NCBI RefSeq assembly: GCF_030295995.1 | Contig: NZ_AP027365.1 | Span: 806,001-870,000, forward strand | Direction: 5' to 3' | Length of the DNA: 64,000 nt | Origin: Thalassotalea hakodatensis | GTDB taxonomy: Bacteria > Pseudomonadota > Gammaproteobacteria > Enterobacterales > Alteromonadaceae | In this document: positions 1-64,000 of the stretch, piece by piece | How positions within the stretch are numbered: position 1 is the first letter of the stretch | Layout: every line of letters starts with the position of its first letter | The notes under the pieces: model-generated | The model's database searches: none | Told to the model about the DNA's origin: nothing | Seen by the model: only the letters and a program-made list of their open reading frames with translations | Made by a program: the position numbers and the translations under genes

Positions 1-63
1 CGGCACTAAATCATGCTTAGACAAAGCAGACAAAACGCTTGATTGTTGATGCAGTCCTTTCAT
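1..63 (-). CDS. pilB: Start of a pilB-like pilus assembly ATPase (partial)
   Basis: Only the first 21 codons lie in the window (MKGLHQQSSVLSALSKHDLVP), running off the left edge. The ATG at 63 has an AAGGTG ribosome-binding site a few bases upstream. No domain is visible. The assignment rests on position: in gammaproteobacteria the order nadC, pilA, pilB, pilC, pilD is common, and PilB (the extension ATPase of type IV pili) would be next after the pilins. The short N-terminus is compatible with this but does not prove it. Confidence 0.5.
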   Translation of the reverse strand, partial: MKGLHQQSSVLSALSKHDLVP

Positions 64-218
64 AACACCTTGGTTACATTAAATTTATATTATTATTCTA
101 CAGTGTAACGCATTTTTGTTCACAAACACAAAACAGGAAAAAATTTTTATGAGAAAATAGGATCTTTTAATAACTTTATTATCTTTTTAAGTAGCTAAGT
201 GTTTGTTAGTTCAATATA

Positions 219-632
219 TTAACAAAGCCCTGAAGCAATACAACCACCTGTACCGTTTGTCCATAGTACTCTTCCGCCGGTTACATTGCCGATTAAAATG
301 TAGGTATCGCCAGAAGTAATACCACCAATATTATCTGGTGTGACGGTAATGGTTATTTGCGTGGCATTACCTGAAAACGTTACCGTATCGACTAACGTTG
401 TTGCTGACCATTCAGGTTTTTCAGGTAAAGTGCTGCAATCTGCTACCATATCGGTTTGCACGCAGATATCGATTAATTTTCGTGCAGGATCAGCAGCGGC
501 AACAACTGTTGCAAAGCGTGCACGGTCAGAATAGGTTTGAAAGGCAGGAATAGCAATAGCGGCCAATATACCAATGATTGCAACCACAATCATTAATTCA
601 ATTAAGGTAAAACCGCTATTTAGTTTTTTCAT
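219..632 (-). CDS. Type IV pilin, second of a tandem pair
   Basis: A 137-residue type IV prepilin. After a short basic leader ending in glycine (MKKLNSG) it has the class III signal [20 protein letters not shown], with the mature N-terminal Phe and conserved Glu5, so it should be cut and N-methylated by PilD. Two cysteines near the C-terminus (CIASGLC) can form the D-region loop, and another pair ([10 protein letters not shown]) lies mid-protein. ATG codons exist at 635 and 632; the second gives the usual leader. No strong ribosome-binding site is seen. A terminator of the upstream pilin gene lies in its leader, so it may have its own promoter or depend on read-through. It could be the major pilin or an alternative pilin. 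Confidence 0.88.
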
Positions 633-644
633 CATGCAAGAAGC

Positions 645-666
645 AAAAAAGCTCCCGTAGGAGCTT
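645..666 (-). terminator. Rho-independent terminator between the two pilin genes
   Basis: On the minus strand AAGCTCC, loop TACG, GGAGCTT is followed by a run of T. It lies directly after the stop codon of the upstream pilin and about 10 bases before the start of the second pilin. A stable UNCG-like tetraloop plus U-tract is typical of an intrinsic terminator. Confidence 0.8.
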
Positions 667-675
667 ATTAGCTGG

Positions 676-1101
676 TTAACATAAACCAGCAGCAACACAA
701 GAACCTGATGGAGTCCATTGAATCGGTGCAGTAACGCCATTAGGAGTTAAAACATAGGTAACACCGTTTACATCTTCGGCTGTAATTACACCGTCAGTTA
801 CATTCACACTCTGTATTTCACCATTCGCACCAGCAGCAGCTGGAATACCGTTAGTACCAGCATCTGCATCAGCTAAAGCCGTAACTCTACCCGTTTGTGC
901 GGCAACTTCGAATGCACTTTTGTATGGTGTTACTGCGAGTACTACTTCTGAAAACGCTGCGCGATCAGAGTAGGTTTGATAAGCTGGCAGCGCAACGGCA
1001 GCCAAAATACCAATGATTGCCACAACAATCATCAATTCAATTAAAGTAAAACCTTTTTGGCCTTTTTTGGCAGTTAAAATGTTTTGTAGTGTCTTTTTCA
1101 T
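676..1101 (-). CDS. pilA: Type IV pilin, first of a tandem pair
   Basis: A 141-residue prepilin. Leader [17 protein letters not shown] is followed by [20 protein letters not shown], the standard processed N-terminus and hydrophobic helix of type IVa pilins. The C-terminus has the paired cysteines CVAAGLC of the disulfide loop. The start at 1101 gives a leader of 17 residues; longer in-frame starts would add an implausible extension. The C-terminal half differs strongly from its downstream neighbour while the N-terminal helix is almost the same, as expected for diversified paralogous pilins. It follows nadC on the same strand, the classic place of pilA. It is probably the major pilin, but which of the two dominates cannot be read from sequence. 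Confidence 0.9.
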
Positions 1102-1429
1102 AATAAGTAAATCCATACTAGTTATTACGGGGGCTAAATTCATACTGCGCCAAAAAATGAGAAATGTAAAATATTGTGTGCGATTTTTTGTTAATTTTTT
1201 TTAAGATTGGCTTTTTTGTACTAAATCAGGCTGATTTTTAACAAGTTGTTAACGAATTAAATCAGTAATAAGTTCATATTTTGAAGATTAATAATGGTTG
1301 GTTTTTGTTGTGAGGTCACTGTGTTATTAACGATAATGTTTAAACCGGTAAACTAACGCACTGTTCACACTTTGCTAAAAGTATGAACAGTGGCATTTGA
1401 GTATTGATATGTTTTAGTGTGGTAGACAA
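1102..1429. other. Intergenic region between nadC and the first pilin
   Basis: No gene here. It must hold the pilin promoter and the end of the nadC transcript. The part next to the pilin is very AT-rich with T-runs. I looked for a sigma-54 site, common for pilA, and found no convincing one. A strong hairpin at 1359-1392 is listed separately. Confidence 0.6.
1359..1392 (-). terminator. Hairpin downstream of nadC
   Basis: CACTGTTCA at 1359-1367 pairs perfectly with TGAACAGTG at 1384-1392, and the inner CTTT/AAAG extends the stem around a GCTA loop. It lies about 40 bases after the nadC stop. There is no clear T-tract on the minus strand, so it may be a transcript-end stabiliser rather than a full intrinsic terminator. 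Confidence 0.5.
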
Positions 1430-2329
1430 TTAGACAAAGCGCATTGAAAGGTCAATAGCATTAACATGCTTAGTGATGGCACCTACTGAAATAAAATCAA
1501 CGCCAGATTTTGCATAAGTGGTTAAGGTATCAAAGGTCATGTTACCTGATACTTCTAATTTCGTTTTCCCAGCAGATATTTTTTGTGTCAAGGTTACCGC
1601 TTGCTCTATCATTTCTGGCGTAAAATTATCTAACATAATTATGTCGGCTTGTGCAGTTAATGCTTCGGTAAGCTCTTCTATACCTTCAACTTCTACTTCA
1701 ACGGTTTTTGATGGGTGGTTTTGGCGTGCAGTGCTTATTGCTTTAGTGATGCCTCCACAGGCCGCTATGTGGTTTTCTTTAATTAAAAATGCATCAAATA
1801 AGCCGATACGATGGTTTACACCGCCACCACAAGTCACCGCATATTTTTGCGCTAATCTCAGCCCTGGAATGGTTTTTCGTGTATCAAGTAATTTAGTTTT
1901 TGTGCCAGATAGCCGCTCAACGTACTTTGCAGTAACCGTTGAAGTAGCAGATAAAGACTGTAGAAAATTCAACGCTGTACGCTCACCTGTCAATAAGATT
2001 CTTGCGTTACCTTTGAGTTCAAATAGAGTGGTGTTTGCTTTTACTGTTTGGCCGTCGTTAACAAACCAAATAATTTCAGTGTTTTGTGCTGCACTGTCAG
2101 CTAATACATTATCAAGTTGTTCGAAAACTTGATTTACCCATTCTACGCCGCAAATAACACAGTCTTCACGTGTGATCACTGTGGCAACAGATTGTTCATT
2201 AGCAGGGATAAGTTCAGCGGTAATATCAGCAGATGAAGTAATATCATTAAGTGTATTTACACCAAGATCTTCACACAAGGAGCGAGTGACCGCTTGATTA
2301 ATATCAGTTGTTAATTGCGCAGAAAACAT
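1430..2329 (-). CDS. nadC: Nicotinate-nucleotide pyrophosphorylase (carboxylating)
   Basis: A 299-residue quinolinate phosphoribosyltransferase, which turns quinolinate and PRPP into nicotinate mononucleotide in de novo NAD synthesis (cytosol). Seen in the sequence: ERTALNFLQ, DTRKTIPGLR, the CGGGVNHRIGLFDAFLIKENHI core split over the active-site region, EVEVE, DIIMLDNF and a C-terminal VDFISVGAITKH, all hallmarks of the family. Length is normal. It starts 12 bases after the stop of the aspartic-protease gene on the same strand, so the two are probably co-transcribed. The pilin genes follow, the usual gammaproteobacterial neighbourhood. Confidence 0.97.
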   Translation of the reverse strand: MFSAQLTTDINQAVTRSLCEDLGVNTLNDITSSADITAELIPANEQSVATVITREDCVICGVEWVNQVFEQLDNVLADSAAQNTEIIWFVNDGQTVKANTTLFELKGNARILLTGERTALNFLQSLSATSTVTAKYVERLSGTKTKLLDTRKTIPGLRLAQKYAVTCGGGVNHRIGLFDAFLIKENHIAACGGITKAISTARQNHPSKTVEVEVEGIEELTEALTAQADIIMLDNFTPEMIEQAVTLTQKISAGKTKLEVSGNMTFDTLTTYAKSGVDFISVGAITKHVNAIDLSMRFV

Positions 2330-2341
2330 GAAAAAAGTCTC

Positions 2342-2863
2342 TTATCTTTCTTTTAAAGTAAGTTGGTTGCCATATTGATTGAATTCTACCTGTTTCAGTG
2401 CACTCATGCCTAATAGAATTTCATCTGATTTCATTCCTGGATTGATGCTAGCGCTTACATCGTATAGAAAAAGGTTACCGATGCTGAGTTCATTGAGTGT
2501 TGTTGCAAATACTCGTACGTTGCCATTCGCAGTTTGAGCAATGTGGCTACCTGTACTGGTTAAATTGAGATTGTCTGCAATATGCGCCGGAATAGAGACA
2601 TTGGTAGCGCCAGTGTCTAATAAAAAAGTCACGGGCTTTCCGTTAATAGTGCCTTTAACGACATAATGCCCAGCTCTATTCTGTGCTAAAATGACTTCGG
2701 CTTTACCAGTATTAGACAGCCGAAATTCCGGTGAACTATTAGGGTTCCATTGTTTATCGAGTATATCTTGAAAGAAAAAAACAAGTAAGCCAATAGCGAT
2801 TATCCAAGCTACCCAAACAAAATATTTTGCAAAGCCAATTTCAGGTGGTGTTTTCTGGTTCAA
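2342..2863 (-). CDS. Membrane-anchored retropepsin-like aspartic protease
   Basis: A 173-residue protein with one N-terminal membrane segment (about residues 13-31) and a single retroviral-type aspartic protease domain. The catalytic motif FLLDTGATNVSIPA (about residues 80-93) has the DTGA active site; a hydrophobic ILLGMSALKQVEFN stretch near the end matches the second conserved motif of this family (clan AA, TIGR02281-like). Such proteins act as dimers. Substrate is not known. It is the first gene of a likely two-gene operon with nadC and is divergent from ampD; only about 66 bases separate the two start codons. Confidence 0.88.
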   Translation of the reverse strand: MNQKTPPEIGFAKYFVWVAWIIAIGLLVFFFQDILDKQWNPNSSPEFRLSNTGKAEVILAQNRAGHYVVKGTINGKPVTFLLDTGATNVSIPAHIADNLNLTSTGSHIAQTANGNVRVFATTLNELSIGNLFLYDVSASINPGMKSDEILLGMSALKQVEFNQYGNQLTLKER

Positions 2864-2929
2864 AACTTTAAATCACTCCCGTGTCGCAGTATGATGCGTT
2901 TAAATGTGCATCTATATTGTAAGATGATT

Positions 2930-3520
2930 ATGACTGATTCACTATCGCAAAGTGAACATAAGATTGTAAAGGGTTGGTATTCGGCGGCTGAAAAATGTGA
3001 GTCACCGCATTTTGATTTGCGTGAACATTGCCAGCCAAAAGATATCAGTTTGTTAGTGATTCATAACATTTCATTACCCGCTGGGGAATTTGGTGGCCCA
3101 TATATAACCGATTTATTTTTAGGTCAGCTGGATAAGCATGCTCACGCTAGCTTTAACGAAATATACCAATTACGGGTATCAGCGCATTGCTTGATTAGGC
3201 GTGATGGACACATAATACAGTATGTTTCTTTTGATCATCGTGCTTGGCATGCTGGGGTTTCTGAGTACCAAGGAAAATCAAAATGTAATGACTTTTCTAT
3301 TGGTATAGAGTTAGAAGGTACCGACAACACTCCTTATACAGACGAACAATATCTTCGTTTAGCGGAATTAACAAAAGTGCTGAAATCTAACTACCAGCGA
3401 ATCAATGCAAATATTACTGGGCATTGTGATATAGCACCTGAACGAAAAACAGATCCAGGCCCAGCGTTTGATTGGCAACGTTATAAATCGTTACTTAACC
3501 TGTCTTCTCGCGTAATTTAG
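2930..3520 (+). CDS. ampD: 1,6-anhydro-N-acetylmuramyl-L-alanine amidase AmpD
   Basis: A 196-residue cytosolic zinc amidase (Amidase_2/PGRP fold) that removes the peptide from anhydro-muropeptides during wall recycling and so keeps AmpR-type beta-lactamase induction low. Zinc ligands are recognisable: LLVIHNISLP, DHRAWHAG, and GHCDIAPERKTDPGPAFDW with its His and Asp. ATG codons at 2891, 2894 and 2924 lie upstream in frame, but MTDSLSQ at 2930 best fits the family N-terminus. It is followed by ampE, the standard partner. Confidence 0.95.
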   Translation: MTDSLSQSEHKIVKGWYSAAEKCESPHFDLREHCQPKDISLLVIHNISLPAGEFGGPYITDLFLGQLDKHAHASFNEIYQLRVSAHCLIRRDGHIIQYVSFDHRAWHAGVSEYQGKSKCNDFSIGIELEGTDNTPYTDEQYLRLAELTKVLKSNYQRINANITGHCDIAPERKTDPGPAFDWQRYKSLLNLSSRVI

Positions 3521-3580
3521 GTGCTATTCTAGTCACAATTCGTTAACATTGTTCAATAGTAGTAAAGTATAAACTTTATT

Positions 3581-3604
3581 GAACACTTACAGTTTCTAGT
3601 GTTC
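3581..3604 (+). other. Hairpin in front of ampE
   Basis: GAACACT (3581-3587) pairs with AGTGTTC (3598-3604), about 30 bases before the ampE start. There is no T-tract, so it is not an obvious terminator. It could shape the ampD-ampE transcript or be an operator half-site pair. Confidence 0.3.
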
Positions 3605-3633
3605 AGCAACAACAATTAAAAATGGAAGCAAAC

Positions 3634-4584
3634 ATGAGCTTGATCAGTTTATTAATTGCCTTAGCTGCAGAGAAATTTCTTTCTTCATCAGCATGGCAAT
3701 TTAGTGTTTATTACCAACGTTATTTAACCCTGTTTAAAAAAATTAAAGCACTAGCAGCCCCACAACGTTCAATGATGGCTAATGGTATTTTTATTTTGGT
3801 CCCTACAGTGCTTTGTTATGCGGTATTAAGCATTATTAGTGACGGTATATTGCATTTAATTGTTTCTACTTTGGTGCTAATTGTTTGTTTTGGTTGTGTT
3901 AAAACACGAGACACCTATAAACAATATTTGATGGCGGCATTCCGAGGCGAACAAACAACGTGCAGCTTGTATCATCAACAACTGACACAAGATAAGAATT
4001 TACCCGAACTTGGCTTTGGTCAATCCTTAGTGTGGTTAAATTATCGATACTTTATTGCCATTATGATCTTCTTTGTATTGTTTGGCGCACCAGGTGCTTT
4101 ATTTTACCGTTTGCTCACTAAACTGAATGAATCGCCAAAGTGCCAGCATGAGCGAAAAGAAAGTTTAATGAGGGCAGAATTACAAAATACTACCCCCACT
4201 GATGATCAAGAGACGATAACGCAAGAAAGTACGCCACCAACGAATGAAGAGCAATCATGTGATGACGATCAACCCCAAGTTAAAAGTTTTAATGAAACGT
4301 TACTTTTCATTGTTGATTGGTTGCCAGTCAGAATAGTGGCTTTTGGCTATATGCTGGTTGGCCATTTTTCTAAAGCTTTACCTATATGGTTAGAAAACTT
4401 TTTTGATGTTGAAAAATTACCACATAAAGTTTTGATCAGTGTTGCGCAAAAGTCAGAAGACTTAATGATAGATAAAGACGACTGCACTGCTGAGCCTTGT
4501 TTATTGGTAAGGTTAGCTAAACGAACACTTTTATTATGTTTAGCGGTTGTCGCTATTTTAATACTGACAGGCGTAATTAGCTAA
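3634..4584 (+). CDS. ampE: AmpE inner-membrane protein
   Basis: A 316-residue integral membrane protein of the AmpE/CobD-like family, encoded after ampD as in other gammaproteobacteria. Hydrophobic segments are visible near the N-terminus, at about residues 50-90, 135-160 and at the C-terminus; between them is a long acidic, Gln/Thr-rich stretch (about 185-220). AmpE has been called a signalling modulator of beta-lactamase induction, but its exact reaction is unsettled. The start at 3634 (MSLISLLIALAAEKF) is preferred over 3622: it matches the usual N-terminus and has GGAAG five bases upstream, which overlaps the earlier ATG. Confidence 0.92.
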   Translation: MSLISLLIALAAEKFLSSSAWQFSVYYQRYLTLFKKIKALAAPQRSMMANGIFILVPTVLCYAVLSIISDGILHLIVSTLVLIVCFGCVKTRDTYKQYLMAAFRGEQTTCSLYHQQLTQDKNLPELGFGQSLVWLNYRYFIAIMIFFVLFGAPGALFYRLLTKLNESPKCQHERKESLMRAELQNTTPTDDQETITQESTPPTNEEQSCDDDQPQVKSFNETLLFIVDWLPVRIVAFGYMLVGHFSKALPIWLENFFDVEKLPHKVLISVAQKSEDLMIDKDDCTAEPCLLVRLAKRTLLLCLAVVAILILTGVIS

Positions 4585-4639
4585 CTTGTTGAATTTATAG
4601 TTAATTAACTTTATCCACTCATTCCTTTGCTTTCTTGCT

Positions 4640-4673
4640 AAGCCTTTAACTGTTTTATTTAAAGGCTTCTTTA
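4640..4673 (+). terminator. Terminator after ampE
   Basis: AAGCCTTTAA (4640-4649) pairs perfectly with TTAAAGGCTT (4659-4668), 9-base loop, followed by CTTTA. It lies about 55 bases past the ampE stop. The rest of the 4585-4903 gap is AT-rich and holds only the PdhR box listed next. Confidence 0.65.
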
Positions 4674-4818
4674 CATTAATTTTTCCACCTTTTAGAGGTT
4701 CAACTCTTTACTATTATCATGTGATTTTAGTGAATAGTTACTGTTGTTTTTTTCGGCAACTAAGCTATGTTCTATTTACATTGCTGTTGTTGTTTGTTAT
4801 TTTTACATCAGTTTTTAT

Positions 4819-4833
4819 ATTGGTATTACCAAT
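4819..4833. promoter_or_regulatory. PdhR operator upstream of pdhR
   Basis: ATTGGTATTACCAAT is a perfect 6+6 inverted repeat with a 3-base spacer and matches the known PdhR box ATTGGTnnnACCAAT. It sits about 70 bases before the pdhR start, so autoregulation by PdhR, released by pyruvate, is expected. No equally good box was seen in front of aceE or lpd. Confidence 0.88.
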
Positions 4834-4903
4834 TTACCACGTGTTTTTTTGATCTAGAATAGTACAAATTTGCGTGATAATATTTTGTATAAGATGGATA
4901 TTT

Positions 4904-5674
4904 ATGGTGCTTCCTAACATCAAACAGCCACTAAAGCAGGCAAAACTTTCTGATGTGATTCAATCACAATTGGAAACTATGATTTTAGAAGGAAGTTTAA
5001 AAGCGGGCCAAAAACTACCGCCTGAACGTGAGCTGGCGAAACAGTTTGATGTGTCACGCCCCTCATTAAGAGAAGCGATACAAAAACTAGAAGCGAAAGG
5101 CTTAATTAATCGTCGCCAAGGTGGTGGCACGTTTGTTAGTGAACAAATTTTAAAGGGTTTTTCTGATCCGCTGTTTGACTTAATGGCAAGCAGTAATGAA
5201 GCACAATTTGATTTATTAGAATTTCGTCATGGTATTGAAGGTATGTCAGCTTATTACGCGGCAATGCGCGGTACCGCTGCTGATTATGAGCTGATTAAAG
5301 CGAAACATGAAGCCATTGGTAATGCGCAAATTGAGCAGGATTACCATGAAGAAGCTGCGGCAGTATACGAGTTTTATTTAGCAATATGTGCTGCGTCGCA
5401 CAATGGTGTTATTTTACATTTAGCCCGAAGTATGTCGCTTTTAGTGATTGATAATATTGAAAAAAACCTAACAATTTTGGCGCAGCGTCCGGATATATTT
5501 GCCAAGATTGCTGAATATAGAACACGCTTACTCGACGCAATATTGAGCGGACAACCGCAAAAGGCGTGGGGCGCAAGCCATCGACATTTAGCGTTTATTG
5601 AAGAAGTTTTACTGAATTTGACTGAAGAACAAAGCCGTATGGAACGTTCAATTCGTCGAATGCAGCGAATTTAA
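4904..5674 (+). CDS. pdhR: Pyruvate dehydrogenase complex repressor PdhR
   Basis: A 256-residue GntR-family (FadR subfamily) regulator. The N-terminal winged helix is plain (KLPPERELAKQFDVSRPSLREAI, here split by position about 35-57, then GLINRRQGGGTFV), followed by an FCD effector domain ending in ASHRHLAFIEEVLL. It is very close to the E. coli protein throughout. PdhR represses pdh genes until pyruvate binds. The start at 4904 (MVLPNIKQP) fits the family better than 4874, which would add ten residues. It heads the pdhR-aceE-aceF-lpd cluster and has its own box upstream. Confidence 0.96.
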   Translation: MVLPNIKQPLKQAKLSDVIQSQLETMILEGSLKAGQKLPPERELAKQFDVSRPSLREAIQKLEAKGLINRRQGGGTFVSEQILKGFSDPLFDLMASSNEAQFDLLEFRHGIEGMSAYYAAMRGTAADYELIKAKHEAIGNAQIEQDYHEEAAAVYEFYLAICAASHNGVILHLARSMSLLVIDNIEKNLTILAQRPDIFAKIAEYRTRLLDAILSGQPQKAWGASHRHLAFIEEVLLNLTEEQSRMERSIRRMQRI

Positions 5675-5819
5675 ACCGTGAAGGTATAAGATTAAGAAGT
5701 TAGCAGGTTCATGCTTATTTGTTTATTACTCGTTGAATTTACCACGAGCAATAATAAGAATAATCGTTAATCTAAAAATTTTACATTTATAAATAACATA
5801 TCGGAGACTAAGTAATACT

Positions 5820-8498
5820 ATGTCTGAGCTCCCAGAAAACATGGATATTGATTCATTAGAAACACAAGAGTGGATTGAATCAATGGAAGCAGTTTTGGAA
5901 AATGAAGGTCCAGAACGCGCTCATTTCTTATTAGAGAAGCTAATTGATCAAGCGCGCCGTAGTGGCACACACTTACCGTTTGATGCAACTACAGCGTATG
6001 TAAACACTATTCCTCCAGGGCAAGAACCTCACATGCCTGCGGACCAAACCATTGAGCAACGTATACGTGCTGCAATTCGCTGGAATGCGATGGCTTTAGT
6101 ATTACGTGCTTCGAAAAAAGATTTAGAACTTGGTGGTCATATTGGTTCTTTTGCTTCTTCAGCAACACTTTATGATGTAGGTTTTAATCACTTCTTTAAA
6201 GCGGCAACACCTGAAAATGGTGGTGACTTTATTTTCGCTCAAGGTCATATTTCTCCGGGTATTTATGCGCGTGCCTTTTTAGAAGGGCGCTTAACTGAAG
6301 AACAAATGGCGAATTTCCGTCAAGAAGTTGATGGCAAGGGGCTTTCTTCATATCCTCATCCTCACTTAATGGATGACTTTTGGCAGTTTCCAACGGTATC
6401 TATGGGCTTAGGTCCATTACAAGCAATCTATACCGCTCGTTTTCTTAAATACTTAACCGATCGTGGTATCAAAGATTGTTCTGAGCAACGCGTCTATTGC
6501 TTTTTGGGTGACGGTGAGTGTGATGAGCCAGAATCATTGGGTGCCATTGGCTTAGCTTCTCGTGAAGGCTTAGATAACTTAACGTTTGTAATTAACTGTA
6601 ATTTACAACGTTTAGATGGCCCTGTTCGTGGTAACGGCAAAATTATTCAAGAACTAGAAGGTACCTTCCGAGGTGCTGGTTGGGAAGTGATTAAAGTGAT
6701 TTGGGGTTCTTATTGGGATCCATTAATTGCGCGTGATACTTCTGGTAAATTAGTTCAGCTAATGAATGAAACCGTTGATGGTGAATATCAAAACTGTAAA
6801 GCGAAAGGCGGTAAATATACTCGCGAGAAGTTCTTTGATAAATATCCTGAAACATCAGCGATGGTGGCAAATATGTCAGATGAAGATATCTGGCGTTTAA
6901 ACCGTGGTGGTCATGATCCTGTTAAAGTATATGCCGCTTATGAAAAAGCGATTAATACTAAAGGCCGTCCAACGGTTATTCTTGCAAAAACGGTAAAAGG
7001 TTTTGGTTTAGGGCAGTCAGGTGAAGCGCAAAACGTTGCACACAATGTTAAGAAAATGGACATTGAGTCAATCAAGCAATACCGTGACCGCTTCAATATG
7101 CCCATTGGCGATGACCAAATTGAAGAGTTACCCTTCTTTAAATTTGATGAAGACAGCCCTGAAATGCAGTACATGCGTGCTCGCAGAGAAGCATTAGGCG
7201 GTTCATTACCGGCACGTCGAGTGCAAGCTGATGAACAATTAGAAATTCCATCGTTAAAAGCATTCGATGCTATTACAAAAGGTTCTGGTGATCGCGAAGT
7301 ATCATCAACAATGACATTCGTACGAGTGTTGAATGCCTTATTAAAAGATAAAAAAATTGGTAAACGTGTTGTGCCAATTATTCCTGATGAAGCGCGTACT
7401 TTTGGTATGGAAGGTTTATTCCGCCAAGTAGGTATTTATGCTAACGAAGGTCAAAAATATATTCCACAAGATGCGGATCAAGTTGCTTATTATCGTGAAG
7501 ATAAAAAAGGCCAAGTTTTACAAGAAGGTATTAATGAGCTAGGTGCAATGGCTTCATGGGTTGCTTCTGGTACTTCTTATTCAACTTGTAACGCAACGAC
7601 CATCCCATTTTATATCTATTATTCAATGTTTGGTTTCCAACGTGTTGGTGATTTAGCATGGGCTGCAGGTGATTCTCAAGCGCGTGGTTTCTTATTAGGT
7701 GCTACAGCAGGTAGAACAACGCTCAACGGTGAAGGCTTACAGCATCAAGATGGTCATTCACATGTTCAAGCAGGTTTAATTCCTAACTGTGTAACTTATG
7801 ATCCAACCTATGGTTATGAAGTTGCGGTTGTTGTACAAGATGGTTTACGTCGTATGTACGAAGAAAATGAAAATGTTTTCTATTACTTAACGTTAATGAA
7901 TGAAAACTATCAACACCCAGCTTTGCCAGAAGATAAAGACATTGCTGAGAAGATCATAAAAGGTATTTACCAGCTAGAACGCGTAGAAGCAAAATCTGCT
8001 AAAGCCAATGTGCAATTAATGGGGTCAGGTACAATTTTACTGCAAGTACGTGAAGCGGCACAAATATTGGCCAATGATTACAGTATTTCTTCTGATGTAT
8101 ATTCTGTCACTTCATTTAATGAATTAGCGCGTGAAGGCCAAGCGACAACACGTGACAATATGCTAAATCCTGAGGCTGAAGCAAAAATACCTTATATTAC
8201 ACAAGTGATCACTAAAGATGCTGGTCCGGCTATTGCCGCTACTGATTATGTGAAATCGTATTCAGACCAAGTACGGGCATTTATCGATACCGAATATCGC
8301 TGTTTAGGTACGGATGGTTTTGGTCGTTCGGATAGCCGAGCGAATCTACGTCGCCATTTTGAAGTAAATGCAGCTTATATTGTGGTTGCGTCATTGTATG
8401 AATTAGCCAACAGAGGAGATATTGAACGTAAAGTTGTGACAGAAGCAATTAAGCGTTTTGATATTGATACTGAAAAACTTAACCCGCTTTACGCATAA
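5820..8498 (+). CDS. aceE: Pyruvate dehydrogenase E1 component, homodimeric type
   Basis: An 892-residue thiamine-diphosphate enzyme that decarboxylates pyruvate and acetylates the lipoyl arms of AceF. Visible: the family N-terminus (about residues 10-35, ETQEWIESMEAVL), GHISPGIYARAFLEGR, the ThDP/Mg motif GDGECDEPES with downstream N, and FIPEEARTFG-like IPDEARTFGMEGLFRQ. Length is normal (E. coli 887). GGAGA lies about 12 bases before the ATG. aceF starts 21 bases after its stop, so they form an operon; pdhR is 145 bases upstream. Confidence 0.98.
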   Translation: MSELPENMDIDSLETQEWIESMEAVLENEGPERAHFLLEKLIDQARRSGTHLPFDATTAYVNTIPPGQEPHMPADQTIEQRIRAAIRWNAMALVLRASKKDLELGGHIGSFASSATLYDVGFNHFFKAATPENGGDFIFAQGHISPGIYARAFLEGRLTEEQMANFRQEVDGKGLSSYPHPHLMDDFWQFPTVSMGLGPLQAIYTARFLKYLTDRGIKDCSEQRVYCFLGDGECDEPESLGAIGLASREGLDNLTFVINCNLQRLDGPVRGNGKIIQELEGTFRGAGWEVIKVIWGSYWDPLIARDTSGKLVQLMNETVDGEYQNCKAKGGKYTREKFFDKYPETSAMVANMSDEDIWRLNRGGHDPVKVYAAYEKAINTKGRPTVILAKTVKGFGLGQSGEAQNVAHNVKKMDIESIKQYRDRFNMPIGDDQIEELPFFKFDEDSPEMQYMRARREALGGSLPARRVQADEQLEIPSLKAFDAITKGSGDREVSSTMTFVRVLNALLKDKKIGKRVVPIIPDEARTFGMEGLFRQVGIYANEGQKYIPQDADQVAYYREDKKGQVLQEGINELGAMASWVASGTSYSTCNATTIPFYIYYSMFGFQRVGDLAWAAGDSQARGFLLGATAGRTTLNGEGLQHQDGHSHVQAGLIPNCVTYDPTYGYEVAVVVQDGLRRMYEENENVFYYLTLMNENYQHPALPEDKDIAEKIIKGIYQLERVEAKSAKANVQLMGSGTILLQVREAAQILANDYSISSDVYSVTSFNELAREGQATTRDNMLNPEAEAKIPYITQVITKDAGPAIAATDYVKSYSDQVRAFIDTEYRCLGTDGFGRSDSRANLRRHFEVNAAYIVVASLYELANRGDIERKVVTEAIKRFDIDTEKLNPLYA

Positions 8499-8519
8499 TT
8501 AAGACTAGAGGAGAAGATT

Positions 8520-10202
8520 ATGTCTGATGTTCAAAAAATTCTAGTCCCAGATGTAGGCGGCGAAGAAGTTGAAATCATTGAGATCTGTGTTGCTGAAGGT
8601 GACTCAATAGAAGCTGATGAAGGTATTGTTACTGTTGAAACCGATAAGGCGTCAATGGATATACCTGCACCGATGGCAGGCGAGTTAACATCACTTAGTG
8701 TCAGTGTTGGTGACAAAATTAAAGAAGGTGATGTAATAGGTGAGTTAAAAGTCGCAGGCGATAGTGACGCATCTGATGATGAAGCCGCGCAAGAAGAAGA
8801 TAACGCTGAACCGGAAGAAAAAGCTGAGGATGATGCTAGTTCTGAATCTGAACCTGAAAAAGAGGCTAAGTCAGAGTCTAAACCGTCATCTGGTGGTAGC
8901 GAAGTTGTTGATGTTGTAGTACCTGATATCGGTGAAGATGGCGAAGTTGATGTTATCGATGTTCTTGTTTCCGTTGGCGATGAAGTTCAAGAAGAAGACG
9001 GCTTGATCACACTAGAAACAGATAAAGCAACGATGGACGTGCCTTCGTCACATGCTGGTATTGTTAAAGAAGTTAGTATTAGTGTTGGTGATAAAGTAGG
9101 TAAAGGTGCACTTGTTGTGAAGCTTGAAACCAACAGTGGTGCACCTGCAGCAATAGAAGAACCAAAAGCATCTGAACCTGCAGATGAAAAACCAACTGAA
9201 CCAAAATCCGAAGGTAAGAAAAAAGCAGCACCTGTACCTCATCACCCTTCAGCGGGTGAGTTTAAATCTACTGGTAAAGTATATGCATCGCCGTCAATTC
9301 GTCGTTTAGCGCGTGAGTTTGGTGTTGACTTAACCTTAGTTAAAGGTACTGGCCGAAAAGATCGTATTTTAAAAGAAGATGTTCAATCTTATGTGAAATA
9401 TGAATTGTCGCGCCCTAAAGCCACTGGTTCAAATGCTGTCGCTAGTGGTTCCGGTGGCTTGCAAGTTGTTGCAAGTAAGCCGGTTGATTTTTCTAAGTTT
9501 GGTGAAATTGAAACGAAAGAACTGTCACGCATTCAAAAAATATCAGGGCCGTTTTTACACAAGAACTGGGTAACGATTCCACATGTTACTCAATTTGACG
9601 AAGCTGATATCACGAATGTTGAAGCGTTCCGTAAAGAACAAAATGTGGTTTGTGAAAAGCAAAAGTTAGGGTTTAAAATTACCCCGCTTGTTTTTATCAT
9701 GAAAGCTGCAGCAGACGCATTGAAAGCGTTCCCGACCTTTAACGCGAGTTTAAGTGAAGATGGCGAAAGCTTAATTTTGAAAAAGTACATTCACATTGGT
9801 GTTGCCGTTGATACGCCAAACGGTTTGGTTGTGCCTGTAGTGCGTGATGTTGATAAAAAAGGTATCTACGAACTTTCAAAAGAGTTACTGGAAATTAGTG
9901 TTAAAGCACGTGAAGGTAAACTGAAGGCTGCTGACATGCAAGGTGGTTGTTTTACCATTTCAAGTTTAGGTGGTATTGGTGGTACGGCATTTACCCCAAT
10001 CGTTAATGCACCTGAAGTTGCTATTTTAGGTGTGTCAAAATCTGAAATGAAACCAAAGTGGAATGGTAAAGACTTTGAACCGAAGCTAATGTTACCGCTT
10101 TCGATGTCTTATGATCATCGTGTAATAGATGGCGCTTTAGCAGCACGTTTCACAGTTCATTTAGCATCGATAATGAGTGATATTCGCAAACTTATATTGT
10201 AA
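8520..10202 (+). CDS. aceF: Dihydrolipoyl acetyltransferase (E2) with two lipoyl domains
   Basis: A 560-residue E2 core of the pyruvate dehydrogenase complex. Order of domains: lipoyl domain 1 (about 2-76, lipoyl lysine K43 in ETDKASMD), acidic Glu/Ser/Lys-rich linker, lipoyl domain 2 (about 122-198, K169 in ETDKATMD), Pro/Lys linker, peripheral-subunit binding domain (about 255-290, ASPSIRRLAREFGVDL), and the catalytic acyltransferase domain with the active-site H533 in SYDHRVIDGA. E. coli has three lipoyl domains; two is common elsewhere. It lies between aceE and lpd. Confidence 0.97.
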   Translation: MSDVQKILVPDVGGEEVEIIEICVAEGDSIEADEGIVTVETDKASMDIPAPMAGELTSLSVSVGDKIKEGDVIGELKVAGDSDASDDEAAQEEDNAEPEEKAEDDASSESEPEKEAKSESKPSSGGSEVVDVVVPDIGEDGEVDVIDVLVSVGDEVQEEDGLITLETDKATMDVPSSHAGIVKEVSISVGDKVGKGALVVKLETNSGAPAAIEEPKASEPADEKPTEPKSEGKKKAAPVPHHPSAGEFKSTGKVYASPSIRRLAREFGVDLTLVKGTGRKDRILKEDVQSYVKYELSRPKATGSNAVASGSGGLQVVASKPVDFSKFGEIETKELSRIQKISGPFLHKNWVTIPHVTQFDEADITNVEAFRKEQNVVCEKQKLGFKITPLVFIMKAAADALKAFPTFNASLSEDGESLILKKYIHIGVAVDTPNGLVVPVVRDVDKKGIYELSKELLEISVKAREGKLKAADMQGGCFTISSLGGIGGTAFTPIVNAPEVAILGVSKSEMKPKWNGKDFEPKLMLPLSMSYDHRVIDGALAARFTVHLASIMSDIRKLIL

Positions 10203-10217
10203 TGAAAAAGTAAAAAA

Positions 10218-10249
10218 GAAAGTAATCAGCAATAATGTTGATTACTTTC
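10218..10249 (+). other. Stem-loop after aceF
   Basis: GAAAGTAATCA (10218-10228) pairs over 11 bases with TGATTACTTTC (10239-10249), loop of 10. No T-run follows, so it may limit read-through into lpd or protect the aceEF message instead of ending transcription fully. Confidence 0.5.
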
Positions 10250-10293
10250 TGCTACTTTGGTCTTAGAAAGTTAGATAAAAGATGGCGATTTAC

Positions 10294-10316
10294 CTCGAGT
10301 TTGAGTAAACTTCGAG
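10294..10316 (+). other. Second inverted repeat in the aceF-lpd gap
   Basis: CTCGA-GTTT (10294-10302) pairs with AAAC-T-TCGAG (10307-10316) with one bulged T and a GAGT loop. It lies about 85 bases before lpd and could be an operator or part of an lpd leader; function unknown. Confidence 0.35.
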
Positions 10317-10400
10317 CCAGAAAAATCAAATGAATAAATACTTGTGGCTTTAATTTTTATAAGTGGCAAGTGACTAAACAACAAGTTAATTGAGGTTAGC

Positions 10401-11831
10401 ATGAGTAACGAAATTAAAACTCAAGTAGTAGTTTTAGGTGCAGGTCCTGGCGGTTACTCAGCGGCATTCCGTGCTGCTGATTTAGGCCTAGATGTCGTAT
10501 TAGTTGAAAGCCGTGAAACATTAGGTGGTGTATGTTTGAATGTAGGGTGTATTCCTTCAAAAGCATTACTTCATGTTGCAAAAGTAATCGATGACGCAGC
10601 AGCAATGGCTTCGCACGGCGTTACCTTTGGTAAACCAGAAATTGATTTAGATAAAATTCGTAGTTGGAAAGAAGACGTAATTGGTCAATTAACTGGTGGT
10701 TTAGGCGGAATGTCTAAAGCACGTAAAGTTAAAACCGTAACAGGCTTTGGTAAATTTACGTCAGACAAAGCAATTGAAGTTGAAGGTGCCGATGGTAAAA
10801 CCACCATTAATTTTGATAACGCGATTATTGCCTGTGGTTCTTCAGTAATTGATTTACCGTTTATTCCAAATGATGACCCACGTGTTATTGATTCAACAGG
10901 TGCACTAGAGCTTGAAGATGTTCCGGAAGAATTACTTGTACTTGGTGGCGGTATTATCGGCTTAGAGATGGGTACAGTATATAAAGCACTGGGCTCTAAT
11001 GTATCTGTCGTTGAATTTGCCGATCAATTAGTACCAGCAGCAGATAAAGACATTGTTCAGGTTTACACTAAGTACAATAAAAAGAAATTCAACATCATGC
11101 TTTCAACAAAAGTTGTTGCTGTAGACGCGAAAGATGATGGTTTGTACGTAACGTTTGAAGGTAAGAATGCGCCTGAAAAACAAGTACGTTATGATAAAAT
11201 TTTAGTGGCAGTTGGTCGTAAGCCAAACGGTCATTTAGTTGCTGCTGATAAAGCAGGTGTAAATGTTGATGAGCGTGGCTTTATCAATGTATCAAATGAG
11301 TTACGTACTAATGTAAATAACATTTTTGCTATAGGTGATGTAGTTGGTCAACCAATGCTTGCACATAAAGCAGTTCATGAAGCACATGTTGCTGCTGAAG
11401 TTATTGCAGGTAAAAAGCACGTATTTGATCCACGTTGTATTCCTTCAATCGCTTATACTGATCCTGAAATGGCGTGGGTTGGTGTTACAGAGCGTGAAGC
11501 GAAAGAGCAAGGTTTAAACATTGAAACAGCTAACTTTCCGTGGGCCGCTTCTGGTCGCGCTATTGCTTCAGCACGTACTGAAGGTAAAACCAAAATGATC
11601 TTTGAAAAAGAAACAGGTCGTGTACTTGGTGGTGCTATTGTCGGTATTAATGCGGGTGAAATGCTAGGTGAAATTTGTTTAGCGGTTGAAATGGGCGCTG
11701 ATGCAGAAGATGTGGGTTTAACCATACATGCTCACCCAACGTTAAATGAATCAATTGGCCTTGCAGCTGAAATTTTCGAAGGTTCAATTACTGACTTACC
11801 TAACCCGAAAGCAGTTAAGAAAAAGAAATAA
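10401..11831 (+). CDS. lpd: Dihydrolipoyl dehydrogenase (E3)
   Basis: A 476-residue FAD disulfide oxidoreductase that reoxidises dihydrolipoamide with NAD+ for the pyruvate and 2-oxoglutarate dehydrogenase complexes and the glycine cleavage system. Seen: the N-terminal FAD motif GAGPGGYSAAF, redox disulfide C45/C50 in GGVCLNVGCIPSK, second nucleotide motif LGGGIIGLEMG, the FAD-binding FAIGDVVGQPMLAHKA, and the C-terminal HAHPTLNES with the catalytic His-Glu pair. Length is typical. The 198-base gap after aceF holds two stem-loops, so lpd may be partly uncoupled from aceEF. A strong terminator follows. Confidence 0.98.
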   Translation: MSNEIKTQVVVLGAGPGGYSAAFRAADLGLDVVLVESRETLGGVCLNVGCIPSKALLHVAKVIDDAAAMASHGVTFGKPEIDLDKIRSWKEDVIGQLTGGLGGMSKARKVKTVTGFGKFTSDKAIEVEGADGKTTINFDNAIIACGSSVIDLPFIPNDDPRVIDSTGALELEDVPEELLVLGGGIIGLEMGTVYKALGSNVSVVEFADQLVPAADKDIVQVYTKYNKKKFNIMLSTKVVAVDAKDDGLYVTFEGKNAPEKQVRYDKILVAVGRKPNGHLVAADKAGVNVDERGFINVSNELRTNVNNIFAIGDVVGQPMLAHKAVHEAHVAAEVIAGKKHVFDPRCIPSIAYTDPEMAWVGVTEREAKEQGLNIETANFPWAASGRAIASARTEGKTKMIFEKETGRVLGGAIVGINAGEMLGEICLAVEMGADAEDVGLTIHAHPTLNESIGLAAEIFEGSITDLPNPKAVKKKK

Positions 11832-11891
11832 CAAATAAAAGTATATAGATTAGCGCTTTGTATTAATAGACGTATTATCTAGTACAATAAT

Positions 11892-11918
11892 AAAAGCCAG
11901 CGAATTCGCTGGCTTTTT
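11892..11918 (+). terminator. Terminator after lpd
   Basis: AAAAGCCAGCGAA / TTCGCTGGCTTTT is a perfect palindrome followed by further T, about 60 bases past the lpd stop. Typical intrinsic terminator ending the pdh cluster. Confidence 0.9.
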
Positions 11919-11964
11919 GCTATTCTTTATTAGGTTATTTTTATAAATTAAGGTGTGAATACGT

Positions 11965-12294
11965 ATGGTTAAATACTTTATGATCAGTTTGTTAATAACG
12001 CTGGCGGGTTGCGCAAGCAGTCAGTCGAATAGTCAGTTTGACTTTGATCATGGCGTTCATTTTGAACAAACGACCTTAGATGATGGACGACTTAATATTG
12101 TTGTTCGTGCACAAGAGAAGGTTCCTTTTAATCGTTTAGCAACTTTTCTGGTTAGAAAATCTTTAGATGTATGTAAATCTTATGGCTTTAAAATTGAAAT
12201 TTTAAGAGGTGTAGAAGAATATGATGATCGCCTTGCACACCCAAACTATATCCTTCCTTCCTTAGCTGCAAATGTTGAGTGTCCGTCAAAATAG
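11965..12294 (+). CDS. Small predicted lipoprotein
   Basis: A 109-residue protein with a lipoprotein signal: MVKYFMISLLITLAGC, with the lipobox LAGC giving Cys17. The mature part is small and has two further cysteines (Cys72 region SLDVCKSYGF and the near-terminal NVECPSK) that could form a disulfide in the periplasm. AAGGTG precedes the ATG. I do not recognise the family. It stands between two strong terminators, so it is likely a single-gene unit. Confidence 0.75.
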   Translation: MVKYFMISLLITLAGCASSQSNSQFDFDHGVHFEQTTLDDGRLNIVVRAQEKVPFNRLATFLVRKSLDVCKSYGFKIEILRGVEEYDDRLAHPNYILPSLAANVECPSK

Positions 12295-12345
12295 TCTTTG
12301 CTGTATGTACTTTGGTATTAATTATCATTGATTAATGTAAATCAT

Positions 12346-12376
12346 AAAAAAGGGTTGCTATTTAGCAACCCTTTTC
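12346..12376. terminator. Bidirectional terminator between the lipoprotein gene and acnB
   Basis: AAAAGGGTTGCTA (12348-12360) pairs with TAGCAACCCTTTT (12363-12375). A-runs on one side and T-runs on the other let it work for both convergent genes. Confidence 0.9.
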
Positions 12377-12390
12377 AGTTTAATAATGCA

Positions 12391-15186
12391 CTAAACCGCT
12401 TTAACAGGAATGTACTTAGTACTCATTTCTTCTGTTGGTGGTTCAAAGTTCGTTAAATCGATGCCTTCAACAGCAGCAGTGTACTCGTCCATTGTTGGGA
12501 AGCGACCCAATACCGTAGAAAGAACTACAAGTGGTGTTGAACCAAGAAGTGATTCACCCTTTTTCTCAGTTGTATCTGCTACTACACGGCCTTGGAACAA
12601 ACGTGTTGATGTAGCAATTACAGTATCACCTGGTTCAGCCTTTTCTTGGTTACCCATGCATAAGTTACAGCCTGGGCGCTCAAGATAAAGAATATTGTCA
12701 TATTTAGTACGTGCTTCACCTTTTGGTTTGTTATCGTCAAAAACAAAACCAGAGTATTTTTCTAATACCTCCCAATCACCTTCTGCTTTTAATTCATCAA
12801 CAATGTTATAAGTTGGTGGCGCAACAACTAATGGCGCTTTAAATTCAATAGAGCCATTTTTCTTTTCAAGATTACGTAACATTTGTGCAATGATTTGCAT
12901 GTCTCCTTTGTGCACCATACAAGAACCAACAAATCCTAAATCGACAGACTTGTTTTTGTAGTATGAAACAGGGCGAATAACATCATGTGTGTAGCGCTTA
13001 GATACGTCTTCGTTGTTTACATCAGGGTCAGCAATCATCGGCTCAGAAATCGCATCTAAATCGACAGTAACTTCGGCATAGTATTTTGCATTATCATCTG
13101 GTGATAGAGCAGGTTGAGCGCCTGTTTTAATTTCTTCAATACGCTTGTCTGCTAGCGCCATTAAGCCTGCTAACATACCCGCTTCATTTTCCATACCCTT
13201 GTTGATCATGATTTGGATGCGGCTTTTCGCAAGCTCAATTGATTGAATTAGGGTTTCATTGTTTGAGATACAGATAGAAGCTTTCGCTTTCATCTCTGCC
13301 GTCCAATCAGTAAACGTAAACGCTTGGTCAGCCATAAGAGTGCCAATGTGTACTTCAATAATACGACCTTGGAATACGTTTTCTCCACCAAATTGTTTAA
13401 GCATCTGTGCTTGCGTAGCGTGAACAACATCACGGAAGTCCATGTGCGACTTCATTTTACCTTTAAAGACTACTTTAACAGAATCAGGAATTGGCATTGC
13501 CGACTCACCAGTAGCAAGTGCGATAGCAACGGTACCTGAATCAGCACCAAATGCGACACCTTTAGACATACGCGTATGTGAATCACCGCCAATAATAATG
13601 GCGCGATCATCTATCGTAATGTCATTTAATACTTTATGGATAACATCCGTCATTGCATGATAAACACCTTTTGGATCACGCGCGGTAATAAGGCCAAAGT
13701 TATTCATAAAGCTCATTAACTTAGGAATGTTTGCTTGTGCTTTACTATCCCATACAGATGCTGTGTGACAACCAGACTGGTATGCACCATCGACTAACGG
13801 TGAAATTGTAGAAGCGGCCATTGCTTCTAGTTCCTGACAGGTCATTGGCCCTGTTGTATCTTGAGAACCAACAATATTCACTTTAACACGAACATTAGAG
13901 CCAGCATGAAGTGGTGTATCAGATATCACACCTACTGCATTGCGGTTAAAGATTTTTTCTACGGCTGTTAAGCCTTGGCCTTCGTGTGAAATCTCTTTTG
14001 ATGGTGCGTAAACTTGTGGTACATCAATACCTAATGTTGCAGCAGCAAGTGTTTGAAGCTTTTTACCAAAGGTCACCGCATAAGAACCACCTGCTTTCAT
14101 GAATTCCATTTTTTGTGGAGTAAACGCAGAAGATACATCAACTAACTCTTCATCACCTTTGTAAAGCTTCTTGGCTTTTGTATCGATAGTTAATACAGTG
14201 CCAGTTGCAACTGAGTATGCTTCTTCTAAAATTGGGTCACCATTAGCGTCGGTAACCGTATTGCCGTTTGCATCTACTTTTTTCACCCAGTTTTTAAGAT
14301 CAAGGCCAATACCACCCGTTACATCAACTGTTGTTAAGAAAATAGGCGCTATACCGTTAGTACCGGCAACAACAGGTGCGATATTAATGAATGGAACGTA
14401 AGGAGAAGCTTGCTCGCCTGCCCAAAGTGCCACGTTGTTCACGCCTGACATACGTGACGAACCAACACCCATCGTACCTTTTTCGGCAATAAGCATAACT
14501 TTTGCATTAGGGTGTTTAGCCTGTAATGCTTTAATTTCATCTTGCGCTTGAGGTGTGATCATACATTTGCCGTGTAATTCACGGTCAGCACGAGAATGCG
14601 CTTGGTGACCAGGAGAAAGTAAATCTGTTGAGATATCACCTTCACCAGCGATATAGGTTACAACTTCAATTTTTTCGTCAACATCAGGCAGTTTTGTGAA
14701 ATACTCCGCTTTGGCGTAACTTTCTAAAATGTCTTTTGCTACCGTGTTACCTTTTTTGTAAGCAACTTGTAAACGTGAAGTGTCTGCTTCATAGAGGAAT
14801 ACTTGGGTTTTTAATACTTCTGCAGCAGGTGTTGAAACAGTTGTATCGTCACTTAATGCTAGATCAAGTAATACTTCAATTGAAGGGCCACCTTTCATAT
14901 GAGAAAGTAGTTCGAATGCAAATTCCGGTGTAATTTCGGCTACAGATTCTTGGCCGAGAATAATCTCTTTTAAGAATTTTGCTTTTACACCAGCAGCGCT
15001 AGTTGTGCCTGGCAATGTATTGTAAATGAAGAAGTTTAATGAATCTTCACGGTGCTCATGGTTTTGATCTTTAATTTGTGCGATGATTTCTGATAATAAC
15101 TCTGCACTATCGATAGGCTTAGGCGCTAGACCTAAATCGGCCTTACGGCTTTCAATTTCTTTGATATATTCTAAATAAAGACTCAT
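12391..15186 (-). CDS. acnB: Bifunctional aconitate hydratase 2 / 2-methylisocitrate dehydratase, long form
   Basis: A 931-residue aconitase of the AcnB class, converting citrate to isocitrate in the TCA cycle. The N-terminal helical and swivel domains come first, as in AcnB, then the catalytic domains with the [4Fe-4S] ligands: FVGSCM and PGCNLCMGNQ near the C-terminus. Substrate-site motifs such as VGSQDTTGPMT and GGDSHTRMSKG are present. It is about 65 residues longer than E. coli AcnB (865) and diverges in several segments (for example a KKVDANGNTVTDANGDP stretch inside the swivel region), resembling the long form I associate with Bacteroidetes and some Alteromonadales. GAGAG precedes the ATG. 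Function is secure; the special subtype is from memory of the family. Confidence 0.96.
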   Translation of the reverse strand: MSLYLEYIKEIESRKADLGLAPKPIDSAELLSEIIAQIKDQNHEHREDSLNFFIYNTLPGTTSAAGVKAKFLKEIILGQESVAEITPEFAFELLSHMKGGPSIEVLLDLALSDDTTVSTPAAEVLKTQVFLYEADTSRLQVAYKKGNTVAKDILESYAKAEYFTKLPDVDEKIEVVTYIAGEGDISTDLLSPGHQAHSRADRELHGKCMITPQAQDEIKALQAKHPNAKVMLIAEKGTMGVGSSRMSGVNNVALWAGEQASPYVPFINIAPVVAGTNGIAPIFLTTVDVTGGIGLDLKNWVKKVDANGNTVTDANGDPILEEAYSVATGTVLTIDTKAKKLYKGDEELVDVSSAFTPQKMEFMKAGGSYAVTFGKKLQTLAAATLGIDVPQVYAPSKEISHEGQGLTAVEKIFNRNAVGVISDTPLHAGSNVRVKVNIVGSQDTTGPMTCQELEAMAASTISPLVDGAYQSGCHTASVWDSKAQANIPKLMSFMNNFGLITARDPKGVYHAMTDVIHKVLNDITIDDRAIIIGGDSHTRMSKGVAFGADSGTVAIALATGESAMPIPDSVKVVFKGKMKSHMDFRDVVHATQAQMLKQFGGENVFQGRIIEVHIGTLMADQAFTFTDWTAEMKAKASICISNNETLIQSIELAKSRIQIMINKGMENEAGMLAGLMALADKRIEEIKTGAQPALSPDDNAKYYAEVTVDLDAISEPMIADPDVNNEDVSKRYTHDVIRPVSYYKNKSVDLGFVGSCMVHKGDMQIIAQMLRNLEKKNGSIEFKAPLVVAPPTYNIVDELKAEGDWEVLEKYSGFVFDDNKPKGEARTKYDNILYLERPGCNLCMGNQEKAEPGDTVIATSTRLFQGRVVADTTEKKGESLLGSTPLVVLSTVLGRFPTMDEYTAAVEGIDLTNFEPPTEEMSTKYIPVKAV

Positions 15187-15535
15187 TTAATACTCTCTTT
15201 AGCTTTTTAATTTGCCAATAACTTAAAATCAGCAGACAATTAATTGCCTATAGTTTACCTGATTTTTGCCTTACTTCGAATCCCTTGCGGCAATAAACGC
15301 CATTCATCATATTTATAGTTAATAGAAACCTTAGTTATAATGGTTGTATTATCCACAAAACAATACAGCTAGCCCTGCTTTATAATTAAGCTACCTTAAT
15401 AAATCGCTTAGATTTAGATCAGTTAACCATGCTTTTAGCAAGGTAAGGTTACTTAATTTTGTGCGTATTCGTAGTCTGATATACAGTGTTATAATACTTA
15501 CTCAGGTAAGTGACGAAACTTTTTAAGAGAATTTC
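15187..15535. other. Intergenic region between acnB and the VF530-type gene
   Basis: A divergent promoter region with no gene seen. Near its right end ACTTAC-TCAG-GTAAGT (15496-15511) forms a short palindrome just before the small gene and could be an operator or leader hairpin. Nothing else stands out. Confidence 0.5.
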
Positions 15536-15781
15536 ATGAATCATCAAACGAATAACCCATTACATGGCAAAACACTTGAAGCCATTTTAAGAGAATTAGA
15601 AGCAAAAATTGGCTGGAAAGCGATGGGAGAAAACGTTGATGTACGATGCTTTAATCATGATCCTTCTATTAAATCTAGCTTGAAATTTCTTCGCAGAACA
15701 CCATGGGCGAGAGCTAAAGTTGAAGCAATGTATTTAAAAGTCTTTCATGGTTTTAGTTGGCCTAATACCAATACGCATTAG
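15536..15781 (+). CDS. VF530-family small DNA-binding-like protein (DUF2132)
   Basis: An 81-residue protein matching the VF530/DUF2132 family: [16 protein letters not shown], an [15 protein letters not shown] core, and [19 protein letters not shown]. The family member from Vibrio fischeri has a known fold and is annotated as DNA-binding; its role in the cell is unclear. The last codons, including the TAG stop, lie inside the left terminal repeat of a miniature element that begins near 15764, so the C-terminus (PNTNTH) may have been remodelled by the insertion. Confidence 0.85.
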
Positions 15782-15994
15782 AAGTTAATCACTTAGCGAG
15801 AGTTTAAAGGCTAGAGATAAGGCATTGATTACAGAGAATGGTTATTCAGGAGAACGATCTCCTGCGTTTTCTAATAGGCCATATCCATGTAATGTCATTA
15901 TTAAAATCAATAACAAATCATTTAGTTGCTTAATAAACATAAACTGTATAGGTTTTATTTTTAAATAAGTGTATATGTTAGGTTTCTAGGTATT
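15764..15994 (+). mobile_element. Miniature inverted-repeat element, copy 1 (internally reduced)
   Basis: The left end starts AATACCAATACGCATTAG and continues to CACTTAGCGAG; the right end (about 15966-15994) reads, on the other strand, AATACCTAG ... ACACTTAT, an imperfect partner. The interior shares a block of about 140 bases with copy 2 at 53.9 kb (AAGGCATTGATT, GGTTATTCAGGAGAACG, CTCCTGCGTT, TTAAAATCAATAACA). It lacks the nested palindrome found in copies 2 and 3. No protein is encoded. Boundaries are uncertain by a few bases, more so on the right. Confidence 0.7.
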
Positions 15995-16041
15995 GGTTTA
16001 TTGTATGCATCATAAATTATGAACCATCGCTGGAACCTGTA

Positions 16042-16910
16042 ATGGAATTACTCGCGCTTGTACTTTTTATTCTGTCATCTTCTGGAACGCCAGGGCCGAA
16101 TAATGTGATGTTATGAATACCAATCCATCTAAAGAAGTGAACACTTAGAACTGCATGGACGATATTAGAACAAACAAAATATGTGTAGATATAGTTATTC
16201 TACATCAAGCAAATTTTGTGAGGTTATCATGTTGTCCATGAGTTCCCAAAGGGCGAGTTTTAAAGGCTTTTATGCTACGTTATTGATTTTAACAATAGAA
16301 TAACTATTCTTTGCAATCAATGCCTTGCTTCTAAACCTTTTAATTCTCGCTAAGCGAGCACTTTCTTAGACGGAATGGTATTACCTCTGGTGTAAATCAT
16401 GGGTTCCGTAAGAGCCTTGCTCATGTGCTAGGTATTAATATTGGCTTTCCAATTATGGTCATAGCGGTAGGCTTTGGTTTGGTTACGTTGTTTAGGCAAT
16501 TTCCAAATATATACTTAATGATTAAAATCATCGGGATCTTATACTTATTATTTTTAGCCTATAAAATAGCCACCCTACCTGTAGAGTTTACTGCTAAAGA
16601 GAAGAAGCGGCCTTTTACCTTTATGCAAGCAGCTACGTTTCAGTGGGTTAACCCAAAAGCTTGGGTGATGGCGGTTAGCGCTATTATTGCTTTCACTTCA
16701 TCCGCAAGTAGCGAAAATACGGAAGTGTTCTATATTGCAGCAGCATATTTAGTTTTTGGTTTACCTTGCTCATTATTTTGGCTAAGTATGGGATCTGGAT
16801 TACAAACGGTGCTAAAAAAGCCTACATTCATTACTTGGTTTAATCGCTTTATGGCACTGATTTTAGTGTTGTCTATTGTGCCTATGATTGAATCAACGAT
16901 AGTCATTTAG
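16042..16910 (+). pseudogene. LysE/RhtB-family exporter interrupted by a miniature element
   Basis: The 5' part encodes MELLALVLFILSSSGTPGPN, then NVML, the typical LysE/RhtB start with its TPGPNN motif, and runs into a stop on entering an insertion at about 16116. The frame resumes at 16383 with TSGVNHGFRKSLAHVLGINI and continues through four to five membrane segments to 16910. Joining the two parts gives an ordinary amino-acid or homoserine exporter of about 200 residues. The remaining 3' reading frame (from 16425) lacks the first membrane helix and is unlikely to be functional. The family exports amino acids; this member's substrate is unknown. Confidence 0.88.
16116..16382 (-). mobile_element. 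Miniature inverted-repeat element, copy 3, inserted in lysE
   Basis: About 267 bases with terminal inverted repeats: left AATACCAATCCATCTAAAG, right (other strand) AATACCATTCCGTCTAAGA, both continuing through AAGTG to CTTAG. The interior, read on the minus strand, matches copy 2 (GCAAGGCATTGATTGCAAAG, TTAAAATCAATAACG, AAACTCGCCC, GGGAACTCAT). A nested palindrome is present: CATGGAC (16154) with GTCCATG (16234), ACAAAAT (16174) with ATTTTGT (16213), TGTAGA (16184) with TCTACA (16199). No coding capacity, so it must have moved with help in trans. A short target duplication is likely but cannot be fixed exactly. Confidence 0.85.
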
Positions 16911-16930
16911 CTATTCAGTGTGGCGTATTT

Positions 16931-16963
16931 GCACTTTCTGTGTAGTTTAATCACAGAAAGTGC
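16931..16963. terminator. Hairpin between lysE remnant and CsgG-like gene
   Basis: GCACTTTCTGTG (16931-16942) pairs perfectly with CACAGAAAGTGC (16952-16963). It lies between convergent genes and probably ends both transcripts, though T-runs are short. Confidence 0.65.
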
Positions 16964-16982
16964 AAGACATTGATAGAAAGGT

Positions 16983-17783
16983 TTACCCACCGACGGTAAG
17001 TTTTCCACCTTTCCCTAGACCACCTTCAACTTGTTGCGCTTTGTAGTTACGCAATGCCTTAACCATATGATTATATGAATCGGCGAATGCTGCGGTAATG
17101 ACTTTACCTTCTGGTGTATCACTGTAACCACCAGCACCAACTAGGGCGCCAAAGAAACCTAGACCAAATGCTTTAAAGTCCCAGTTTTTCGCATTACCGA
17201 CAGAAGACGATACTTGTACACCTGAGCGGTTATCAACTAATAATAATGTAGTGGCTGCTTCGTTACTTTTAGCTCCACCAATAAGTAAGCCGCCAATACC
17301 GCCAACTAGACCACCTAAGCCGCCTGTACCTTTTTCACTAAACTGAATAGAAGGTTGCATGGTATAATCAGCTGCTACCATTTGGCCTTTACCAAAGTTA
17401 CTATTACTGCGTAATTCGCCAGAGTTCATTAGCTCACGTTCTTTGTTTACCGCAGCCATTGCTTTACCACGTTCTACTAAAACAAAACAATTTGATTGTT
17501 GGATCATAGTACGTAGCACAGGAAGCGTGCTACCTAGATTTGGATAATGACGTTTATAGTAGCCCCACCAATCTTGATGCGTATCTTCAAAAACAGACAA
17601 AGTCCCTAGTGTTTGTGTACAGTTTTCTAAGCTACTATTTTGTCCTGACGATTCACCGCCAGCAGCACCACCTGAAACAGTATTACCTGATGACCCCCCC
17701 ATAGAAGGGCTAGTACTCATACATCCAGATAAACCAATACCAAAGGCTAGAGAAAACATTATTGTATTTAAGGCTTTTTTCAT
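16983..17783 (-). CDS. CsgG-like outer-membrane-type lipoprotein
   Basis: A 266-residue predicted lipoprotein. Signal peptide with lipobox LSGC (Cys about 21 of the MKKALNT start), then a Gly/Ser-rich tether, then a domain resembling CsgG/HfaB (FVLVERGKAMAAVNKERELM, VAADYTMQPSIQF, and a glycine-rich GGLGGLVGGIGGLL segment). CsgG-type proteins form secretion channels for curli or take part in outer-membrane assembly, but lone CsgG-like lipoproteins also have other roles. The start at 17783 has GGAG six bases upstream and is better than 17798. No curli genes are nearby, so a curli role is not implied. Confidence 0.75.
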   Translation of the reverse strand: MKKALNTIMFSLAFGIGLSGCMSTSPSMGGSSGNTVSGGAAGGESSGQNSSLENCTQTLGTLSVFEDTHQDWWGYYKRHYPNLGSTLPVLRTMIQQSNCFVLVERGKAMAAVNKERELMNSGELRSNSNFGKGQMVAADYTMQPSIQFSEKGTGGLGGLVGGIGGLLIGGAKSNEAATTLLLVDNRSGVQVSSSVGNAKNWDFKAFGLGFFGALVGAGGYSDTPEGKVITAAFADSYNHMVKALRNYKAQQVEGGLGKGGKLTVGG

Positions 17784-18113
17784 AACAACTCCATTCATTT
17801 ACATCCAAATACTCAAGAGAATACTATGATAAAAACCAAGTAAATCTCTTAAAAAACTGTATGTATATTAGCGTTAATTGCTATTTTGTCGCTAGTCATT
17901 TTTTAACATAATCAGTAATTTCAGGTGATAAAATGTACTCAGCTATTAGACGAGAAGCTATCTGTTTATAACTAAACGAATAAAGGCACAGCTTGTATGG
18001 TTAGCCAAAGAATCGCGACTAAAAACATAAAAATTCGAGGGGTTTTAAACGTTACCTACGTACACCAGTGGAAAATAAGTGAGTATTGTTACTGTTATGT
18101 TGGCTAGAAATGC
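17784..18113. other. Intergenic region upstream of the CsgG-like gene
   Basis: About 330 bases, AT-rich. It should carry the promoter of the CsgG-like gene. No RNA gene, repeat or terminator with a clear T-tract was recognised. Confidence 0.4.
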
Positions 18114-18863
18114 TTATTTGCCTATTTTATTTTTGAGTTTTTTCATGTGCGCTTTAAACGCTTTATCGAATTCAGACAAACCACAAGCAAAACTCTCTCG
18201 TGATGTTAACCCTTCCATGCCAATGAATGATAAATCACGATCTACATAGCAAGTGCCATTTTCACCTTTAATTATGTTAATACCTGAGCCGAGCTGCTGA
18301 GTAGCCATTTTACGTTTTTCAGACTCATCAATCGTTACGGTTGAGTGAGGAACCAGTGCCGGCTTAGGATTAAAGATTGATCCTTTTGCTTGACCGTCCC
18401 TTAGTCGTGTAAGGTTTTCGAACATTGCTTGATCACGCTTTTCATTGATTGCTTCTATGGCACTAAATGTTTTTGTGCTTAAAGGGGACTCCAGGACCTT
18501 TTTCTTTTCAAGCATCTTATCTGGGTTACTAGCTATCGCTGGCAAAGATTGACTTTTTTCTTGTTTAACAGGTGTAGAGGTTGGAATATCGGCTTTAGGT
18601 GTAACAGATACATCAGCAACACGTTTTTTAGTAGTTTCGGTTACGCGTTTATTATCTTTTTTTATTTGAGCACTTTTAGCAGGTTGCTCAGAAGGCTTTA
18701 ACGGCGTTTCTTTTACTTGTGGTCGTCGATATAAATAACTTTTTATTGGTTTTACTTGGTCAATGGTTTTATCAATACTCACCTTTGCTTGACTAACCAC
18801 CCATAATAAAATCAGGTGAATAGCTATGGAGAATAATAAAGCTGGATAAATTCCTTTTAACAC
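18114..18863 (-). CDS. TonB-like single-pass membrane protein of unknown function
   Basis: A 249-residue protein with one N-terminal membrane helix (about residues 7-26, a His in the middle: ALLFSIAIHLILLWVV), then a long Lys/Pro/Thr-rich extension, the architecture of TonB/TolA N-terminal anchors. The C-terminal part (after about residue 150) contains two cysteines in NGTCYVDRDLSF and ESFACGLSEF and a basic tail; it is not a recognisable TonB C-terminal fold. Probably inner membrane with a periplasmic rod. I do not recognise a named family and no ExbB/ExbD genes are next to it. Confidence 0.65.
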   Translation of the reverse strand: MLKGIYPALLFSIAIHLILLWVVSQAKVSIDKTIDQVKPIKSYLYRRPQVKETPLKPSEQPAKSAQIKKDNKRVTETTKKRVADVSVTPKADIPTSTPVKQEKSQSLPAIASNPDKMLEKKKVLESPLSTKTFSAIEAINEKRDQAMFENLTRLRDGQAKGSIFNPKPALVPHSTVTIDESEKRKMATQQLGSGINIIKGENGTCYVDRDLSFIGMEGLTSRESFACGLSEFDKAFKAHMKKLKNKIGK

Positions 18864-19170
18864 TATTTACATTATCGTTAATTACACTGTAACGATAGAC
18901 CCCCTTGTTGAGTCTTAGTTCCAGATAATAATGAATTTTTTAGTTTTCTGTGTTTTAAGTCAGTGATAATAATCTAAAAAACTATATAGGGCTGATGATG
19001 TTAATAACGTGCTTATTTTTAGTTGATATTCATTGAAAACTAAAATGGCATTTCTGTGTCAAGAAAACGTTCAATAACCAGCTTTTCATGTAGTAATTAC
19101 ATATGATAGTAGCGCGTTAAAGACGTTTTTCCTCTATACTTATATTACTCATTCACCGCGTGAGAAAGCG
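18864..19170. other. Divergent promoter region, TonB-like gene and yacL
   Basis: 307 bases without a gene. AT-rich; several TATA-like stretches but no site I can name. Confidence 0.4.
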
Positions 19171-19551
19171 ATGGAATACGATTTTATTCATGATCCTATT
19201 ACAGGACAGGCGAAAGCCAACTTTTCTTTAGACCACCAATTATTAGGGCCTTGGCTAGAAACTGAAATTGGCAGTGATGTTGATAAATTATCAAATATAT
19301 TAAGTGCAATCAAACGTATTGAGCAAGGCAAAGAACAAGAATTAATGTTTATGGGGAGTGAATACACACTAACGCTGAACAGCCAAGATGCCGAGGTAAA
19401 CACGAACGTGATGCTTAATGGTGAAGTAATTATGCCAGATGAACTAGCGGTTGATGCGTTACAGTTTGACTTTCAAGAAGGAGTGAGTTGCGGCGTTGAT
19501 GATTTACGCTATATATTATTGTCTTGGGAGCAGTTTATCAAAACTAACTAA
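19171..19551 (+). CDS. yacL: YacL family protein (UPF0231)
   Basis: A 126-residue small acidic protein. It aligns by eye with E. coli YacL: MEYDFIHDPITGQAKANFS at the start, a LGPWLETEIG segment, HEYTL-like GSEYTLTLNSQDAEV, and CGVDDLRYILLSWEQFI at the end. Function unknown. In E. coli yacL lies next to acnB; here it is 4 kb away from acnB, with accessory genes in between, which suggests that the acnB-yacL neighbourhood was opened by insertions. Confidence 0.88.
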   Translation: MEYDFIHDPITGQAKANFSLDHQLLGPWLETEIGSDVDKLSNILSAIKRIEQGKEQELMFMGSEYTLTLNSQDAEVNTNVMLNGEVIMPDELAVDALQFDFQEGVSCGVDDLRYILLSWEQFIKTN

Positions 19552-20000
19552 AATCAAATTGAATTATCTCATTTTATTTAATGATATTGTCATCACAATA
19601 ACAATAAGTTAACAAAAAATGTGTTGTACGTGAGTGTGGTATTCAGCTATATACTGCGATTTAAGCGTATGTTGAACTGTAAATCGTGATGATACATTCC
19701 TTGCCTTTTCTGTTTTATTTATCATTTCAACCTTCGTTGTCAACATTATAGTGTTGAACCTGAAAGAGAAATAAATGTAACTATTTGACAATAGTGGTAA
19801 TACTGTTCATCTTATATTCTCATGTCTTACGATTAATTAACCTGTGGATTTTAGCAATCATGAGATAATATCCGCAGATTTTGCTATGTTTTTTAAAGTA
19901 TTCAAATAAAGTTGAAGCGTTTAATGGGTACTGTTTAAAACGGTGTGAATACTATAATCAGCATATAGGCAATTATGCCAATGCAGGAGGTCATCTTTTA
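19552..20000. other. Intergenic region between yacL and the sugar dehydrogenase
   Basis: About 450 bases, AT-rich, no convincing gene on either strand. The 3' end carries the perfect AGGAGG ribosome-binding site (19985-19990) of the next gene. Confidence 0.4.
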
Positions 20001-21152
20001 ATGTTTTTAAAAACAATATTAAAGCGTCAGTTTTTATTGATTGTTATCTTACTTTCTCAGCAAAGCTATGCTTTAGATTCACACCCGCTTGATACTCAAA
20101 CCTATGCTGAAAAATTTACGACGGAACTTGTCACAAATGATATTAATGTTCCTTGGGGTATGGTGCAATTGCCAAGTGGCGAACTGTTAGTAACAGAACG
20201 CAGTGGAACCTTATATCTTGTTGTTCCTTCAACAGGTAAAAAACATACCATATCTGGGTTGCCTCCTATTGATGCAAATGGGCAAGGAGGTTTACTTGAT
20301 ATTGCTTTACATCCAAATTATCAAAAACACCCTTGGCTTTATTTTACTTATGCAAGTCCGGCTGGTAAGCCTGAAGGAAGTCATACCGCATTAGCTCGTG
20401 CTAAATTGTCAGCAAATAAGCAAGCACTTGTTGATGTGGAGGTGCTTTATAAAGCAACAGAGAACACAACTCGTGGCCAACATTATGGTAGTAGAATTGC
20501 CTTTGATGCTCACGGTTATGTGTATTTTTCAATTGGAGATCGTGGCGCTCGTGATGAAAATCCGCAAGATTTAACTCGTGATGCAGGAAAAATCCTCCGC
20601 TTACATCTTGATGGGCAGGTGCCTGAAGATAATCCTTTTGTAAGCAATAGCAAGGCAAAGGCTGCCGTTTATAGTTATGGTCATAGGAACCCTCAAGGGT
20701 TAGTTTACCGATATGATACTCAACAGCTCTGGTCGCATGAACATGGACCTCGAGGGGGTGATGAACTAAATTTAATCGAAAAAGGTGGTAATTATGGTTG
20801 GCCTGTTGTTAGTCATGGCGTTAATTACAATGGCACTATTTTTACACAATTGACCGAAAAGGAAGGAATGGTTCAACCGAAATTATACTGGAAGCCGTCA
20901 ATAGCACCTTCTGCCTTTATTCATGTGTCCACAGATGTTTTTCCTCGTTTAAAAGGGAAGCTATTATTAGGTTCGATGAAGTTTGGGTATATTGTCGCTA
21001 TTGAGATGAATGAACAACAAAGTATTAGCCAATATCAATTATTAAAAGGTGTAGGACGAGTTAGAAGTCTGCTTCAAGGTCATGATGGAAATATTTATAT
21101 CGGCTTAGATGGTGAAGGTGTTCATAAAATTGTCGCATCAAAAACGGAATAA
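20001..21152 (+). CDS. PQQ-dependent aldose sugar dehydrogenase (YliI/Asd type)
   Basis: A 383-residue secreted six-bladed beta-propeller of the soluble glucose/aldose sugar dehydrogenase family. Signal peptide: FLKTILKRQFLLIVILLSQ up to SYA. Family motifs: VPWGMVQLPSGELLVTER, GLLDIALHPNY, GSRIAFD, FSIGDRG, YGHRNPQGLVY and EHGPRGGDELN, which include PQQ and calcium site residues. It would oxidise aldoses in the periplasm. The start at 20001 is fixed by AGGAGG ten bases upstream. A hybrid kinase gene begins 18 bases after its stop, so they may be co-transcribed. Confidence 0.9.
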   Translation: MFLKTILKRQFLLIVILLSQQSYALDSHPLDTQTYAEKFTTELVTNDINVPWGMVQLPSGELLVTERSGTLYLVVPSTGKKHTISGLPPIDANGQGGLLDIALHPNYQKHPWLYFTYASPAGKPEGSHTALARAKLSANKQALVDVEVLYKATENTTRGQHYGSRIAFDAHGYVYFSIGDRGARDENPQDLTRDAGKILRLHLDGQVPEDNPFVSNSKAKAAVYSYGHRNPQGLVYRYDTQQLWSHEHGPRGGDELNLIEKGGNYGWPVVSHGVNYNGTIFTQLTEKEGMVQPKLYWKPSIAPSAFIHVSTDVFPRLKGKLLLGSMKFGYIVAIEMNEQQSISQYQLLKGVGRVRSLLQGHDGNIYIGLDGEGVHKIVASKTE

Positions 21153-21170
21153 GTATAAAAGGATTTAACC

Positions 21171-24100
21171 ATGAGTGAATTAACGTTAACGCAAAAGGTG
21201 AGAAAGCGTAATATTATTGCGTTATGTTTTTTTGCATTGTTAGCAACGTTATCATATGCACTTACAAGTAATGTTATTAAACAACAGCAGCATGATGCGC
21301 GTATTATTAATGTTGCTGGAATGCAACGTATGTTGTCACAAAAAATAGCATTGCACATTCATGAATATTCAAGGTCCGTAGAGAAGAACCAAGGCGCACC
21401 GAACATCACTCAACTTCTGCAAGCCGCAACCTTAAAAATCAATGAAAACCAGCAGTTCCTAACAAATACTATTTTAGCGAATGATGATTTGTTTTCTGAA
21501 AAATTAACTCGGTTTTATTTTGATCCCCCTTTAGATCTTAATAAACGAATCACCCTCTTAAATAAACATGTTTCGGCGGTATTAGCATTACGAAATATAG
21601 ATGAAATTAACGCCTATATTGCAACATATCTACCAGCTCAAATGATAGAAAATTTACTTAGTGACTTAAACAAAACTGTCACTTTAATTGAGCAACAAGC
21701 ACAAGAAAGAGTCGCGCTAACCATTAAATTAAAAACAGTCACCTGGTTCCTTAGTATTGGCGCGCTCATTATTGCTTACATTGTCTTATTTAGACCTACT
21801 CAGAAAGCACTTAAAAAAAATTATACTGAGCTATTACAGGCTAAAAATGAGAGTGCTGAGTATCAATTTGCTATCAACCGCCATGCTGTTGTTTACAAAA
21901 TTGATCAGCAAGGTCTGTTAACTTATGTAAACCAAAATTTCTTGAAATTCTACGGCTATCAAGAACATGAATCGATAGGTTTAAATGTTTTTTCTATTTG
22001 CTCTGAAGACTACTCTAAGGAAGCTTTTTCAACAATTTTTGCAACCTGTCTTAAAGAAGGCTATTGGCATGGACAGTCGATTAATATAGATAAAAAAGGT
22101 CGAATTTTATGGTTTGATACCACCATAGTAGCGTTGAAAAACGAACATGATGAGCAAGGTAAGATTGAAAACTTTATTGTGATTCAAAATGACATAGCAG
22201 AGCAGAAAAAAACAGAATTAGCTCTTAGTGAACTACATCGTATCACCTCAAACACTTCACTTACTTTTGATAAAAAAATTACAGAGTTGCTTACTTTAGG
22301 AAGTAAATTGTTTAATTTACCGTTCGGCATTTTAAGTGAAATAAAAGAAGATCAATACACTATTCTTCACTGTATATCACCGAATGGAGAATTAGCATCT
22401 GGTGCTCAGTTTAGTTTTGATGATACATACTGCTGGCATACCTACTTAGCTAACGAACCTAAAGCTTTTCATCATGTTGGCGAAAGTGAAATACGTGAAC
22501 ATCCCTGTTATGAAAACTTTTCTTTAGAAAGTTATATAGGTGTACCAATATATGTTGAAGAAAAACGTTTCGGTACACTAAATTTTTCAAGCCCTGAACC
22601 GGCAGAACATCCATTTAGTGAGCAAGAACTAGAGCTGATCCAACTTATCGGCAATTGGGTAGGTGCAGAATATACACGACAATTGCAACAAAAACGTATG
22701 CTAGAGCAACAAAGAATGATGGAGCAAATGGCACATCAAGCTCGTATTGGTGCATGGGAAGTTGATGTAATCAATGAAACTTTACATTGGTCAGCAATGA
22801 CAAAAATGATCCATGAAGTGAGTGATAATTATCAGCCAAATTTGCATACCGCCATTGAGTTTTATAAAAAAGGGGATAGTAGAGACCGTATTGAAGAAGC
22901 ATTACAAACGGTTACTGAAAAAGGTGGCTCGTTTAGTGTTGAGTGTCAAATTGCTACGGCAACAGGGCGAGAGATATGGGTTGTTGCTCGTGGTACAGCT
23001 GAACACACAAACGGAACTTGCGTTAGAGTGTTTGGCTCTATTCAAGATGTATCAGAACGGGTGCGCGCGGCAGAAGAAATTAAACGTTTTAATCAACGGA
23101 TGACACTGGCAGCTGATTCTGCAGGTATTGGTGTTTGGGAATATGATGTCGTGAATAATGTACTGAAGTGGGATGATTGGATGTGCAGACTATATGCCAT
23201 TGATCGTAATACATTTTCAGGCGGCATTGAGGTTTGGGAAAACAGTATTCACCCAGACGATAAAGCACGTGTTCAGGAAGCATTTAACAAATCAAATATC
23301 GCCGATCAAAAACTTGAAATTCAGTTTAAAATCATTTGGCCATCAGGTGAGGTAAGACACATTCAAGCGGCTGCTCTCGCATTAGTTGATATAAACGGTA
23401 ATACAAAAGCATTAATTGGGGTGAATTACGACATTACAGAACGCGTTGAAAATGAAATAGCACTTACGCAAGCTAAACTTCAAGCGGAGTCTGCAGCCAA
23501 TGCCAAAAATGAGTTTCTCGCCAGTATGAGTCACGAAATTCGCACACCCATGAATGGCGTGATAGGTATGCTAGATCTGTTACAAGACACCAAGCTTGAT
23601 ATCGATCAAAGTCAACGGGTTAGAATCGCGCAAGAAAGTGCTAACTCTTTATTAACGTTAATTAATGATATTTTAGATTTTTCAAAAGTTGATGCAGGAA
23701 AGCTAGATTTAGAACATATTTCTTTCAATATAATTGACACGCTTACCAGCTTTATTCGTTCTATGTCTCTGCAAGCACAACAGAAAGGGCTTGAATTAAT
23801 CTTGGATGCAACAGAGGTCGAGCAATGTTTAGTGATGGGCGATCCTAATCGTATTCGTCAAATTTTGATAAATTTAGTCGCAAACGCGATTAAATTTACC
23901 GAACAAGGTGAAGTAGTTGTCAGTGTAGCCCTTAATGAAGTCACTGATACAGATTATAAATTAACGATATCGGTAAAAGATACTGGTATTGGCATACCGA
24001 CAGAACGCCAAACAAAGTTATTTAATGTATTCGAACAATTAGATGCATCAACTACTCGCCAGTATGGCGGTACAGGCTTAGGTTTAGCAATCGTGAAAAA

Positions 24101-25079
24101 GCTTTGTTTACAAATGAAAGGAGATATTCGAGTTGTCAGTGAGCATGATCAAGGAAGCGAGTTTATTTGCCACTTATTGTTAAACAAAGCGACAGATACA
24201 TTACCGGTAAAACCCGCGAGTACTAAGATAAATTCAGTGTTAGTTGTCGATAAAAATCGTACCGCAGGCGAGGTGCTTTGTCGTCAATTAAACCATTGGC
24301 AGATCAATACGCAGTATGCTGCAGATGGAAATCAAGCAATAAAGATGTGCGAGCAACTTGTTGCATTTGAAAAGCCGCTATTTGATGTAATATTAATCGA
24401 TGTTGAATTATCACAAGTTGATGGACGTCATCTTATTGAACGGTTAGACGCGGATAGTCGCTTTGATGCCGTAAATATCATTATTATGACACCTGTGAAT
24501 ATGCCAAGTATTGTTAGTCCTTTTATGGCTTTGAATGTACACCAACACATCACAAAACCAGTGACAACAGATGCTCTTTTATCAATTGTTAATGCTGACA
24601 ATAAAGATGTTGATAATGAGCTGATTAACACGGCTTCTCATGATGAGGAACACACTGACGTTTCGAATAAACCAAATTCTGAGGTTTGTAATCCCCGCGT
24701 ATTATTAGTCGAAGATAACCGTATCAACCAAGCGGTTGCCAAAGGCGTATTAACTAAATTGGGTATTGAATGTGAGGTTGCACAACATGGCGTGGAAGCT
24801 TTAGCGACATTAAAAAGTTTTGATAATGACTACTTTCAGTTGATTTTGATGGACTGCCAAATGCCGGAAATGGACGGTTATCAAGCTACGGAGGCGATAC
24901 GTGCAGGAGAGGCAGGTATGACCTACCAAACGATTCCTATCGTTGCGATGACAGCTAACGCAATGAAAGGAGACCGAGAAAAATGCTTAGCTGCAGGAAT
25001 GGATGAGTATATCACCAAACCGATAAACCAAAACAAGGTGAAATCGGTTCTCTCGCAATACGTTTCTACCGTTGAATAA
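21171..25079 (+). CDS. Large hybrid sensor histidine kinase with PilJ-like, PAS, GAF and two receiver domains
   Basis: 1302 residues. Order: membrane helix (about 15-37); a periplasmic PilJ/NarX-like helical sensor beginning with the signature NVAGMQRMLSQKIA (about 44-57); second membrane helix (about 176-196); PAS (about 225-350); GAF (about 355-500); two further PAS (about 510-640 and 645-765); HisKA with H788 in SMSHEIRTPMNG; HATPase (NLVANAIKF, DTGIGIP, GGTGLGLAIV); a first receiver whose acidic pair is degenerate (VVDKNR); and a complete second receiver (VEDNRINQA, LMDCQMPEMDG, ITKPI). No HPt domain, so an external phosphotransfer protein is needed. The PilJ-like module suggests nitrate-type or surface-sensing input. 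Output is unknown. Confidence 0.92.
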   Translation: MSELTLTQKVRKRNIIALCFFALLATLSYALTSNVIKQQQHDARIINVAGMQRMLSQKIALHIHEYSRSVEKNQGAPNITQLLQAATLKINENQQFLTNTILANDDLFSEKLTRFYFDPPLDLNKRITLLNKHVSAVLALRNIDEINAYIATYLPAQMIENLLSDLNKTVTLIEQQAQERVALTIKLKTVTWFLSIGALIIAYIVLFRPTQKALKKNYTELLQAKNESAEYQFAINRHAVVYKIDQQGLLTYVNQNFLKFYGYQEHESIGLNVFSICSEDYSKEAFSTIFATCLKEGYWHGQSINIDKKGRILWFDTTIVALKNEHDEQGKIENFIVIQNDIAEQKKTELALSELHRITSNTSLTFDKKITELLTLGSKLFNLPFGILSEIKEDQYTILHCISPNGELASGAQFSFDDTYCWHTYLANEPKAFHHVGESEIREHPCYENFSLESYIGVPIYVEEKRFGTLNFSSPEPAEHPFSEQELELIQLIGNWVGAEYTRQLQQKRMLEQQRMMEQMAHQARIGAWEVDVINETLHWSAMTKMIHEVSDNYQPNLHTAIEFYKKGDSRDRIEEALQTVTEKGGSFSVECQIATATGREIWVVARGTAEHTNGTCVRVFGSIQDVSERVRAAEEIKRFNQRMTLAADSAGIGVWEYDVVNNVLKWDDWMCRLYAIDRNTFSGGIEVWENSIHPDDKARVQEAFNKSNIADQKLEIQFKIIWPSGEVRHIQAAALALVDINGNTKALIGVNYDITERVENEIALTQAKLQAESAANAKNEFLASMSHEIRTPMNGVIGMLDLLQDTKLDIDQSQRVRIAQESANSLLTLINDILDFSKVDAGKLDLEHISFNIIDTLTSFIRSMSLQAQQKGLELILDATEVEQCLVMGDPNRIRQILINLVANAIKFTEQGEVVVSVALNEVTDTDYKLTISVKDTGIGIPTERQTKLFNVFEQLDASTTRQYGGTGLGLAIVKKLCLQMKGDIRVVSEHDQGSEFICHLLLNKATDTLPVKPASTKINSVLVVDKNRTAGEVLCRQLNHWQINTQYAADGNQAIKMCEQLVAFEKPLFDVILIDVELSQVDGRHLIERLDADSRFDAVNIIIMTPVNMPSIVSPFMALNVHQHITKPVTTDALLSIVNADNKDVDNELINTASHDEEHTDVSNKPNSEVCNPRVLLVEDNRINQAVAKGVLTKLGIECEVAQHGVEALATLKSFDNDYFQLILMDCQMPEMDGYQATEAIRAGEAGMTYQTIPIVAMTANAMKGDREKCLAAGMDEYITKPINQNKVKSVLSQYVSTVE

Positions 25080-25105
25080 AGTGTATTAATTTAGAGTAAA
25101 TACTA

Positions 25106-25954
25106 TTAAGCACTCGCTTGTAATTCAATGCTTTCTTCTAATAGGTCGAGGTAATCCTCTTGATCGAAATCTAAACAGCACAAAACATCTTCTTTAATCG
25201 CTTCCCAATCAGGTGCATCGCGGAAATGCTTTTGCTGAAAAACAAGATTCTCTGCCATTTTTAAAATAGCAAAATAGACTTGTTGGGAACGACTTTGAGA
25301 CGTTGAAAGAAATTGACGGTCATGATGGCATAAAATTAACTGACAAATTTCTTTTGGTAAACGCCAAGATTTAGCAACATAATAACCGATTGTGGCATGG
25401 TTAACGCGAAAAATGTCATCTTCGATGACGGTTAAGGTTTTACTGGGTGTATTAAAAGCCTGTTGATAAACTTCTGGGTAATTTGGGTACTTCATTGCCA
25501 TAACAGGAATACCACAATCGTGAAATAATCCTAACGAAAACAACTTATCAGTAGAAACGGCTAATTTTATTTTTTTGCCAATATTAACTGAGGTACTAGC
25601 AATATTTTGAGCATTATCCCAAAACTCCTCTAAGGCTATACTAGAATCATTTTGACTAAAGCACCGTTGCATTAAAATATTAGTCACTAACGTTGAAATG
25701 CCAGTTAAACCAATAAACTTGGTTGCTTTATTGATATCAGAAATAGAGCGGGCTAAACCATAAATAGGTGAATTAATGGTTTTGATCACGGTAGAGGAAA
25801 CAGCAACATCTTGAGAAATAATGGATGCAACTTGATTAATATCAGGTTCATCTGCTGCAATAACACGTTGTAAACGTAGCAGCAACTCAGGTTGAGGCGG
25901 TACTGAAAACCCACGTTTTATATCCGCTAATACTTTTTCATCGACTTCTAGCAT
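25106..25954 (-). CDS. HDOD domain protein
   Basis: A 282-residue cytosolic protein made almost entirely of an HDOD domain (metal-free HD-like fold). Visible: FSVPPQPELLLRLQRVI, DINQVASIISQDVAVSSTVIKTINSPIYG, TLVTNILMQRCF, LFHDCGIPVMA, and HATIGYYVAKSWRLP. HDOD proteins are signalling adaptors in two-component, c-di-GMP and chemotaxis networks. It converges with the hybrid kinase gene (26 bases apart), but a functional link is only suggested. Confidence 0.88.
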   Translation of the reverse strand: MLEVDEKVLADIKRGFSVPPQPELLLRLQRVIAADEPDINQVASIISQDVAVSSTVIKTINSPIYGLARSISDINKATKFIGLTGISTLVTNILMQRCFSQNDSSIALEEFWDNAQNIASTSVNIGKKIKLAVSTDKLFSLGLFHDCGIPVMAMKYPNYPEVYQQAFNTPSKTLTVIEDDIFRVNHATIGYYVAKSWRLPKEICQLILCHHDRQFLSTSQSRSQQVYFAILKMAENLVFQQKHFRDAPDWEAIKEDVLCCLDFDQEDYLDLLEESIELQASA

Positions 25955-26130
25955 AATATTGATCTTTTGTTATTGTTCTTGTTTTCGTTATGCTTCCCAT
26001 ACATTATGATGGGAATGAAAATTAACGCTTTGTTTAAAAAAACGACACTTTACTATCGCTCAAATTGTTAAAATAAACAATGCAAATTTTAAGTATCTCT
26101 TTTAAACAGCCAATAAAAGTAACCATAAAA

Positions 26131-27192
26131 ATGAAAACATCTAACAGAAAATTCAATCGTACTAACTTTTTAACCGCACTGATTATGTTGTGTAGCTTAA
26201 GCTTTTCAGCGGTGGCAAATGAGCTTTCATGGCAGGTAAAGCAATTACCCAATGAACCTTCTTTGCGTGGTAGCGCTATGGTTGATGGGAAAATGTGGGT
26301 GACTGGTACAAACAAAAGTGTGTTTATCAGTGAAGATCAAGGAAATACTTGGCTTGATAAGTCAGTTAATACTGAGCAATTGTTAGACTTTAGAGACATT
26401 GAAGTATTTGATAAACAAACCGCCATTATTATGAGCGTGGGCTCAGGGAAAGATTCTAAACTATTGAAAACTACTGATGGAGGAGATAGTTGGCACTTAC
26501 TATACCAAAATGAAGATGAGCAAGGCTTTTTTGATTCCATTGGTTTTTGGGATAATCAAGTGGGTTTATTATTAGGTGATCCCGTTGATGGTTATTACGT
26601 TGTCAAAAAAACGCAAGACGGTGGCAAAACGTGGCGACGCATCGCAAAAACTAAACTCCCTTTGCTTCTCAACAATGAAGCAGCATTTGCTGCTTCTGGT
26701 AATACTTTACTCGTTGGCGAGCAAGGGAAAGCTTGGATCACAACGGGTGGCTTTTCTGCATCTGTCTATGTTTCTCATGATTGGGGCGAATCATGGCAAC
26801 GTCAATCTGTTCCACTGTATCAAGCAACACAAACAGCAGGTGGTTACGGATTGGCGTTAAATCATCATCAACAATTGTTTGTTCTCGGTGGTGATTATCA
26901 ACAGCGCCCTAAAGCCTATGCCAACATTGCACGTTTTGAAAAACAGTGGCAATTAGTCAATGCAGGGCAAAGAGGCCTGAGAACTGCAATGAGCTGTTCT
27001 GAACGACTGTGTATCGCTACAGGAAAAACAGGCAGTGATTTGTCTTTTGATCAAGGCAAAAAATGGCAAGCCTTTGATAATGAAAATGCTGAGCAAGGCG
27101 ATAAAGGTTTTTATACACTGGCAAATGAAGGTGAAATGTTTATTGCCGCAGGTGCGAAGGGCAAAGTAGGTGTTATTCGCGTTAAACCATAG
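26131..27192 (+). CDS. Secreted BNR/Ycf48-like beta-propeller protein
   Basis: A 353-residue exported protein. Signal peptide ends at SAVANELS. The rest consists of BNR/Asp-box type repeats (SEDQGNTWLDKS, TTDGGDSWHLLY, TQDGGKTWRRI, SHDWGESWQRQ, SFDQGKKWQAF), five or more, forming a propeller like Ycf48/YCF48-related or photosystem stability factor-like proteins in bacteria. No sialidase catalytic residues are evident. It could bind or help assemble a periplasmic complex. The start at 26131 removes a short upstream extension. It is convergent with the next operon. Confidence 0.8.
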   Translation: MKTSNRKFNRTNFLTALIMLCSLSFSAVANELSWQVKQLPNEPSLRGSAMVDGKMWVTGTNKSVFISEDQGNTWLDKSVNTEQLLDFRDIEVFDKQTAIIMSVGSGKDSKLLKTTDGGDSWHLLYQNEDEQGFFDSIGFWDNQVGLLLGDPVDGYYVVKKTQDGGKTWRRIAKTKLPLLLNNEAAFAASGNTLLVGEQGKAWITTGGFSASVYVSHDWGESWQRQSVPLYQATQTAGGYGLALNHHQQLFVLGGDYQQRPKAYANIARFEKQWQLVNAGQRGLRTAMSCSERLCIATGKTGSDLSFDQGKKWQAFDNENAEQGDKGFYTLANEGEMFIAAGAKGKVGVIRVKP

Positions 27193-27203
27193 TGCCATGA
27201 ATT

Positions 27204-27227
27204 GTGCTGCGAAATATCTCGCAGCAC
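27204..27227. terminator. Hairpin between convergent genes
   Basis: GTGCTGCGA (27204-27212) pairs perfectly with TCGCAGCAC (27219-27227), six-base loop, between the BNR gene and the convergent operon. T-runs are poor. Confidence 0.5.
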
Positions 27228-27241
27228 TAATGTGACATCAT

Positions 27242-27802
27242 TCAATTTTTTCTGCTTACAATATTGGTTTGCTTCCGCTGTTTTTGCCTCGCTGACAACT
27301 CAAGAGCTAGGGCAAGTAAACTTGCCAAAATGGTTGTAATGAATAAAAACTCTTTATTTACTGTTTGATCTGAGACTTTAATTACAATGTCAGTAGTACG
27401 CTGTGCTTGCTGTTGCGCTGTATCGACAATTAACGAGAATGTAAGATTAATATCGCTTGATATTTTAGGCGCTTGAAATGATATTTTATTGTCGCGAGTT
27501 GTGAAATTAACCTTAGGGCCAGTGAGTTGTTGCCAATAGTAATCTATTGGTTGTCTTTTGCCACCATCAACCTCGGCAACTAAGGTTACTTTTTTGCCTG
27601 AAAAAGCGTTGTAAGTATTAATGCTCTTTATATGTATAGCAGCCGCATTGTTTTTAATGTGCGACTTTTTTAAACTGCTCTGCTGATATTGATTAAGCAA
27701 AAAAGCACCGATGGTGATCGCCATTAGTATTCCAAATAACATACCAAAAATTCGTAATAGGTGGTGGTGATAAAATTCGTTAATAGTGTTTATTTTGTTC
27801 AT
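27242..27802 (-). CDS. Two-helix membrane protein with a PKD/REJ-like domain
   Basis: A 186-residue protein. N-terminal membrane helix (about 17-37, FGMLFGILMAITIGAFLL), an extracytoplasmic beta-sandwich with PKD/K319L-type features (NAFSGKKVTLVAEVDGG, YYWQQLTGPKVNF, ISFQAPKIS), and a second helix near the C-terminus (FLFITTILASLLALAL) with a basic cytoplasmic tail. The start at 27802 has AGGA at good distance; a longer upstream frame overlaps the previous gene and is not likely. It follows the beta-propeller lipoprotein by 43 bases, so the two probably act together at the envelope. Function unknown. Confidence 0.7.
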   Translation of the reverse strand: MNKINTINEFYHHHLLRIFGMLFGILMAITIGAFLLNQYQQSSLKKSHIKNNAAAIHIKSINTYNAFSGKKVTLVAEVDGGKRQPIDYYWQQLTGPKVNFTTRDNKISFQAPKISSDINLTFSLIVDTAQQQAQRTTDIVIKVSDQTVNKEFLFITTILASLLALALELSARQKQRKQTNIVSRKN

Positions 27803-27845
27803 ATATTTCCTACTGTGATGATTCTTGTTATGAAGAGGTAAATGT

Positions 27846-29891
27846 TTAATAGGGACCAAAAATGTTTTCTGGTGCATACCAAAAACTGCGCCAAAGGTTG
27901 TTACCGTGTATATAGTAAACATCGTCAAGATTAAAGATTGCTCTATCATCTAATGATGAAGGGAAGTGTGGGGTGACATTCAAAGAATTATTAAACGCAG
28001 ATACATTCCCAATGTGGTGTAATTGAGCACCAGTGTTTTTATTCGTTATTTCTATTAACGTTAGAAAGTTTTCTTTAGTCCAAGTTTCTATATTGGTATT
28101 TTTTTGTTGCTCGCTTTTTACTTGCCATCTTTCCATAGGAATGCCAAAGCGATGACGTTCGTTAGGTTCACTTAAGTGATGCGCGAGTGCAAGATAATTG
28201 AATTCAACAGGAGTGAAAGCTGCTGGCTGTGTAAAAGAGGCGATGACTCTAGGTGAATTAATGTTACTGACATCGAAAAGGCTAATTTTCGACCCTTGCA
28301 CTATCGACGTTTGATCGTTCGTGTGAGTATTCTCAATTTGACTTTCTGGAGTATTTTGTTCTATGCCTAGTAAAAGTTCAGTTGAAATGGGGTGTAGATA
28401 TGATAAACCGCTAGGTATGCTGAGAGTTCCACTAATATACGGTGCGTTTGGATTTGATAAGTTGACAAGATAGATAGGATCGCTTGCTAAAGACGTCATA
28501 ATGTAGGCTAAATTATTATCAAAACGAACCGCTTTTATATTTTGCTGCACACTGTGATCAAGAGGACTTACTCCTATCTTTTGGGGCTGAGTATCATTGG
28601 GTAACCGCGCAATAATGTTAAGGGCTTTTTGCTGGCTATTTATGGGTTCCTGTAAAATAAATAATTGATGTTCAAAGCCTGTATTTTCATTTCCTTCAGT
28701 AGTAACAACGCGTAACATCGACTGGAACTCACTGAACCGTAAGTTCTCGTTTAATTCGCCAAAACCACCGGGTAGTGCAACAGATCCACGATAACCAAGT
28801 TCTTGTTCTTTAAATGAAAACTTATGAATGACAGATGTTTTTGCATTGTTGATATGTTTTTTTGTGTTGTATAAGTACATGGCTTTTTTCGAAGTATATA
28901 CACCTTGAATATCACTATTAATGCACCGTGATGTGATTGACTCTGGTTTATTAATATCAATTACAGTCAATGTTGTTATGCCATCAAAACCATCGTCATC
29001 GTTACTTGTTGCAGAAATAAAACATTGATCAGATGTTACTAGTGGTGAGCTGATACCTTGATCATTGGTTATTTGGGGGAGAATATCTGCTATCGGGGTT
29101 GAGTAGATTTTTCGATAATTAGCAAGGTGTTCAGCGTCGTTGTTTGCAAGTGGCAGCCCAGGAATATAAGGGGAGAAACTACTTAGAAAGTACAGCTTAT
29201 TACCAATTTTTCTGCTATCAATAATGCGTCCGTCAACGGTAAAAGTATGTTGCAATATCGCTTGTTCAGGTGACGAAATATCAAGGATAGACAGGTGGGA
29301 TCTGTGTCCTACAGGAAAAAACGACGCTTTTTCAGGGGTATTTTTACTTGCGTAACCTGCATAGTGTTGTTGATTGCTAAAAGCTGCTAATCGATTATCG
29401 GTGATATATATACCATTAATTACGGCATCTTTTAACATCAGTGGAACGTAAACAATTGGCGTGATATCGCCTTGTTGATACTTCGATAAAATTTTAATAC
29501 CTGGTGCTGATTCATCAGTTGATTGATCGTTATAGTGTGGGTTAGTTGCGATAAATATATATTGATCATTTTGTTTTATTCGATCGCCTGCGAAGGTAGT
29601 ATTTTTTATTGCCGATGATGAATAACGTAAAGAGGTTACTGCGTGTTTTTCATTATATATTGGTACTAAAGGGTATTTATTCCTCGCTTTACTTCTTAAA
29701 TAAATACCGTTTCGTAAATGACGTTGAAAAGTATGACGATCTACTTTTTTTAATGGCGTTGTTGAGTTTTCCAATGCATTTAACGGCGGGATTGCGTGAA
29801 TATTTTGTGTCACGATAATGTCTGCTTTGTCTGAGTTGCAGCCAAGAACACAGAGACACAGTGTAAAAAGAGTAACTTTCAATGTCATCAT
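27846..29891 (-). CDS. Beta-propeller domain lipoprotein (PF09826-like)
   Basis: A 681-residue predicted lipoprotein: MMTLKVTLFTLCLCVLGC gives a lipobox with Cys18. The body resembles the family of secreted proteins with a C-terminal beta-propeller distantly related to WD40: SHLSILDISSPEQAIL, DGRIIDSRKIGNKLYFLSS, LTVIDINKPES, AVRFDNNLAYIMTS, DPIYLVNLSNPNAPYISG, SLFDVSNINSPRVI. AAGGA lies five bases before the first ATG. Role unknown; such proteins are often found with a small membrane partner, as here. Confidence 0.8.
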   Translation of the reverse strand: MMTLKVTLFTLCLCVLGCNSDKADIIVTQNIHAIPPLNALENSTTPLKKVDRHTFQRHLRNGIYLRSKARNKYPLVPIYNEKHAVTSLRYSSSAIKNTTFAGDRIKQNDQYIFIATNPHYNDQSTDESAPGIKILSKYQQGDITPIVYVPLMLKDAVINGIYITDNRLAAFSNQQHYAGYASKNTPEKASFFPVGHRSHLSILDISSPEQAILQHTFTVDGRIIDSRKIGNKLYFLSSFSPYIPGLPLANNDAEHLANYRKIYSTPIADILPQITNDQGISSPLVTSDQCFISATSNDDDGFDGITTLTVIDINKPESITSRCINSDIQGVYTSKKAMYLYNTKKHINNAKTSVIHKFSFKEQELGYRGSVALPGGFGELNENLRFSEFQSMLRVVTTEGNENTGFEHQLFILQEPINSQQKALNIIARLPNDTQPQKIGVSPLDHSVQQNIKAVRFDNNLAYIMTSLASDPIYLVNLSNPNAPYISGTLSIPSGLSYLHPISTELLLGIEQNTPESQIENTHTNDQTSIVQGSKISLFDVSNINSPRVIASFTQPAAFTPVEFNYLALAHHLSEPNERHRFGIPMERWQVKSEQQKNTNIETWTKENFLTLIEITNKNTGAQLHHIGNVSAFNNSLNVTPHFPSSLDDRAIFNLDDVYYIHGNNLWRSFWYAPENIFGPY

Positions 29892-30047
29892 GTTGTTCCT
29901 TATCGAATACTATGCATTATTGAATTACTATGAATGAAGTTAAGGTGAACTGCTGTTGCCAATTGCTATTAAATGTAATCAGGTGTAATCGCCGCTAGTA
30001 TTTGTTGGCTTCTGTGATAAATTGAGGCAAAAATTTTCGGAGTAAAC

Positions 30048-30890
30048 TTGTTGAAGTATTTAGCACTGCTATGTTGTTTTCTTACTTATACTGCAATTGC
30101 TGGTTGCCACCCTGAGAGTGATTCGTGCGCACCCGTATCGCAATGGCAGTTTTCAATTGCTGTTGGTGGTGGTGTTCATACGAATCCGCTAAATGGCGGA
30201 GATAACATTCCTTTAGTGCTTGTTCCATCTGTAAGTTATTACAGTGAAAAGCTTTTTTTTGATAATGGGTTGCTAGGTTATTCGTTAGTAGAAAATGAAC
30301 GTTGGGTTTTTAGTGCGATTACACAGCTTAATCAAGAGAAAGCTTATTTTACTCGTTGGCATCCAAAAAATATTTTTGTCGTAAGCATGAATAATGCGTT
30401 TCATGGCGCGTCAAAAGAAGCCATTGATATAAACCAAGTTGAAGATCGCGACTGGGCGCTTGACGCGGGGGGGCAACTTAATTGGTTTATTGATCAACAC
30501 ACAGGTGTCATGGCAAAACTTCTGTGGGATGTTTCCAATGTTTACCAAGGTTACACAGGGGAGTTGAGTGTTAATCACCGAGTAACTTTACCATTTATAG
30601 AACATAGCCAACTTTCTTTTGGTTTAGGCGCACAGGTTAATAGCCGTAAACTAGTGAATTACTATTATGGTGTGGAGCAACAAGATAGCCTGTTTACTCA
30701 AGTGACTTTTCAAGGCAAAACCAGTATTAACCCTGTTTTTCATGTGAAATTTACGAAAGCAATTTCAACCCAGTGGCGCTTATCGTTTTATTGGAAACGA
30801 AAGCTGCTTGATGCCAATACAGCTAACAGTCCACTGATTAACACATCACAAATAGATACCGTATTTCTAGGGATGGAATATGCGTTTTAA
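30048..30890 (+). CDS. MipA/OmpV-family outer-membrane protein
   Basis: A 280-residue protein beginning with TTG (30048 or 30051) behind GGAG. Signal peptide LKYLALLCCFLTYTAIAG, then a beta-barrel pattern with alternating hydrophobic strands and a C-terminal aromatic residue (GMEYAF), the outer-membrane insertion signal. It matches MipA/OmpV proteins (WQFSIAVGGGVHTNPLNGGDNIP; SVSYYSEKLFFDNGLLGY). Members affect permeability or bind murein-synthesis scaffolds. It overlaps the next gene by a few bases and heads a four-gene operon with a two-component system that may control it. Confidence 0.85.
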   Translation: MLKYLALLCCFLTYTAIAGCHPESDSCAPVSQWQFSIAVGGGVHTNPLNGGDNIPLVLVPSVSYYSEKLFFDNGLLGYSLVENERWVFSAITQLNQEKAYFTRWHPKNIFVVSMNNAFHGASKEAIDINQVEDRDWALDAGGQLNWFIDQHTGVMAKLLWDVSNVYQGYTGELSVNHRVTLPFIEHSQLSFGLGAQVNSRKLVNYYYGVEQQDSLFTQVTFQGKTSINPVFHVKFTKAISTQWRLSFYWKRKLLDANTANSPLINTSQIDTVFLGMEYAF

Positions 30891-31266
30891 ACTCGGTGTT
30901 AAGCGATGGTTACTTATCGCTGGAATACTCAGTCAGCCACTTGTAAATGCACAAGAAGTGGTATTAAATATCTCTCCTACCATATGTATTGTTAATAAAA
31001 TGGGTGAACCGTGCACCATGACAGTAAATGTGAATTGGCAAACCCCAAACGCTGGTAATTACTGTTTATATCAAGATGCCGAGCAATTAACTTGCTGGCA
31101 AAACACGGCAAGTATAGCAACACGGTTAAATATTCATCTCCAGCAAAACATGATGTTTAGTTTACGAGATCAAGAAACAATATTGGCGCAAAAACAAATT
31201 CGCGTGAATGCGAGTGCACCAAGAAAATTTAGACGTAAATTACGAGCTCAATGGAGTGTATTTTAA
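30880..31266 (+). CDS. DUF3019 periplasmic protein
   Basis: A 128-residue exported protein: signal peptide ending near VNAQEV, then a small domain with paired cysteines (TICIVN, GEPCTM, NYCLYQ, LTCWQN) typical of DUF3019. The start overlaps the MipA stop (about 11 bases), and the stop overlaps the ATG of the response regulator, so translation is coupled through the operon. Members are found next to OmpR-type regulators and MipA proteins; a role in envelope sensing is possible but untested. Confidence 0.82.
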   Translation: MRFKLGVKRWLLIAGILSQPLVNAQEVVLNISPTICIVNKMGEPCTMTVNVNWQTPNAGNYCLYQDAEQLTCWQNTASIATRLNIHLQQNMMFSLRDQETILAQKQIRVNASAPRKFRRKLRAQWSVF

Positions 31267-31958
31267 TGGCAAACATATTGTTGGTTGAAGACGATGAACG
31301 TTTAGCTAAATTGATCAAAGACTTTTTAAAACAAAATGGTTTTGATGTTACGGTGCTACATCGTGGTGATCACGCACTTGATTACATAAAAAAAAGCCAG
31401 CCTGACTTAACCATTCTTGATGTGATGTTACCTAAAGTAGATGGTTTTTCAATTTGTCGTGCAGTGCGTCCTTTCTATCAACAACCGATATTATTTTTAA
31501 CAGCTAAAGACAGCGATATTGATCACGTACTTGGCTTAGAAATTGGTGCTGATGATTACCTAACAAAACCCATTGAACCACGTGTACTACTTGCCCGAAT
31601 TAATACGCGTTTGCGGCGCAAGAGTGCTCCTGAACTCGCCGTTGAAACACTTTCTTATGGTGAGTTGGTTATAGATAAAACGGCTCGAAGAGTGACTTTG
31701 TCAAATCAGCTTATTGATTTAACAAGTCATGAATTTGAATTGTTATGGTTGTTAGCTGAAAACGCGGGTGAACCGCAAAGTCGTGATTATATTCATCAAA
31801 AAATGATCGGACGTGAATACGATGGCTTAGACCGCAGTGTAGACGTGAGAGTGTCTAGACTTCGTAAAAAATTACATGATAACGTAGAACAACCCTTTCG
31901 TATTATCACTGTTTGGGGTAAAGGCTATATGTTGAGTAAAACGGCTTGGCACAGTTAA
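31266..31958 (+). CDS. OmpR-family response regulator
   Basis: A 230-residue regulator: receiver domain (acidic pocket EDDE, phospho-acceptor D52 in LTILDVMLPKVDG, Lys in DYLTKPIEP) and a C-terminal winged helix (SHEFELLWLLAENAG, DRSVDVRVSRLRKKL, GKGYML). It resembles RstA/CpxR-like members. The ATG at 31266 overlaps the previous stop (TAATG). The cognate kinase follows 43 bases on. Probable targets include the upstream MipA gene. Confidence 0.93.
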   Translation: MANILLVEDDERLAKLIKDFLKQNGFDVTVLHRGDHALDYIKKSQPDLTILDVMLPKVDGFSICRAVRPFYQQPILFLTAKDSDIDHVLGLEIGADDYLTKPIEPRVLLARINTRLRRKSAPELAVETLSYGELVIDKTARRVTLSNQLIDLTSHEFELLWLLAENAGEPQSRDYIHQKMIGREYDGLDRSVDVRVSRLRKKLHDNVEQPFRIITVWGKGYMLSKTAWHS

Positions 31959-32001
31959 TGGTAAGGGAAGCATTTCACTGTAATGGCGCATTGAGGCTAC
32001 A

Positions 32002-33258
32002 TTGAACCGCTTATTTATTCATTTATTTCTCGTGATCGTGCTAGGTTTAGTGACCATTAACTGGTTAACAGAATCACTATGGCAGCAATGGTATCCTCAG
32101 GGGAATGTTGAAAACCCACCGTTAGTTAGATCGTTAAGCGTTATTGTAGAACAACAAGCCTTACAGCCTTTGCCTTTATCGTCATTGTCTACCTTGTTAA
32201 ACATGCCTGTGAGTATGCTTTCTTTGCAAGAAGTGGCATGGTTACCACAGCAACTTAAACAGTTAAACGCACATAGGCCAGTTGTAACCTATGATGCCTT
32301 TGATCAACTCATTGTTTATGTCAAAGAGCAGCGCTCTCAACAAGTGTATATGTTTGGGCCGATTAAGGTTAGCGCGATGGAGCCTGAGCACAATACGTTA
32401 AAAATCGTTTTACTTTGCTTGTCTTATTTGCTGCTCGCGCTGATTATTTACTTGTGGAGTAAACCGTTATGGCAAGATCTCAATCGATTAAATGCAATGA
32501 CCGCACAAATAGCGAAGGGAAATTTCGCCATCACAGGTTTGAAGAGTAAGTCATCACCAATTAGTAATATTGTAAAGACATTTCATACCATGGCGCAACG
32601 CGTTACTCAGTTAGTTTCTGATCAGCGACAGTTGGTTAACGCTGTGTCGCATGAACTTAGAACGCCGTTAGCAAGGTTAAGGTTTTCACTCGAAATGTTA
32701 GAACAAGTTCCCGAGCAGCATCGAACTGAAATGAAGCAAGATGTTACAGAAATGTCGACGCTCATTGATGAAATGCTTAATTATGCGCGATTAGAAAAGA
32801 TTGACGCAAGCGATAGCAAACAACAGAACGATCTTGTGTTGATTGTAAACCAAGTGGTTGATAAAGGTATTCGCCTATCTGATAAACAGATCCAGTGTTA
32901 TCTGCCAACGCATTGCAAATATTTTTGTAATGAAGTTCTCATTGAACGCGCACTACAAAACTTATTGAGTAATGCGATAAGGTACGCTAAGCAACAGGTG
33001 ATAGTTTCGCTCACTCAGCATGAAGATAATATTCAATTAATCGTTGAAGACGATGGTTGTGGTATCCCTTCCGAGGAACGCGATAAAGTATTTGATGCTT
33101 TTTATCGTATTGATAAAAGCCGCAATAAAGCATTAGGCGGCTTTGGTTTAGGTTTAGCAATTGTTGAACGTATTTGTCGCTCACATCGTGGTTATTGTCA
33201 GGTAAACGAATCTTCGCTTGGTGGATCTAAGTTTATTATCAGCCTACCTCAACAGTAA
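32002..33258 (+). CDS. Sensor histidine kinase, RstB/CpxA-like
   Basis: A 418-residue inner-membrane kinase starting with TTG behind GAGG (six bases). Membrane helix about 1-20, periplasmic loop to about 130, second helix (about 132-150), HAMP, HisKA with H217 in NAVSHELRTPLARL, and an HATPase domain (NLLSNAIRYA, EDDGCGIP, GGFGLGLAIVERI). Partner of the OmpR-type regulator just upstream. The ligand is unknown; the MipA and DUF3019 neighbours point to an outer-membrane or periplasmic stress. Confidence 0.92.
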   Translation: MNRLFIHLFLVIVLGLVTINWLTESLWQQWYPQGNVENPPLVRSLSVIVEQQALQPLPLSSLSTLLNMPVSMLSLQEVAWLPQQLKQLNAHRPVVTYDAFDQLIVYVKEQRSQQVYMFGPIKVSAMEPEHNTLKIVLLCLSYLLLALIIYLWSKPLWQDLNRLNAMTAQIAKGNFAITGLKSKSSPISNIVKTFHTMAQRVTQLVSDQRQLVNAVSHELRTPLARLRFSLEMLEQVPEQHRTEMKQDVTEMSTLIDEMLNYARLEKIDASDSKQQNDLVLIVNQVVDKGIRLSDKQIQCYLPTHCKYFCNEVLIERALQNLLSNAIRYAKQQVIVSLTQHEDNIQLIVEDDGCGIPSEERDKVFDAFYRIDKSRNKALGGFGLGLAIVERICRSHRGYCQVNESSLGGSKFIISLPQQ

Positions 33259-33274
33259 CAACACGTCCTAGTGT

Positions 33275-34210
33275 TTAGGTAGAGCTAATAGCACGTTCTT
33301 CAAGTAAGCAGTAAAAGTCGAATGCGTTAGGTAAGCTTTCGCCGTGAACCTGATACGAGCCTAAAATAAATTCGTAAGGCATATAGAGGTAGCCAGATAA
33401 ACCAAAATTTTCACCATAAGAGTTACGAATGAGCAAAGCTTGTTTGTCATCATCAAAGCCAACGGCACAAACAGCATGGCCGCCGATACGTAATTCATCT
33501 TCGTTTGGAATAGGCATAACGCCTGAAGGTGGAATATTAAAAAAACTACGGGGCTCCATAAAACCAAAAATAATAGGTGTTTGGTTACTAAGAGCATGCT
33601 TTATTTCATCAATGCCGTGTTCGATACTTAAGCGGCAATACTTAACTTGCCTAAATGTTTTAGCTTGTTCAATGGCTTTTGGGGAGGGTTTCTCGCTCAT
33701 TAATTTTTGAATAATCACCCGTTTTTCTACTAGCACTTGCTCAAGGTTATTGGTGATTTCTTCAAGCGTCGCAGTTTTTATTAATTGATATAACGACTCA
33801 GGAACATGTGTTTTTGGGTAGGGCCATAAATCAGCACAACATACACCGAAAAGTTGCAATGCTTGAAAACCGTCGCTGATCAAAACCGGTGTGTTTTGTA
33901 ATTCTTTGCCAGCTAATAAGCGCTCATGATAGTAAATGTACATCGCAGAGGCTTTAGAAACTTGGCTGCAATCATCAAAAAAATCAGTTTTTTGCCTATT
34001 TAATGTGATCTCCATCGCGGCTGATAATGCACACCCCGTACAAGCATTCAGTAAACCCTGATCCATCACAGGTGAAATAATAAACTCGCGCAGATCAACG
34101 CGTGCTTGTTCACATGCTTGCCAATGGCTTGAATCGCAGTTTTGTTGATATAGAGAAGATGCAGTGCATTGATCATTTGGCACGACACTTCGGCAGTATA
34201 AATGTTGCAT
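33275..34210 (-). CDS. Papain-like (C1) cysteine peptidase
   Basis: A 311-residue protein without a clear signal peptide. The C1 triad can be traced: MDQGLLNACTGCALSAAM (about 49-66) with the Gln of the oxyanion hole and catalytic Cys57; GGHAVCAVGFDDD with the His; and IRNSYGENFGLSGY with the Asn. The usual GSC is NAC here, followed by a second cysteine (C60). The N-terminus is rich in cysteine (C6, C15, C25, C33). Substrate unknown; bacterial C1 peptidases of this sort are sometimes peptide-maturation or toxin-like enzymes. It converges with the two-component operon. Confidence 0.8.
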   Translation of the reverse strand: MQHLYCRSVVPNDQCTASSLYQQNCDSSHWQACEQARVDLREFIISPVMDQGLLNACTGCALSAAMEITLNRQKTDFFDDCSQVSKASAMYIYYHERLLAGKELQNTPVLISDGFQALQLFGVCCADLWPYPKTHVPESLYQLIKTATLEEITNNLEQVLVEKRVIIQKLMSEKPSPKAIEQAKTFRQVKYCRLSIEHGIDEIKHALSNQTPIIFGFMEPRSFFNIPPSGVMPIPNEDELRIGGHAVCAVGFDDDKQALLIRNSYGENFGLSGYLYMPYEFILGSYQVHGESLPNAFDFYCLLEERAISST

Positions 34211-34411
34211 GGTATTTCCTTATGTTGAATTGAGCGTGGATCCGAATCAAAGCAATATTTGCTTTGCTAGAGTTAACATACACTTGCTAATCATACATTT
34301 TTTTATCTCGACTAAACAAAGATCACTTTAATGAATAGTGGATGTTTTGTAGTTCTTATGTTGTATTATAATCTTTGAAATTCAAAATATTACACTAAAC
34401 AAGGATCGTAA

Positions 34412-35959
34412 TTGAAATCGTTTAACCTTAAATTGATATACGCACTTGCATTGTTTACGCAAGTGTTTGTCGTTCATGCGGCTGATTTTCCAACTAAGCA
34501 TGAGCGGGAAGCCATTGCTGAAAGCTTATTGAATGGTATAGAAAGTGTTGATGGTGTAACAATTGAATTACGCGATAGTACGCGCGTAGTTAAATGGGAG
34601 AACTTCAAAAAAATAGCTACGCGAAATGTGGTGTCGGCATCTGCTTGGAGTAGCTTGTATAGTGCGATTAATAATATTCACGATGGCATTATCAATCGCC
34701 ATTCTTATATTCAAGTTGAAGAAGGGATCAGAAAACATGTAAAAGCCATTGCTAAATGGCCACGTTATAAACTTGGTTATACTTGGCCAAACATTACCTT
34801 TTTTGACTTAGATAATAAGCAAACGATTCTTTCATTAAATGGTACTTCGGTGATTGATCTCTTCGATGAGTTTTTTAACTTATATTGTAATGACGTGCAT
34901 GATATTGGTTGCTTGAAGTTATTCTCTGTTGCAATAGGGCGCGGTTATCGCTTCAAAGACAATGCTGAAAAACTAGATGTTACCTTTAAAGATGGCAGTA
35001 AAAAACAAGTTTTAACACCTCAAAAATTAAAGAAAACTGCAAAAAAAAGTGAGCCAAAACAATGCGAAAACTTATATACCAGTTTACCTAAAAATCTTGT
35101 TTTTAAAGGTGATCAAAGTTGTTTATTTGAAATTGATAATCACTATTTATTGAAGATTAGATATTTTGGTCGTTGGGGTACTGAGCAAAACGATATTTAT
35201 TGTCAAAAAGTTACCGCAGAAGGAATGTGTTCGGATATTTTGGCAATTAAAAATCTACTAAGCCAGCAAGCTGCTAAACCTTTGATTATAGACCTTCAAA
35301 ATAATGGCGGTGGCTCTGAGAATACTCCATGGATTGCTGCATTAACTACGAATGGATTCATGGACAATGTGGTTTTATATAGAAATTTAGCGCTTTTAAA
35401 AGATAAAGACATTCGAAAAGATTCATTTTATGACAATGAATATGCCGAAAATTGGTATCAAAAAATTAAAGTCAATATGAGTGAACAACACAAATACTTG
35501 CCTCCACGCGCAGATTTTTGCCGAGGCTCTAAGGAGTGCGCACTAGAAAATATTCCTTCAGCGAAGTTACCGATACAGTATCATGCTTTAACTTTAGTCG
35601 TAAATGAAGCATGTGTGAGTTCATGTGATGATTTTGTGTGGCGAACAAGGCGATATGCTCAAGCGAAAACTGTCGGACAACTGCCTGCAACGGATGGTGC
35701 TTACGCGAGAATTAAAGGGTATATCTATGTTGATAAGCAAGGCAATATTGGTCATACGCACGTTGGTGAAAGCCAAGACGTACCTGCTGAGGCGGAAACA
35801 CTTTTAGTGAGCTATCGTATGCCAATATCTAAAACTATTGATGTAGATGGCAATAACTTAGATGGGGCTGATAATGTTTTGGATGTCGCTATTCCAATTA
35901 CTAAGGAAAACTATACTAACATTGAAGATATCAACGTTAAGTTTGCGTTGGGCTTGTGA
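34412..35959 (+). CDS. S41-like (C-terminal processing peptidase) exported protein
   Basis: A 515-residue protein starting with TTG behind AAGGA. Signal peptide ends at VVHA. The core has the S41 pattern: PLIIDLQNNGGGSENTPW (oxyanion and substrate loop) followed by LVVNEACVSSCDDFVWRTR, where a serine takes the place of the catalytic Ser, and GQLPATDGAYA. A PDZ domain is not obvious; a region around residues 115-160 (ILSLNGTSVIDLFDEF) could be a reduced one. Several cysteines suggest periplasmic disulfides. Probably a periplasmic tail- or peptide-processing enzyme. Confidence 0.75.
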   Translation: MKSFNLKLIYALALFTQVFVVHAADFPTKHEREAIAESLLNGIESVDGVTIELRDSTRVVKWENFKKIATRNVVSASAWSSLYSAINNIHDGIINRHSYIQVEEGIRKHVKAIAKWPRYKLGYTWPNITFFDLDNKQTILSLNGTSVIDLFDEFFNLYCNDVHDIGCLKLFSVAIGRGYRFKDNAEKLDVTFKDGSKKQVLTPQKLKKTAKKSEPKQCENLYTSLPKNLVFKGDQSCLFEIDNHYLLKIRYFGRWGTEQNDIYCQKVTAEGMCSDILAIKNLLSQQAAKPLIIDLQNNGGGSENTPWIAALTTNGFMDNVVLYRNLALLKDKDIRKDSFYDNEYAENWYQKIKVNMSEQHKYLPPRADFCRGSKECALENIPSAKLPIQYHALTLVVNEACVSSCDDFVWRTRRYAQAKTVGQLPATDGAYARIKGYIYVDKQGNIGHTHVGESQDVPAEAETLLVSYRMPISKTIDVDGNNLDGADNVLDVAIPITKENYTNIEDINVKFALGL

Positions 35960-36073
35960 GTACACTTACAAGCTTCGAGTGATATAACAGTAAAATGACC
36001 AATATCTTATGCTGTTATCTAGTTTATCCGCAGTTTGCCGATATAATAGTATAAATGCAGTGTTGTTTGTGAA

Positions 36074-37375
36074 GTGGTAACCTCCTTGTATCAGAATATC
36101 AACGTTGATCACTTACCTGTGATCTCAACAACAGTAGAAGTCACAGGATTTAATTACTCGCCAGATATTATTTGGATATTTGATCTAGACTGTCATGGTT
36201 TTTGGTGGGGGAACACACGAGCGCTTGAATTTTGGGGGCTCGAAAGTGTTGAACAACTGATCAATAAAGATTTATCAGATGATACTGAAGGCGCCCGCAA
36301 ACGCACCGAACAAACGTTTGTAAAAGCGGCCGTTGAAGGCCAGACACAAGACCCATGGACGACGTACCCCAATGGTCAACCCAAGCTGATGTTAATGCGT
36401 CATGTTGCCGTGCTCTTAGGCGAAGAAAAACATCGAGGCATTATTGCGTTTATTAGTGAACAACTAGACAGCAGTTTTCAACCTGAAAACTTGTTATTTG
36501 CCGAAGCTGTGCGCTATACGTCGGCGATGGTCAGTTGTTATGACTTAACTGGAAAACGGCTTTTTGAAAACCCGGCTTTTACCTCATGTTATGACACGGT
36601 AACGTCGACACAATCTGTTAATGATTTTGTTGTCCGCTTTTGTGATGCGGCTCAAGGAGAGCAACGGTTAAAGCAGGCACAGCAACAACAAGACTGTCAG
36701 CATGAGCATTTAATGCAAACAAAAAAAGGCCTTAAACGCCATCATGTTGATGTAAGATCGAGTCGTCACCCCTTAACGGGAGATTACGTTTTCTTAGTAA
36801 CAGAATATGATATTACCCAGCTTCACGATACGATCACCGAGCTAAAGCAAACCAAAGCAAGGCTGAAAAAATTAGCACATTATGATCCATTAACAACGTT
36901 ACCTACGGTATGGTTGTCACGTGAGCGCGTGCAAACTGCTTTGGTAAAAGCAAAACGAGACAAAACGATAGTCGCGGTTATGTTTATTGATTTAGATGGC
37001 TTCAAACATGTTAATGATAGCTATGGTCATGCAGCGGGAGATAAATTATTAACTCTCGTAGGTAACAGGCTTGCTAGTATATTCAGAGAGTCAGATAGTG
37101 TCGGTCGTATCGGAGGCGATGAATTTCTTGTATGTCTTCCAGAACTCTCTACAAAAGATAATTCATATGACTTAGCTAAAAAAACCATTGCAGAGTTATC
37201 ACGTGAATTTGAGATTTTGGACGATAACGGGCGTAGCCAACATGCAAATATTAGCGCAAGTATCGGTATCGCTTTTTATCCGGATGAAGGGCAAGATGTT
37301 GATTCATTAATTAAAGTAGCTGACAAGAAAATGTATCAAGCGAAAAATAATGGCAAAAATAAGTTCGTTGTTTAG
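36074..37375 (+). CDS. Diguanylate cyclase with PAS domains
   Basis: A 433-residue soluble protein beginning with GTG. Two PAS-like regions (about 25-130 and 150-255, the first with WIFDLDCHGFWWGNTRAL), a short coiled coil, and a GGDEF domain with intact GGDEF at residues 347-351, preceded by an RESD inhibitory (I) site at 338-341. So it should make c-di-GMP and be product-inhibited. Soluble PAS input suggests a redox, light or small-molecule signal. No strong ribosome-binding site is seen. Confidence 0.9.
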   Translation: MVTSLYQNINVDHLPVISTTVEVTGFNYSPDIIWIFDLDCHGFWWGNTRALEFWGLESVEQLINKDLSDDTEGARKRTEQTFVKAAVEGQTQDPWTTYPNGQPKLMLMRHVAVLLGEEKHRGIIAFISEQLDSSFQPENLLFAEAVRYTSAMVSCYDLTGKRLFENPAFTSCYDTVTSTQSVNDFVVRFCDAAQGEQRLKQAQQQQDCQHEHLMQTKKGLKRHHVDVRSSRHPLTGDYVFLVTEYDITQLHDTITELKQTKARLKKLAHYDPLTTLPTVWLSRERVQTALVKAKRDKTIVAVMFIDLDGFKHVNDSYGHAAGDKLLTLVGNRLASIFRESDSVGRIGGDEFLVCLPELSTKDNSYDLAKKTIAELSREFEILDDNGRSQHANISASIGIAFYPDEGQDVDSLIKVADKKMYQAKNNGKNKFVV

Positions 37376-37584
37376 TGTTTAGTTGCTCATATTTGCCCTT
37401 GTACTTTTTAAAGAATAGGTTTGTATTTCACCTGACAGGCAGCTATGAGCGAAGAGCGGACATTCAGGTTTCTATGTTAATAGAATTCTTGTAAGCTAAC
37501 GTTGGCTTTTTTCTTATAACGAAAAGTATCGCTACGACAGTTTAAGCAACTTTTGAATTATAGCGCATATGGATATGTAACCTA

Positions 37585-38715
37585 TTGATTTTTAATGTTC
37601 CAAGATTATTAATAAATTGTAATTATAAGTATGATGCCTTTGGCAATGCGATTGGTAACTCTATTGTTAGTGGTTTAAGTAAGTCACCGCAACCATCAAA
37701 AGAAGACCTTGAGCGTCAAGCGAAGCTTGATGCGATGAGTCGTCAACTTGGCCAAGATGCAAGTAAGAAAGTTAATGGTGTACTTGATGCAAACCTAGCG
37801 AAAACACTAGGTAAAGCTCAAGAAACTATGGCGGTTGATTTGAATCAGACCGTTGATAACTTCAATAACTTCTCTAGTGCCTATATGGCATACAGCTCTG
37901 ATTATGAGTTGAATGTAGCTGGTCAATTAAGTGATTATCGCGTTACGAGAGCGAATGACTTAACGGCAGGTTATCAAGCTAAAGCAGATGCGTTAACTCA
38001 ACGTACTGAATATTACTCTCCAGATAATATTTATAAGCGTGTATTTGCAGATGATATTGCAACAGGTATGGCTATGCATGCGGGGGGAGTAAGAAATCGC
38101 CCTCAGATGGGGTTAGATTTTACTGAGTTAAATGCTGGATTGGATTCGACACTTGCTTGGAGAGATCAAGAAAGGGCGGAATACCAAAAAAGTTGGGTAG
38201 GACAGACTGAGAAAGTAATAGATGTTACTTCAAAAGTGTTTAATCAAGTTAGAGAAAAGGGAGAAGTTACTCTTGCTTGGGGGATAACTGCTGGAGCCGC
38301 AACAGGAACTAGCGTAGATGGGGCTATTGGTAATTACTTAGCTCTAGATTTCAGCGAATTGTCATATAGTTATGGTAACTACTTCAGTGGTGAACTTGGG
38401 GCAGAGCTAGGAATACCAGTACCAGATGTAAGCCTAGGAAATGAGGTTTCTATATATCCTACTTTTGACTGGGAAGGTGCGCTATCAGGGAAATATCACA
38501 TAAAAGGAGTAGATTTTGAGTTTGGTAATGTTGGATTAGAAACTGGCTATGTTCAGTCATTAGACGATAAAAGTATCATTGGTGCTCAGTTTACAACTTC
38601 AATTAGCTCGCCATTAAAGCTTCTAAAGCCTTTACCTACAAGCTCTGTCTATTATCACGTAGGGGCTGGTAAAGTTAATGAGATTAGTTCTGGCACATTA
38701 AAATGGTGGAAATAG
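37585..38715 (+). CDS. Orphan C-terminal module of a polymorphic-toxin-like protein
   Basis: A 376-residue frame that begins inside what looks like the end of a larger surface protein: KYDAFGNAIGNSIVSGL, a junction often found in large FHA/Rhs-like proteins. After a helical, Gln/Asp-rich stretch (to about residue 210) a glycine-rich region with beta-strand character follows (TLAWGITAGAATGT, then YSYGNYFSGELGAELGI) ending in TLKWWK. The TTG start has no ribosome-binding site, so it is probably a displaced cassette not expressed alone. The same junction recurs 1.5 kb downstream. The toxic activity, if any, is not recognisable. Confidence 0.55.
   Translation: MIFNVPRLLINCNYKYDAFGNAIGNSIVSGLSKSPQPSKEDLERQAKLDAMSRQLGQDASKKVNGVLDANLAKTLGKAQETMAVDLNQTVDNFNNFSSAYMAYSSDYELNVAGQLSDYRVTRANDLTAGYQAKADALTQRTEYYSPDNIYKRVFADDIATGMAMHAGGVRNRPQMGLDFTELNAGLDSTLAWRDQERAEYQKSWVGQTEKVIDVTSKVFNQVREKGEVTLAWGITAGAATGTSVDGAIGNYLALDFSELSYSYGNYFSGELGAELGIPVPDVSLGNEVSIYPTFDWEGALSGKYHIKGVDFEFGNVGLETGYVQSLDDKSIIGAQFTTSISSPLKLLKPLPTSSVYYHVGAGKVNEISSGTLKWWK
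37633..37657 (+). repeat. Junction repeat, first copy
   Basis: GATGCCTTTGGCAATGCG followed by ATTGGTA encodes DAFGNAIG. It recurs almost unchanged at 39134-39158 in the same orientation. Such repeats mark the sites where toxin C-terminal cassettes are swapped. Confidence 0.7.
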
Positions 38716-39116
38716 CAGTGCTACAAAATAACAAAAAGGTATTTATTATTTTAATTATTTTTCTGCTTGTTGCTTTAGGTTTTATCTATACAGATAAAAC
38801 CTTCTCAAGCTATATATCCAATATGTCACCAAAAACGCAATATAGAATGACAATATTAAAAAATGGAAGTGATGAATTTGTTAAAGCCGGTACTTTAGGC
38901 GATTTCTATTTTTGCTTAAAAAACGGAGGAGATAGTACAAAAGTATCCGGAGCAAAAAATGAAGTAAAACTCTGGTTAAGTGATAAAATGTTTTTTAATT
39001 TGTCTGTTAAAAGCTCGATAGCGAGTAGAGTCAGTATTAAAGAAGTTCGAGGTGAGAAATATAAATCATTAACTTGGGTTAATTCTATAGGATGTGAAAT
39101 GTCGCTACTTAACTAA
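38703..39116 (+). CDS. Small membrane-anchored protein, candidate immunity partner
   Basis: A 137-residue protein (a GTG at 38718 is an alternative start) that overlaps the end of the orphan module by about a dozen bases. One membrane helix near the N-terminus (VFIILIIFLLVALGFIYT), then a small extracytoplasmic domain with two cysteines (FYFCLKNGG and SIGCEMSLL). I do not recognise the family. The position right after a toxin-like cassette and before the repeated junction is where an immunity gene would sit; this is inference only. Confidence 0.5.
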   Translation: MVEIAVLQNNKKVFIILIIFLLVALGFIYTDKTFSSYISNMSPKTQYRMTILKNGSDEFVKAGTLGDFYFCLKNGGDSTKVSGAKNEVKLWLSDKMFFNLSVKSSIASRVSIKEVRGEKYKSLTWVNSIGCEMSLLN

Positions 39117-39133
39117 ATAAACTGGTTCTTAAA

Positions 39134-39158
39134 GATGCCTTTGGCAATGCAATAGGTA
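39134..39158 (+). repeat. Junction repeat, second copy
   Basis: GATGCCTTTGGCAATGCA followed by ATAGGTA; encodes KDAFGNAIGS and then stops at once. It is a truncated end of the same kind of protein as at 37633. Confidence 0.7.
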
Positions 39159-39183
39159 GCTAACTCGAACGGCCGAAAATGGC

Positions 39184-39204
39184 ACATATGCGACAGCCAG
39201 ATTT
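39184..39204 (+). repeat. Short dispersed repeat, copy A
   Basis: ACATATGCGACAGCCAGATT plus T; a copy with two changes lies at 55270-55290. Both follow a small membrane-protein gene. Meaning unknown. Confidence 0.45.
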
Positions 39205-39290
39205 GATTGATTTCTATAAATCGAGTCTGTCAGTTCAAGTAATGACTGATTCGTTTAATGCTGATTAGTTTTAATGCAAACAGATTTTCA

Positions 39291-40013
39291 CTAAAGCTTT
39301 GTTAATTCGAAAATTTTTCTTAATGCTTGCGCTTTAAATGACTTGCCAATATGGATCTCTCGTTCATCGACTAACGTTATTTTATTTCCTTCAATAAAAC
39401 GAATATGTTCAAGGTTTACCATGGCCGATTTGTGCACTTGTAAAAAGGACGAGTCTTTAAGTTGCTCTACAAAGCTTGACAGTGTTCTTGGTGTTAAAAC
39501 GCTTTGACCATCACGCCAAACCTTCACGTAATTTCCGTAAGCTTCAAAACAACTAACGTCTGCTAAGTTTATTTTAAGTTGCTTCTTATCAACTTTAATA
39601 AACATTTGCTGTATAGAATGTGGTTTCTCTGTGTGCGTTGCTTGTTGAACTAATTTATAGTGATTAAGTGATTTGTTGCAAGCCTGAAGAAAGCGTTCAA
39701 ATGAAAAGGGCTTTAAAAGATAGTCAATTACATCTAATTCATAACTTTCTAATGCATGCTCTTGATAGGCACTAGTGATAACAACCTGTGGTTTTTCTTT
39801 CAAAACTTTAAGCAAGTCTAGGCCCGAAAGCATTGGCATATTAATATCCAAAAATAGCAGGTCTACCGATTGCTTGGAAAGGAAGTCAAGCGCTTGGGTG
39901 GCAGAATAACACTGTCCAACAACGTTGATAAACGGAACGTTGTCACAAAAGCTCTGTAAAATATCGTGTGCTAGGGGTTCGTCGTCAATGATTAAAGCGT
40001 TAAGCTTATCCAT
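39291..40013 (-). CDS. LytTR-family response regulator
   Basis: A 240-residue regulator of the LytR/AlgR (BtsR/YpdB-like) type: receiver with DDEP, D56 in LLFLDINMPMLSG and Lys in DYLLKPFSF; C-terminal LytTR DNA-binding domain (VSCFEAYGNYVKVWRDG, FLQVHKSAMVNLEHI). It overlaps the 3' end of the kinase gene by 8 bases. Divergent from the ABC/M1 operon, which is a likely target. Confidence 0.93.
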   Translation of the reverse strand: MDKLNALIIDDEPLAHDILQSFCDNVPFINVVGQCYSATQALDFLSKQSVDLLFLDINMPMLSGLDLLKVLKEKPQVVITSAYQEHALESYELDVIDYLLKPFSFERFLQACNKSLNHYKLVQQATHTEKPHSIQQMFIKVDKKQLKINLADVSCFEAYGNYVKVWRDGQSVLTPRTLSSFVEQLKDSSFLQVHKSAMVNLEHIRFIEGNKITLVDEREIHIGKSFKAQALRKIFELTKL

Positions 40014-41529
40014 TATTTTCTAACTCCACAGTTAAGGTGACTAAAAACTCATGTGGTTGTGACGAAATATTCAATTGATGCTTATTAGTGTAATCAAGCG
40101 CCAATCGACGTTGTAAATTTTCAAGTCCAAGGCCACCGTCTATTTGTTTTTCGTGTGGTTTTGATTGACTGTTATTCAGCCTTTCATCAATGGAATTATG
40201 GCATATTAGGCTAAGTTTATTGTGCTCGAGTGATAAATCGACAGATAACCAAGCGGGTTTATCCGTTGCATCAATACCATGTTTAAAGGCGTTTTCTATG
40301 AGTACGATTAAGAGTAATGGAGCTATTTTAAATTGGGTATTCTCTGCTAGTTTTTGGTCAATATTAATGGTTAATGTCGCTTTATGGCTGACGCGAATTT
40401 GTTGTAGTGCAATATAGTCAGTTAAGTAAGCAATTTCGTCTTTTAAACTTACACGATGATTACCACCTTTATACACGACAAATCGCAACAGGTTGGATAA
40501 CTGTAGTATACATTGCGGTGCTTGCGCTTTTTTAGTTAACACCATTGAATATAAGTTGTTGAGGGTATTGAACAAGAAGTGAGGGTTAATTTGTTGCTGT
40601 AACCACTTCAACTCTGCTTCGGTATTTTGCTGTTTGAGTAATGATACTTCTGCAACCTGTTGTTGCCACTTAAAGGCTAAAATTAGAGGTAAACTTATCA
40701 TCATGATAATAAAAGCAATACGTAAGTTCCAAACATCAAAGGGATCATCATTACCGCTAGGTAATAACGTGAATTCAACGCTATTTATCGGTAAAAACAA
40801 CGTAAGCTGGCTTAATAGTGGCGCTGCTATTAACGTGAATGTGCAGGCAGTCCATAAATAATGAAATACCCCAAAACGAGCCATAACGTTGTTAATTAAT
40901 ACATGATGATTTATCCAATAAATAAAATAGCCACACATATAAAATGCAAAAAACTGTACAAAATAAGTTAATAATTCATCAAATCGCAGCAAGTTTCGCT
41001 TTAAATCAATGATAACGTGAATGGGTTGGTTCTCTATCGGATTATCTACCGAGTTAAATACTAATGACCAAAACAAACTAAAGCACACCACGATTGCGAG
41101 TAAAGTATTGTCCATTGTGACTTTATCTTTAAATCTCGATAGATTTAGTGGTTTTACTTTTCGCCTTAAAAAGATAATGATCTCAATGGCAACTAAGCTA
41201 ATAAACAAGGCTAACGTGTTATCAAAGAACTCTTCATAGCTGTTGCTGTTTTCTCTTATTATTAAATGCCCTAGTGGCAACATTATAAAACCGATGGCCC
41301 ACCAAGCGAGTGCTGCTGTTTTTTCAGACCGTAAGCTTTGATATTTGCACCAAAGTACAGGTGAAATGAGAATCGCCAATACGCATACTCTTTGAGCAAA
41401 GGTTATCCAATTAAGCTCGTTAACGGTTAAAAAGGCATAAGATACGATAAAAGCAAGGTAGAGACTAAACGGCATATATGGAGAAAAAAAATAAGAGAAG
41501 AATGTTTTTGAAAAGGAACGAGAAAACAT
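40006..41529 (-). CDS. LytS/YehU-like sensor histidine kinase
   Basis: A 507-residue membrane kinase. The first two-thirds have about eight hydrophobic segments (for example YLAFIVSYAFLTV, VLAILISPVLW, LFISLVAIEIIIFL); then the His_kinase motif QQQINPHFLFNTLNNLYSM with its phospho-acceptor His and an HATPase domain (LLLIVLIENAFKHGID, GGLGLENLQRRL). The pairing with a LytTR regulator is typical. The intergenic region to the divergent ABC operon is 238 bases. Confidence 0.9.
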   Translation of the reverse strand: MFSRSFSKTFFSYFFSPYMPFSLYLAFIVSYAFLTVNELNWITFAQRVCVLAILISPVLWCKYQSLRSEKTAALAWWAIGFIMLPLGHLIIRENSNSYEEFFDNTLALFISLVAIEIIIFLRRKVKPLNLSRFKDKVTMDNTLLAIVVCFSLFWSLVFNSVDNPIENQPIHVIIDLKRNLLRFDELLTYFVQFFAFYMCGYFIYWINHHVLINNVMARFGVFHYLWTACTFTLIAAPLLSQLTLFLPINSVEFTLLPSGNDDPFDVWNLRIAFIIMMISLPLILAFKWQQQVAEVSLLKQQNTEAELKWLQQQINPHFLFNTLNNLYSMVLTKKAQAPQCILQLSNLLRFVVYKGGNHRVSLKDEIAYLTDYIALQQIRVSHKATLTINIDQKLAENTQFKIAPLLLIVLIENAFKHGIDATDKPAWLSVDLSLEHNKLSLICHNSIDERLNNSQSKPHEKQIDGGLGLENLQRRLALDYTNKHQLNISSQPHEFLVTLTVELENNG

Positions 41530-41767
41530 AGCTGCCTGATAGAATAAGTATTAATAATAAACCAAACATTAGTTTGCGCTGTTCTTTGCTATATGTCAGT
41601 ACATAAATGACAAAAAGCATTATTTTCATGATCAACGTACGAGAGGAGCTCGTTTGCGGTTGATTTTGACATTCATCATTAAAGATTCGACCTTGGTCAT
41701 TGTTTGCTCGCAAAGTCCGTAACAGTTAATAACAATAACGCCATGTAACACTAAGAGTGGTGGATAT

Positions 41768-42670
41768 ATGCTAACTATAACGAACTTATGCAAAACCTAC
41801 GCAGAGAAAAAGAAACAAAAGGCACCTGCATTAGATGATGTGAACTTATCAATTGACTCCGGCATGTTCGGACTTTTAGGGCCAAATGGCGCAGGTAAGT
41901 CTAGTTTAATGAGGACTATTGCAACCTTGCAAAAGCCTGATACCGGCACGATAGAATTTGCGGGTGAAAATATCATTAAACACCCTGAGTTTATGCGTAA
42001 ACAGTTGGGTTATTTGCCTCAAGATTACGGTGTTTATCCAGGGGTATCTGCTTTTGAGTTACTTGATTACTTAGCAAAACTAAAGGGTATTACTGATCGT
42101 AAGCAACGCAATGCGCAAATAGATAAATTGCTCGCACAAGTGAATCTTACGCAGCATAGAAATAACGCAGTTAGTCGATTTTCAGGGGGCATGAAGCAAC
42201 GTTTTGGTATAGCACAGGCATTGTTGGGTGAGCCTAAGATGCTAATTGTTGATGAACCAACAGCAGGACTCGACCCCGAAGAACGTAATCGCTTTCATAA
42301 CTTATTAGTTGAAATAAGCCGTGATAAAGTGGTGCTGTTATCAACACACATTGTTGAAGATGTCAGTCACCTTTGCCCTAACATGGCAATTCTTGCCGCG
42401 GGAAAAATTGTTAAAGAAGGCTCTCCAGCGCAGTTGATTAAACAAGTTCAAGGCAAAATTTGGCAGATTAAAACAAGTAAATCGAACCTTGAAGACGTTG
42501 TTCCTCAAGCTAACGTTATCAGCCAACGTTTATTTGCTGGAGAGGCCACCGTTCATGTTTATAGTGAGAGTCAACCTAGTCCCGATTTTCATCGAGTAAC
42601 ACCTGATTTAGAAGATGCTTATTTTGCAGCTTTGCATTGCCATGCGTTTGAATCGCAATTAAATAAGTAA
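41768..42670 (+). CDS. ABC transporter ATP-binding protein
   Basis: A 300-residue ATPase. Walker A LLGPNGAGKSSLMRT, Q-loop YLPQDYGVYP, signature FSGGMKQRFGIAQAL, Walker B LIVDEPTAGLD, switch His in LLSTHIVED. The C-terminal extension (about 225-300) is typical of ABC-2 exporters of the CcmA type. The permease/peptidase gene starts 10 bases on, so both form one operon. Confidence 0.94.
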   Translation: MLTITNLCKTYAEKKKQKAPALDDVNLSIDSGMFGLLGPNGAGKSSLMRTIATLQKPDTGTIEFAGENIIKHPEFMRKQLGYLPQDYGVYPGVSAFELLDYLAKLKGITDRKQRNAQIDKLLAQVNLTQHRNNAVSRFSGGMKQRFGIAQALLGEPKMLIVDEPTAGLDPEERNRFHNLLVEISRDKVVLLSTHIVEDVSHLCPNMAILAAGKIVKEGSPAQLIKQVQGKIWQIKTSKSNLEDVVPQANVISQRLFAGEATVHVYSESQPSPDFHRVTPDLEDAYFAALHCHAFESQLNK

Positions 42671-42680
42671 GGAATTTATT

Positions 42681-45600
42681 ATGAGAAGCTTATTAATTGC
42701 CGAGCTTAAACTACAAAGTCGCCATTGGATTTGGTTGCTTGCAATGGTGTTAACGTTTGCGTTTGGCGCTTTTGTGATAAATAAACAAACGCCAGACATG
42801 GACATTGACGTCAGCGGCGCTTTTTTTCTGATCAAAACCTTTGCTATCCAACTTTTGTTATTGCCAGTACTGGTAGCGATATTCTCTGCACAAGCCACTA
42901 TCAGAGATTTTGATAGTGATATGGCGAGCATTGTCTATGCGAGTAGTACCAAGTTAACACAGGTACTATTTGCAAGGTTTTTTGCCCTATTTATCTTATG
43001 TTGGTGTGTGTACTTAAGTTTTGCTTTAGGTATTCTCGGTGGCTTAACGACGCAATCGCCCGACTCTTTTAGTTTGCCTATAGCGAGTCTCAGTTGGGCG
43101 CTATTCGTGTTAGCGTTACCTAACGTTTTATTAGTCTGTGCGATATTTTTTGCAATTGGTTTGCACGGTAAACGTAGTATTTATTTGTATTTGAATGCTT
43201 GTTTGCTTTTCTTTGCTTACCAATTCTTTTTAACCATTAATGGTTCACCGTTGATGGCAAGTAGGGTTGCGGTTTCTGCTGATTTATCATCATTATATGC
43301 ATGGCTAGATCCATTTGCCTTAAGTACGTATTTTGAGCAAGTTAGACAATGGCAACCTTCAGATAAAAATACACTATTACCCACCTTTGACGTAACGCTA
43401 CTGACAAATCGTATTGCAGTTGTTCTTGCAGCGCTGCTGGTTACTGGTTATGCCATTATCCATCATGTGCAGCATTTTAAAGTAGATACGATTCAAGATG
43501 AACGTGTGCTTTTACCACATTGGATAAAACGCGTTAAATTGGATTTAACGCGTACATTGGCACTTACTTTCATCGCTCGACTATCCGATAAGATACCAGT
43601 ATATAGTGTGCTTACTATAGCACGCAAAGAATGGCAGCTTAGCTTTAAAACAAAGACTTTCTTTGCCATGTGTTGCGCGCTAATTTTCTTAATCAGTAGT
43701 GAAGTTTATTTTGGGTACATACATCTTGAAAACCTGGGTACATCAGCAATTGCGTCTACGTTGATCACTGTAAACCGATACATTGCTGACATTTTACCGC
43801 GCTTTGGTGGCTTGTTTATGCTTTTTCTCGCGGCTGAACTGTGTTGGCGTGATCAGCAAAGTAAAGTTAAGCCACTGATCGATAGTACGCGTGTTAGTAA
43901 CGTTGCTTTGTTCTTTGGACGTTTGTTAGCCCTGTGCTTTGTACCTTTATTTTTTATCACGTTGAGTATTATTGTTTCGATTGTCATGCAGTCGGTAAAT
44001 GGCGGTGATATTGATCTCAATATGTATGTATCCATGTACTTTTTCTTTGGTCTTCCAATGATTTGGCTAGCAACGCTGTGTGTTGTTGTACATGCATTAT
44101 TACCCAATAAATACTTAGCACTAGGCCTTACCTTCGCTTTATTTGTTAGCCTTGAAACTAGCGTGCTGCAATCTTTTGGGTTAGAACACCCATTATGGAC
44201 ACTCGGACAATTACCATTGTTAAGTTACTCTGAGTTTGTTGGCTTTGGTGCTGAAGTAGATGCATTCGTTGGCTACTTAAGCTTTAGGTACAGCTTACTT
44301 ATCGTTCTATCGCTTATTGCGTTCAAATTTTTCCGTCGAGGAGAAGAGTTATCATCAGCCTTTACATCGCCTGTGTTATGGCATCGCCGTGAGAAAGTTA
44401 TTCTCATCTGTGGCGCAGTAGCGTTGGTGATAACGCTTGGTAATGTCGTTTATCAGACTTGGTACATAGGTCATTACCAATCAAGTAGTGATCGGCATGT
44501 GTGGAAAGCTAGTTATGAAAAAAAATATGCTTACTTGAAAGACCAACCATCACTTGCCGTTGAAAAAATAACAACCATCGTTGAATTAATGCCTAATGAA
44601 AGACGCTTGGCTGTCGATGCGACATACCAGTTAATCAATCGTAGCGACAATGCTATTTCACAGTTGGTGTTTTCGACACCTTTGCCTTTTAATTATCGTC
44701 ATGTGAACGTGGAAAACGCTAAACAGGTGTCTTTTGATCACGTGCATCAAACGCATATTTATGCTTTTGAACAACCAATTCAACCCAGTGAAACGGCTGC
44801 GATAAGTGTTGTCGCCGATTATCAACAAAACGGTTACTTAGGTGTGCCGGGTGATAATGTTTTAACCAGCAATTACAGCTATATTAGGTTTTTACGTTAT
44901 TTACCCTTTTTTGGCTATGTAAAGCATTATCAATTAAGTAATGAAGGGCTACGCGAAGAGTTCGCTTTACCTAAGCTTACGCATAACACACTTGAGCAAG
45001 ATCTTGAAAAATATCAAGGTGATATGTCTGAACTTTATGATTGGGCGATATTAGATACTACCATTGTAACGAATGAAGACCACATCGCATTTGCACCAGG
45101 TGAACTGGTAAAACAATGGCAAGAGGGTCATAGAAAAGCGTTTCAATATCGAACACGCGGAAAAGTGCGAAACATCGGGCATATTGTTTCGCATAACTTG
45201 CCGGTTAAAACGGCTGAAATAGCTCACACTTCTGTTGACGTTTACTATCCCGAAAACAAAGAAGCATATGCAACGCTTCATTTAAGCGCAATTACAGATG
45301 CCTTGCGGTATGGTAACGAACATTTTGGTGCTATTAAAGCCAATAACTTACGATTGGTGCCTGTCGCAGGCTTTTTCCCTGCTACCGGCTATGCTTTGCC
45401 AAACTCTATTTTTATTGGTGAAGGCGTTGGATTCCATGTTGATTTGACCAATGAAGATGGCTTTGACCATTTATATCGTCGTACGGTTCATGAAGTCGCG
45501 CATCAATGGTGGGGACATGGATTAAATGGTGCTGCAACGGAGGGTGAAGCGGTATTAGTAGAAACGCTGGCGAAGTATACTGAAATGGTATTGCTAACAC

Positions 45601-46220
45601 GAAAATATGGCGATGATTATGTAAAACAGCTTATTAAATATGAGCAACAGCGCTACTTTTCTGGGCGCTCGCGCACTAATATTAATGAGCTGCCACTTTA
45701 CCGCGCTGATGAAAACTACTTAATCTATTCAAAAGGTGCAGCCGCTATGTATGCGTTGAAACAGCAATTAGGGGAAGCTGCTGTCAACAAAGCGTTAAGA
45801 AAACTAGTCGCGTTACATTCATACCCGAATAAGCCTGCAACAACGTTAGACTTTATTGCCTATTTAAATGAAGGAAAAACAGCTGAACAGCAAAAATTGG
45901 TGAATAACTGGTTTAAAGAAACCGTAATACATGACGTTGAAATTTCACGAGCAGAGCTAAGTAAGACTGAACAAGGCTATGTGATCAATGTCTGTTTGCA
46001 AGATAATAAAACAGATCTTACAACAGTGAAATTAAGTGCATTTAGCGATGACGAAAAGCTAATAGCAAATACTAACTTTATCGCGAATGCTAAGCAGGGC
46101 ATTATTACGTGTAAGGTGTGGAAATTGGGAACAAAACCTAGCCATATTGAGGTTGATTCTGCACTAGTATTACTTGATAGCAATAGAGAAAATAATCAAT
46201 TCTACTTTCTTAAACAGTAG
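42681..46220 (+). CDS. ABC-2 permease fused to an M1-family metallopeptidase
   Basis: 1179 residues. The first half (about 1-560) is an integral membrane ABC-2 permease with some 12 hydrophobic segments in two groups. The second half is an M1 (gluzincin) aminopeptidase-like domain outside the membrane, with the zinc motif H937-E-V-A-H941 in TVHEVAHQWWGH and a further Glu in LVETLAKYTEM (E961) as likely third ligand. Such fusions are known in Bacteroidetes and Alteromonadales, annotated as ABC transporter permease/M1 aminopeptidase. A model is export plus processing of a peptide. Substrate unknown. Regulation by the divergent LytS/LytTR pair is likely. Confidence 0.9.
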   Translation: MRSLLIAELKLQSRHWIWLLAMVLTFAFGAFVINKQTPDMDIDVSGAFFLIKTFAIQLLLLPVLVAIFSAQATIRDFDSDMASIVYASSTKLTQVLFARFFALFILCWCVYLSFALGILGGLTTQSPDSFSLPIASLSWALFVLALPNVLLVCAIFFAIGLHGKRSIYLYLNACLLFFAYQFFLTINGSPLMASRVAVSADLSSLYAWLDPFALSTYFEQVRQWQPSDKNTLLPTFDVTLLTNRIAVVLAALLVTGYAIIHHVQHFKVDTIQDERVLLPHWIKRVKLDLTRTLALTFIARLSDKIPVYSVLTIARKEWQLSFKTKTFFAMCCALIFLISSEVYFGYIHLENLGTSAIASTLITVNRYIADILPRFGGLFMLFLAAELCWRDQQSKVKPLIDSTRVSNVALFFGRLLALCFVPLFFITLSIIVSIVMQSVNGGDIDLNMYVSMYFFFGLPMIWLATLCVVVHALLPNKYLALGLTFALFVSLETSVLQSFGLEHPLWTLGQLPLLSYSEFVGFGAEVDAFVGYLSFRYSLLIVLSLIAFKFFRRGEELSSAFTSPVLWHRREKVILICGAVALVITLGNVVYQTWYIGHYQSSSDRHVWKASYEKKYAYLKDQPSLAVEKITTIVELMPNERRLAVDATYQLINRSDNAISQLVFSTPLPFNYRHVNVENAKQVSFDHVHQTHIYAFEQPIQPSETAAISVVADYQQNGYLGVPGDNVLTSNYSYIRFLRYLPFFGYVKHYQLSNEGLREEFALPKLTHNTLEQDLEKYQGDMSELYDWAILDTTIVTNEDHIAFAPGELVKQWQEGHRKAFQYRTRGKVRNIGHIVSHNLPVKTAEIAHTSVDVYYPENKEAYATLHLSAITDALRYGNEHFGAIKANNLRLVPVAGFFPATGYALPNSIFIGEGVGFHVDLTNEDGFDHLYRRTVHEVAHQWWGHGLNGAATEGEAVLVETLAKYTEMVLLTRKYGDDYVKQLIKYEQQRYFSGRSRTNINELPLYRADENYLIYSKGAAAMYALKQQLGEAAVNKALRKLVALHSYPNKPATTLDFIAYLNEGKTAEQQKLVNNWFKETVIHDVEISRAELSKTEQGYVINVCLQDNKTDLTTVKLSAFSDDEKLIANTNFIANAKQGIITCKVWKLGTKPSHIEVDSALVLLDSNRENNQFYFLKQ

Positions 46221-46276
46221 TCGTTTGGAGCACACCGCGGGTAATTTAATGTGGTGTGCGTTATTAAACGTTGTAC

Positions 46277-46309
46277 AGCCAGTATTGCATATTACTGGCT
46301 AACTTTTTA
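46277..46309. terminator. Terminator between the ABC/M1 operon and tetR
   Basis: AGCCAGTA (46277-46284) pairs with TACTGGCT (46293-46300), followed by AACTTTTTA. A second inverted repeat GCACACC / GGTGTGC lies just upstream (about 46229-46259). Together they separate the convergent genes. Confidence 0.7.
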
Positions 46310-46909
46310 TTGGGTCAGTAATGACCAAGTCATTAAGCCATATTCAGCTACCGAGAGTAGTGCCTCTTTTGAAGCGCCATCGCGGGCTTGAATAGACATA
46401 CCCTGTTGAAGGGTGATGTAATACGTTGCAATGGCATGACAGTCAATTTCTGATTTGAGCGTGCCGTTTTCAATATCACGTTTTAACAAAGTAATAAGGT
46501 TTTCTTTACTTTCTACGCGACATTCTTGCAACGTATGATGCACTGATAAATTCGTGTCATCCTGGTTCATCGCTCCTATTATAATCAGACAACCTTTTGG
46601 TCTATTTTCGTGAGTAAATTCTTCTGCACTCAATGTTAGTAGGGTTTTTATGGCTGCTTTTGCAGACTTTTCTCGCATGGTTTCGAGCCATATTTTACTA
46701 CCTTCTGTTGCACGATACAGCGTGACAACTTCATTGAATAGTGCTTCCTTTGAACCAAACGTTGAGTAAATACTAGGGGTGTTAATCCCCATAGAGCTTA
46801 CGAGATCTGCCATTGAAGTATTGTCGTAACCCTGCTGCCAAAAAGTCATCATGGCATTTCTAAGCGTCTCTGTTCTATCAAAATTACGTGGTCTTCCGCG
46901 TTTATTCAT
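46307..46909 (-). CDS. TetR-family repressor
   Basis: A 200-residue regulator. N-terminal HTH is clear (RGRPRNFDRTETLRNAMM, YDNTSMADLVSSMGI, PSIYSTFGSKEALF); the rest is an all-helical ligand domain of the AcrR/NemR-like C-terminal type (RPKGCLIIIGAMN). Divergent from an SDR and an MFS gene, which it most likely represses through the paired sites in the 119-base gap. Confidence 0.93.
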   Translation of the reverse strand: MNKRGRPRNFDRTETLRNAMMTFWQQGYDNTSMADLVSSMGINTPSIYSTFGSKEALFNEVVTLYRATEGSKIWLETMREKSAKAAIKTLLTLSAEEFTHENRPKGCLIIIGAMNQDDTNLSVHHTLQECRVESKENLITLLKRDIENGTLKSEIDCHAIATYYITLQQGMSIQARDGASKEALLSVAEYGLMTWSLLTQ

Positions 46910-46940
46910 TATTGTGCTCCATGAAGCGGTAAATTTATTT

Positions 46941-46956
46941 CATAATGATCGTTACA
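46941..46956 (-). promoter_or_regulatory. Candidate TetR operator, left site
   Basis: On the minus strand TGTAACGATCATTATG. Its first ten bases match the right site (TGTAACG[AT]TC) in opposite orientation, together making an inverted repeat over the divergent promoter region. Confidence 0.55.
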
Positions 46957-46986
46957 AAATAAGAAAACAATGCTAATGTATATTTT

Positions 46987-47002
46987 TGTAACGTTCGATA
47001 CA
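46987..47002 (+). promoter_or_regulatory. Candidate TetR operator, right site
   Basis: TGTAACGTTCGATACA is itself an imperfect palindrome (six of eight pairs), 27 bases before the SDR start, the usual size and place for a TetR dimer site. Confidence 0.6.
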
Positions 47003-47028
47003 TATATTAACAGATAAAAGGAAAGAGT

Positions 47029-47769
47029 ATGCAACGATTAAGAAATAAAGTAGCACTTATCACTGGTGGTAGTAGAGGAATGGGGGCTGCAATTGCAGAA
47101 CGCCTTGCTCAAGAAGGTGCAAACGTAGTGATTACTTATGTTAACAATGCGGAAAAAGCAAACGGTGTAGTTGCGAAGGTGAGAGATATAGGAAGTAAAG
47201 CTATAGCGATTAAAGCTGATAATGCTGATCCTCATGCAATCACTTCTGCAGTTGATTCAACAATAGCGGAGTTTGGTCAACTGGATATTTTAGTGAATAA
47301 CGCCGGTATTTTTAGTCCTAAACCGATAGAAGCGCTTACATTAGAAGAGATTGATAAAACGCTAAACATCAACGTTCGCGCCGTGGTTATTGCTTCACAA
47401 GCAGCCGCTGCACATATGAAATCTGGTGGACGAATAATCTCTATTGGCAGTAACCTCGCAGAACGCGCTGTAATGCCTGGTTTGAGCTTGTACAGTCTAA
47501 GTAAAGCAGCGCTAATTGGCTTTACTAAAGGATTAGCGCGTGATTTAGGTCCTCAGGGAATTACGGTGAATATTGTTCATCCAGGCTCTACAAATACCGA
47601 TATGAACCCAGCAGACGGTGAATATAGCGATATGCAGCGTAGCGCAATGTGTATACCACGATATGCTGAACCTGACGATATTGCTGGCGTTGTTGCTTTT
47701 CTTGCAAGTGAAGAAGGAAAGTGTATGACCGCTTCTGGACTAACAATTGACGGCGGCACTAACGCGTAA
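47029..47769 (+). CDS. Short-chain dehydrogenase/reductase
   Basis: A 246-residue classical SDR. Cofactor motif TGGSRGMG (residues about 12-19), NNAG, active-site SIGSN and YSLSK (Tyr-x-x-x-Lys), and the C-terminal SGLTIDGG typical of FabG-like enzymes. An NAD(P)H-dependent 3-oxoacyl- or small-carbonyl reductase; substrate unknown. AAGGA lies before the ATG. The MFS gene follows 20 bases on, and TetR is divergent, a common detoxification or efflux arrangement. Confidence 0.92.
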   Translation: MQRLRNKVALITGGSRGMGAAIAERLAQEGANVVITYVNNAEKANGVVAKVRDIGSKAIAIKADNADPHAITSAVDSTIAEFGQLDILVNNAGIFSPKPIEALTLEEIDKTLNINVRAVVIASQAAAAHMKSGGRIISIGSNLAERAVMPGLSLYSLSKAALIGFTKGLARDLGPQGITVNIVHPGSTNTDMNPADGEYSDMQRSAMCIPRYAEPDDIAGVVAFLASEEGKCMTASGLTIDGGTNA

Positions 47770-47789
47770 TAGCGGCAGAGGGTATTAAG

Positions 47790-48992
47790 GTGAGGAAGCA
47801 ACAAAATGTTAAAGAGTCTGATAATCTTGCACTTTTGAATATTCTCGCCTTTTTATCTTTTGTCGTTGTTACAACAGAATTTTCCATGGTAGGTTTTTTG
47901 CCAGAAATTTCGCTGCAACTTGGTATTTCTGTAGCAGATGCAGGTTGGTTTGTCACATGGTTTGCATTAGGCGCTGCATTGGTTGGGCCTTATTTAACGT
48001 TAATGGTGAAAGTCTTTGATACAAAGCATTATTTTATGTTTACAACCAGCGCTTTTATCTTGGCAAATGTTGTTATTATTCTGCTGCCTCGTTATGAGGT
48101 GATTGTTGTTGCTCGGTTTATTCAAGGGGGATTTTTACCTGTTATTTTAAGTATTATTGCAATGACAGCGGTAGATACTTCTGGTGATAATCGCCAACAT
48201 TGGGCCATTTCTCGTGTCAACTTAGGGTTAGTTTTTGCGACGGTGTTAGGTATTCCACTGAGTGCTTTTATCGCTGTGGAATATCATTGGCAGCTTACGT
48301 TTTGGTTGCTATCAATACTCGGCCTTTTTGCCTTAGTGGGTATTGTGCTCTATGTCCCTGCAGTGCCACCGAAAAAAAATATCGCTAATGAAAATAATAG
48401 GCCTTTGTTATTGCAGCCATTATTTCTCTTACATTTATTGTTATCAATGTTGTTATTCACAGCAATGTTCACTGTTTATACCTATATCTCTTCTTTTCTG
48501 TTAACCGTAACTACGTTTAGCAACACAGCAATAGGGTGGTTGTTGATAGTCTTTGGTGGTGCTGGCGTGTTAGGTAATTGGCTGGTGGGACGATTCACTT
48601 TTAAACAAAACTTGCAACCCACTATTTATCTCACGTTACTTTTCTGTACAGTTATTCTGCTACTGACACTTATAGGCAGTTACTGGAAGATATTGGCCAT
48701 AATTATCCTAGTTTTTTGGGGGGCTGTACATATGGCCGCATTTGTGATCACGCAGGTCAGAATAATACAGATCGCAAAAGAACATAAAGCATTTGCATTA
48801 TCGCTAAACATGGCCATTTGTAACCTTGGGATCAGTATTGGCGCTATGGCTGGAGGATGGGTTTCCAGTCATTATGCTGTAGATAACATAGGTTTTGTCG
48901 CCGCAGGCTTTGCAACGTTTACTGTTCTGACGGCTATCTTTATGCAAAAGACAATGAAAAAGTATCAACCTTATTCAAGTATCATTAAATAA
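47790..48992 (+). CDS. MFS transporter
   Basis: A 400-residue protein beginning with GTG behind GAGGG, with about 12 membrane helices and the AraJ/YdhP-like DHA1 pattern (TTEFSMVGFLPEISLQLGISV; ARFIQGGFLPVILSII; NLAMG-like SLNMAICNLGISIGAM). Probably a drug or metabolite efflux pump, co-transcribed with the SDR and controlled by TetR. Confidence 0.92.
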   Translation: MRKQQNVKESDNLALLNILAFLSFVVVTTEFSMVGFLPEISLQLGISVADAGWFVTWFALGAALVGPYLTLMVKVFDTKHYFMFTTSAFILANVVIILLPRYEVIVVARFIQGGFLPVILSIIAMTAVDTSGDNRQHWAISRVNLGLVFATVLGIPLSAFIAVEYHWQLTFWLLSILGLFALVGIVLYVPAVPPKKNIANENNRPLLLQPLFLLHLLLSMLLFTAMFTVYTYISSFLLTVTTFSNTAIGWLLIVFGGAGVLGNWLVGRFTFKQNLQPTIYLTLLFCTVILLLTLIGSYWKILAIIILVFWGAVHMAAFVITQVRIIQIAKEHKAFALSLNMAICNLGISIGAMAGGWVSSHYAVDNIGFVAAGFATFTVLTAIFMQKTMKKYQPYSSIIK

Positions 48993-49008
48993 GGTGTAGT
49001 GTCATTGT

Positions 49009-50754
49009 TTAAGCTTGAGCCTGTATGTCAAATTGTGCCTGTGTCAGTTGTACTTGATTTCGTCCCGATGATTTTGCGTGGTACAACGCTTTGTCTGCGG
49101 CATCAATAGCACTTCGTGTAGTATCATATGAGAGTTCCAACTGGTGGACCCCGATACTGACGGTATAAGTAACTTCGTTTTGCTGTTCGTCTGTTAATAC
49201 TGCTTCACTTGCCGCTTGGCGGATCCTTTCTGCGACTTTACAGGCGTTTTCATTATCACAACCAGGTAATAGCAATAAGAATTCTTCGCCGCCGTAGCGA
49301 CAAACGATATCGATATCACGTTGGTGCTTCATAAGGAGTTTTGCAAATGAAATGATAACTTCATCACCCGTTGAATGGCCGTAATTGTCATTAATGGTTT
49401 TAAAGTGATCAATATCAATGACCATAATACTGATGACGCTTTGGTTTTCTTTAGCCTCATGAATGGCTTGTTGTGCTGTTTTTTCAAAATATCGACGATT
49501 AAATAATTCAGTCATTGGGTCAGTGTCAGCTAAGCGTTTTAATTCTTCTTGTTTGCCTTTTATACGGTCTAACTCTTTAATCCGGTAAGACAAAACAAAT
49601 GCCATCATTAATGCTTCTAATAAAATACCAATGCCAACCCCATGGCTATTTATTTGATTGAAATCACTCAACCCTTTGTAATAAAACACCGCTAGCATAT
49701 TAAAAAGAATAAACATTGAGTGGCCTAAAAAGAAGTATTTCGCTAAGGGTTCACGTTTACGCCATAAGGAAATTGCCACCCCAAAGGTAACAATCATCAT
49801 GGTAGCGGCAAGAGAGCTTGCTGATTGTAAAGCCGCGGTGATATCAAATAAACTATAGCAAAACATACCAACGAGTAATGCGAGTAATAAACTTAACGCA
49901 AAGTGCTCTTTGGGGTATCGCTTTCGAGTGTCGAAAATAAGCATAATAAAGATCACAAGAAAGCTAGGCATGCTAAGCACATTTGAATTCAACTGAAATA
50001 CTTCAGCGCTAAAAACACCAAAAAAGTTAGCAGCGACACCATAAGATAAGGCGACCCAAATAGTGCCAGAAATGAGGTAAAAAGCGTAAACAATATTCTC
50101 TATTTTACGGGCAGAAATATATAAGAAAAAATTGTAAATCATTAACGCTAACATCATGCCAACTAATAACGCAATATATTTACCACTGCCTACTAATGCT
50201 TGTTTTGAAGACTGTTCATCAAACAAGCTTAACTGATACCATTGATGAGAAAAAGAGGTGTTTTTTACATAGATAATCTTCGTTTCTTGCGGGGCAAGTT
50301 GAAATGGATAAACGGCAGTGCCGCCATACATCAAAGGTTTTTCACCCGACTTATGTAATGGGATATCAATGTGATTCAGTAACTGGTTCTGCTGGGTTTC
50401 ATAAAAGCTAACATGTTTTAAATGGTAGGCATGCGGGTGGTGTACATATAGTTTAATTGCCACATCTTGCTGATTGCGTACTACTATTTTAGACCATGTT
50501 ATCATAGCATCCGTTCCCAACGATAACTTACTCAATGAAGGGGTAAATTGTTGGTTAATAACCTCTTCAAATAACATTTTTTCAGAGCCATCGACATAGT
50601 AACTCATGGGAAATTCTGTTAACTCGACAATCGACGCATTAATATTCACCGTTTGTTTTTGGGTTTGTGTTTCGGCATTCGCTGATGGTAAAGTAAGAAA
50701 AAACACCATTAAAAAGATGACATACCACGTGATGTTTTTGTTGTGAACTTCCAT
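49009..50754 (-). CDS. 7TM-DISM diguanylate cyclase
   Basis: A 581-residue membrane protein: signal peptide (to SANAET), a periplasmic 7TMR-DISMED2-like beta domain (about 30-175), seven membrane helices (about 185-390), a short helix and a GGDEF domain with the active RYGGEEFLLLLPG and an RDID inhibitory site five residues upstream. It should make c-di-GMP in response to a periplasmic ligand. It is 16 bases from the convergent MFS gene. Confidence 0.93.
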   Translation of the reverse strand: MEVHNKNITWYVIFLMVFFLTLPSANAETQTQKQTVNINASIVELTEFPMSYYVDGSEKMLFEEVINQQFTPSLSKLSLGTDAMITWSKIVVRNQQDVAIKLYVHHPHAYHLKHVSFYETQQNQLLNHIDIPLHKSGEKPLMYGGTAVYPFQLAPQETKIIYVKNTSFSHQWYQLSLFDEQSSKQALVGSGKYIALLVGMMLALMIYNFFLYISARKIENIVYAFYLISGTIWVALSYGVAANFFGVFSAEVFQLNSNVLSMPSFLVIFIMLIFDTRKRYPKEHFALSLLLALLVGMFCYSLFDITAALQSASSLAATMMIVTFGVAISLWRKREPLAKYFFLGHSMFILFNMLAVFYYKGLSDFNQINSHGVGIGILLEALMMAFVLSYRIKELDRIKGKQEELKRLADTDPMTELFNRRYFEKTAQQAIHEAKENQSVISIMVIDIDHFKTINDNYGHSTGDEVIISFAKLLMKHQRDIDIVCRYGGEEFLLLLPGCDNENACKVAERIRQAASEAVLTDEQQNEVTYTVSIGVHQLELSYDTTRSAIDAADKALYHAKSSGRNQVQLTQAQFDIQAQA

Positions 50755-50977
50755 GACTTTCTCTGTTTTTTAAGTTTTTTTATGCAATAAGAATTCTTAC
50801 TGTTTTACCATCTAAAGTCGAGCATAATATGTTCATTTATCAGGCTTTTTACGATGAGAGGGGAGATTTCTACGACATGTTAACAGTAACGTACTTTTCG
50901 GAGTGGTAAAATACCAAACTTAACGAGTTTACAGCTGATAAAGTACTTTTTTCGTTGTGCTTTATCAGCCTTGAGCA

Positions 50978-53311
50978 TTACAGTTTAAATTGACTTACCA
51001 GTTTACTTAACATTTCATATTCTTTTTCTACGGCATTACAGCAACTAGAGGCCTCTTTTACTGAGTTGTTATTGTCATCTGCAAGCACGTTTATTTGTTC
51101 TACTTGCTCTGCCATATCTTTACCAACCATAGATTGTTCCATGGTTGCTGACGCGACTTGGCTATTTTGTATTTCAATACTCGCGACTTGCTCAGAGATC
51201 ATTTGAAAAGTCTCACTCACTGACTCTGCGCTTAATAAGGTTTGTTCAACCATGTCTGCCGCACAGGTCATGACCGATACTGATTCGTTTGAGCCTTGTT
51301 GCAGGTTTTCAATAATGGATTGAATCTCTAGTGTAGATTCTTGTGTTCGCTGTGCTAAGGTTCTTACCTCGTCAGCAACAACAGCAAAACCTCGTCCTTG
51401 TTCACCTGCACGTGCAGCTTCAATGGCTGCATTTAATGCTAATAAGTTGGTTTGATCAGCGATACTTCTGATGACATCAAGCACGGTAACAATATTTGTT
51501 GCTTGTTCAGCAACGGTTTTGACTGTTTCCGTTGACGCCAACACCGTACTGCCTAATTCTTTCGTGACGGCTAAGCTTCTCTCAAGCGTTTCGGTTCCCA
51601 CTTTGACTTGTTCAACTGCAATAGCGCTCGCTTCGCTCGATAACGTAGCAGATTCAGCAACACTTTCAGAGGTGGTAGACATTTCTTCAATGGCTGCCGA
51701 AAGCTGAGTAGTTTTGTCAGACTGTCCGACAGACTTTTGTTCAACTAAATTAAACTTTTCTCTTAATTGGTGAACTTGTTCATCTAAAATATTAGAGGTT
51801 TTTCCCATGCTGGTTAATGTTTTATGCATGATGTTCATCATGCTATTAAAAGAGCGTGATACTTGTGCAATTTCGTCATTTTTAGTGTTATTGCTTGTCT
51901 CTTTTACTCGACGGGTAAAGTCGAGAGTTTCGGCGACCTGGTTGACAGAACTATTGAGGCTTATTATAGGTTTAGCTAAATAGTTGCCAAGCCATAAAGC
52001 GATTAAAATTCCCAAAGCCACCAATACTAATGTACTGCTTAGCGAGGTAAATACGAGTGATGAACTAAGCTGTTCGGATGCGAGAAACGCCTCATCTTGA
52101 TCGAGCTCACTTACAATTGCCCATCTATTTCCGGCGACATTAAACGCAGCATAAGCAGATGCAACGATAACACCTCTATAATCCTCAATAAAATCAAAGC
52201 CACTTTCACCGTTGATGGCTGACTTTATCGTTTTAGAATCCACTTTTGCGATCCCTAATGCTGATTTCTTTGCTGATATTAAAGCGATATCTTTTTCAGA
52301 TACTCCTGATTTTTTCAATGTCGCTAGATAGTTGTTGGTATCTTCTAATAAAAATCGACTTTCACTGCGCATTAAAAGATCACTGCCGACCAAATAAGTT
52401 TCACCAGACTTACCTAAACCCCGCTCGTGCCATTTACCTTGATAAGTCATAATGTTATTAATTCTATCTATGGGCGCTTGAAAGATAAGTGCGCCTACTG
52501 TGGCGTTATTAACCACAATAGGTGAAGAGAAAAAGGCGGCTGGGCTCTCGTAAGAGGGGGTATAAGGCGCGAAGTCTGTCATATTCACTTCGCCATGCTT
52601 AGCGGATATTGCTTGATTAAAAGCTTGTGCTAACCCCGATGTTGAAAAAGCACCATTAGAAAGCGAGGTTGCGTAATCTATCTCTTTAAAAACAGAATAA
52701 ACCACATTACCTTGTAGATCGACGATAAAAATATCGTAAAAGCCAAATTGCTCTAAATACTGTTGAAATTTAGGGTGATACTTTTGATGAATATCATCGT
52801 ATGTTGAGTCATCATTAAGTGCTATTAATTTATCTTTCTCACCTAAGCCATACTGACTCGCCGCAATATAGCGATATTGTAATGCTAGCCCTGCATCAGA
52901 TAGCTTATTAACCAATTGCGCGGTATCTAACTGGCGATGTTGGTTTTCCGACTGATACTTTTTTGAAAAATCATCTTTATAAAAGGTTGATAATTGAACT
53001 TGTTGCTGTGCCTTGTCAGGTAAAGCTGATTCTGCTGAATACCGTTGAAAACTACTGATAAATGCCTGTGTGGCATCTTCAGTCATACTCGAATTAGCAA
53101 GCGAAACAACTTGTTGGCCAATTGTTTCGAAATAGTCTGATATTTGCTCTTTTTTAGCATCACGTAGACCAATTAAACGTTGCTCAACTTGAGAAGAAAG
53201 AGCAGATGAAACATCTGTTGTTGCTATGTAGGTAAGTAATGTTGAAGTTAATATTAGCGCAATCGATACTACGCTTCCGACATTCAGTATAATTTTGTTT
53301 TTTAAACGCAT
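50978..53311 (-). CDS. Methyl-accepting chemotaxis protein
   Basis: A 777-residue chemoreceptor. Membrane helix (about 8-30), a large periplasmic double-Cache-like sensor (about 35-415, with [18 protein letters not shown] and [16 protein letters not shown]), second helix (about 418-442), HAMP, and a cytoplasmic signalling domain with the hairpin tip [20 protein letters not shown] and [14 protein letters not shown]. No C-terminal CheR pentapeptide is seen. Long Cache sensors bind small ligands such as amino acids or organic acids. Confidence 0.94.
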
Positions 53312-53560
53312 AGAGTTAAAATCTCATAAAAACACTCCATGTCTGATAACGGCTCATTTTAAGAATAGAACAGAATGAATATTTTGGTAGAAAAAAAGAT
53401 TTTTTATAAATTTGGCAATAGAAAATCATTATTAATGTTTGTAAGTTATTGCGTTTTACTTTTTTATACTTGATTGATAAGTAGGTTTTTATGGATTTTT
53501 ATTAGGGGGGCTGAAATTTAGTAAATTAGTTTTGTAGTGTTTTAACGGTGGAAAGTTTAT

Positions 53561-53850
53561 TGTTCTGCACAACTAAATCAGGACACTTTTCTTAAGGATC
53601 TACTGACGATAGATCACCATTAGCGGTATGAAGCCGTTCTAAGTTGTAATAACGCATATACGCCATCACATCCTCTCTCAAATGCTTACGAGTTGGCTGT
53701 GGTACTTTCAGTAACCACTAAATTAAGCTGAGCCATGAGCTTTTGAGTACCGTACACACTCACTTTAAAACCCTCTCTGCATAACCTTTTCGTAATTCTC
53801 GATAACCTAAGCTATTTCGACTTTGCTTAAAAATCGTTTTTGCTCTTCGA
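53561..53850 (-). pseudogene. Remnant of an IS3-family transposase (orfB)
   Basis: On the minus strand two pieces of an IS3-type transposase survive: LCREGFKVSVYGTQKLMAQL (with stops and a frameshift before it), and, after an internal deletion that removed the catalytic core, the C-terminal LREDVMAYMRYYNLERLHTA, then NGDLSSVDP. The end beginning TGTTCTGCACAACTAAATCA at 53561 looks like an IS terminal repeat. The other end is cut off by the adjacent miniature element. Confidence 0.8.
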
Positions 53851-53859
53851 TTAATAAGT

Positions 53860-54174
53860 CATACAACTCAATTAAGTATTTAGTCACTTAGCGAGAAATA
53901 AAAGGGTTAGAGGCAAGGCATTGATTGCAAAGAATGGTTATTCAGGAGAACGTGCTCCTGCGTTCTCTAATAAGCTACATCCTTGTAGCGTCCTTGTTAA
54001 AATCAATAACACAGTCTATAACCCTTTTAAACTCGCCCTTGGGAACTCATTAGCGCCCTGATAACTTCCCTAAATAATCGAACCATAGAAGCGACTATGC
54101 TTAAATTATTTAGCGTGTTTTAAGCGCGCTAATGAAGTGCTAAGTTGGCTAAATATTTAATAGAGTTGGTATCA
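53860..54174 (+). mobile_element. Miniature inverted-repeat element, copy 2 (full length)
   Basis: About 315 bases. Left end CATACAACTCAATTAAGTAT to CACTTAG; right end, other strand, GATACCAACTCTATTAAATA to ACTTAG. The interior has small hairpins (AGGAG/CTCCT around 53946; GCTACA/TGTAGC around 53975) and a nested palindrome: CATTAGCGC (54048) with GCGCTAATG (54126), CTAAATAAT (54070) with ATTATTTAG (54105), CATAG (54084) with CTATG (54095). No coding capacity. It abuts the IS3 remnant. Confidence 0.8.
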
Positions 54175-54596
54175 TTTCAAAATTTATGAAAAGCATGAAG
54201 TTAGTTTTTGTTGATATTCAACAACAGAAACTTGGTAAATCCGATCCGCTACCGATCCGTAGAGTTTAAATTGTATTTTAGTTAGTGGGTATTGTGCTTA
54301 AAACCATAACTTGACCGCGTTGTTAAACCATAAAATGGCCAAGTTAAAATATGAATTAAGTTATTTGTTAATAATTTTATCATTATCTAGTTATGAATTT
54401 TTCCAACAAAAACAAAATTAACGCCCTTCTCCTTGTTTCAATATTAAGTTATCTATTTTTCGTGAACTTTATAAATATCAGTGGTTTCGCAAATTGATCA
54501 TTTTGTTATTTGTGATAATTTAGTACGCACGTCAGCAGATGGGTGGATATTAATGCTACGTTTGTTTAACAAATATCGGGTAGACAATAGGTTTTT
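54175..54596. other. Non-coding stretch between the mobile remnants and the next gene
   Basis: About 420 bases. Very AT-rich, with only tiny reading frames (one of 27 codons at about 54186 has no support). GATCCGCTACCGATCC contains a short repeat of GATCCG. No gene or RNA was recognised; the promoter of the next gene should be near the right end. Confidence 0.4.
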
Positions 54597-55232
54597 ATGT
54601 TAGAAGCAATAATCGGTGGAGTGGTGGCAATAGCTCTTGGAGTAGCAGCAAATATAATTACTCCTCACGTTGAAAATAAATTAAAAATACGTCTCCCCGA
54701 TCACCCATCCAAAACAGAAAACTTCGAACCAAATAAAAATGCTTCAGATGATGAGTTAGAAGTTTGGAGGGCAAATAACAGACGAAATGCTCAGTTACTT
54801 TTTTGGAAATTTTACGTTTTTGGCGCATCATTTTTTGCTATGTATTTGGCAGTGTTTCTTCCACTAAGTTGGTCTGCCGGAATATCTGAAAATAGTATAA
54901 ATCTTGCGGGTTCTAGACTAGGGTTTGATTACACTGTAACACGTGATAACTTTTCAACAGTCGCAACTATTTTTGCCATGATTCTATATATACCTTGTTG
55001 GTATGTAGCACAAAAAATAGCGGATTTAATAACTTCAATTGCTCATAGGTATGGTGCTGTAAATGAAATAAAGTATGGTGTATTTATTGCGCTTGGTATG
55101 TTATTCATGGCACTTTTGGTTGCTGGCCATATGATATTTATTCTTAATCCAAGTAAAAGCTATATTGAGTCAGTTGTTTTACCATTTATAGTGTTATTAA
55201 TCGTTGGTATTTTTGCGTCAAGCAGACGATGA
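54597..55232 (+). CDS. Multi-pass membrane protein of unknown function
   Basis: A 211-residue protein with four predicted membrane helices: a short N-terminal one (IIGGVVAIALGVAANII), then about 67-88, 118-140, 158-180 and a final one near the C-terminus. Between the first two is a polar stretch (PSKTENFEPNKNASDDELEV). TAGG lies before the ATG. No family recognised. It lies at the left edge of the accessory region and converges with the Wadjet-like operon, so it may or may not belong to it. Confidence 0.65.
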   Translation: MLEAIIGGVVAIALGVAANIITPHVENKLKIRLPDHPSKTENFEPNKNASDDELEVWRANNRRNAQLLFWKFYVFGASFFAMYLAVFLPLSWSAGISENSINLAGSRLGFDYTVTRDNFSTVATIFAMILYIPCWYVAQKIADLITSIAHRYGAVNEIKYGVFIALGMLFMALLVAGHMIFILNPSKSYIESVVLPFIVLLIVGIFASSRR

Positions 55233-55269
55233 GTCTCTCAAGGTGATACACTTCTATGCTTGTGAATGT

Positions 55270-55290
55270 ACATATGTGACAGTCAGATTT
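55270..55290 (+). repeat. Short dispersed repeat, copy B
   Basis: ACATATGTGACAGTCAGATT plus T; 19 of 21 bases match 39184-39204. It lies just after the membrane-protein gene. Confidence 0.45.
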
Positions 55291-55369
55291 AAAAGGTCTC
55301 ATTAGCTGAAGTTGTTGGATAAAGTTAAGTTTTATCTAACTAACTTACTGTTTCTACTTAATATCCAAT

Positions 55370-56299
55370 TCAAAGCCATTTTATGTGTTCCCTCCATTTT
55401 TTATTGGAAAGTTTGTCATTATTAACGATACGTTTTGCTATTGCACTAGGAGCGCGTTCTAAATATGGTGACATTTGTAATGGAGAAAGTTTAAAGTCAA
55501 CTATCATGACTCTTAGCTTTTCCAAATCTTCATACGTCCAAGGTTTACCTGAATTTTTATATTGTGACTGAATCTTTTGTCTTATCGATATTCTCGATTG
55601 TTTTTCTTTTTCTCTTGTAACAAGCTCTTCCTTAAGTTGAGCTCTTAATGCCTTGTATGCTGATATTGGTGTACCTGTTCGACTTAAGTCACTCAAGAGA
55701 ATTTTTGAAGCAAAATCTAGGTCTGGTGGGTCTATTGATAGTGAGTATTTGTTTAATTTTGGATATTCAATTTTTCCTAGAATGCTCAATTGTTTTACAT
55801 TAAAAAAGCCTCTTAAATCAAATGCGGCAACTAACTTTTTCTGTATAACACTTTCTATTTTAGCGACACTTTCATAATCATAATTGGATATGGGGAGAGC
55901 CCAGACAAAGAGTTGGGGTAAATACTTATCGAAAGTGATATCTTGCCACTGTTCAGAAAAGCTTTGGCCTTTAGCAAGAAGGTTTTTAGGTTTGTCCGAG
56001 TGCAATGTTGTTGAGGCCCATATGTAGTGATTTCTTGCTAATTTTTGATATTGCTTAATATGATTTCGAATGTTAATTGCTGACATAAGACTATAAACAT
56101 CGTCATTTTTCCCAGCATTATAAACAGTTCTATTTCCGCGTAAGTAACCTTCGTAGTGCTCTGATATTCTTCTACCAACGTTGTTACTTACTCCAACATA
56201 TACAATTCTATTATATTTGCCTTTATGCACTATCAGGTATACACCGCTGCAACCTGAGTTACGTGCATCAAGTAAGGAGCCTAGATAACGCCAGTTCAT
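55370..56299 (-). CDS. GIY-YIG nuclease-domain protein linked to the SMC operon
   Basis: A 309-residue protein. An N-terminal GIY-YIG fold is recognisable: G19-V-Y in CSGVYLIVHKG, Y34-V-G in RIVYVGVSNN, R43/R44 in VGRRISEH, and a downstream Glu in AKIESVIQKK that fits the metal ligand. The C-terminal half is helical and basic (LVTREKEKQSRISIRQKIQS; KPWTYEDLEKLRVMIVDF; APSAIAKRI), with the last part resembling an SPRY- or Myb-like DNA-binding helix group. It is 39 bases behind jetB on the same strand with AAGAAG before the ATG, so it is probably the fifth gene of the operon. Role is inferred only. Confidence 0.7.
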   Translation of the reverse strand: MNWRYLGSLLDARNSGCSGVYLIVHKGKYNRIVYVGVSNNVGRRISEHYEGYLRGNRTVYNAGKNDDVYSLMSAINIRNHIKQYQKLARNHYIWASTTLHSDKPKNLLAKGQSFSEQWQDITFDKYLPQLFVWALPISNYDYESVAKIESVIQKKLVAAFDLRGFFNVKQLSILGKIEYPKLNKYSLSIDPPDLDFASKILLSDLSRTGTPISAYKALRAQLKEELVTREKEKQSRISIRQKIQSQYKNSGKPWTYEDLEKLRVMIVDFKLSPLQMSPYLERAPSAIAKRIVNNDKLSNKKWREHIKWL

Positions 56300-56338
56300 A
56301 TTGTATAACTTCTTGGAAGCATCGTTGCTCTATCCATC

Positions 56339-56881
56339 CTATCTATTAAACAATCTGTTAAAAAGGGTTGTACCCGAACTTGACAGTACATATCTATCAT
56401 CTAAGTTTTTAAACACTATTCCGCGCTCTAATAGAGTGTTATTAACTGGATGAGTTAACGGTTGCTTGATGCCACACGCTTTTAGAATTTGCGCCGACTC
56501 TTCCTCTGCGCCAATTTCATCAATGATTTTGCTAGAAACACCTGCTTTTTCGTCAAATAATATTCCAGGCGCTATACCTTGTTTACCCAGTCCTCGGGCT
56601 AATATAAGTAATATCGTTTGCATGTTTGCTGCAGTGTCATTAAATTCATTTGCCTTATCAAGTCGTGTTATAAAATAGGAAGTACTATCCAAGTCTTTCA
56701 GTGTAAAACCAAGTAATGCATATAATTCGCGATATTTATCAATATCATTTACAAGTTCTCTGAATTTTGTGGATGGAATTAGCTCTCCGTCTACATATTC
56801 AGTTTCATTGATCATTTTTCCTGAAATCAGGTCTTTATAAATTGCTTGGGAAGCAATTTGGTTTAATTGAAAATTATTCAT
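56339..56881 (-). CDS. jetB: JetB/MksE-like KITE subunit
   Basis: A 180-residue mostly helical protein. Size, position after the kleisin-like gene, and winged-helix-like C-terminal part (NNTLLERGIVFKNLDDRYVLSSSGTTLF) match the small KITE subunit (MukE/MksE/JetB) of MukBEF-like SMC complexes. The start at 56881 overlaps the kleisin stop by 8 bases with GAGG upstream, so translation is coupled. Assignment is by architecture and context; residue-level similarity is weak. Confidence 0.68.
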   Translation of the reverse strand: MNNFQLNQIASQAIYKDLISGKMINETEYVDGELIPSTKFRELVNDIDKYRELYALLGFTLKDLDSTSYFITRLDKANEFNDTAANMQTILLILARGLGKQGIAPGILFDEKAGVSSKIIDEIGAEEESAQILKACGIKQPLTHPVNNTLLERGIVFKNLDDRYVLSSSGTTLFNRLFNR

Positions 56882-58280
56882 GTGATGTTGCCTCAAGGCG
56901 CTTAATCATGTAACTAAGCTTATGGTTACCGTAGATGATTTCACTTTTTTTCAGAGTTTTTCTAATCTTCCATCGTTCATCAATAAAAGGTAATGCGTCA
57001 TATATATCTGCCAGTTGGTAGTCAGTCATTGAGCTTACTAGTAATTCATGTATTTCTAGATAAACGTCTTCTATAGCTTCCGAAGGTTCAAAGTTTGTCA
57101 TTGCATCTTTCATTATGCGTATTCGCTTTCTTTCTCGTAACGTTTCTTTGGCTGTTTGTCGTTTAGCAGACGGCTTGCGTTTGTTACTTCCAAGTGCATC
57201 AACGCGATTTAGTTTGGTTCGAATGTACTCATCAAGCGCATATTTAAAATCGTTTTTAGGAAATTCAAATAGTGCTGAGGTTAAGTTTGAACGAGACCAG
57301 TTATGTAACCCCCAAAGTATTCTCGAATCTGCAAAGAGAGGGGATGAAGAAGAAAGTTGCTTACCTTTTAGCTTTGCATCCATTGTTAAAACTGCTGCAC
57401 TATGAAGTTCATTGAATCGCTCTTCTATTCGGTTATAAAGCTCCCGTTGCTGTCTATCCATATCAACGTATCGGTACAATCGTTGGCGAATATCTCGAAT
57501 TACTTCAGAATAAGACAATAACTTCATTTCAATTGATGAAATATTACGATGTTGAACAATAAACGGTGTATTCTCTAACTGCTGACGCATTTTGCGAATC
57601 ATGTACAGTGCTGATGAAGCTTTAACCATCGCTTTTTCATTTAAAAAGATCAGAGTTGGTTGAATGTTTCGTTTTGATATCTGAATAATTTCATCAATAG
57701 CACTTCTTACTTGCTCTGTAGCTACGAGTTTGTTGAAATCATGGCTTTCCAGTATTTCAGACAAGCGTTTTGAACTGCCGTCTAATGCACGAACATTATG
57801 TGCAATCTTGGCTAAAGTATCTTGCATAATATCCATCAAGGACATTAAGTGTTCTGCTGTTTCCGTATTTTTCGAATGCAGGTCGCATGTTGGAGATTGA
57901 AAAAAGCGAAACAAAGTTTGAATTTGTGCTGTAATAATATCTAAATCAGGTTGCCCCAACTCTCTAATTCGCTTTGAATCTAAGCATTGGATTGTTTGCA
58001 AAAGACCTGATTGAATAGCGAAAATCCCTCTTTGCTCATTGATAAAGCTCAGTAAGCTGCAGGCATTTAAGTTATTAAGGCTTAATGAGTTGCTAATTCG
58101 ATCTCTTTCTTTTTTATCTTCGATCTTGGTTCTTGCGTAATGCTCTAGAACTGCTTCGTATTCAGAAATTCGAAAACAGGTTGCGGATTTGGATTCGTGA
58201 GCATAGAAATCCAAAAGTGAAAAATAAATTTCAACATGTTGAAAAATCAGCACTAGCGTATTTTGAGCATTTGTTTCCAT
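56874..58280 (-). CDS. jetA: JetA/MksF-like kleisin subunit
   Basis: A 468-residue protein that I read as the kleisin of the complex. The N-terminal part is a winged-helix-like dimerisation region (about 1-110), followed by long helices (about 130-300, with ALYMIRKMRQQLENTPF and VIRDIRQRLYRYVDMDR), a basic KRKPSAKRQTAKETLRERKR stretch, and a C-terminal winged-helix-like part. This order fits MksF/JetA. It begins 4 bases after the jetC stop and overlaps jetB. Normal Wadjet JetA is about 480-500 residues. Confidence 0.72.
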   Translation of the reverse strand: METNAQNTLVLIFQHVEIYFSLLDFYAHESKSATCFRISEYEAVLEHYARTKIEDKKERDRISNSLSLNNLNACSLLSFINEQRGIFAIQSGLLQTIQCLDSKRIRELGQPDLDIITAQIQTLFRFFQSPTCDLHSKNTETAEHLMSLMDIMQDTLAKIAHNVRALDGSSKRLSEILESHDFNKLVATEQVRSAIDEIIQISKRNIQPTLIFLNEKAMVKASSALYMIRKMRQQLENTPFIVQHRNISSIEMKLLSYSEVIRDIRQRLYRYVDMDRQQRELYNRIEERFNELHSAAVLTMDAKLKGKQLSSSSPLFADSRILWGLHNWSRSNLTSALFEFPKNDFKYALDEYIRTKLNRVDALGSNKRKPSAKRQTAKETLRERKRIRIMKDAMTNFEPSEAIEDVYLEIHELLVSSMTDYQLADIYDALPFIDERWKIRKTLKKSEIIYGNHKLSYMIKRLEATSHE

Positions 58281-58284
58281 GAAA

Positions 58285-61260
58285 TTACTTAACCACTTCT
58301 TCTATATTTGATTCGCTAGTAGCTTCTAATCGTTCTTCCATTCCTGGGAAATATATTGCCTCAGCTTTGTGATGTACATCTACATCTGTCGCCTTAAATA
58401 TTGATAGGTCATGTGATACTTCTAGTACATTAACAATAACTCCCGTTGGTGCTGGGTTTGCTGCAAACAATATCAGGCCGTTTTCTTGCATTGCTTTAAG
58501 TACTTCTTTAAGGTTGTGCGAATCTAGTTTACCTACTTCATCAAATATAACAGGCATTGTGAGTTTTAAGTCTTCAGGTACAAGACGTTTCAATAGTTGA
58601 GCTAACATAACCGCATTAATCATGCTATTTGTCCCATTTGATTGAGGAACATCTTCTTTACCGTTACCACGATCAAATTCATAAGAAACGGATTCAATGA
58701 TTTTGGGAATATTTATTTTACTGGACTTACGTATATAGAATTGATTTTGAAAAGCTGATATTTGTTTATAGAACTCTTCAGAAATTAAATTGTCTGTCAC
58801 ACTGGTGTAGCGAGATATGCTTTTGATCATATCAAGGTACTGAGGGTGAAGTTCTGCCTTAATTTGGACCTTTTCTAAATTAGATATTTTGTATTCAGCA
58901 AGCTCTGTGTTAATCCCCGTAATTTCTGATTCTATGATGTCTTTTACGTTCTCAATGATACGTGCTGAAGTAGCTGCGTTGTTATTATGTGCATTGAGCC
59001 TTAATTGATACTTTTCTTCTGCGGCACTAATGTTTTCAAACACAGATTCTAATGATGAATAGTAAGTTTCGAAGGCATCTTTAGTTAGAGTAAACTGATT
59101 TTTCTCTTCAACAGATACGTTAATAACATTAGCTCTCAGTAATGACTGAAACCCTTCGAAAACGTCTTGTCTAGAGCTTCGAAAATGTATCAAAAGTGAG
59201 CTTAGGGATTGAATCTCCTCGCTGACAATATTTTCCTGAAAAGGCGGGAGTTCTGGTGATTCATTCACGGTAGTTGAAATGGATTCATAGCTTACAGAGC
59301 GATATGATTCATTGGCTATTGATTGTAAGTTTTGTATATAGCTATTAAGCGACTGTAGGTTATTCAGAATTGTTTGTACTTGAATTTGTAATTTATCATG
59401 TTTTTCTTTTAATGCTTTATGATGAGCCTCTGCTTGTTTTTCTGTTCCCTCTGATTGACTAACTTTTACTTTTAATGCTGCGATTTTTTCTTTTGCACTA
59501 TCTCTCATTGATATTAGAGCAGCACAACCAGTATAGGCTTCTTTTTGGGTATTTAGCTCTTCAAGCTCTTTTGATAACTCAGTTAATTTTGCAGATCTAG
59601 CATCTTTTGTCATTTTGATAAAACCTGCATTTTTACGCATTTCATTAGATAATTGCTCTTGCTTATCATCAAGTTCGTCAATTTGTTTAATGAGTTGTTC
59701 TCGAGCTTCTTCAGCCGACGCTTCTGTGATCTTTATAGGTGTAGTTCTCTCACAAATAGTTAAAAATTCTTTATCTTTGCCAAATAAATCAGTAAATGAT
59801 TCAATTGTATTTTTTTGAGTTTTTGTTAGTTGGCATGATACTTCAGCTAGCCCTTTATTTAGACTTTGTAGTACAGACTTTCCATGCGATGAGAGTTGAC
59901 CAAACAAATCTGAATTATTTTCTATTGCCAATAATGCGTTTTTTAAATTATTTAATTTAATATTATTATCTTGAATCGTTTTATTGTGGCTTTTAACTAA
60001 TGCCTGTGCTGTTTCTTCGCTATTCAGTGAGTCAATGTCTCGTTGGCATAATCTGATTTCTTCTTCTAATTCACAGATGATTGCACTATCTGTTGGGTTA
60101 TCACATAACGGTGCTAACCTAGCACGAGCGTTTTCTGCTAATTGAATTTTCTCGTTACATTCTTCAAACTGTTCATTGAAAGACTTTAATTTGGCGATCT
60201 CTCCAGATAAGGTTTTTCCTGCCTCTTTAGCTTCGGTTGAAGCTTGGGTTACTTTCGGAGAAATCTCTGCGGCTTGGCGAGATAAATCTTGATGTTGGGA
60301 CTTGAGTTTTTTTTCATACATCGCTACTTGGGTTGCTGTAGCTGTAAAATTGGTTGCCAGCTTTTCACGATGTTCCTGATAAAGTTTATTATTGTCTTTA
60401 AGCTTTTGCCAAACTGGCTGATTGGATCTTACTGTAGATAAATAACTTTCAATTTCTTTGAGCTCATCAAATTCATTTAAAGCGTCAGTAATATCTACAA
60501 TAATACCATCATCTTTCACTACGCTCATTCCTCGACCATCAATCATATTACCAATTGCACGAGGTAATGTGGTTGTCGAAGCGTCTGCTAGGCTAAATGC
60601 CATACCGACTAAAGCTCGAACTGTCTCGACATTAGCTAATGTGTATTTGTTTGCCATAGGCAGCAAGCTGAAGCGAGTATGGTTGTTATCACTAGATGTT
60701 CTGGTATAAATTGCTTCACCAATAGATTGTTTATCAGTAAATAATACTCCTTTATAGTCACGGTTTTGTAAGGTCTTTTTGACTTCAGTGATATTGATAT
60801 TTGGTTGAAGCTGACCGGCTCCTTCATTTGCTATTGAAGTTCCATTCCAAAATAGGTGTTCAATATTGCCATAGTCTGTTGGAACAGCTATACGTTGATA
60901 ACCTAAGTCAGTTGTTCTAAAAAGCACCCAGCAAAAGTTTCCTTTTGGGTTTTTGGCATTACAGATGATGTATGATTCAGTTGATGGAAAGTAATATTTA
61001 AATGAATCTAAATTAGAAAAGTACTTCCCTCCTGATTCGAAACCAAATTTATCTTCACAGTTTTTAAAGTTCACTTCTGGAAGAAGGAATAGTTTCAATG
61101 CAGCAAGCGAAGATGTCTTTCCTTCGTTATTACCTGCGAAAAGTGCCGCGTTTGTATCTAACGGTATACGTGAATAATAGTTAGAACCACTATTGATAAA
61201 TATAAGCTCTAATAGCTCGTAGTTTGTTGGCAAATCTAAGGGAAGAATATTAGAACTCAT
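58285..61260 (-). CDS. jetC: JetC/MksB-like SMC ATPase
   Basis: A 991-residue SMC-like ATPase. Walker A at residues 43-50 (GNNEGKTS, K48), preceded by NAALFAG; long coiled-coil arms (about 290-800, for example EKKLKSQHQDLSRQAAEI, ELSKELEELNTQKEAY); and a C-terminal head with DVPQSNGTNSMINAVMLA in place of the signature, Walker B TMPVIFDEVGKLD and a D-loop. The family extrudes DNA loops. A longer in-frame start at 61341 would overlap jetD by 92 bases; 61260 overlaps it by 11 and has AGGA upstream. Somewhat shorter than the usual JetC (about 1100). Confidence 0.88.
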   Translation of the reverse strand: MSSNILPLDLPTNYELLELIFINSGSNYYSRIPLDTNAALFAGNNEGKTSSLAALKLFLLPEVNFKNCEDKFGFESGGKYFSNLDSFKYYFPSTESYIICNAKNPKGNFCWVLFRTTDLGYQRIAVPTDYGNIEHLFWNGTSIANEGAGQLQPNINITEVKKTLQNRDYKGVLFTDKQSIGEAIYTRTSSDNNHTRFSLLPMANKYTLANVETVRALVGMAFSLADASTTTLPRAIGNMIDGRGMSVVKDDGIIVDITDALNEFDELKEIESYLSTVRSNQPVWQKLKDNNKLYQEHREKLATNFTATATQVAMYEKKLKSQHQDLSRQAAEISPKVTQASTEAKEAGKTLSGEIAKLKSFNEQFEECNEKIQLAENARARLAPLCDNPTDSAIICELEEEIRLCQRDIDSLNSEETAQALVKSHNKTIQDNNIKLNNLKNALLAIENNSDLFGQLSSHGKSVLQSLNKGLAEVSCQLTKTQKNTIESFTDLFGKDKEFLTICERTTPIKITEASAEEAREQLIKQIDELDDKQEQLSNEMRKNAGFIKMTKDARSAKLTELSKELEELNTQKEAYTGCAALISMRDSAKEKIAALKVKVSQSEGTEKQAEAHHKALKEKHDKLQIQVQTILNNLQSLNSYIQNLQSIANESYRSVSYESISTTVNESPELPPFQENIVSEEIQSLSSLLIHFRSSRQDVFEGFQSLLRANVINVSVEEKNQFTLTKDAFETYYSSLESVFENISAAEEKYQLRLNAHNNNAATSARIIENVKDIIESEITGINTELAEYKISNLEKVQIKAELHPQYLDMIKSISRYTSVTDNLISEEFYKQISAFQNQFYIRKSSKINIPKIIESVSYEFDRGNGKEDVPQSNGTNSMINAVMLAQLLKRLVPEDLKLTMPVIFDEVGKLDSHNLKEVLKAMQENGLILFAANPAPTGVIVNVLEVSHDLSIFKATDVDVHHKAEAIYFPGMEERLEATSESNIEEVVK

Positions 61261-62059
61261 ATCGGTAGCTTTCCTGCTCAATGGTTGTTTTATAATGGCG
61301 GATAAGAGTGATAAGTTGGTTTGTCGTTTCTGAGAGGCCATAATTACTTGAAAGTGAATTTAATTCTTTAGTACAGGCTTTCCTTTTTGAATTTTCTAAT
61401 CGCTCTTTGATGTCATAGGGAAAAAGAAACTTCGTGTTATCTATTTCTAAGCCTGCTTTGATTAAATTTGAGTAGATACTTAGCCCGCCTTGGTCGATAT
61501 CAAATAAACAAAATACTTGGCCGTTAAATTTCTTTAAGTAAGGGATTATTAAAGAATTAGTTATGCTATTTCCAGCAGCCCAAAGAAACTCAATATCTTT
61601 AATATCCATATCAAAATCACAATGGTTTGATACGAAGTGAAAGGTATGTTCAAAGGTTAAAAAGCACTCTAGATTTTCAATTATCAAGCAATGAGTTTTT
61701 TGAGGTGTGTCAACTAACCGATCTTTTTTAAATAAGTGATTATATGGCACTACATTACCTGAAGTATTAGCTACTAGCAGCGCTCCATCGACTTTTTCTA
61801 AGTGCGAATTTCCACGATTGGATGCCGCACTTCGGGTTTTAAGCGAATGGCTTTCAATAATTACTTTAAACTGATTGACTAATTTTTCCGATGCTATTGC
61901 TACAGCGTAAGCATCATCACTATACCTTGTTACTTTAAATGCACGTTTGATTTCTTTATCAGCAATACCAAATTTAGCCAATTGACTGGAAAATTTTTTC
62001 CAATTAATAGCTCGACCCATTTCTATGTCCCAAAAAGCTTTTTTAAGTGATGGTTTCAC
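61250..62059 (-). CDS. jetD: JetD/MksG-like Toprim nuclease subunit, short form
   Basis: A 269-residue protein, first gene of the operon. The C-terminal part has the Toprim pattern of JetD (topoisomerase VI-like): E128 in CLIIENLECFL and D187-x-D189 in FCLFDIDQGGLSIYSNL, the metal-binding acids. The N-terminal part (about 1-110) is helical and basic and corresponds to a reduced DUF3322-like arm region. JetD is normally near 380-390 residues, so this is a compact version. In Wadjet, JetD cleaves plasmid DNA after loop extrusion by JetABC. Confidence 0.8.
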   Translation of the reverse strand: MKPSLKKAFWDIEMGRAINWKKFSSQLAKFGIADKEIKRAFKVTRYSDDAYAVAIASEKLVNQFKVIIESHSLKTRSAASNRGNSHLEKVDGALLVANTSGNVVPYNHLFKKDRLVDTPQKTHCLIIENLECFLTFEHTFHFVSNHCDFDMDIKDIEFLWAAGNSITNSLIIPYLKKFNGQVFCLFDIDQGGLSIYSNLIKAGLEIDNTKFLFPYDIKERLENSKRKACTKELNSLSSNYGLSETTNQLITLIRHYKTTIEQESYRYEF

Positions 62060-62083
62060 ATTTACTAGTCGTTAATTGTTTTT

Positions 62084-62105
62084 ATGTATCATATGATATT
62101 TTAAT
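62084..62105. promoter_or_regulatory. Candidate WYL-regulator operator in front of jetD
   Basis: ATGTATCATATGATATTTTA plus AT. The centre TATCATATGATA is a perfect 12-base palindrome. It lies about 25 bases before the jetD start and recurs at 62159. Confidence 0.72.
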
Positions 62106-62158
62106 TGTGCGTGCAAAGTTGTTTTTCACTTTATATTTTACATTTTATTGTTTTTTTA

Positions 62159-62180
62159 ATGTATCATATGGAATATTAAT
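62159..62180. promoter_or_regulatory. Candidate WYL-regulator operator in front of the regulator gene
   Basis: ATGTATCATATGGAATATTA plus AT, sharing the first 12 bases with the site at 62084 and again followed by TTAAT or TATTAAT. It lies 20 bases before the regulator start. Two sites, one per promoter, suggest shared repression. Confidence 0.7.
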
Positions 62181-62200
62181 TTGTGATTAGAGTTAACATC

Positions 62201-63058
62201 ATGGATATTACTGAGTTGCAAACTCATGAACGATTCAAGTTCATTGAGTTTCTCTTATTATTTAAAGGGCAACTGACACGTTCTGAACTTGTAGAGCGTT
62301 TTGGAATAGGCGAAGCTACTGCAAGCAGACTGATCAAATCGTATATTGATAAGAACCCTAATCAAGAAAATTACTTAGGGCCGCGTTTAGGTTACGTCAA
62401 AGCCGATACTTTTCAAATTGAATATAAACATGATGCATTAGATGGTTTGAGGTATGTTGCGTCAGGTAAACTGCTTAGTCAATTTAAGGTTGTAACCTAT
62501 GGCTTAACTATTCATTCATTTAACCAGAGCTTATCAACAGAATTGGTTGCCCCTGTCACAAGAGCTATTGTAGGCCTAAGATATGTGTCACTGGACTATA
62601 TTTCTTCAAGTAGTGGCATTTCAAGTCGAGTAATTGCTCCTCATAGTTTATTTATGGCATCTGGTACATGGTATTTTCGAGCGTATGATATGCAATCATC
62701 AACATTTAGAACGTTTAAGTTTAGCCGAATTAAGAACGCTGTTACGCTTGGAGAGATTGATAATGTAATTCATAGTGATATAAAGGATGACTCTTGGCAT
62801 CAAATGCGCGCAGTTAAACTAAAGCCTCATCCCAAGTTGGAGCACGCTGAAGCTATAGAACTTGAACTTCAGACATCACCAGTGAAAGACATTTACATTT
62901 CGGAAGCTACTTTAGGGTTTGCGATGTCAGAGCTAAGAGTTGATTGTTCTAAAAAGCATAAATTGAGTCACGTAGAGTACCCTCTAATTCTTGTTAATCG
63001 CGATGAACTAGAAAACGTTGATTCGATGGTGCTTGCGCCAGGTTTTTTAATTACTTAG
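62201..63058 (+). CDS. WYL-domain transcriptional regulator, CapW/BrxR type
   Basis: A 285-residue regulator: N-terminal winged HTH (about 10-60, RFKFIEFLLLFKGQLTRSEL, VERFGIGEATASRLIKSYI), a WYL domain (about 115-200, with SRVIAPHSLFMASGTWYFRA and FRTFKFSRI), and a C-terminal WCX-like part. This is the layout of CapW/BrxR proteins, which repress CBASS, BREX and other defence loci as dimers. The ATG at 62201 is preferred to an upstream GTG at 62183. It is divergent from jetD across two operator candidates, so it probably controls the Wadjet-like operon and itself. Confidence 0.85.
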   Translation: MDITELQTHERFKFIEFLLLFKGQLTRSELVERFGIGEATASRLIKSYIDKNPNQENYLGPRLGYVKADTFQIEYKHDALDGLRYVASGKLLSQFKVVTYGLTIHSFNQSLSTELVAPVTRAIVGLRYVSLDYISSSSGISSRVIAPHSLFMASGTWYFRAYDMQSSTFRTFKFSRIKNAVTLGEIDNVIHSDIKDDSWHQMRAVKLKPHPKLEHAEAIELELQTSPVKDIYISEATLGFAMSELRVDCSKKHKLSHVEYPLILVNRDELENVDSMVLAPGFLIT

Positions 63059-63075
63059 CCCTAAGACGTCTATAG

Positions 63076-63662
63076 CTATGTTAGGCGTTTAAACTGTACT
63101 AAATTTACATATATATTAGCTATTTCTTGAGCATACTGTTTAGAGAATCCTTCATTAAACAGCAAGTAGGCCATATCTTCTTCCGTTAAGGGGGAGCGCA
63201 TACGGCTTTTGTGGACGAAATTGTAAAACCTTCGCCAATCTAAAGATAGCGAGTACCAAATTTTTTGTTATATGCGGATAGAAGGGGAGCAAACAGGTAT
63301 TTTGCTTCATTTACATATACCTCGTAACTTAGATGTGTCACTGGATTCCATTGGATGGCTCTCAATTCAACAATTACTCTATTGTTTTTATCCGATTGAG
63401 TGATTAGCTGAACTCCTAGTCCATGATGATTTTTTGAATTTAAAACACGGAAATTAGTGATACTCAAACCATCAAAGTCTTGCAGGTCCTAGGTTGCTTC
63501 GACGTTAAATTCACCAGATTGAACCGCAATTTTAGTCATTTCATTTATGAAAACGGCTGGAGAGTTTTTAACATTTATGTGAATAGTAGGAAGTAGGTTA
63601 AGCATATTGGTTAAAAATAAAGCTTTTGATTTTAAAGTTAAGTAACGGCAATCTTGAAACAT
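63076..63662 (-). pseudogene. Decayed gene with an internal stop and a frameshift
   Basis: One reading frame runs from the ATG at 63662 but has an in-frame TAG at 63489-63491 (between NVEAT and DLQDFDGLSI). It continues as NFRVLNSKNHHGLGVQLITQ to AYNKKFGTRYL and ends at 63240. From there a second frame is open with YSLSLDWRRFYNFVHKSR and TEEDMAYLLFNEGFSKQYAQ to 63076. Joining the frames at the six-A run near 63260 gives a continuous product of about 195 residues. Family not recognised; the C-terminal part looks like a small helical domain. It converges with the WYL gene. Sequencing error is possible at the A-run. Confidence 0.65.
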
Positions 63663-63740
63663 AAGTATTAATTAAACAATTACAATATGTTTTTATCCAG
63701 CATATTTAATGAAAAACTAAATTTACTAATTTTGATAGAC

Positions 63741-63980
63741 TTAGAATGCACTGTTAACCTTTAGAAACTGAGTCAACTTATCCCGAAAACTCAATATGTT
63801 GATCTGTTTCGATTTAGGTAAATTATTATTAAAATCTTTAATGACCTCATTTAGTAATTGAGGTTCTGAAATATAGGAATGCTGAAGAAATACTAATTCT
63901 TCGAATATTTTGTTTGTATTAAGTTTTCTGCATATTGCTAGTAGTTTTTTTTCTTCTTCGGGGAGTAAGACACTAATCAA
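63741..63980 (-). CDS. Hypothetical protein at the window edge (possibly partial)
   Basis: A 79-residue frame with a TTG start at 63980 near an AAGG; no stop is met upstream before the window ends, so the gene may extend further. The product is helical and polar (LPEEEKKLLAICRKLNTNKI; EVIKDFNNNLPKSKQINIL). No family recognised. Belongs to the accessory region by position. Confidence 0.45.
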   Translation of the reverse strand: MISVLLPEEEKKLLAICRKLNTNKIFEELVFLQHSYISEPQLLNEVIKDFNNNLPKSKQINILSFRDKLTQFLKVNSAF

Positions 63981-64000
63981 ATACCTTGCTAGCTTTAGAA

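What the first reader, a model, noticed from the sequence alone, without database searches (positions are those of the whole stretch)
55370..63058. Wadjet/Mks-like SMC operon in the order D-C-A-B with a linked GIY-YIG gene and a CapW/BrxR-type repressor
Seen: tightly packed minus-strand genes (overlaps of 11 and 8 bases, gaps of 4 and 39) coding for a compact Toprim protein, an SMC ATPase, a kleisin-like and a KITE-like protein, then a GIY-YIG protein. Known: Wadjet (JetABCD) and MksBEFG restrict plasmids using an SMC loop extruder and a Toprim nuclease, and the described operons usually have jetA-jetB-jetC together in that order. Inference: this is a divergent subtype with the nuclease gene first and the SMC gene before the kleisin, a shortened JetD and JetC, and possibly a second nuclease. 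This is the best candidate in the window for an under-described system.
Basis: partly seen in the sequence, partly recalled or inferred. Interest (0 to 1): 0.85.

Follow-up and report, generated by a model that had tools for sequence, protein, structure and literature searches.

The report
Unclassified Wadjet-like SMC-nuclease gene cluster
A bacterium carries a compact, unclassified relative of the Wadjet machines, which reel in small circular DNA with a ring-shaped motor and cut it; sister copies with the same gene order occur across many gamma-proteobacteria, and a standard defence-gene library misses most of its parts.

Summary
Observation confirmed: genes, overlaps and gaps are as described. 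Four of the five genes form a real unit: D, a Toprim nuclease of MksG/JetD fold; C, an SMC ATPase; A, a kleisin; B, an MksE-type KITE. The order D-C-A-B holds in 28 of 28 public loci that show all four genes. A, B and C match no PADLOC Wadjet type I-III profile convincingly; only D touches JetD1/JetD3. None of 39 other related genomes has the SMC; an Ec67-like retron lies about 4.5 kb away. A diverged second D-C-A-B copy lies elsewhere in the chromosome. The GIY-YIG gene is judged not part of the system: it is absent from the 37 other family loci and its relatives stand without D-C-A-B on two plasmids examined. The BrxR/CapW-type regulator is real but optional; four of five divergent regulator-D pairs share a 12-bp palindrome. 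Two loci of one subclade lack D, suggesting nuclease loss towards a plain condensin. Verdict: a new variant (candidate new type) of the Wadjet/Mks kind, not a new kind. The gene order of types II/III could not be checked. Plasmid restriction is inferred, not shown.

The parts
61250..62059 (-). D: Toprim nuclease, 269 aa, MksG/JetD/TopoVI-A fold with a short (~90 aa) N-terminal part; first gene of the operon
   Evidence: AF2 model pLDDT 90.2; VIA Z 14.1 to 8b7f (C. glutamicum nuclease, i.e. MksG) over 150 residues, Z 12.1 to JetD 7til; E128, D187, D189 and the EQE end invariant in 26 of 26 aligned rows; PADLOC JetD3 3.1e-7
58285..61260 (-). C: SMC ATPase, 991 aa from the ATG at 61260 (ORF open to 61341, 1018 aa)
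   Evidence: Walker A, QSxGT signature and Walker B DE kept in 26 of 26 aligned rows; Pfam DUF3584 in 12 and AAA_15 in 10 of 26 rows, the window's own row not among them; hhalign 99.9% to another compact SMC group
56874..58280 (-). A: kleisin, 468 aa, MukF/JetA-like
   Evidence: AF2 model pLDDT 77.6; Foldseek's top four are a Wadjet JetABC chain (8as8_E) and MukF or MukBEF chains 9gm9_D, 3euh_A, 1t98_A, at E 1.5e-3 to 3.7e-3; VIA Z 14.8 to MukF
56339..56881 (-). B: KITE subunit, MksE family, 180 aa (185 aa from the TTG at 56896)
   Evidence: Pfam MksE PF21980 E 1.3e-12, 48.9 bits over a 27-bit cut-off
62087..62098 (.). perfect palindrome TATCATATGATA, putative operator of the WYL regulator in the D-WYL intergenic stretch
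   Evidence: same palindrome class exact in L015 and L019 and with one mismatch in L027, absent at L090; lies in a 31-nt direct repeat 62076-62106 / 62151-62181
62162..62173 (.). second, imperfect copy of the palindrome (2 mismatches)
62183..63058 (+). divergent wHTH-WYL regulator of BrxR/CapW type; optional companion
   Evidence: PDB phmmer: 7qfz (listed as WYL domain-containing protein; recalled to be BrxR of E. fergusonii) 1e-33 over residues 11-288, BrxR 7t8k 8e-15, CapW 9c5g 3e-10; family member beside D in 4 clear cases of 37 loci
55370..56299 (-). GIY-YIG protein 39 bases downstream; neighbour, judged NOT part of the system
   Evidence: no homologue in the 37 family loci; genes 59-62% identical on 4 plasmid records, no D, C, A or B match within 9 kb in the two examined

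Best explanation
A four-gene SMC-nuclease defence system of the Wadjet/Mks kind, from a lineage outside the PADLOC type I-III profiles. C dimers with kleisin A and KITE B form a loop-extruding motor (parts shown by sequence and fold; assembly and extrusion inferred). D is held inactive and is triggered when the motor has reeled in a small circular DNA, which it then cuts (inferred from Wadjet type I and II). A divergent BrxR/CapW-type protein, where present, represses the operon from palindromic sites and lets it be induced (inferred). The GIY-YIG gene is a passenger.
For: Kleisin and nuclease folds; MksE Pfam match; invariant ATPase and Toprim residues in 26 aligned rows; D-C-A-B in 28 of 28 loci that show all four genes and matched divergence of the four subunits, r 0.95-0.99 over 28 rows; patchy spread and a genome-specific setting; some neighbours that are known defence genes; both family copies found on plasmids lie on records over 300 kb; shared palindrome.
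Against: I found no functional data for any member. D lacks the long N-terminal arm of JetD/MksG. One subclade lacks D, so part of the family may do something other than cut DNA. Many neighbours are housekeeping genes; the defence matches are mostly one neighbour each among 101, and the scan had no control set. The kleisin fold matches are led by the right proteins but with low TM-scores (0.20-0.28 by query). The complex was not modelled.
Confidence: 0.75

Rival explanations
1. A chromosome-organising condensin (Mks/MukBEF-like) in which D is an accessory decatenase- or topoisomerase-like factor rather than a defence nuclease.
For: B is in the MksE family; C-A-B without D exists in L022, and L046 shows C without D; MukF gives the best kleisin structural match; D also resembles Topo VI-A and Spo11.
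Against: No such SMC in 39 related genomes, three of them of the same genus; genome-specific setting; some defence neighbours; D seen in 34 of the 37 loci, with an invariant metal site in the 26 rows aligned (rows chosen for having all four genes). A core condensin would be expected throughout the genus.
Confidence: 0.12
2. An anti-phage system that senses phage DNA topology or ends, as Lamassu-type SMC-like systems do, rather than plasmid circles.
For: Weak LmuB profile similarity of C (E 0.0012); phage-defence neighbours such as an Ec67-like retron and Gabija and pAgo genes at other loci.
Against: Lamassu is described as LmuA, LmuB and LmuC (PMC10586767, passages), with no kleisin or KITE (recalled); the LmuB match spans residues 287-874, mostly coiled coil; D has the MksG/JetD fold.
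Confidence: 0.1
3. The five genes including GIY-YIG form one system with two nucleases.
For: 39-base gap and same strand.
Against: No homologue in 37 family loci, including the Colwellia locus whose SMC is 69% identical; relatives stand without D-C-A-B on two plasmids examined.
Confidence: 0.03

Closest known systems
Wadjet type I (JetABCD) / MksBEFG of Corynebacterium
   Same: Kleisin + KITE + SMC + Toprim nuclease in one tight operon; D fold (8b7f, 7til) and kleisin fold (8as8) match.
   Different: Order D-C-A-B, not A-B-C-D (mksFEBG in a passage of PMC10123090; A-B-C-D by size in L082 and L083, of which L082 C is JetC1 by PADLOC); no PADLOC Jet match for 26 of 26 kleisins; C 956-1027 aa versus 1134 and 1218; D 257-329 aa (some starts look too long) versus 400 and 378. 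hhalign of A and B to these two loci is at noise level (0.5% and 0.3%).
Wadjet type II and III
   Same: Same four roles; JetD3 is the best PADLOC match of the window's D (3.1e-7); the kleisin gives Z 10.3 to a chain of N. vireti Wadjet-II JetABC (9qe0, rmsd 21 over 237 residues).
   Different: C scores E 0.089 and weaker against JetC2/JetC3, and the window's A and B match no PADLOC model at E 1 or better. I could not see the gene order of these types.
Compact A-B-C-D group with DUF7281 nuclease (group Y here: L077, L078, L079, L081)
   Same: Nearest SMC relative (hhalign 99.9%) and KITE relative (95.7%) of those compared; short SMC 917-936 aa; L081 also has a BrxR/CapW-like WYL gene.
   Different: Order A-B-C-D; kleisin similarity weak (probability 23%, E 9e-4); L077 proteins match PADLOC Jet models only weakly (best JetC1 2e-5, JetB2 5e-4).
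MksBEF/MukBEF condensins without nuclease
   Same: MksE-type KITE, MukF-like kleisin.
   Different: Toprim nuclease gene first in the operon, except at L022 and L046.
BrxR/CapW regulators
   Same: Near whole-length match to BrxR-type structures; a passage of PMC9122601 reports BrxR homologues beside Wadjet among other systems.
   Different: Here a 12-bp palindrome TATCAnnTGATA rather than the 10-11-bp inverted repeats with 5-bp spacer described in PMC9122601 and PMC9122589 (passages); optional companion.

Membership tests
Wadjet/Mks kind (SMC + kleisin + KITE + Toprim nuclease) | SMC-type ATPase with Walker A, signature and Walker B | tested here: met
   all three kept in 26 of 26 aligned rows
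Wadjet/Mks kind (SMC + kleisin + KITE + Toprim nuclease) | kleisin subunit | tested here: met
   Foldseek and VIA: MukF and a JetABC chain lead; pLDDT 77.6, stretches within 322-375 unreliable
Wadjet/Mks kind (SMC + kleisin + KITE + Toprim nuclease) | KITE subunit | tested here: met
   Pfam MksE over cut-off
Wadjet/Mks kind (SMC + kleisin + KITE + Toprim nuclease) | TopoVI-A-like Toprim nuclease with acidic metal site | tested here: met
Wadjet/Mks kind (SMC + kleisin + KITE + Toprim nuclease) | JetD N-terminal arm/CAP region (about 200 aa) | tested here: inconclusive
   only ~90 aa precede the Toprim; predicted helices and two strands that could be a lone winged helix, not searched alone
Wadjet/Mks kind (SMC + kleisin + KITE + Toprim nuclease) | ATP-dependent cleavage of small circular DNA / plasmid restriction | not testable with these tools
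   needs bench work
Wadjet types I, II or III (PADLOC 2023 profiles) | JetA, JetB, JetC and JetD profile matches of one type | tested here: not met
   A: no Jet match in 26 of 26; B: two JetB1 models, in 2 and 1 of 25, best E 0.005; C: JetC at E 0.089 or weaker in the window (other members not scanned); only D matches, split between JetD1 and JetD3 models
Wadjet type I / MksBEFG | gene order kleisin-KITE-SMC-nuclease | tested here: not met
   D-C-A-B in 28 of 28 loci with all four genes
Wadjet types II and III | gene order of the type | not tested
   no type II/III locus found (0 of 249 and 0 of 200 genomes, controls silent too); order not found in the passages read
Lamassu | LmuA effector + LmuB, without kleisin or KITE (the latter recalled) | tested here: not met
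   kleisin and KITE are present
BrxR/CapW regulator | wHTH-WYL architecture over most of the length | tested here: met
   7qfz over 11-288 (1e-33), 7t8k BrxR over 17-281 (8e-15); WYL Pfam 1.1e-13
BrxR/CapW regulator | inverted-repeat operator in its promoter region | tested here: inconclusive
   shared palindrome in 4 of 5 divergent WYL-D pairs; binding not shown

The most novel reading that the evidence does not exclude
A separate, fourth lineage of SMC plasmid-restriction machines, confined as far as seen to gamma-proteobacteria: a minimal nuclease without the JetD arm, and a short-armed SMC whose hinge is reduced to a stretch of about 65 residues. That would break the reported link between channel-less hinges and long arms. 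It has also lost its nuclease in one subclade to become a plain condensin, a live example of the route proposed for MksBEF.
Probability: 0.35. Interest if true: 0.68.

Novelty: new variant of a known kind. Interest (0 to 1): 0.52.

Why it matters
The PADLOC library misses three of the four genes, so plasmid immunity in Marinobacter, Halomonas, Methylobacter, Psychrobacter, Endozoicomonas and relatives may be undercounted. The system is compact and would be a good test object for two open questions: how much of JetD and of the SMC arms and hinge is needed to recognise small circles, and whether condensins arose from such defence systems by loss of the nuclease.

Tried and rejected
Viral contigs held no relative (105 pattern matches, none confirmed); phage records none for the second-copy SMC or the GIY-YIG protein; plasmid records none for the window's kleisin, although two more distant copies do lie on plasmids. 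Searches for type II/III JetC in 249 and 200 Pseudomonadota genomes rang nowhere, controls included, so they show nothing. Sequence profiles of C, A and B found no SMC, kleisin or KITE in the PDB; the C matches look like generic coiled coils and were set aside. Considered and rejected: two-nuclease system with GIY-YIG; Lamassu; housekeeping condensin (see rivals). ARAGORN finds no tRNA in the window; the repeat scan of 52500-64000 shows no direct repeat flanking the operon. The gene beyond the synteny break in a same-genus genome was sought in the own genome to size the island and not found. Rows dropped: alignments A5, A6 and A8 hold the window and 25 of the 28 four-gene loci (L017, L031, L045, with broken genes, left out), and A7 leaves out L024 (B cut by the contig end) as well. 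Of 113 neighbour genes listed I gave 101 to the family scans, leaving out 12 from L023, L032, L033, L040 and L042 to limit near-copies; no control set was scanned.

Not in print: nine paper searches listed no title or abstract on a D-C-A-B type, and none held DUF7281; the library holds only open-licence papers, so this is weak. Papers: passages only of PMC10123090, PMC12287153, PMC12647877, PMC9122601 and PMC9122589; abstract and passages of PMC10586767. The papers that first defined the Wadjet types and Mks were not seen (recalled; the Mks one was not held).
Full report
WHAT IS THERE. The minus-strand cluster is intact. In order of transcription: D 61250-62059 (269 aa, GTG start), C 58285-61260 (991 aa from the ATG at 61260, with AGGAAAG shortly before it), A 56874-58280 (468 aa), B 56339-56881, then a GIY-YIG gene 55370-56299. 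Upstream and divergent, 123 bases away, lies a WYL-domain regulator at 62183-63058.

WHAT THE PROTEINS ARE. B matches Pfam MksE (1.3e-12, over cut-off). The kleisin had no telling Pfam or PADLOC relative by sequence. Its AlphaFold2 model (pLDDT 77.6) has the layout of a kleisin as I read it: N-terminal winged helix, long helical bundle, C-terminal helices and strands. Foldseek's four best matches are a chain of Wadjet JetABC 8as8 and MukF or MukBEF chains 9gm9, 3euh and 1t98, at E 1.5e-3 to 3.7e-3 and low TM-scores. VIA gives MukF Z 14.8 (rmsd 8.3 over 236 residues); Stat3 helical bundles reach Z 12.0, so the margin is modest, but MukF, MukEF or MukBEF entries fill the first eight rows. D folds confidently (pLDDT 90.2). 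Foldseek's two matches under E 0.001 are the C. glutamicum nuclease 8b7f (MksG) and Spo11 8urq; VIA gives 8b7f Z 14.1 (rmsd 2.7, 150 residues), Topo VI-A and JetD 7til Z 12.1. E128, D187, D189 and a C-terminal EQE are invariant in 26 of 26 aligned rows. About 90 residues precede the Toprim, against about 217 in 8b7f (chain range). C carries Walker A, QSxGT signature and Walker B in 26 of 26 rows; 12 of 26 rows match DUF3584 and 10 AAA_15, the window's own row none at E 0.001.

IT IS A FAMILY. A scan of public prokaryote genomes with a three-row SMC alignment gave 37 loci, in Colwellia, Wohlfahrtiimonas, Endozoicomonas, Marinobacter, Halomonas, Nitrincola, Psychrobacter, Acinetobacter, Methylobacter and others; by their titles all are gamma-proteobacteria or unplaced Pseudomonadota MAGs. 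In 28 of the 37 all four genes were found, always D-C-A-B on one strand. In three of these a gene is broken (D in L017 and L045, C in L031). Of the other nine, seven (L019, L028, L029, L035, L041, L050, L051) agree with the order as far as the contig or an interruption lets one see, and two (L022, L046) lack D. A Methylophaga thalassica plasmid of 320 kb has WYL-D-C-A-B, and a Photobacterium damselae plasmid of 599 kb has D-C, two extra small genes, A-B; in both the four genes are annotated as hypothetical proteins. Pairwise distances of the four subunits correlate at r 0.95-0.99 over 28 rows, so they travel together.

RELATION TO KNOWN TYPES. PADLOC profiles for types I-III do not recognise A (0 of 26), hardly B (two JetB1 models, in 2 and 1 of 25, best E 0.005) and C only at E 0.089 or weaker in the window. 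D matches JetD1 and JetD3 models, best about 3e-7, the commonest model in 15 of 26. A Pfam family of unknown function, DUF7281, matches 9 of 26 D proteins, the window's own not among them. Searching it in the class gave 12 of 321 genomes, the own one included through its second copy, and led to two further kinds of SMC operon. Group Y is A-B-C with SMCs of 917-936 aa and the nuclease downstream (D read as an ORF in L077 and L081). Group X has SMCs of about 1225 aa, in two of its three loci followed by a KITE-sized protein, a kleisin-sized protein and the nuclease. PADLOC finds nothing in the four L076 proteins and only weak Jet matches in L077. By hhalign our C is closest to group Y (99.9%), then X (99.5%), then type I (85.5%); B to Y (95.7%); A only weakly to Y (23%, E 9e-4) and not to X or I; D to X (91.7%), Y (81.8%) and I (43.9%); six deliberately wrong pairs stayed at 0.4% or less. 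Groups X, Y and I have only 2-4 rows each. In an SMC tree the 29 D-C-A-B rows fall on one side of a branch with weak support (57/49): one origin is possible, not shown. I could not see the gene orders of types II and III.

CONTEXT. Synteny with two same-genus genomes runs through the chemotaxis gene and stops near 53460 (53312 with the second); the fetched stretches of those genomes, about 17 kb beyond the break, show no match in the own genome up to about 49 kb further on. None of 39 other related genomes has the SMC (1 of 40, the own genome), and a kleisin profile finds 3 of 303 genomes of the class, own included. About 4.5 kb beyond the regulator, outside the window, lies a retron Ec67-like protein (E 6e-103). 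At other loci the nearest neighbours include Gabija genes, type III restriction-modification, a class I pAgo and a viperin-like protein, mostly one neighbour each, and mad2 in two, among 101 scanned (first 25 of 155 families shown), but also many housekeeping genes. The same chromosome holds a second, diverged D-C-A-B operon directly behind a WYL gene, with a TnsA-like gene nearby.

REGULATOR AND GIY-YIG. The WYL protein matches BrxR and CapW structures. Regulators of its family sit beside D in L015, L019, L027 and L037, with a weak case at L029, of 37 loci (31 show at least 900 bases before D), and beside the second copy and the Methylophaga plasmid copy: an optional companion. Five WYL-D pairs are divergent: window, L015, L019, L027, L090. 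The window, L015 and L019 carry exact TATCAnnTGATA palindromes in or at the edge of that stretch, L027 one with a single mismatch, and L090 none. Counting sites with at most one mismatch in the first four stretches gives 5, against a shuffle mean of 0.08 and maximum of 2 in 2000 mononucleotide shuffles; the motif was read from these same stretches, so this overstates significance. None was found before the co-directional pairs L037 and L052 or at L081 of group Y. The GIY-YIG gene has no homologue in the family loci. Genes 59-62% identical to it lie on 4 of 72,556 plasmid records; in the two examined no D, C, A or B match lies within 9 kb.

NUCLEASE LOSS. In L022 (C-A-B, behind a gene that reads by eye as a histidine kinase) and L046 (C start, behind genes that read by eye as cytochromes) D is absent; their SMCs are 67% identical over 197 residues. 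A D profile finds nothing in either whole MAG, nor in that of L035; MAGs are incomplete. L022 nests among D-bearing rows (SH-aLRT 98 and 97 for the enclosing groups, 85 for the nearest). This fits the idea in a passage of PMC10586767 that MksBEF arose by loss of JetD.

MECHANISM. Shown: parts, folds of A and D, intact catalytic residues, fixed order, co-inheritance, genome-specific setting with some defence neighbours. Inferred from Wadjet I and II (passages of PMC10586767, PMC12647877): loop extrusion, full reeling-in of a small circle, cleavage by D. The two plasmid records that carry the family exceed 300 kb, in keeping with a size limit, but n is 2. The best-conserved stretch between the two coiled halves of C is about 65 residues (455-520), and the SMC spans 956-1027 aa in the 26 aligned rows. 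If that is a channel-less hinge, the family departs from the trend in a passage of PMC12647877 that channel-less SMCs mostly have long arms. This is an inference without a model.

VERDICT. A real, conserved, under-described variant of the Wadjet/Mks kind and a fair candidate for a new type; not a new kind of system.

Noticed in passing
L052:5445-12067 (G000:C1, about 4055444-4062066): Second, diverged D-C-A-B operon in the same chromosome, directly behind a WYL gene; a TnsA-like gene (L052:1000-1641, PDB TnsA-TnsB fusion E 2e-4) lies about 3.8 kb before it, which may mean Tn7-like carriage.
   Followed up: partly
L014:15581-17548 (outside the window, about 4.5 kb beyond the regulator): Retron Ec67-like reverse transcriptase protein (E 6e-103 to 9lm3), with an IS3-like transposase pair, as read by eye, at L014:13617-14740 between it and the operon.
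   Followed up: partly
L022:1736-6413 and L046:10028-10618: Members of the family without the nuclease gene, in two uncultured gamma-proteobacterial genomes.
   Followed up: yes
L077, L078, L079, L081: Another SMC operon outside or at the edge of the PADLOC types: A-B-C with 917-936 aa SMCs and a DUF7281 nuclease downstream; L081 has a BrxR/CapW-like gene beside it.
   Followed up: partly
L071, L073, L076: A third group: SMC of about 1225 aa with a DUF7281 nuclease as last gene; no PADLOC match for the four L076 proteins.
   Followed up: partly
window 53864-54175: A roughly 310-base element found again at six other places in the chromosome (two partial; 86-98% identical) and in two same-genus genomes, lying just past the synteny break at 53460.
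   Followed up: no
L091:10923-11697: On a Photobacterium damselae megaplasmid two small genes (one DUF5406) sit between C and A of a D-C-A-B operon.
   Followed up: no
L092:5233-10696: Persicobacter (Bacteroidota) plasmid with a 413 aa, 184 aa, 1228 aa trio; the last two match our KITE (3e-5) and SMC (5e-19) profiles, the first looks kleisin-like by size and order only; no D match within the stretch.
   Followed up: partly
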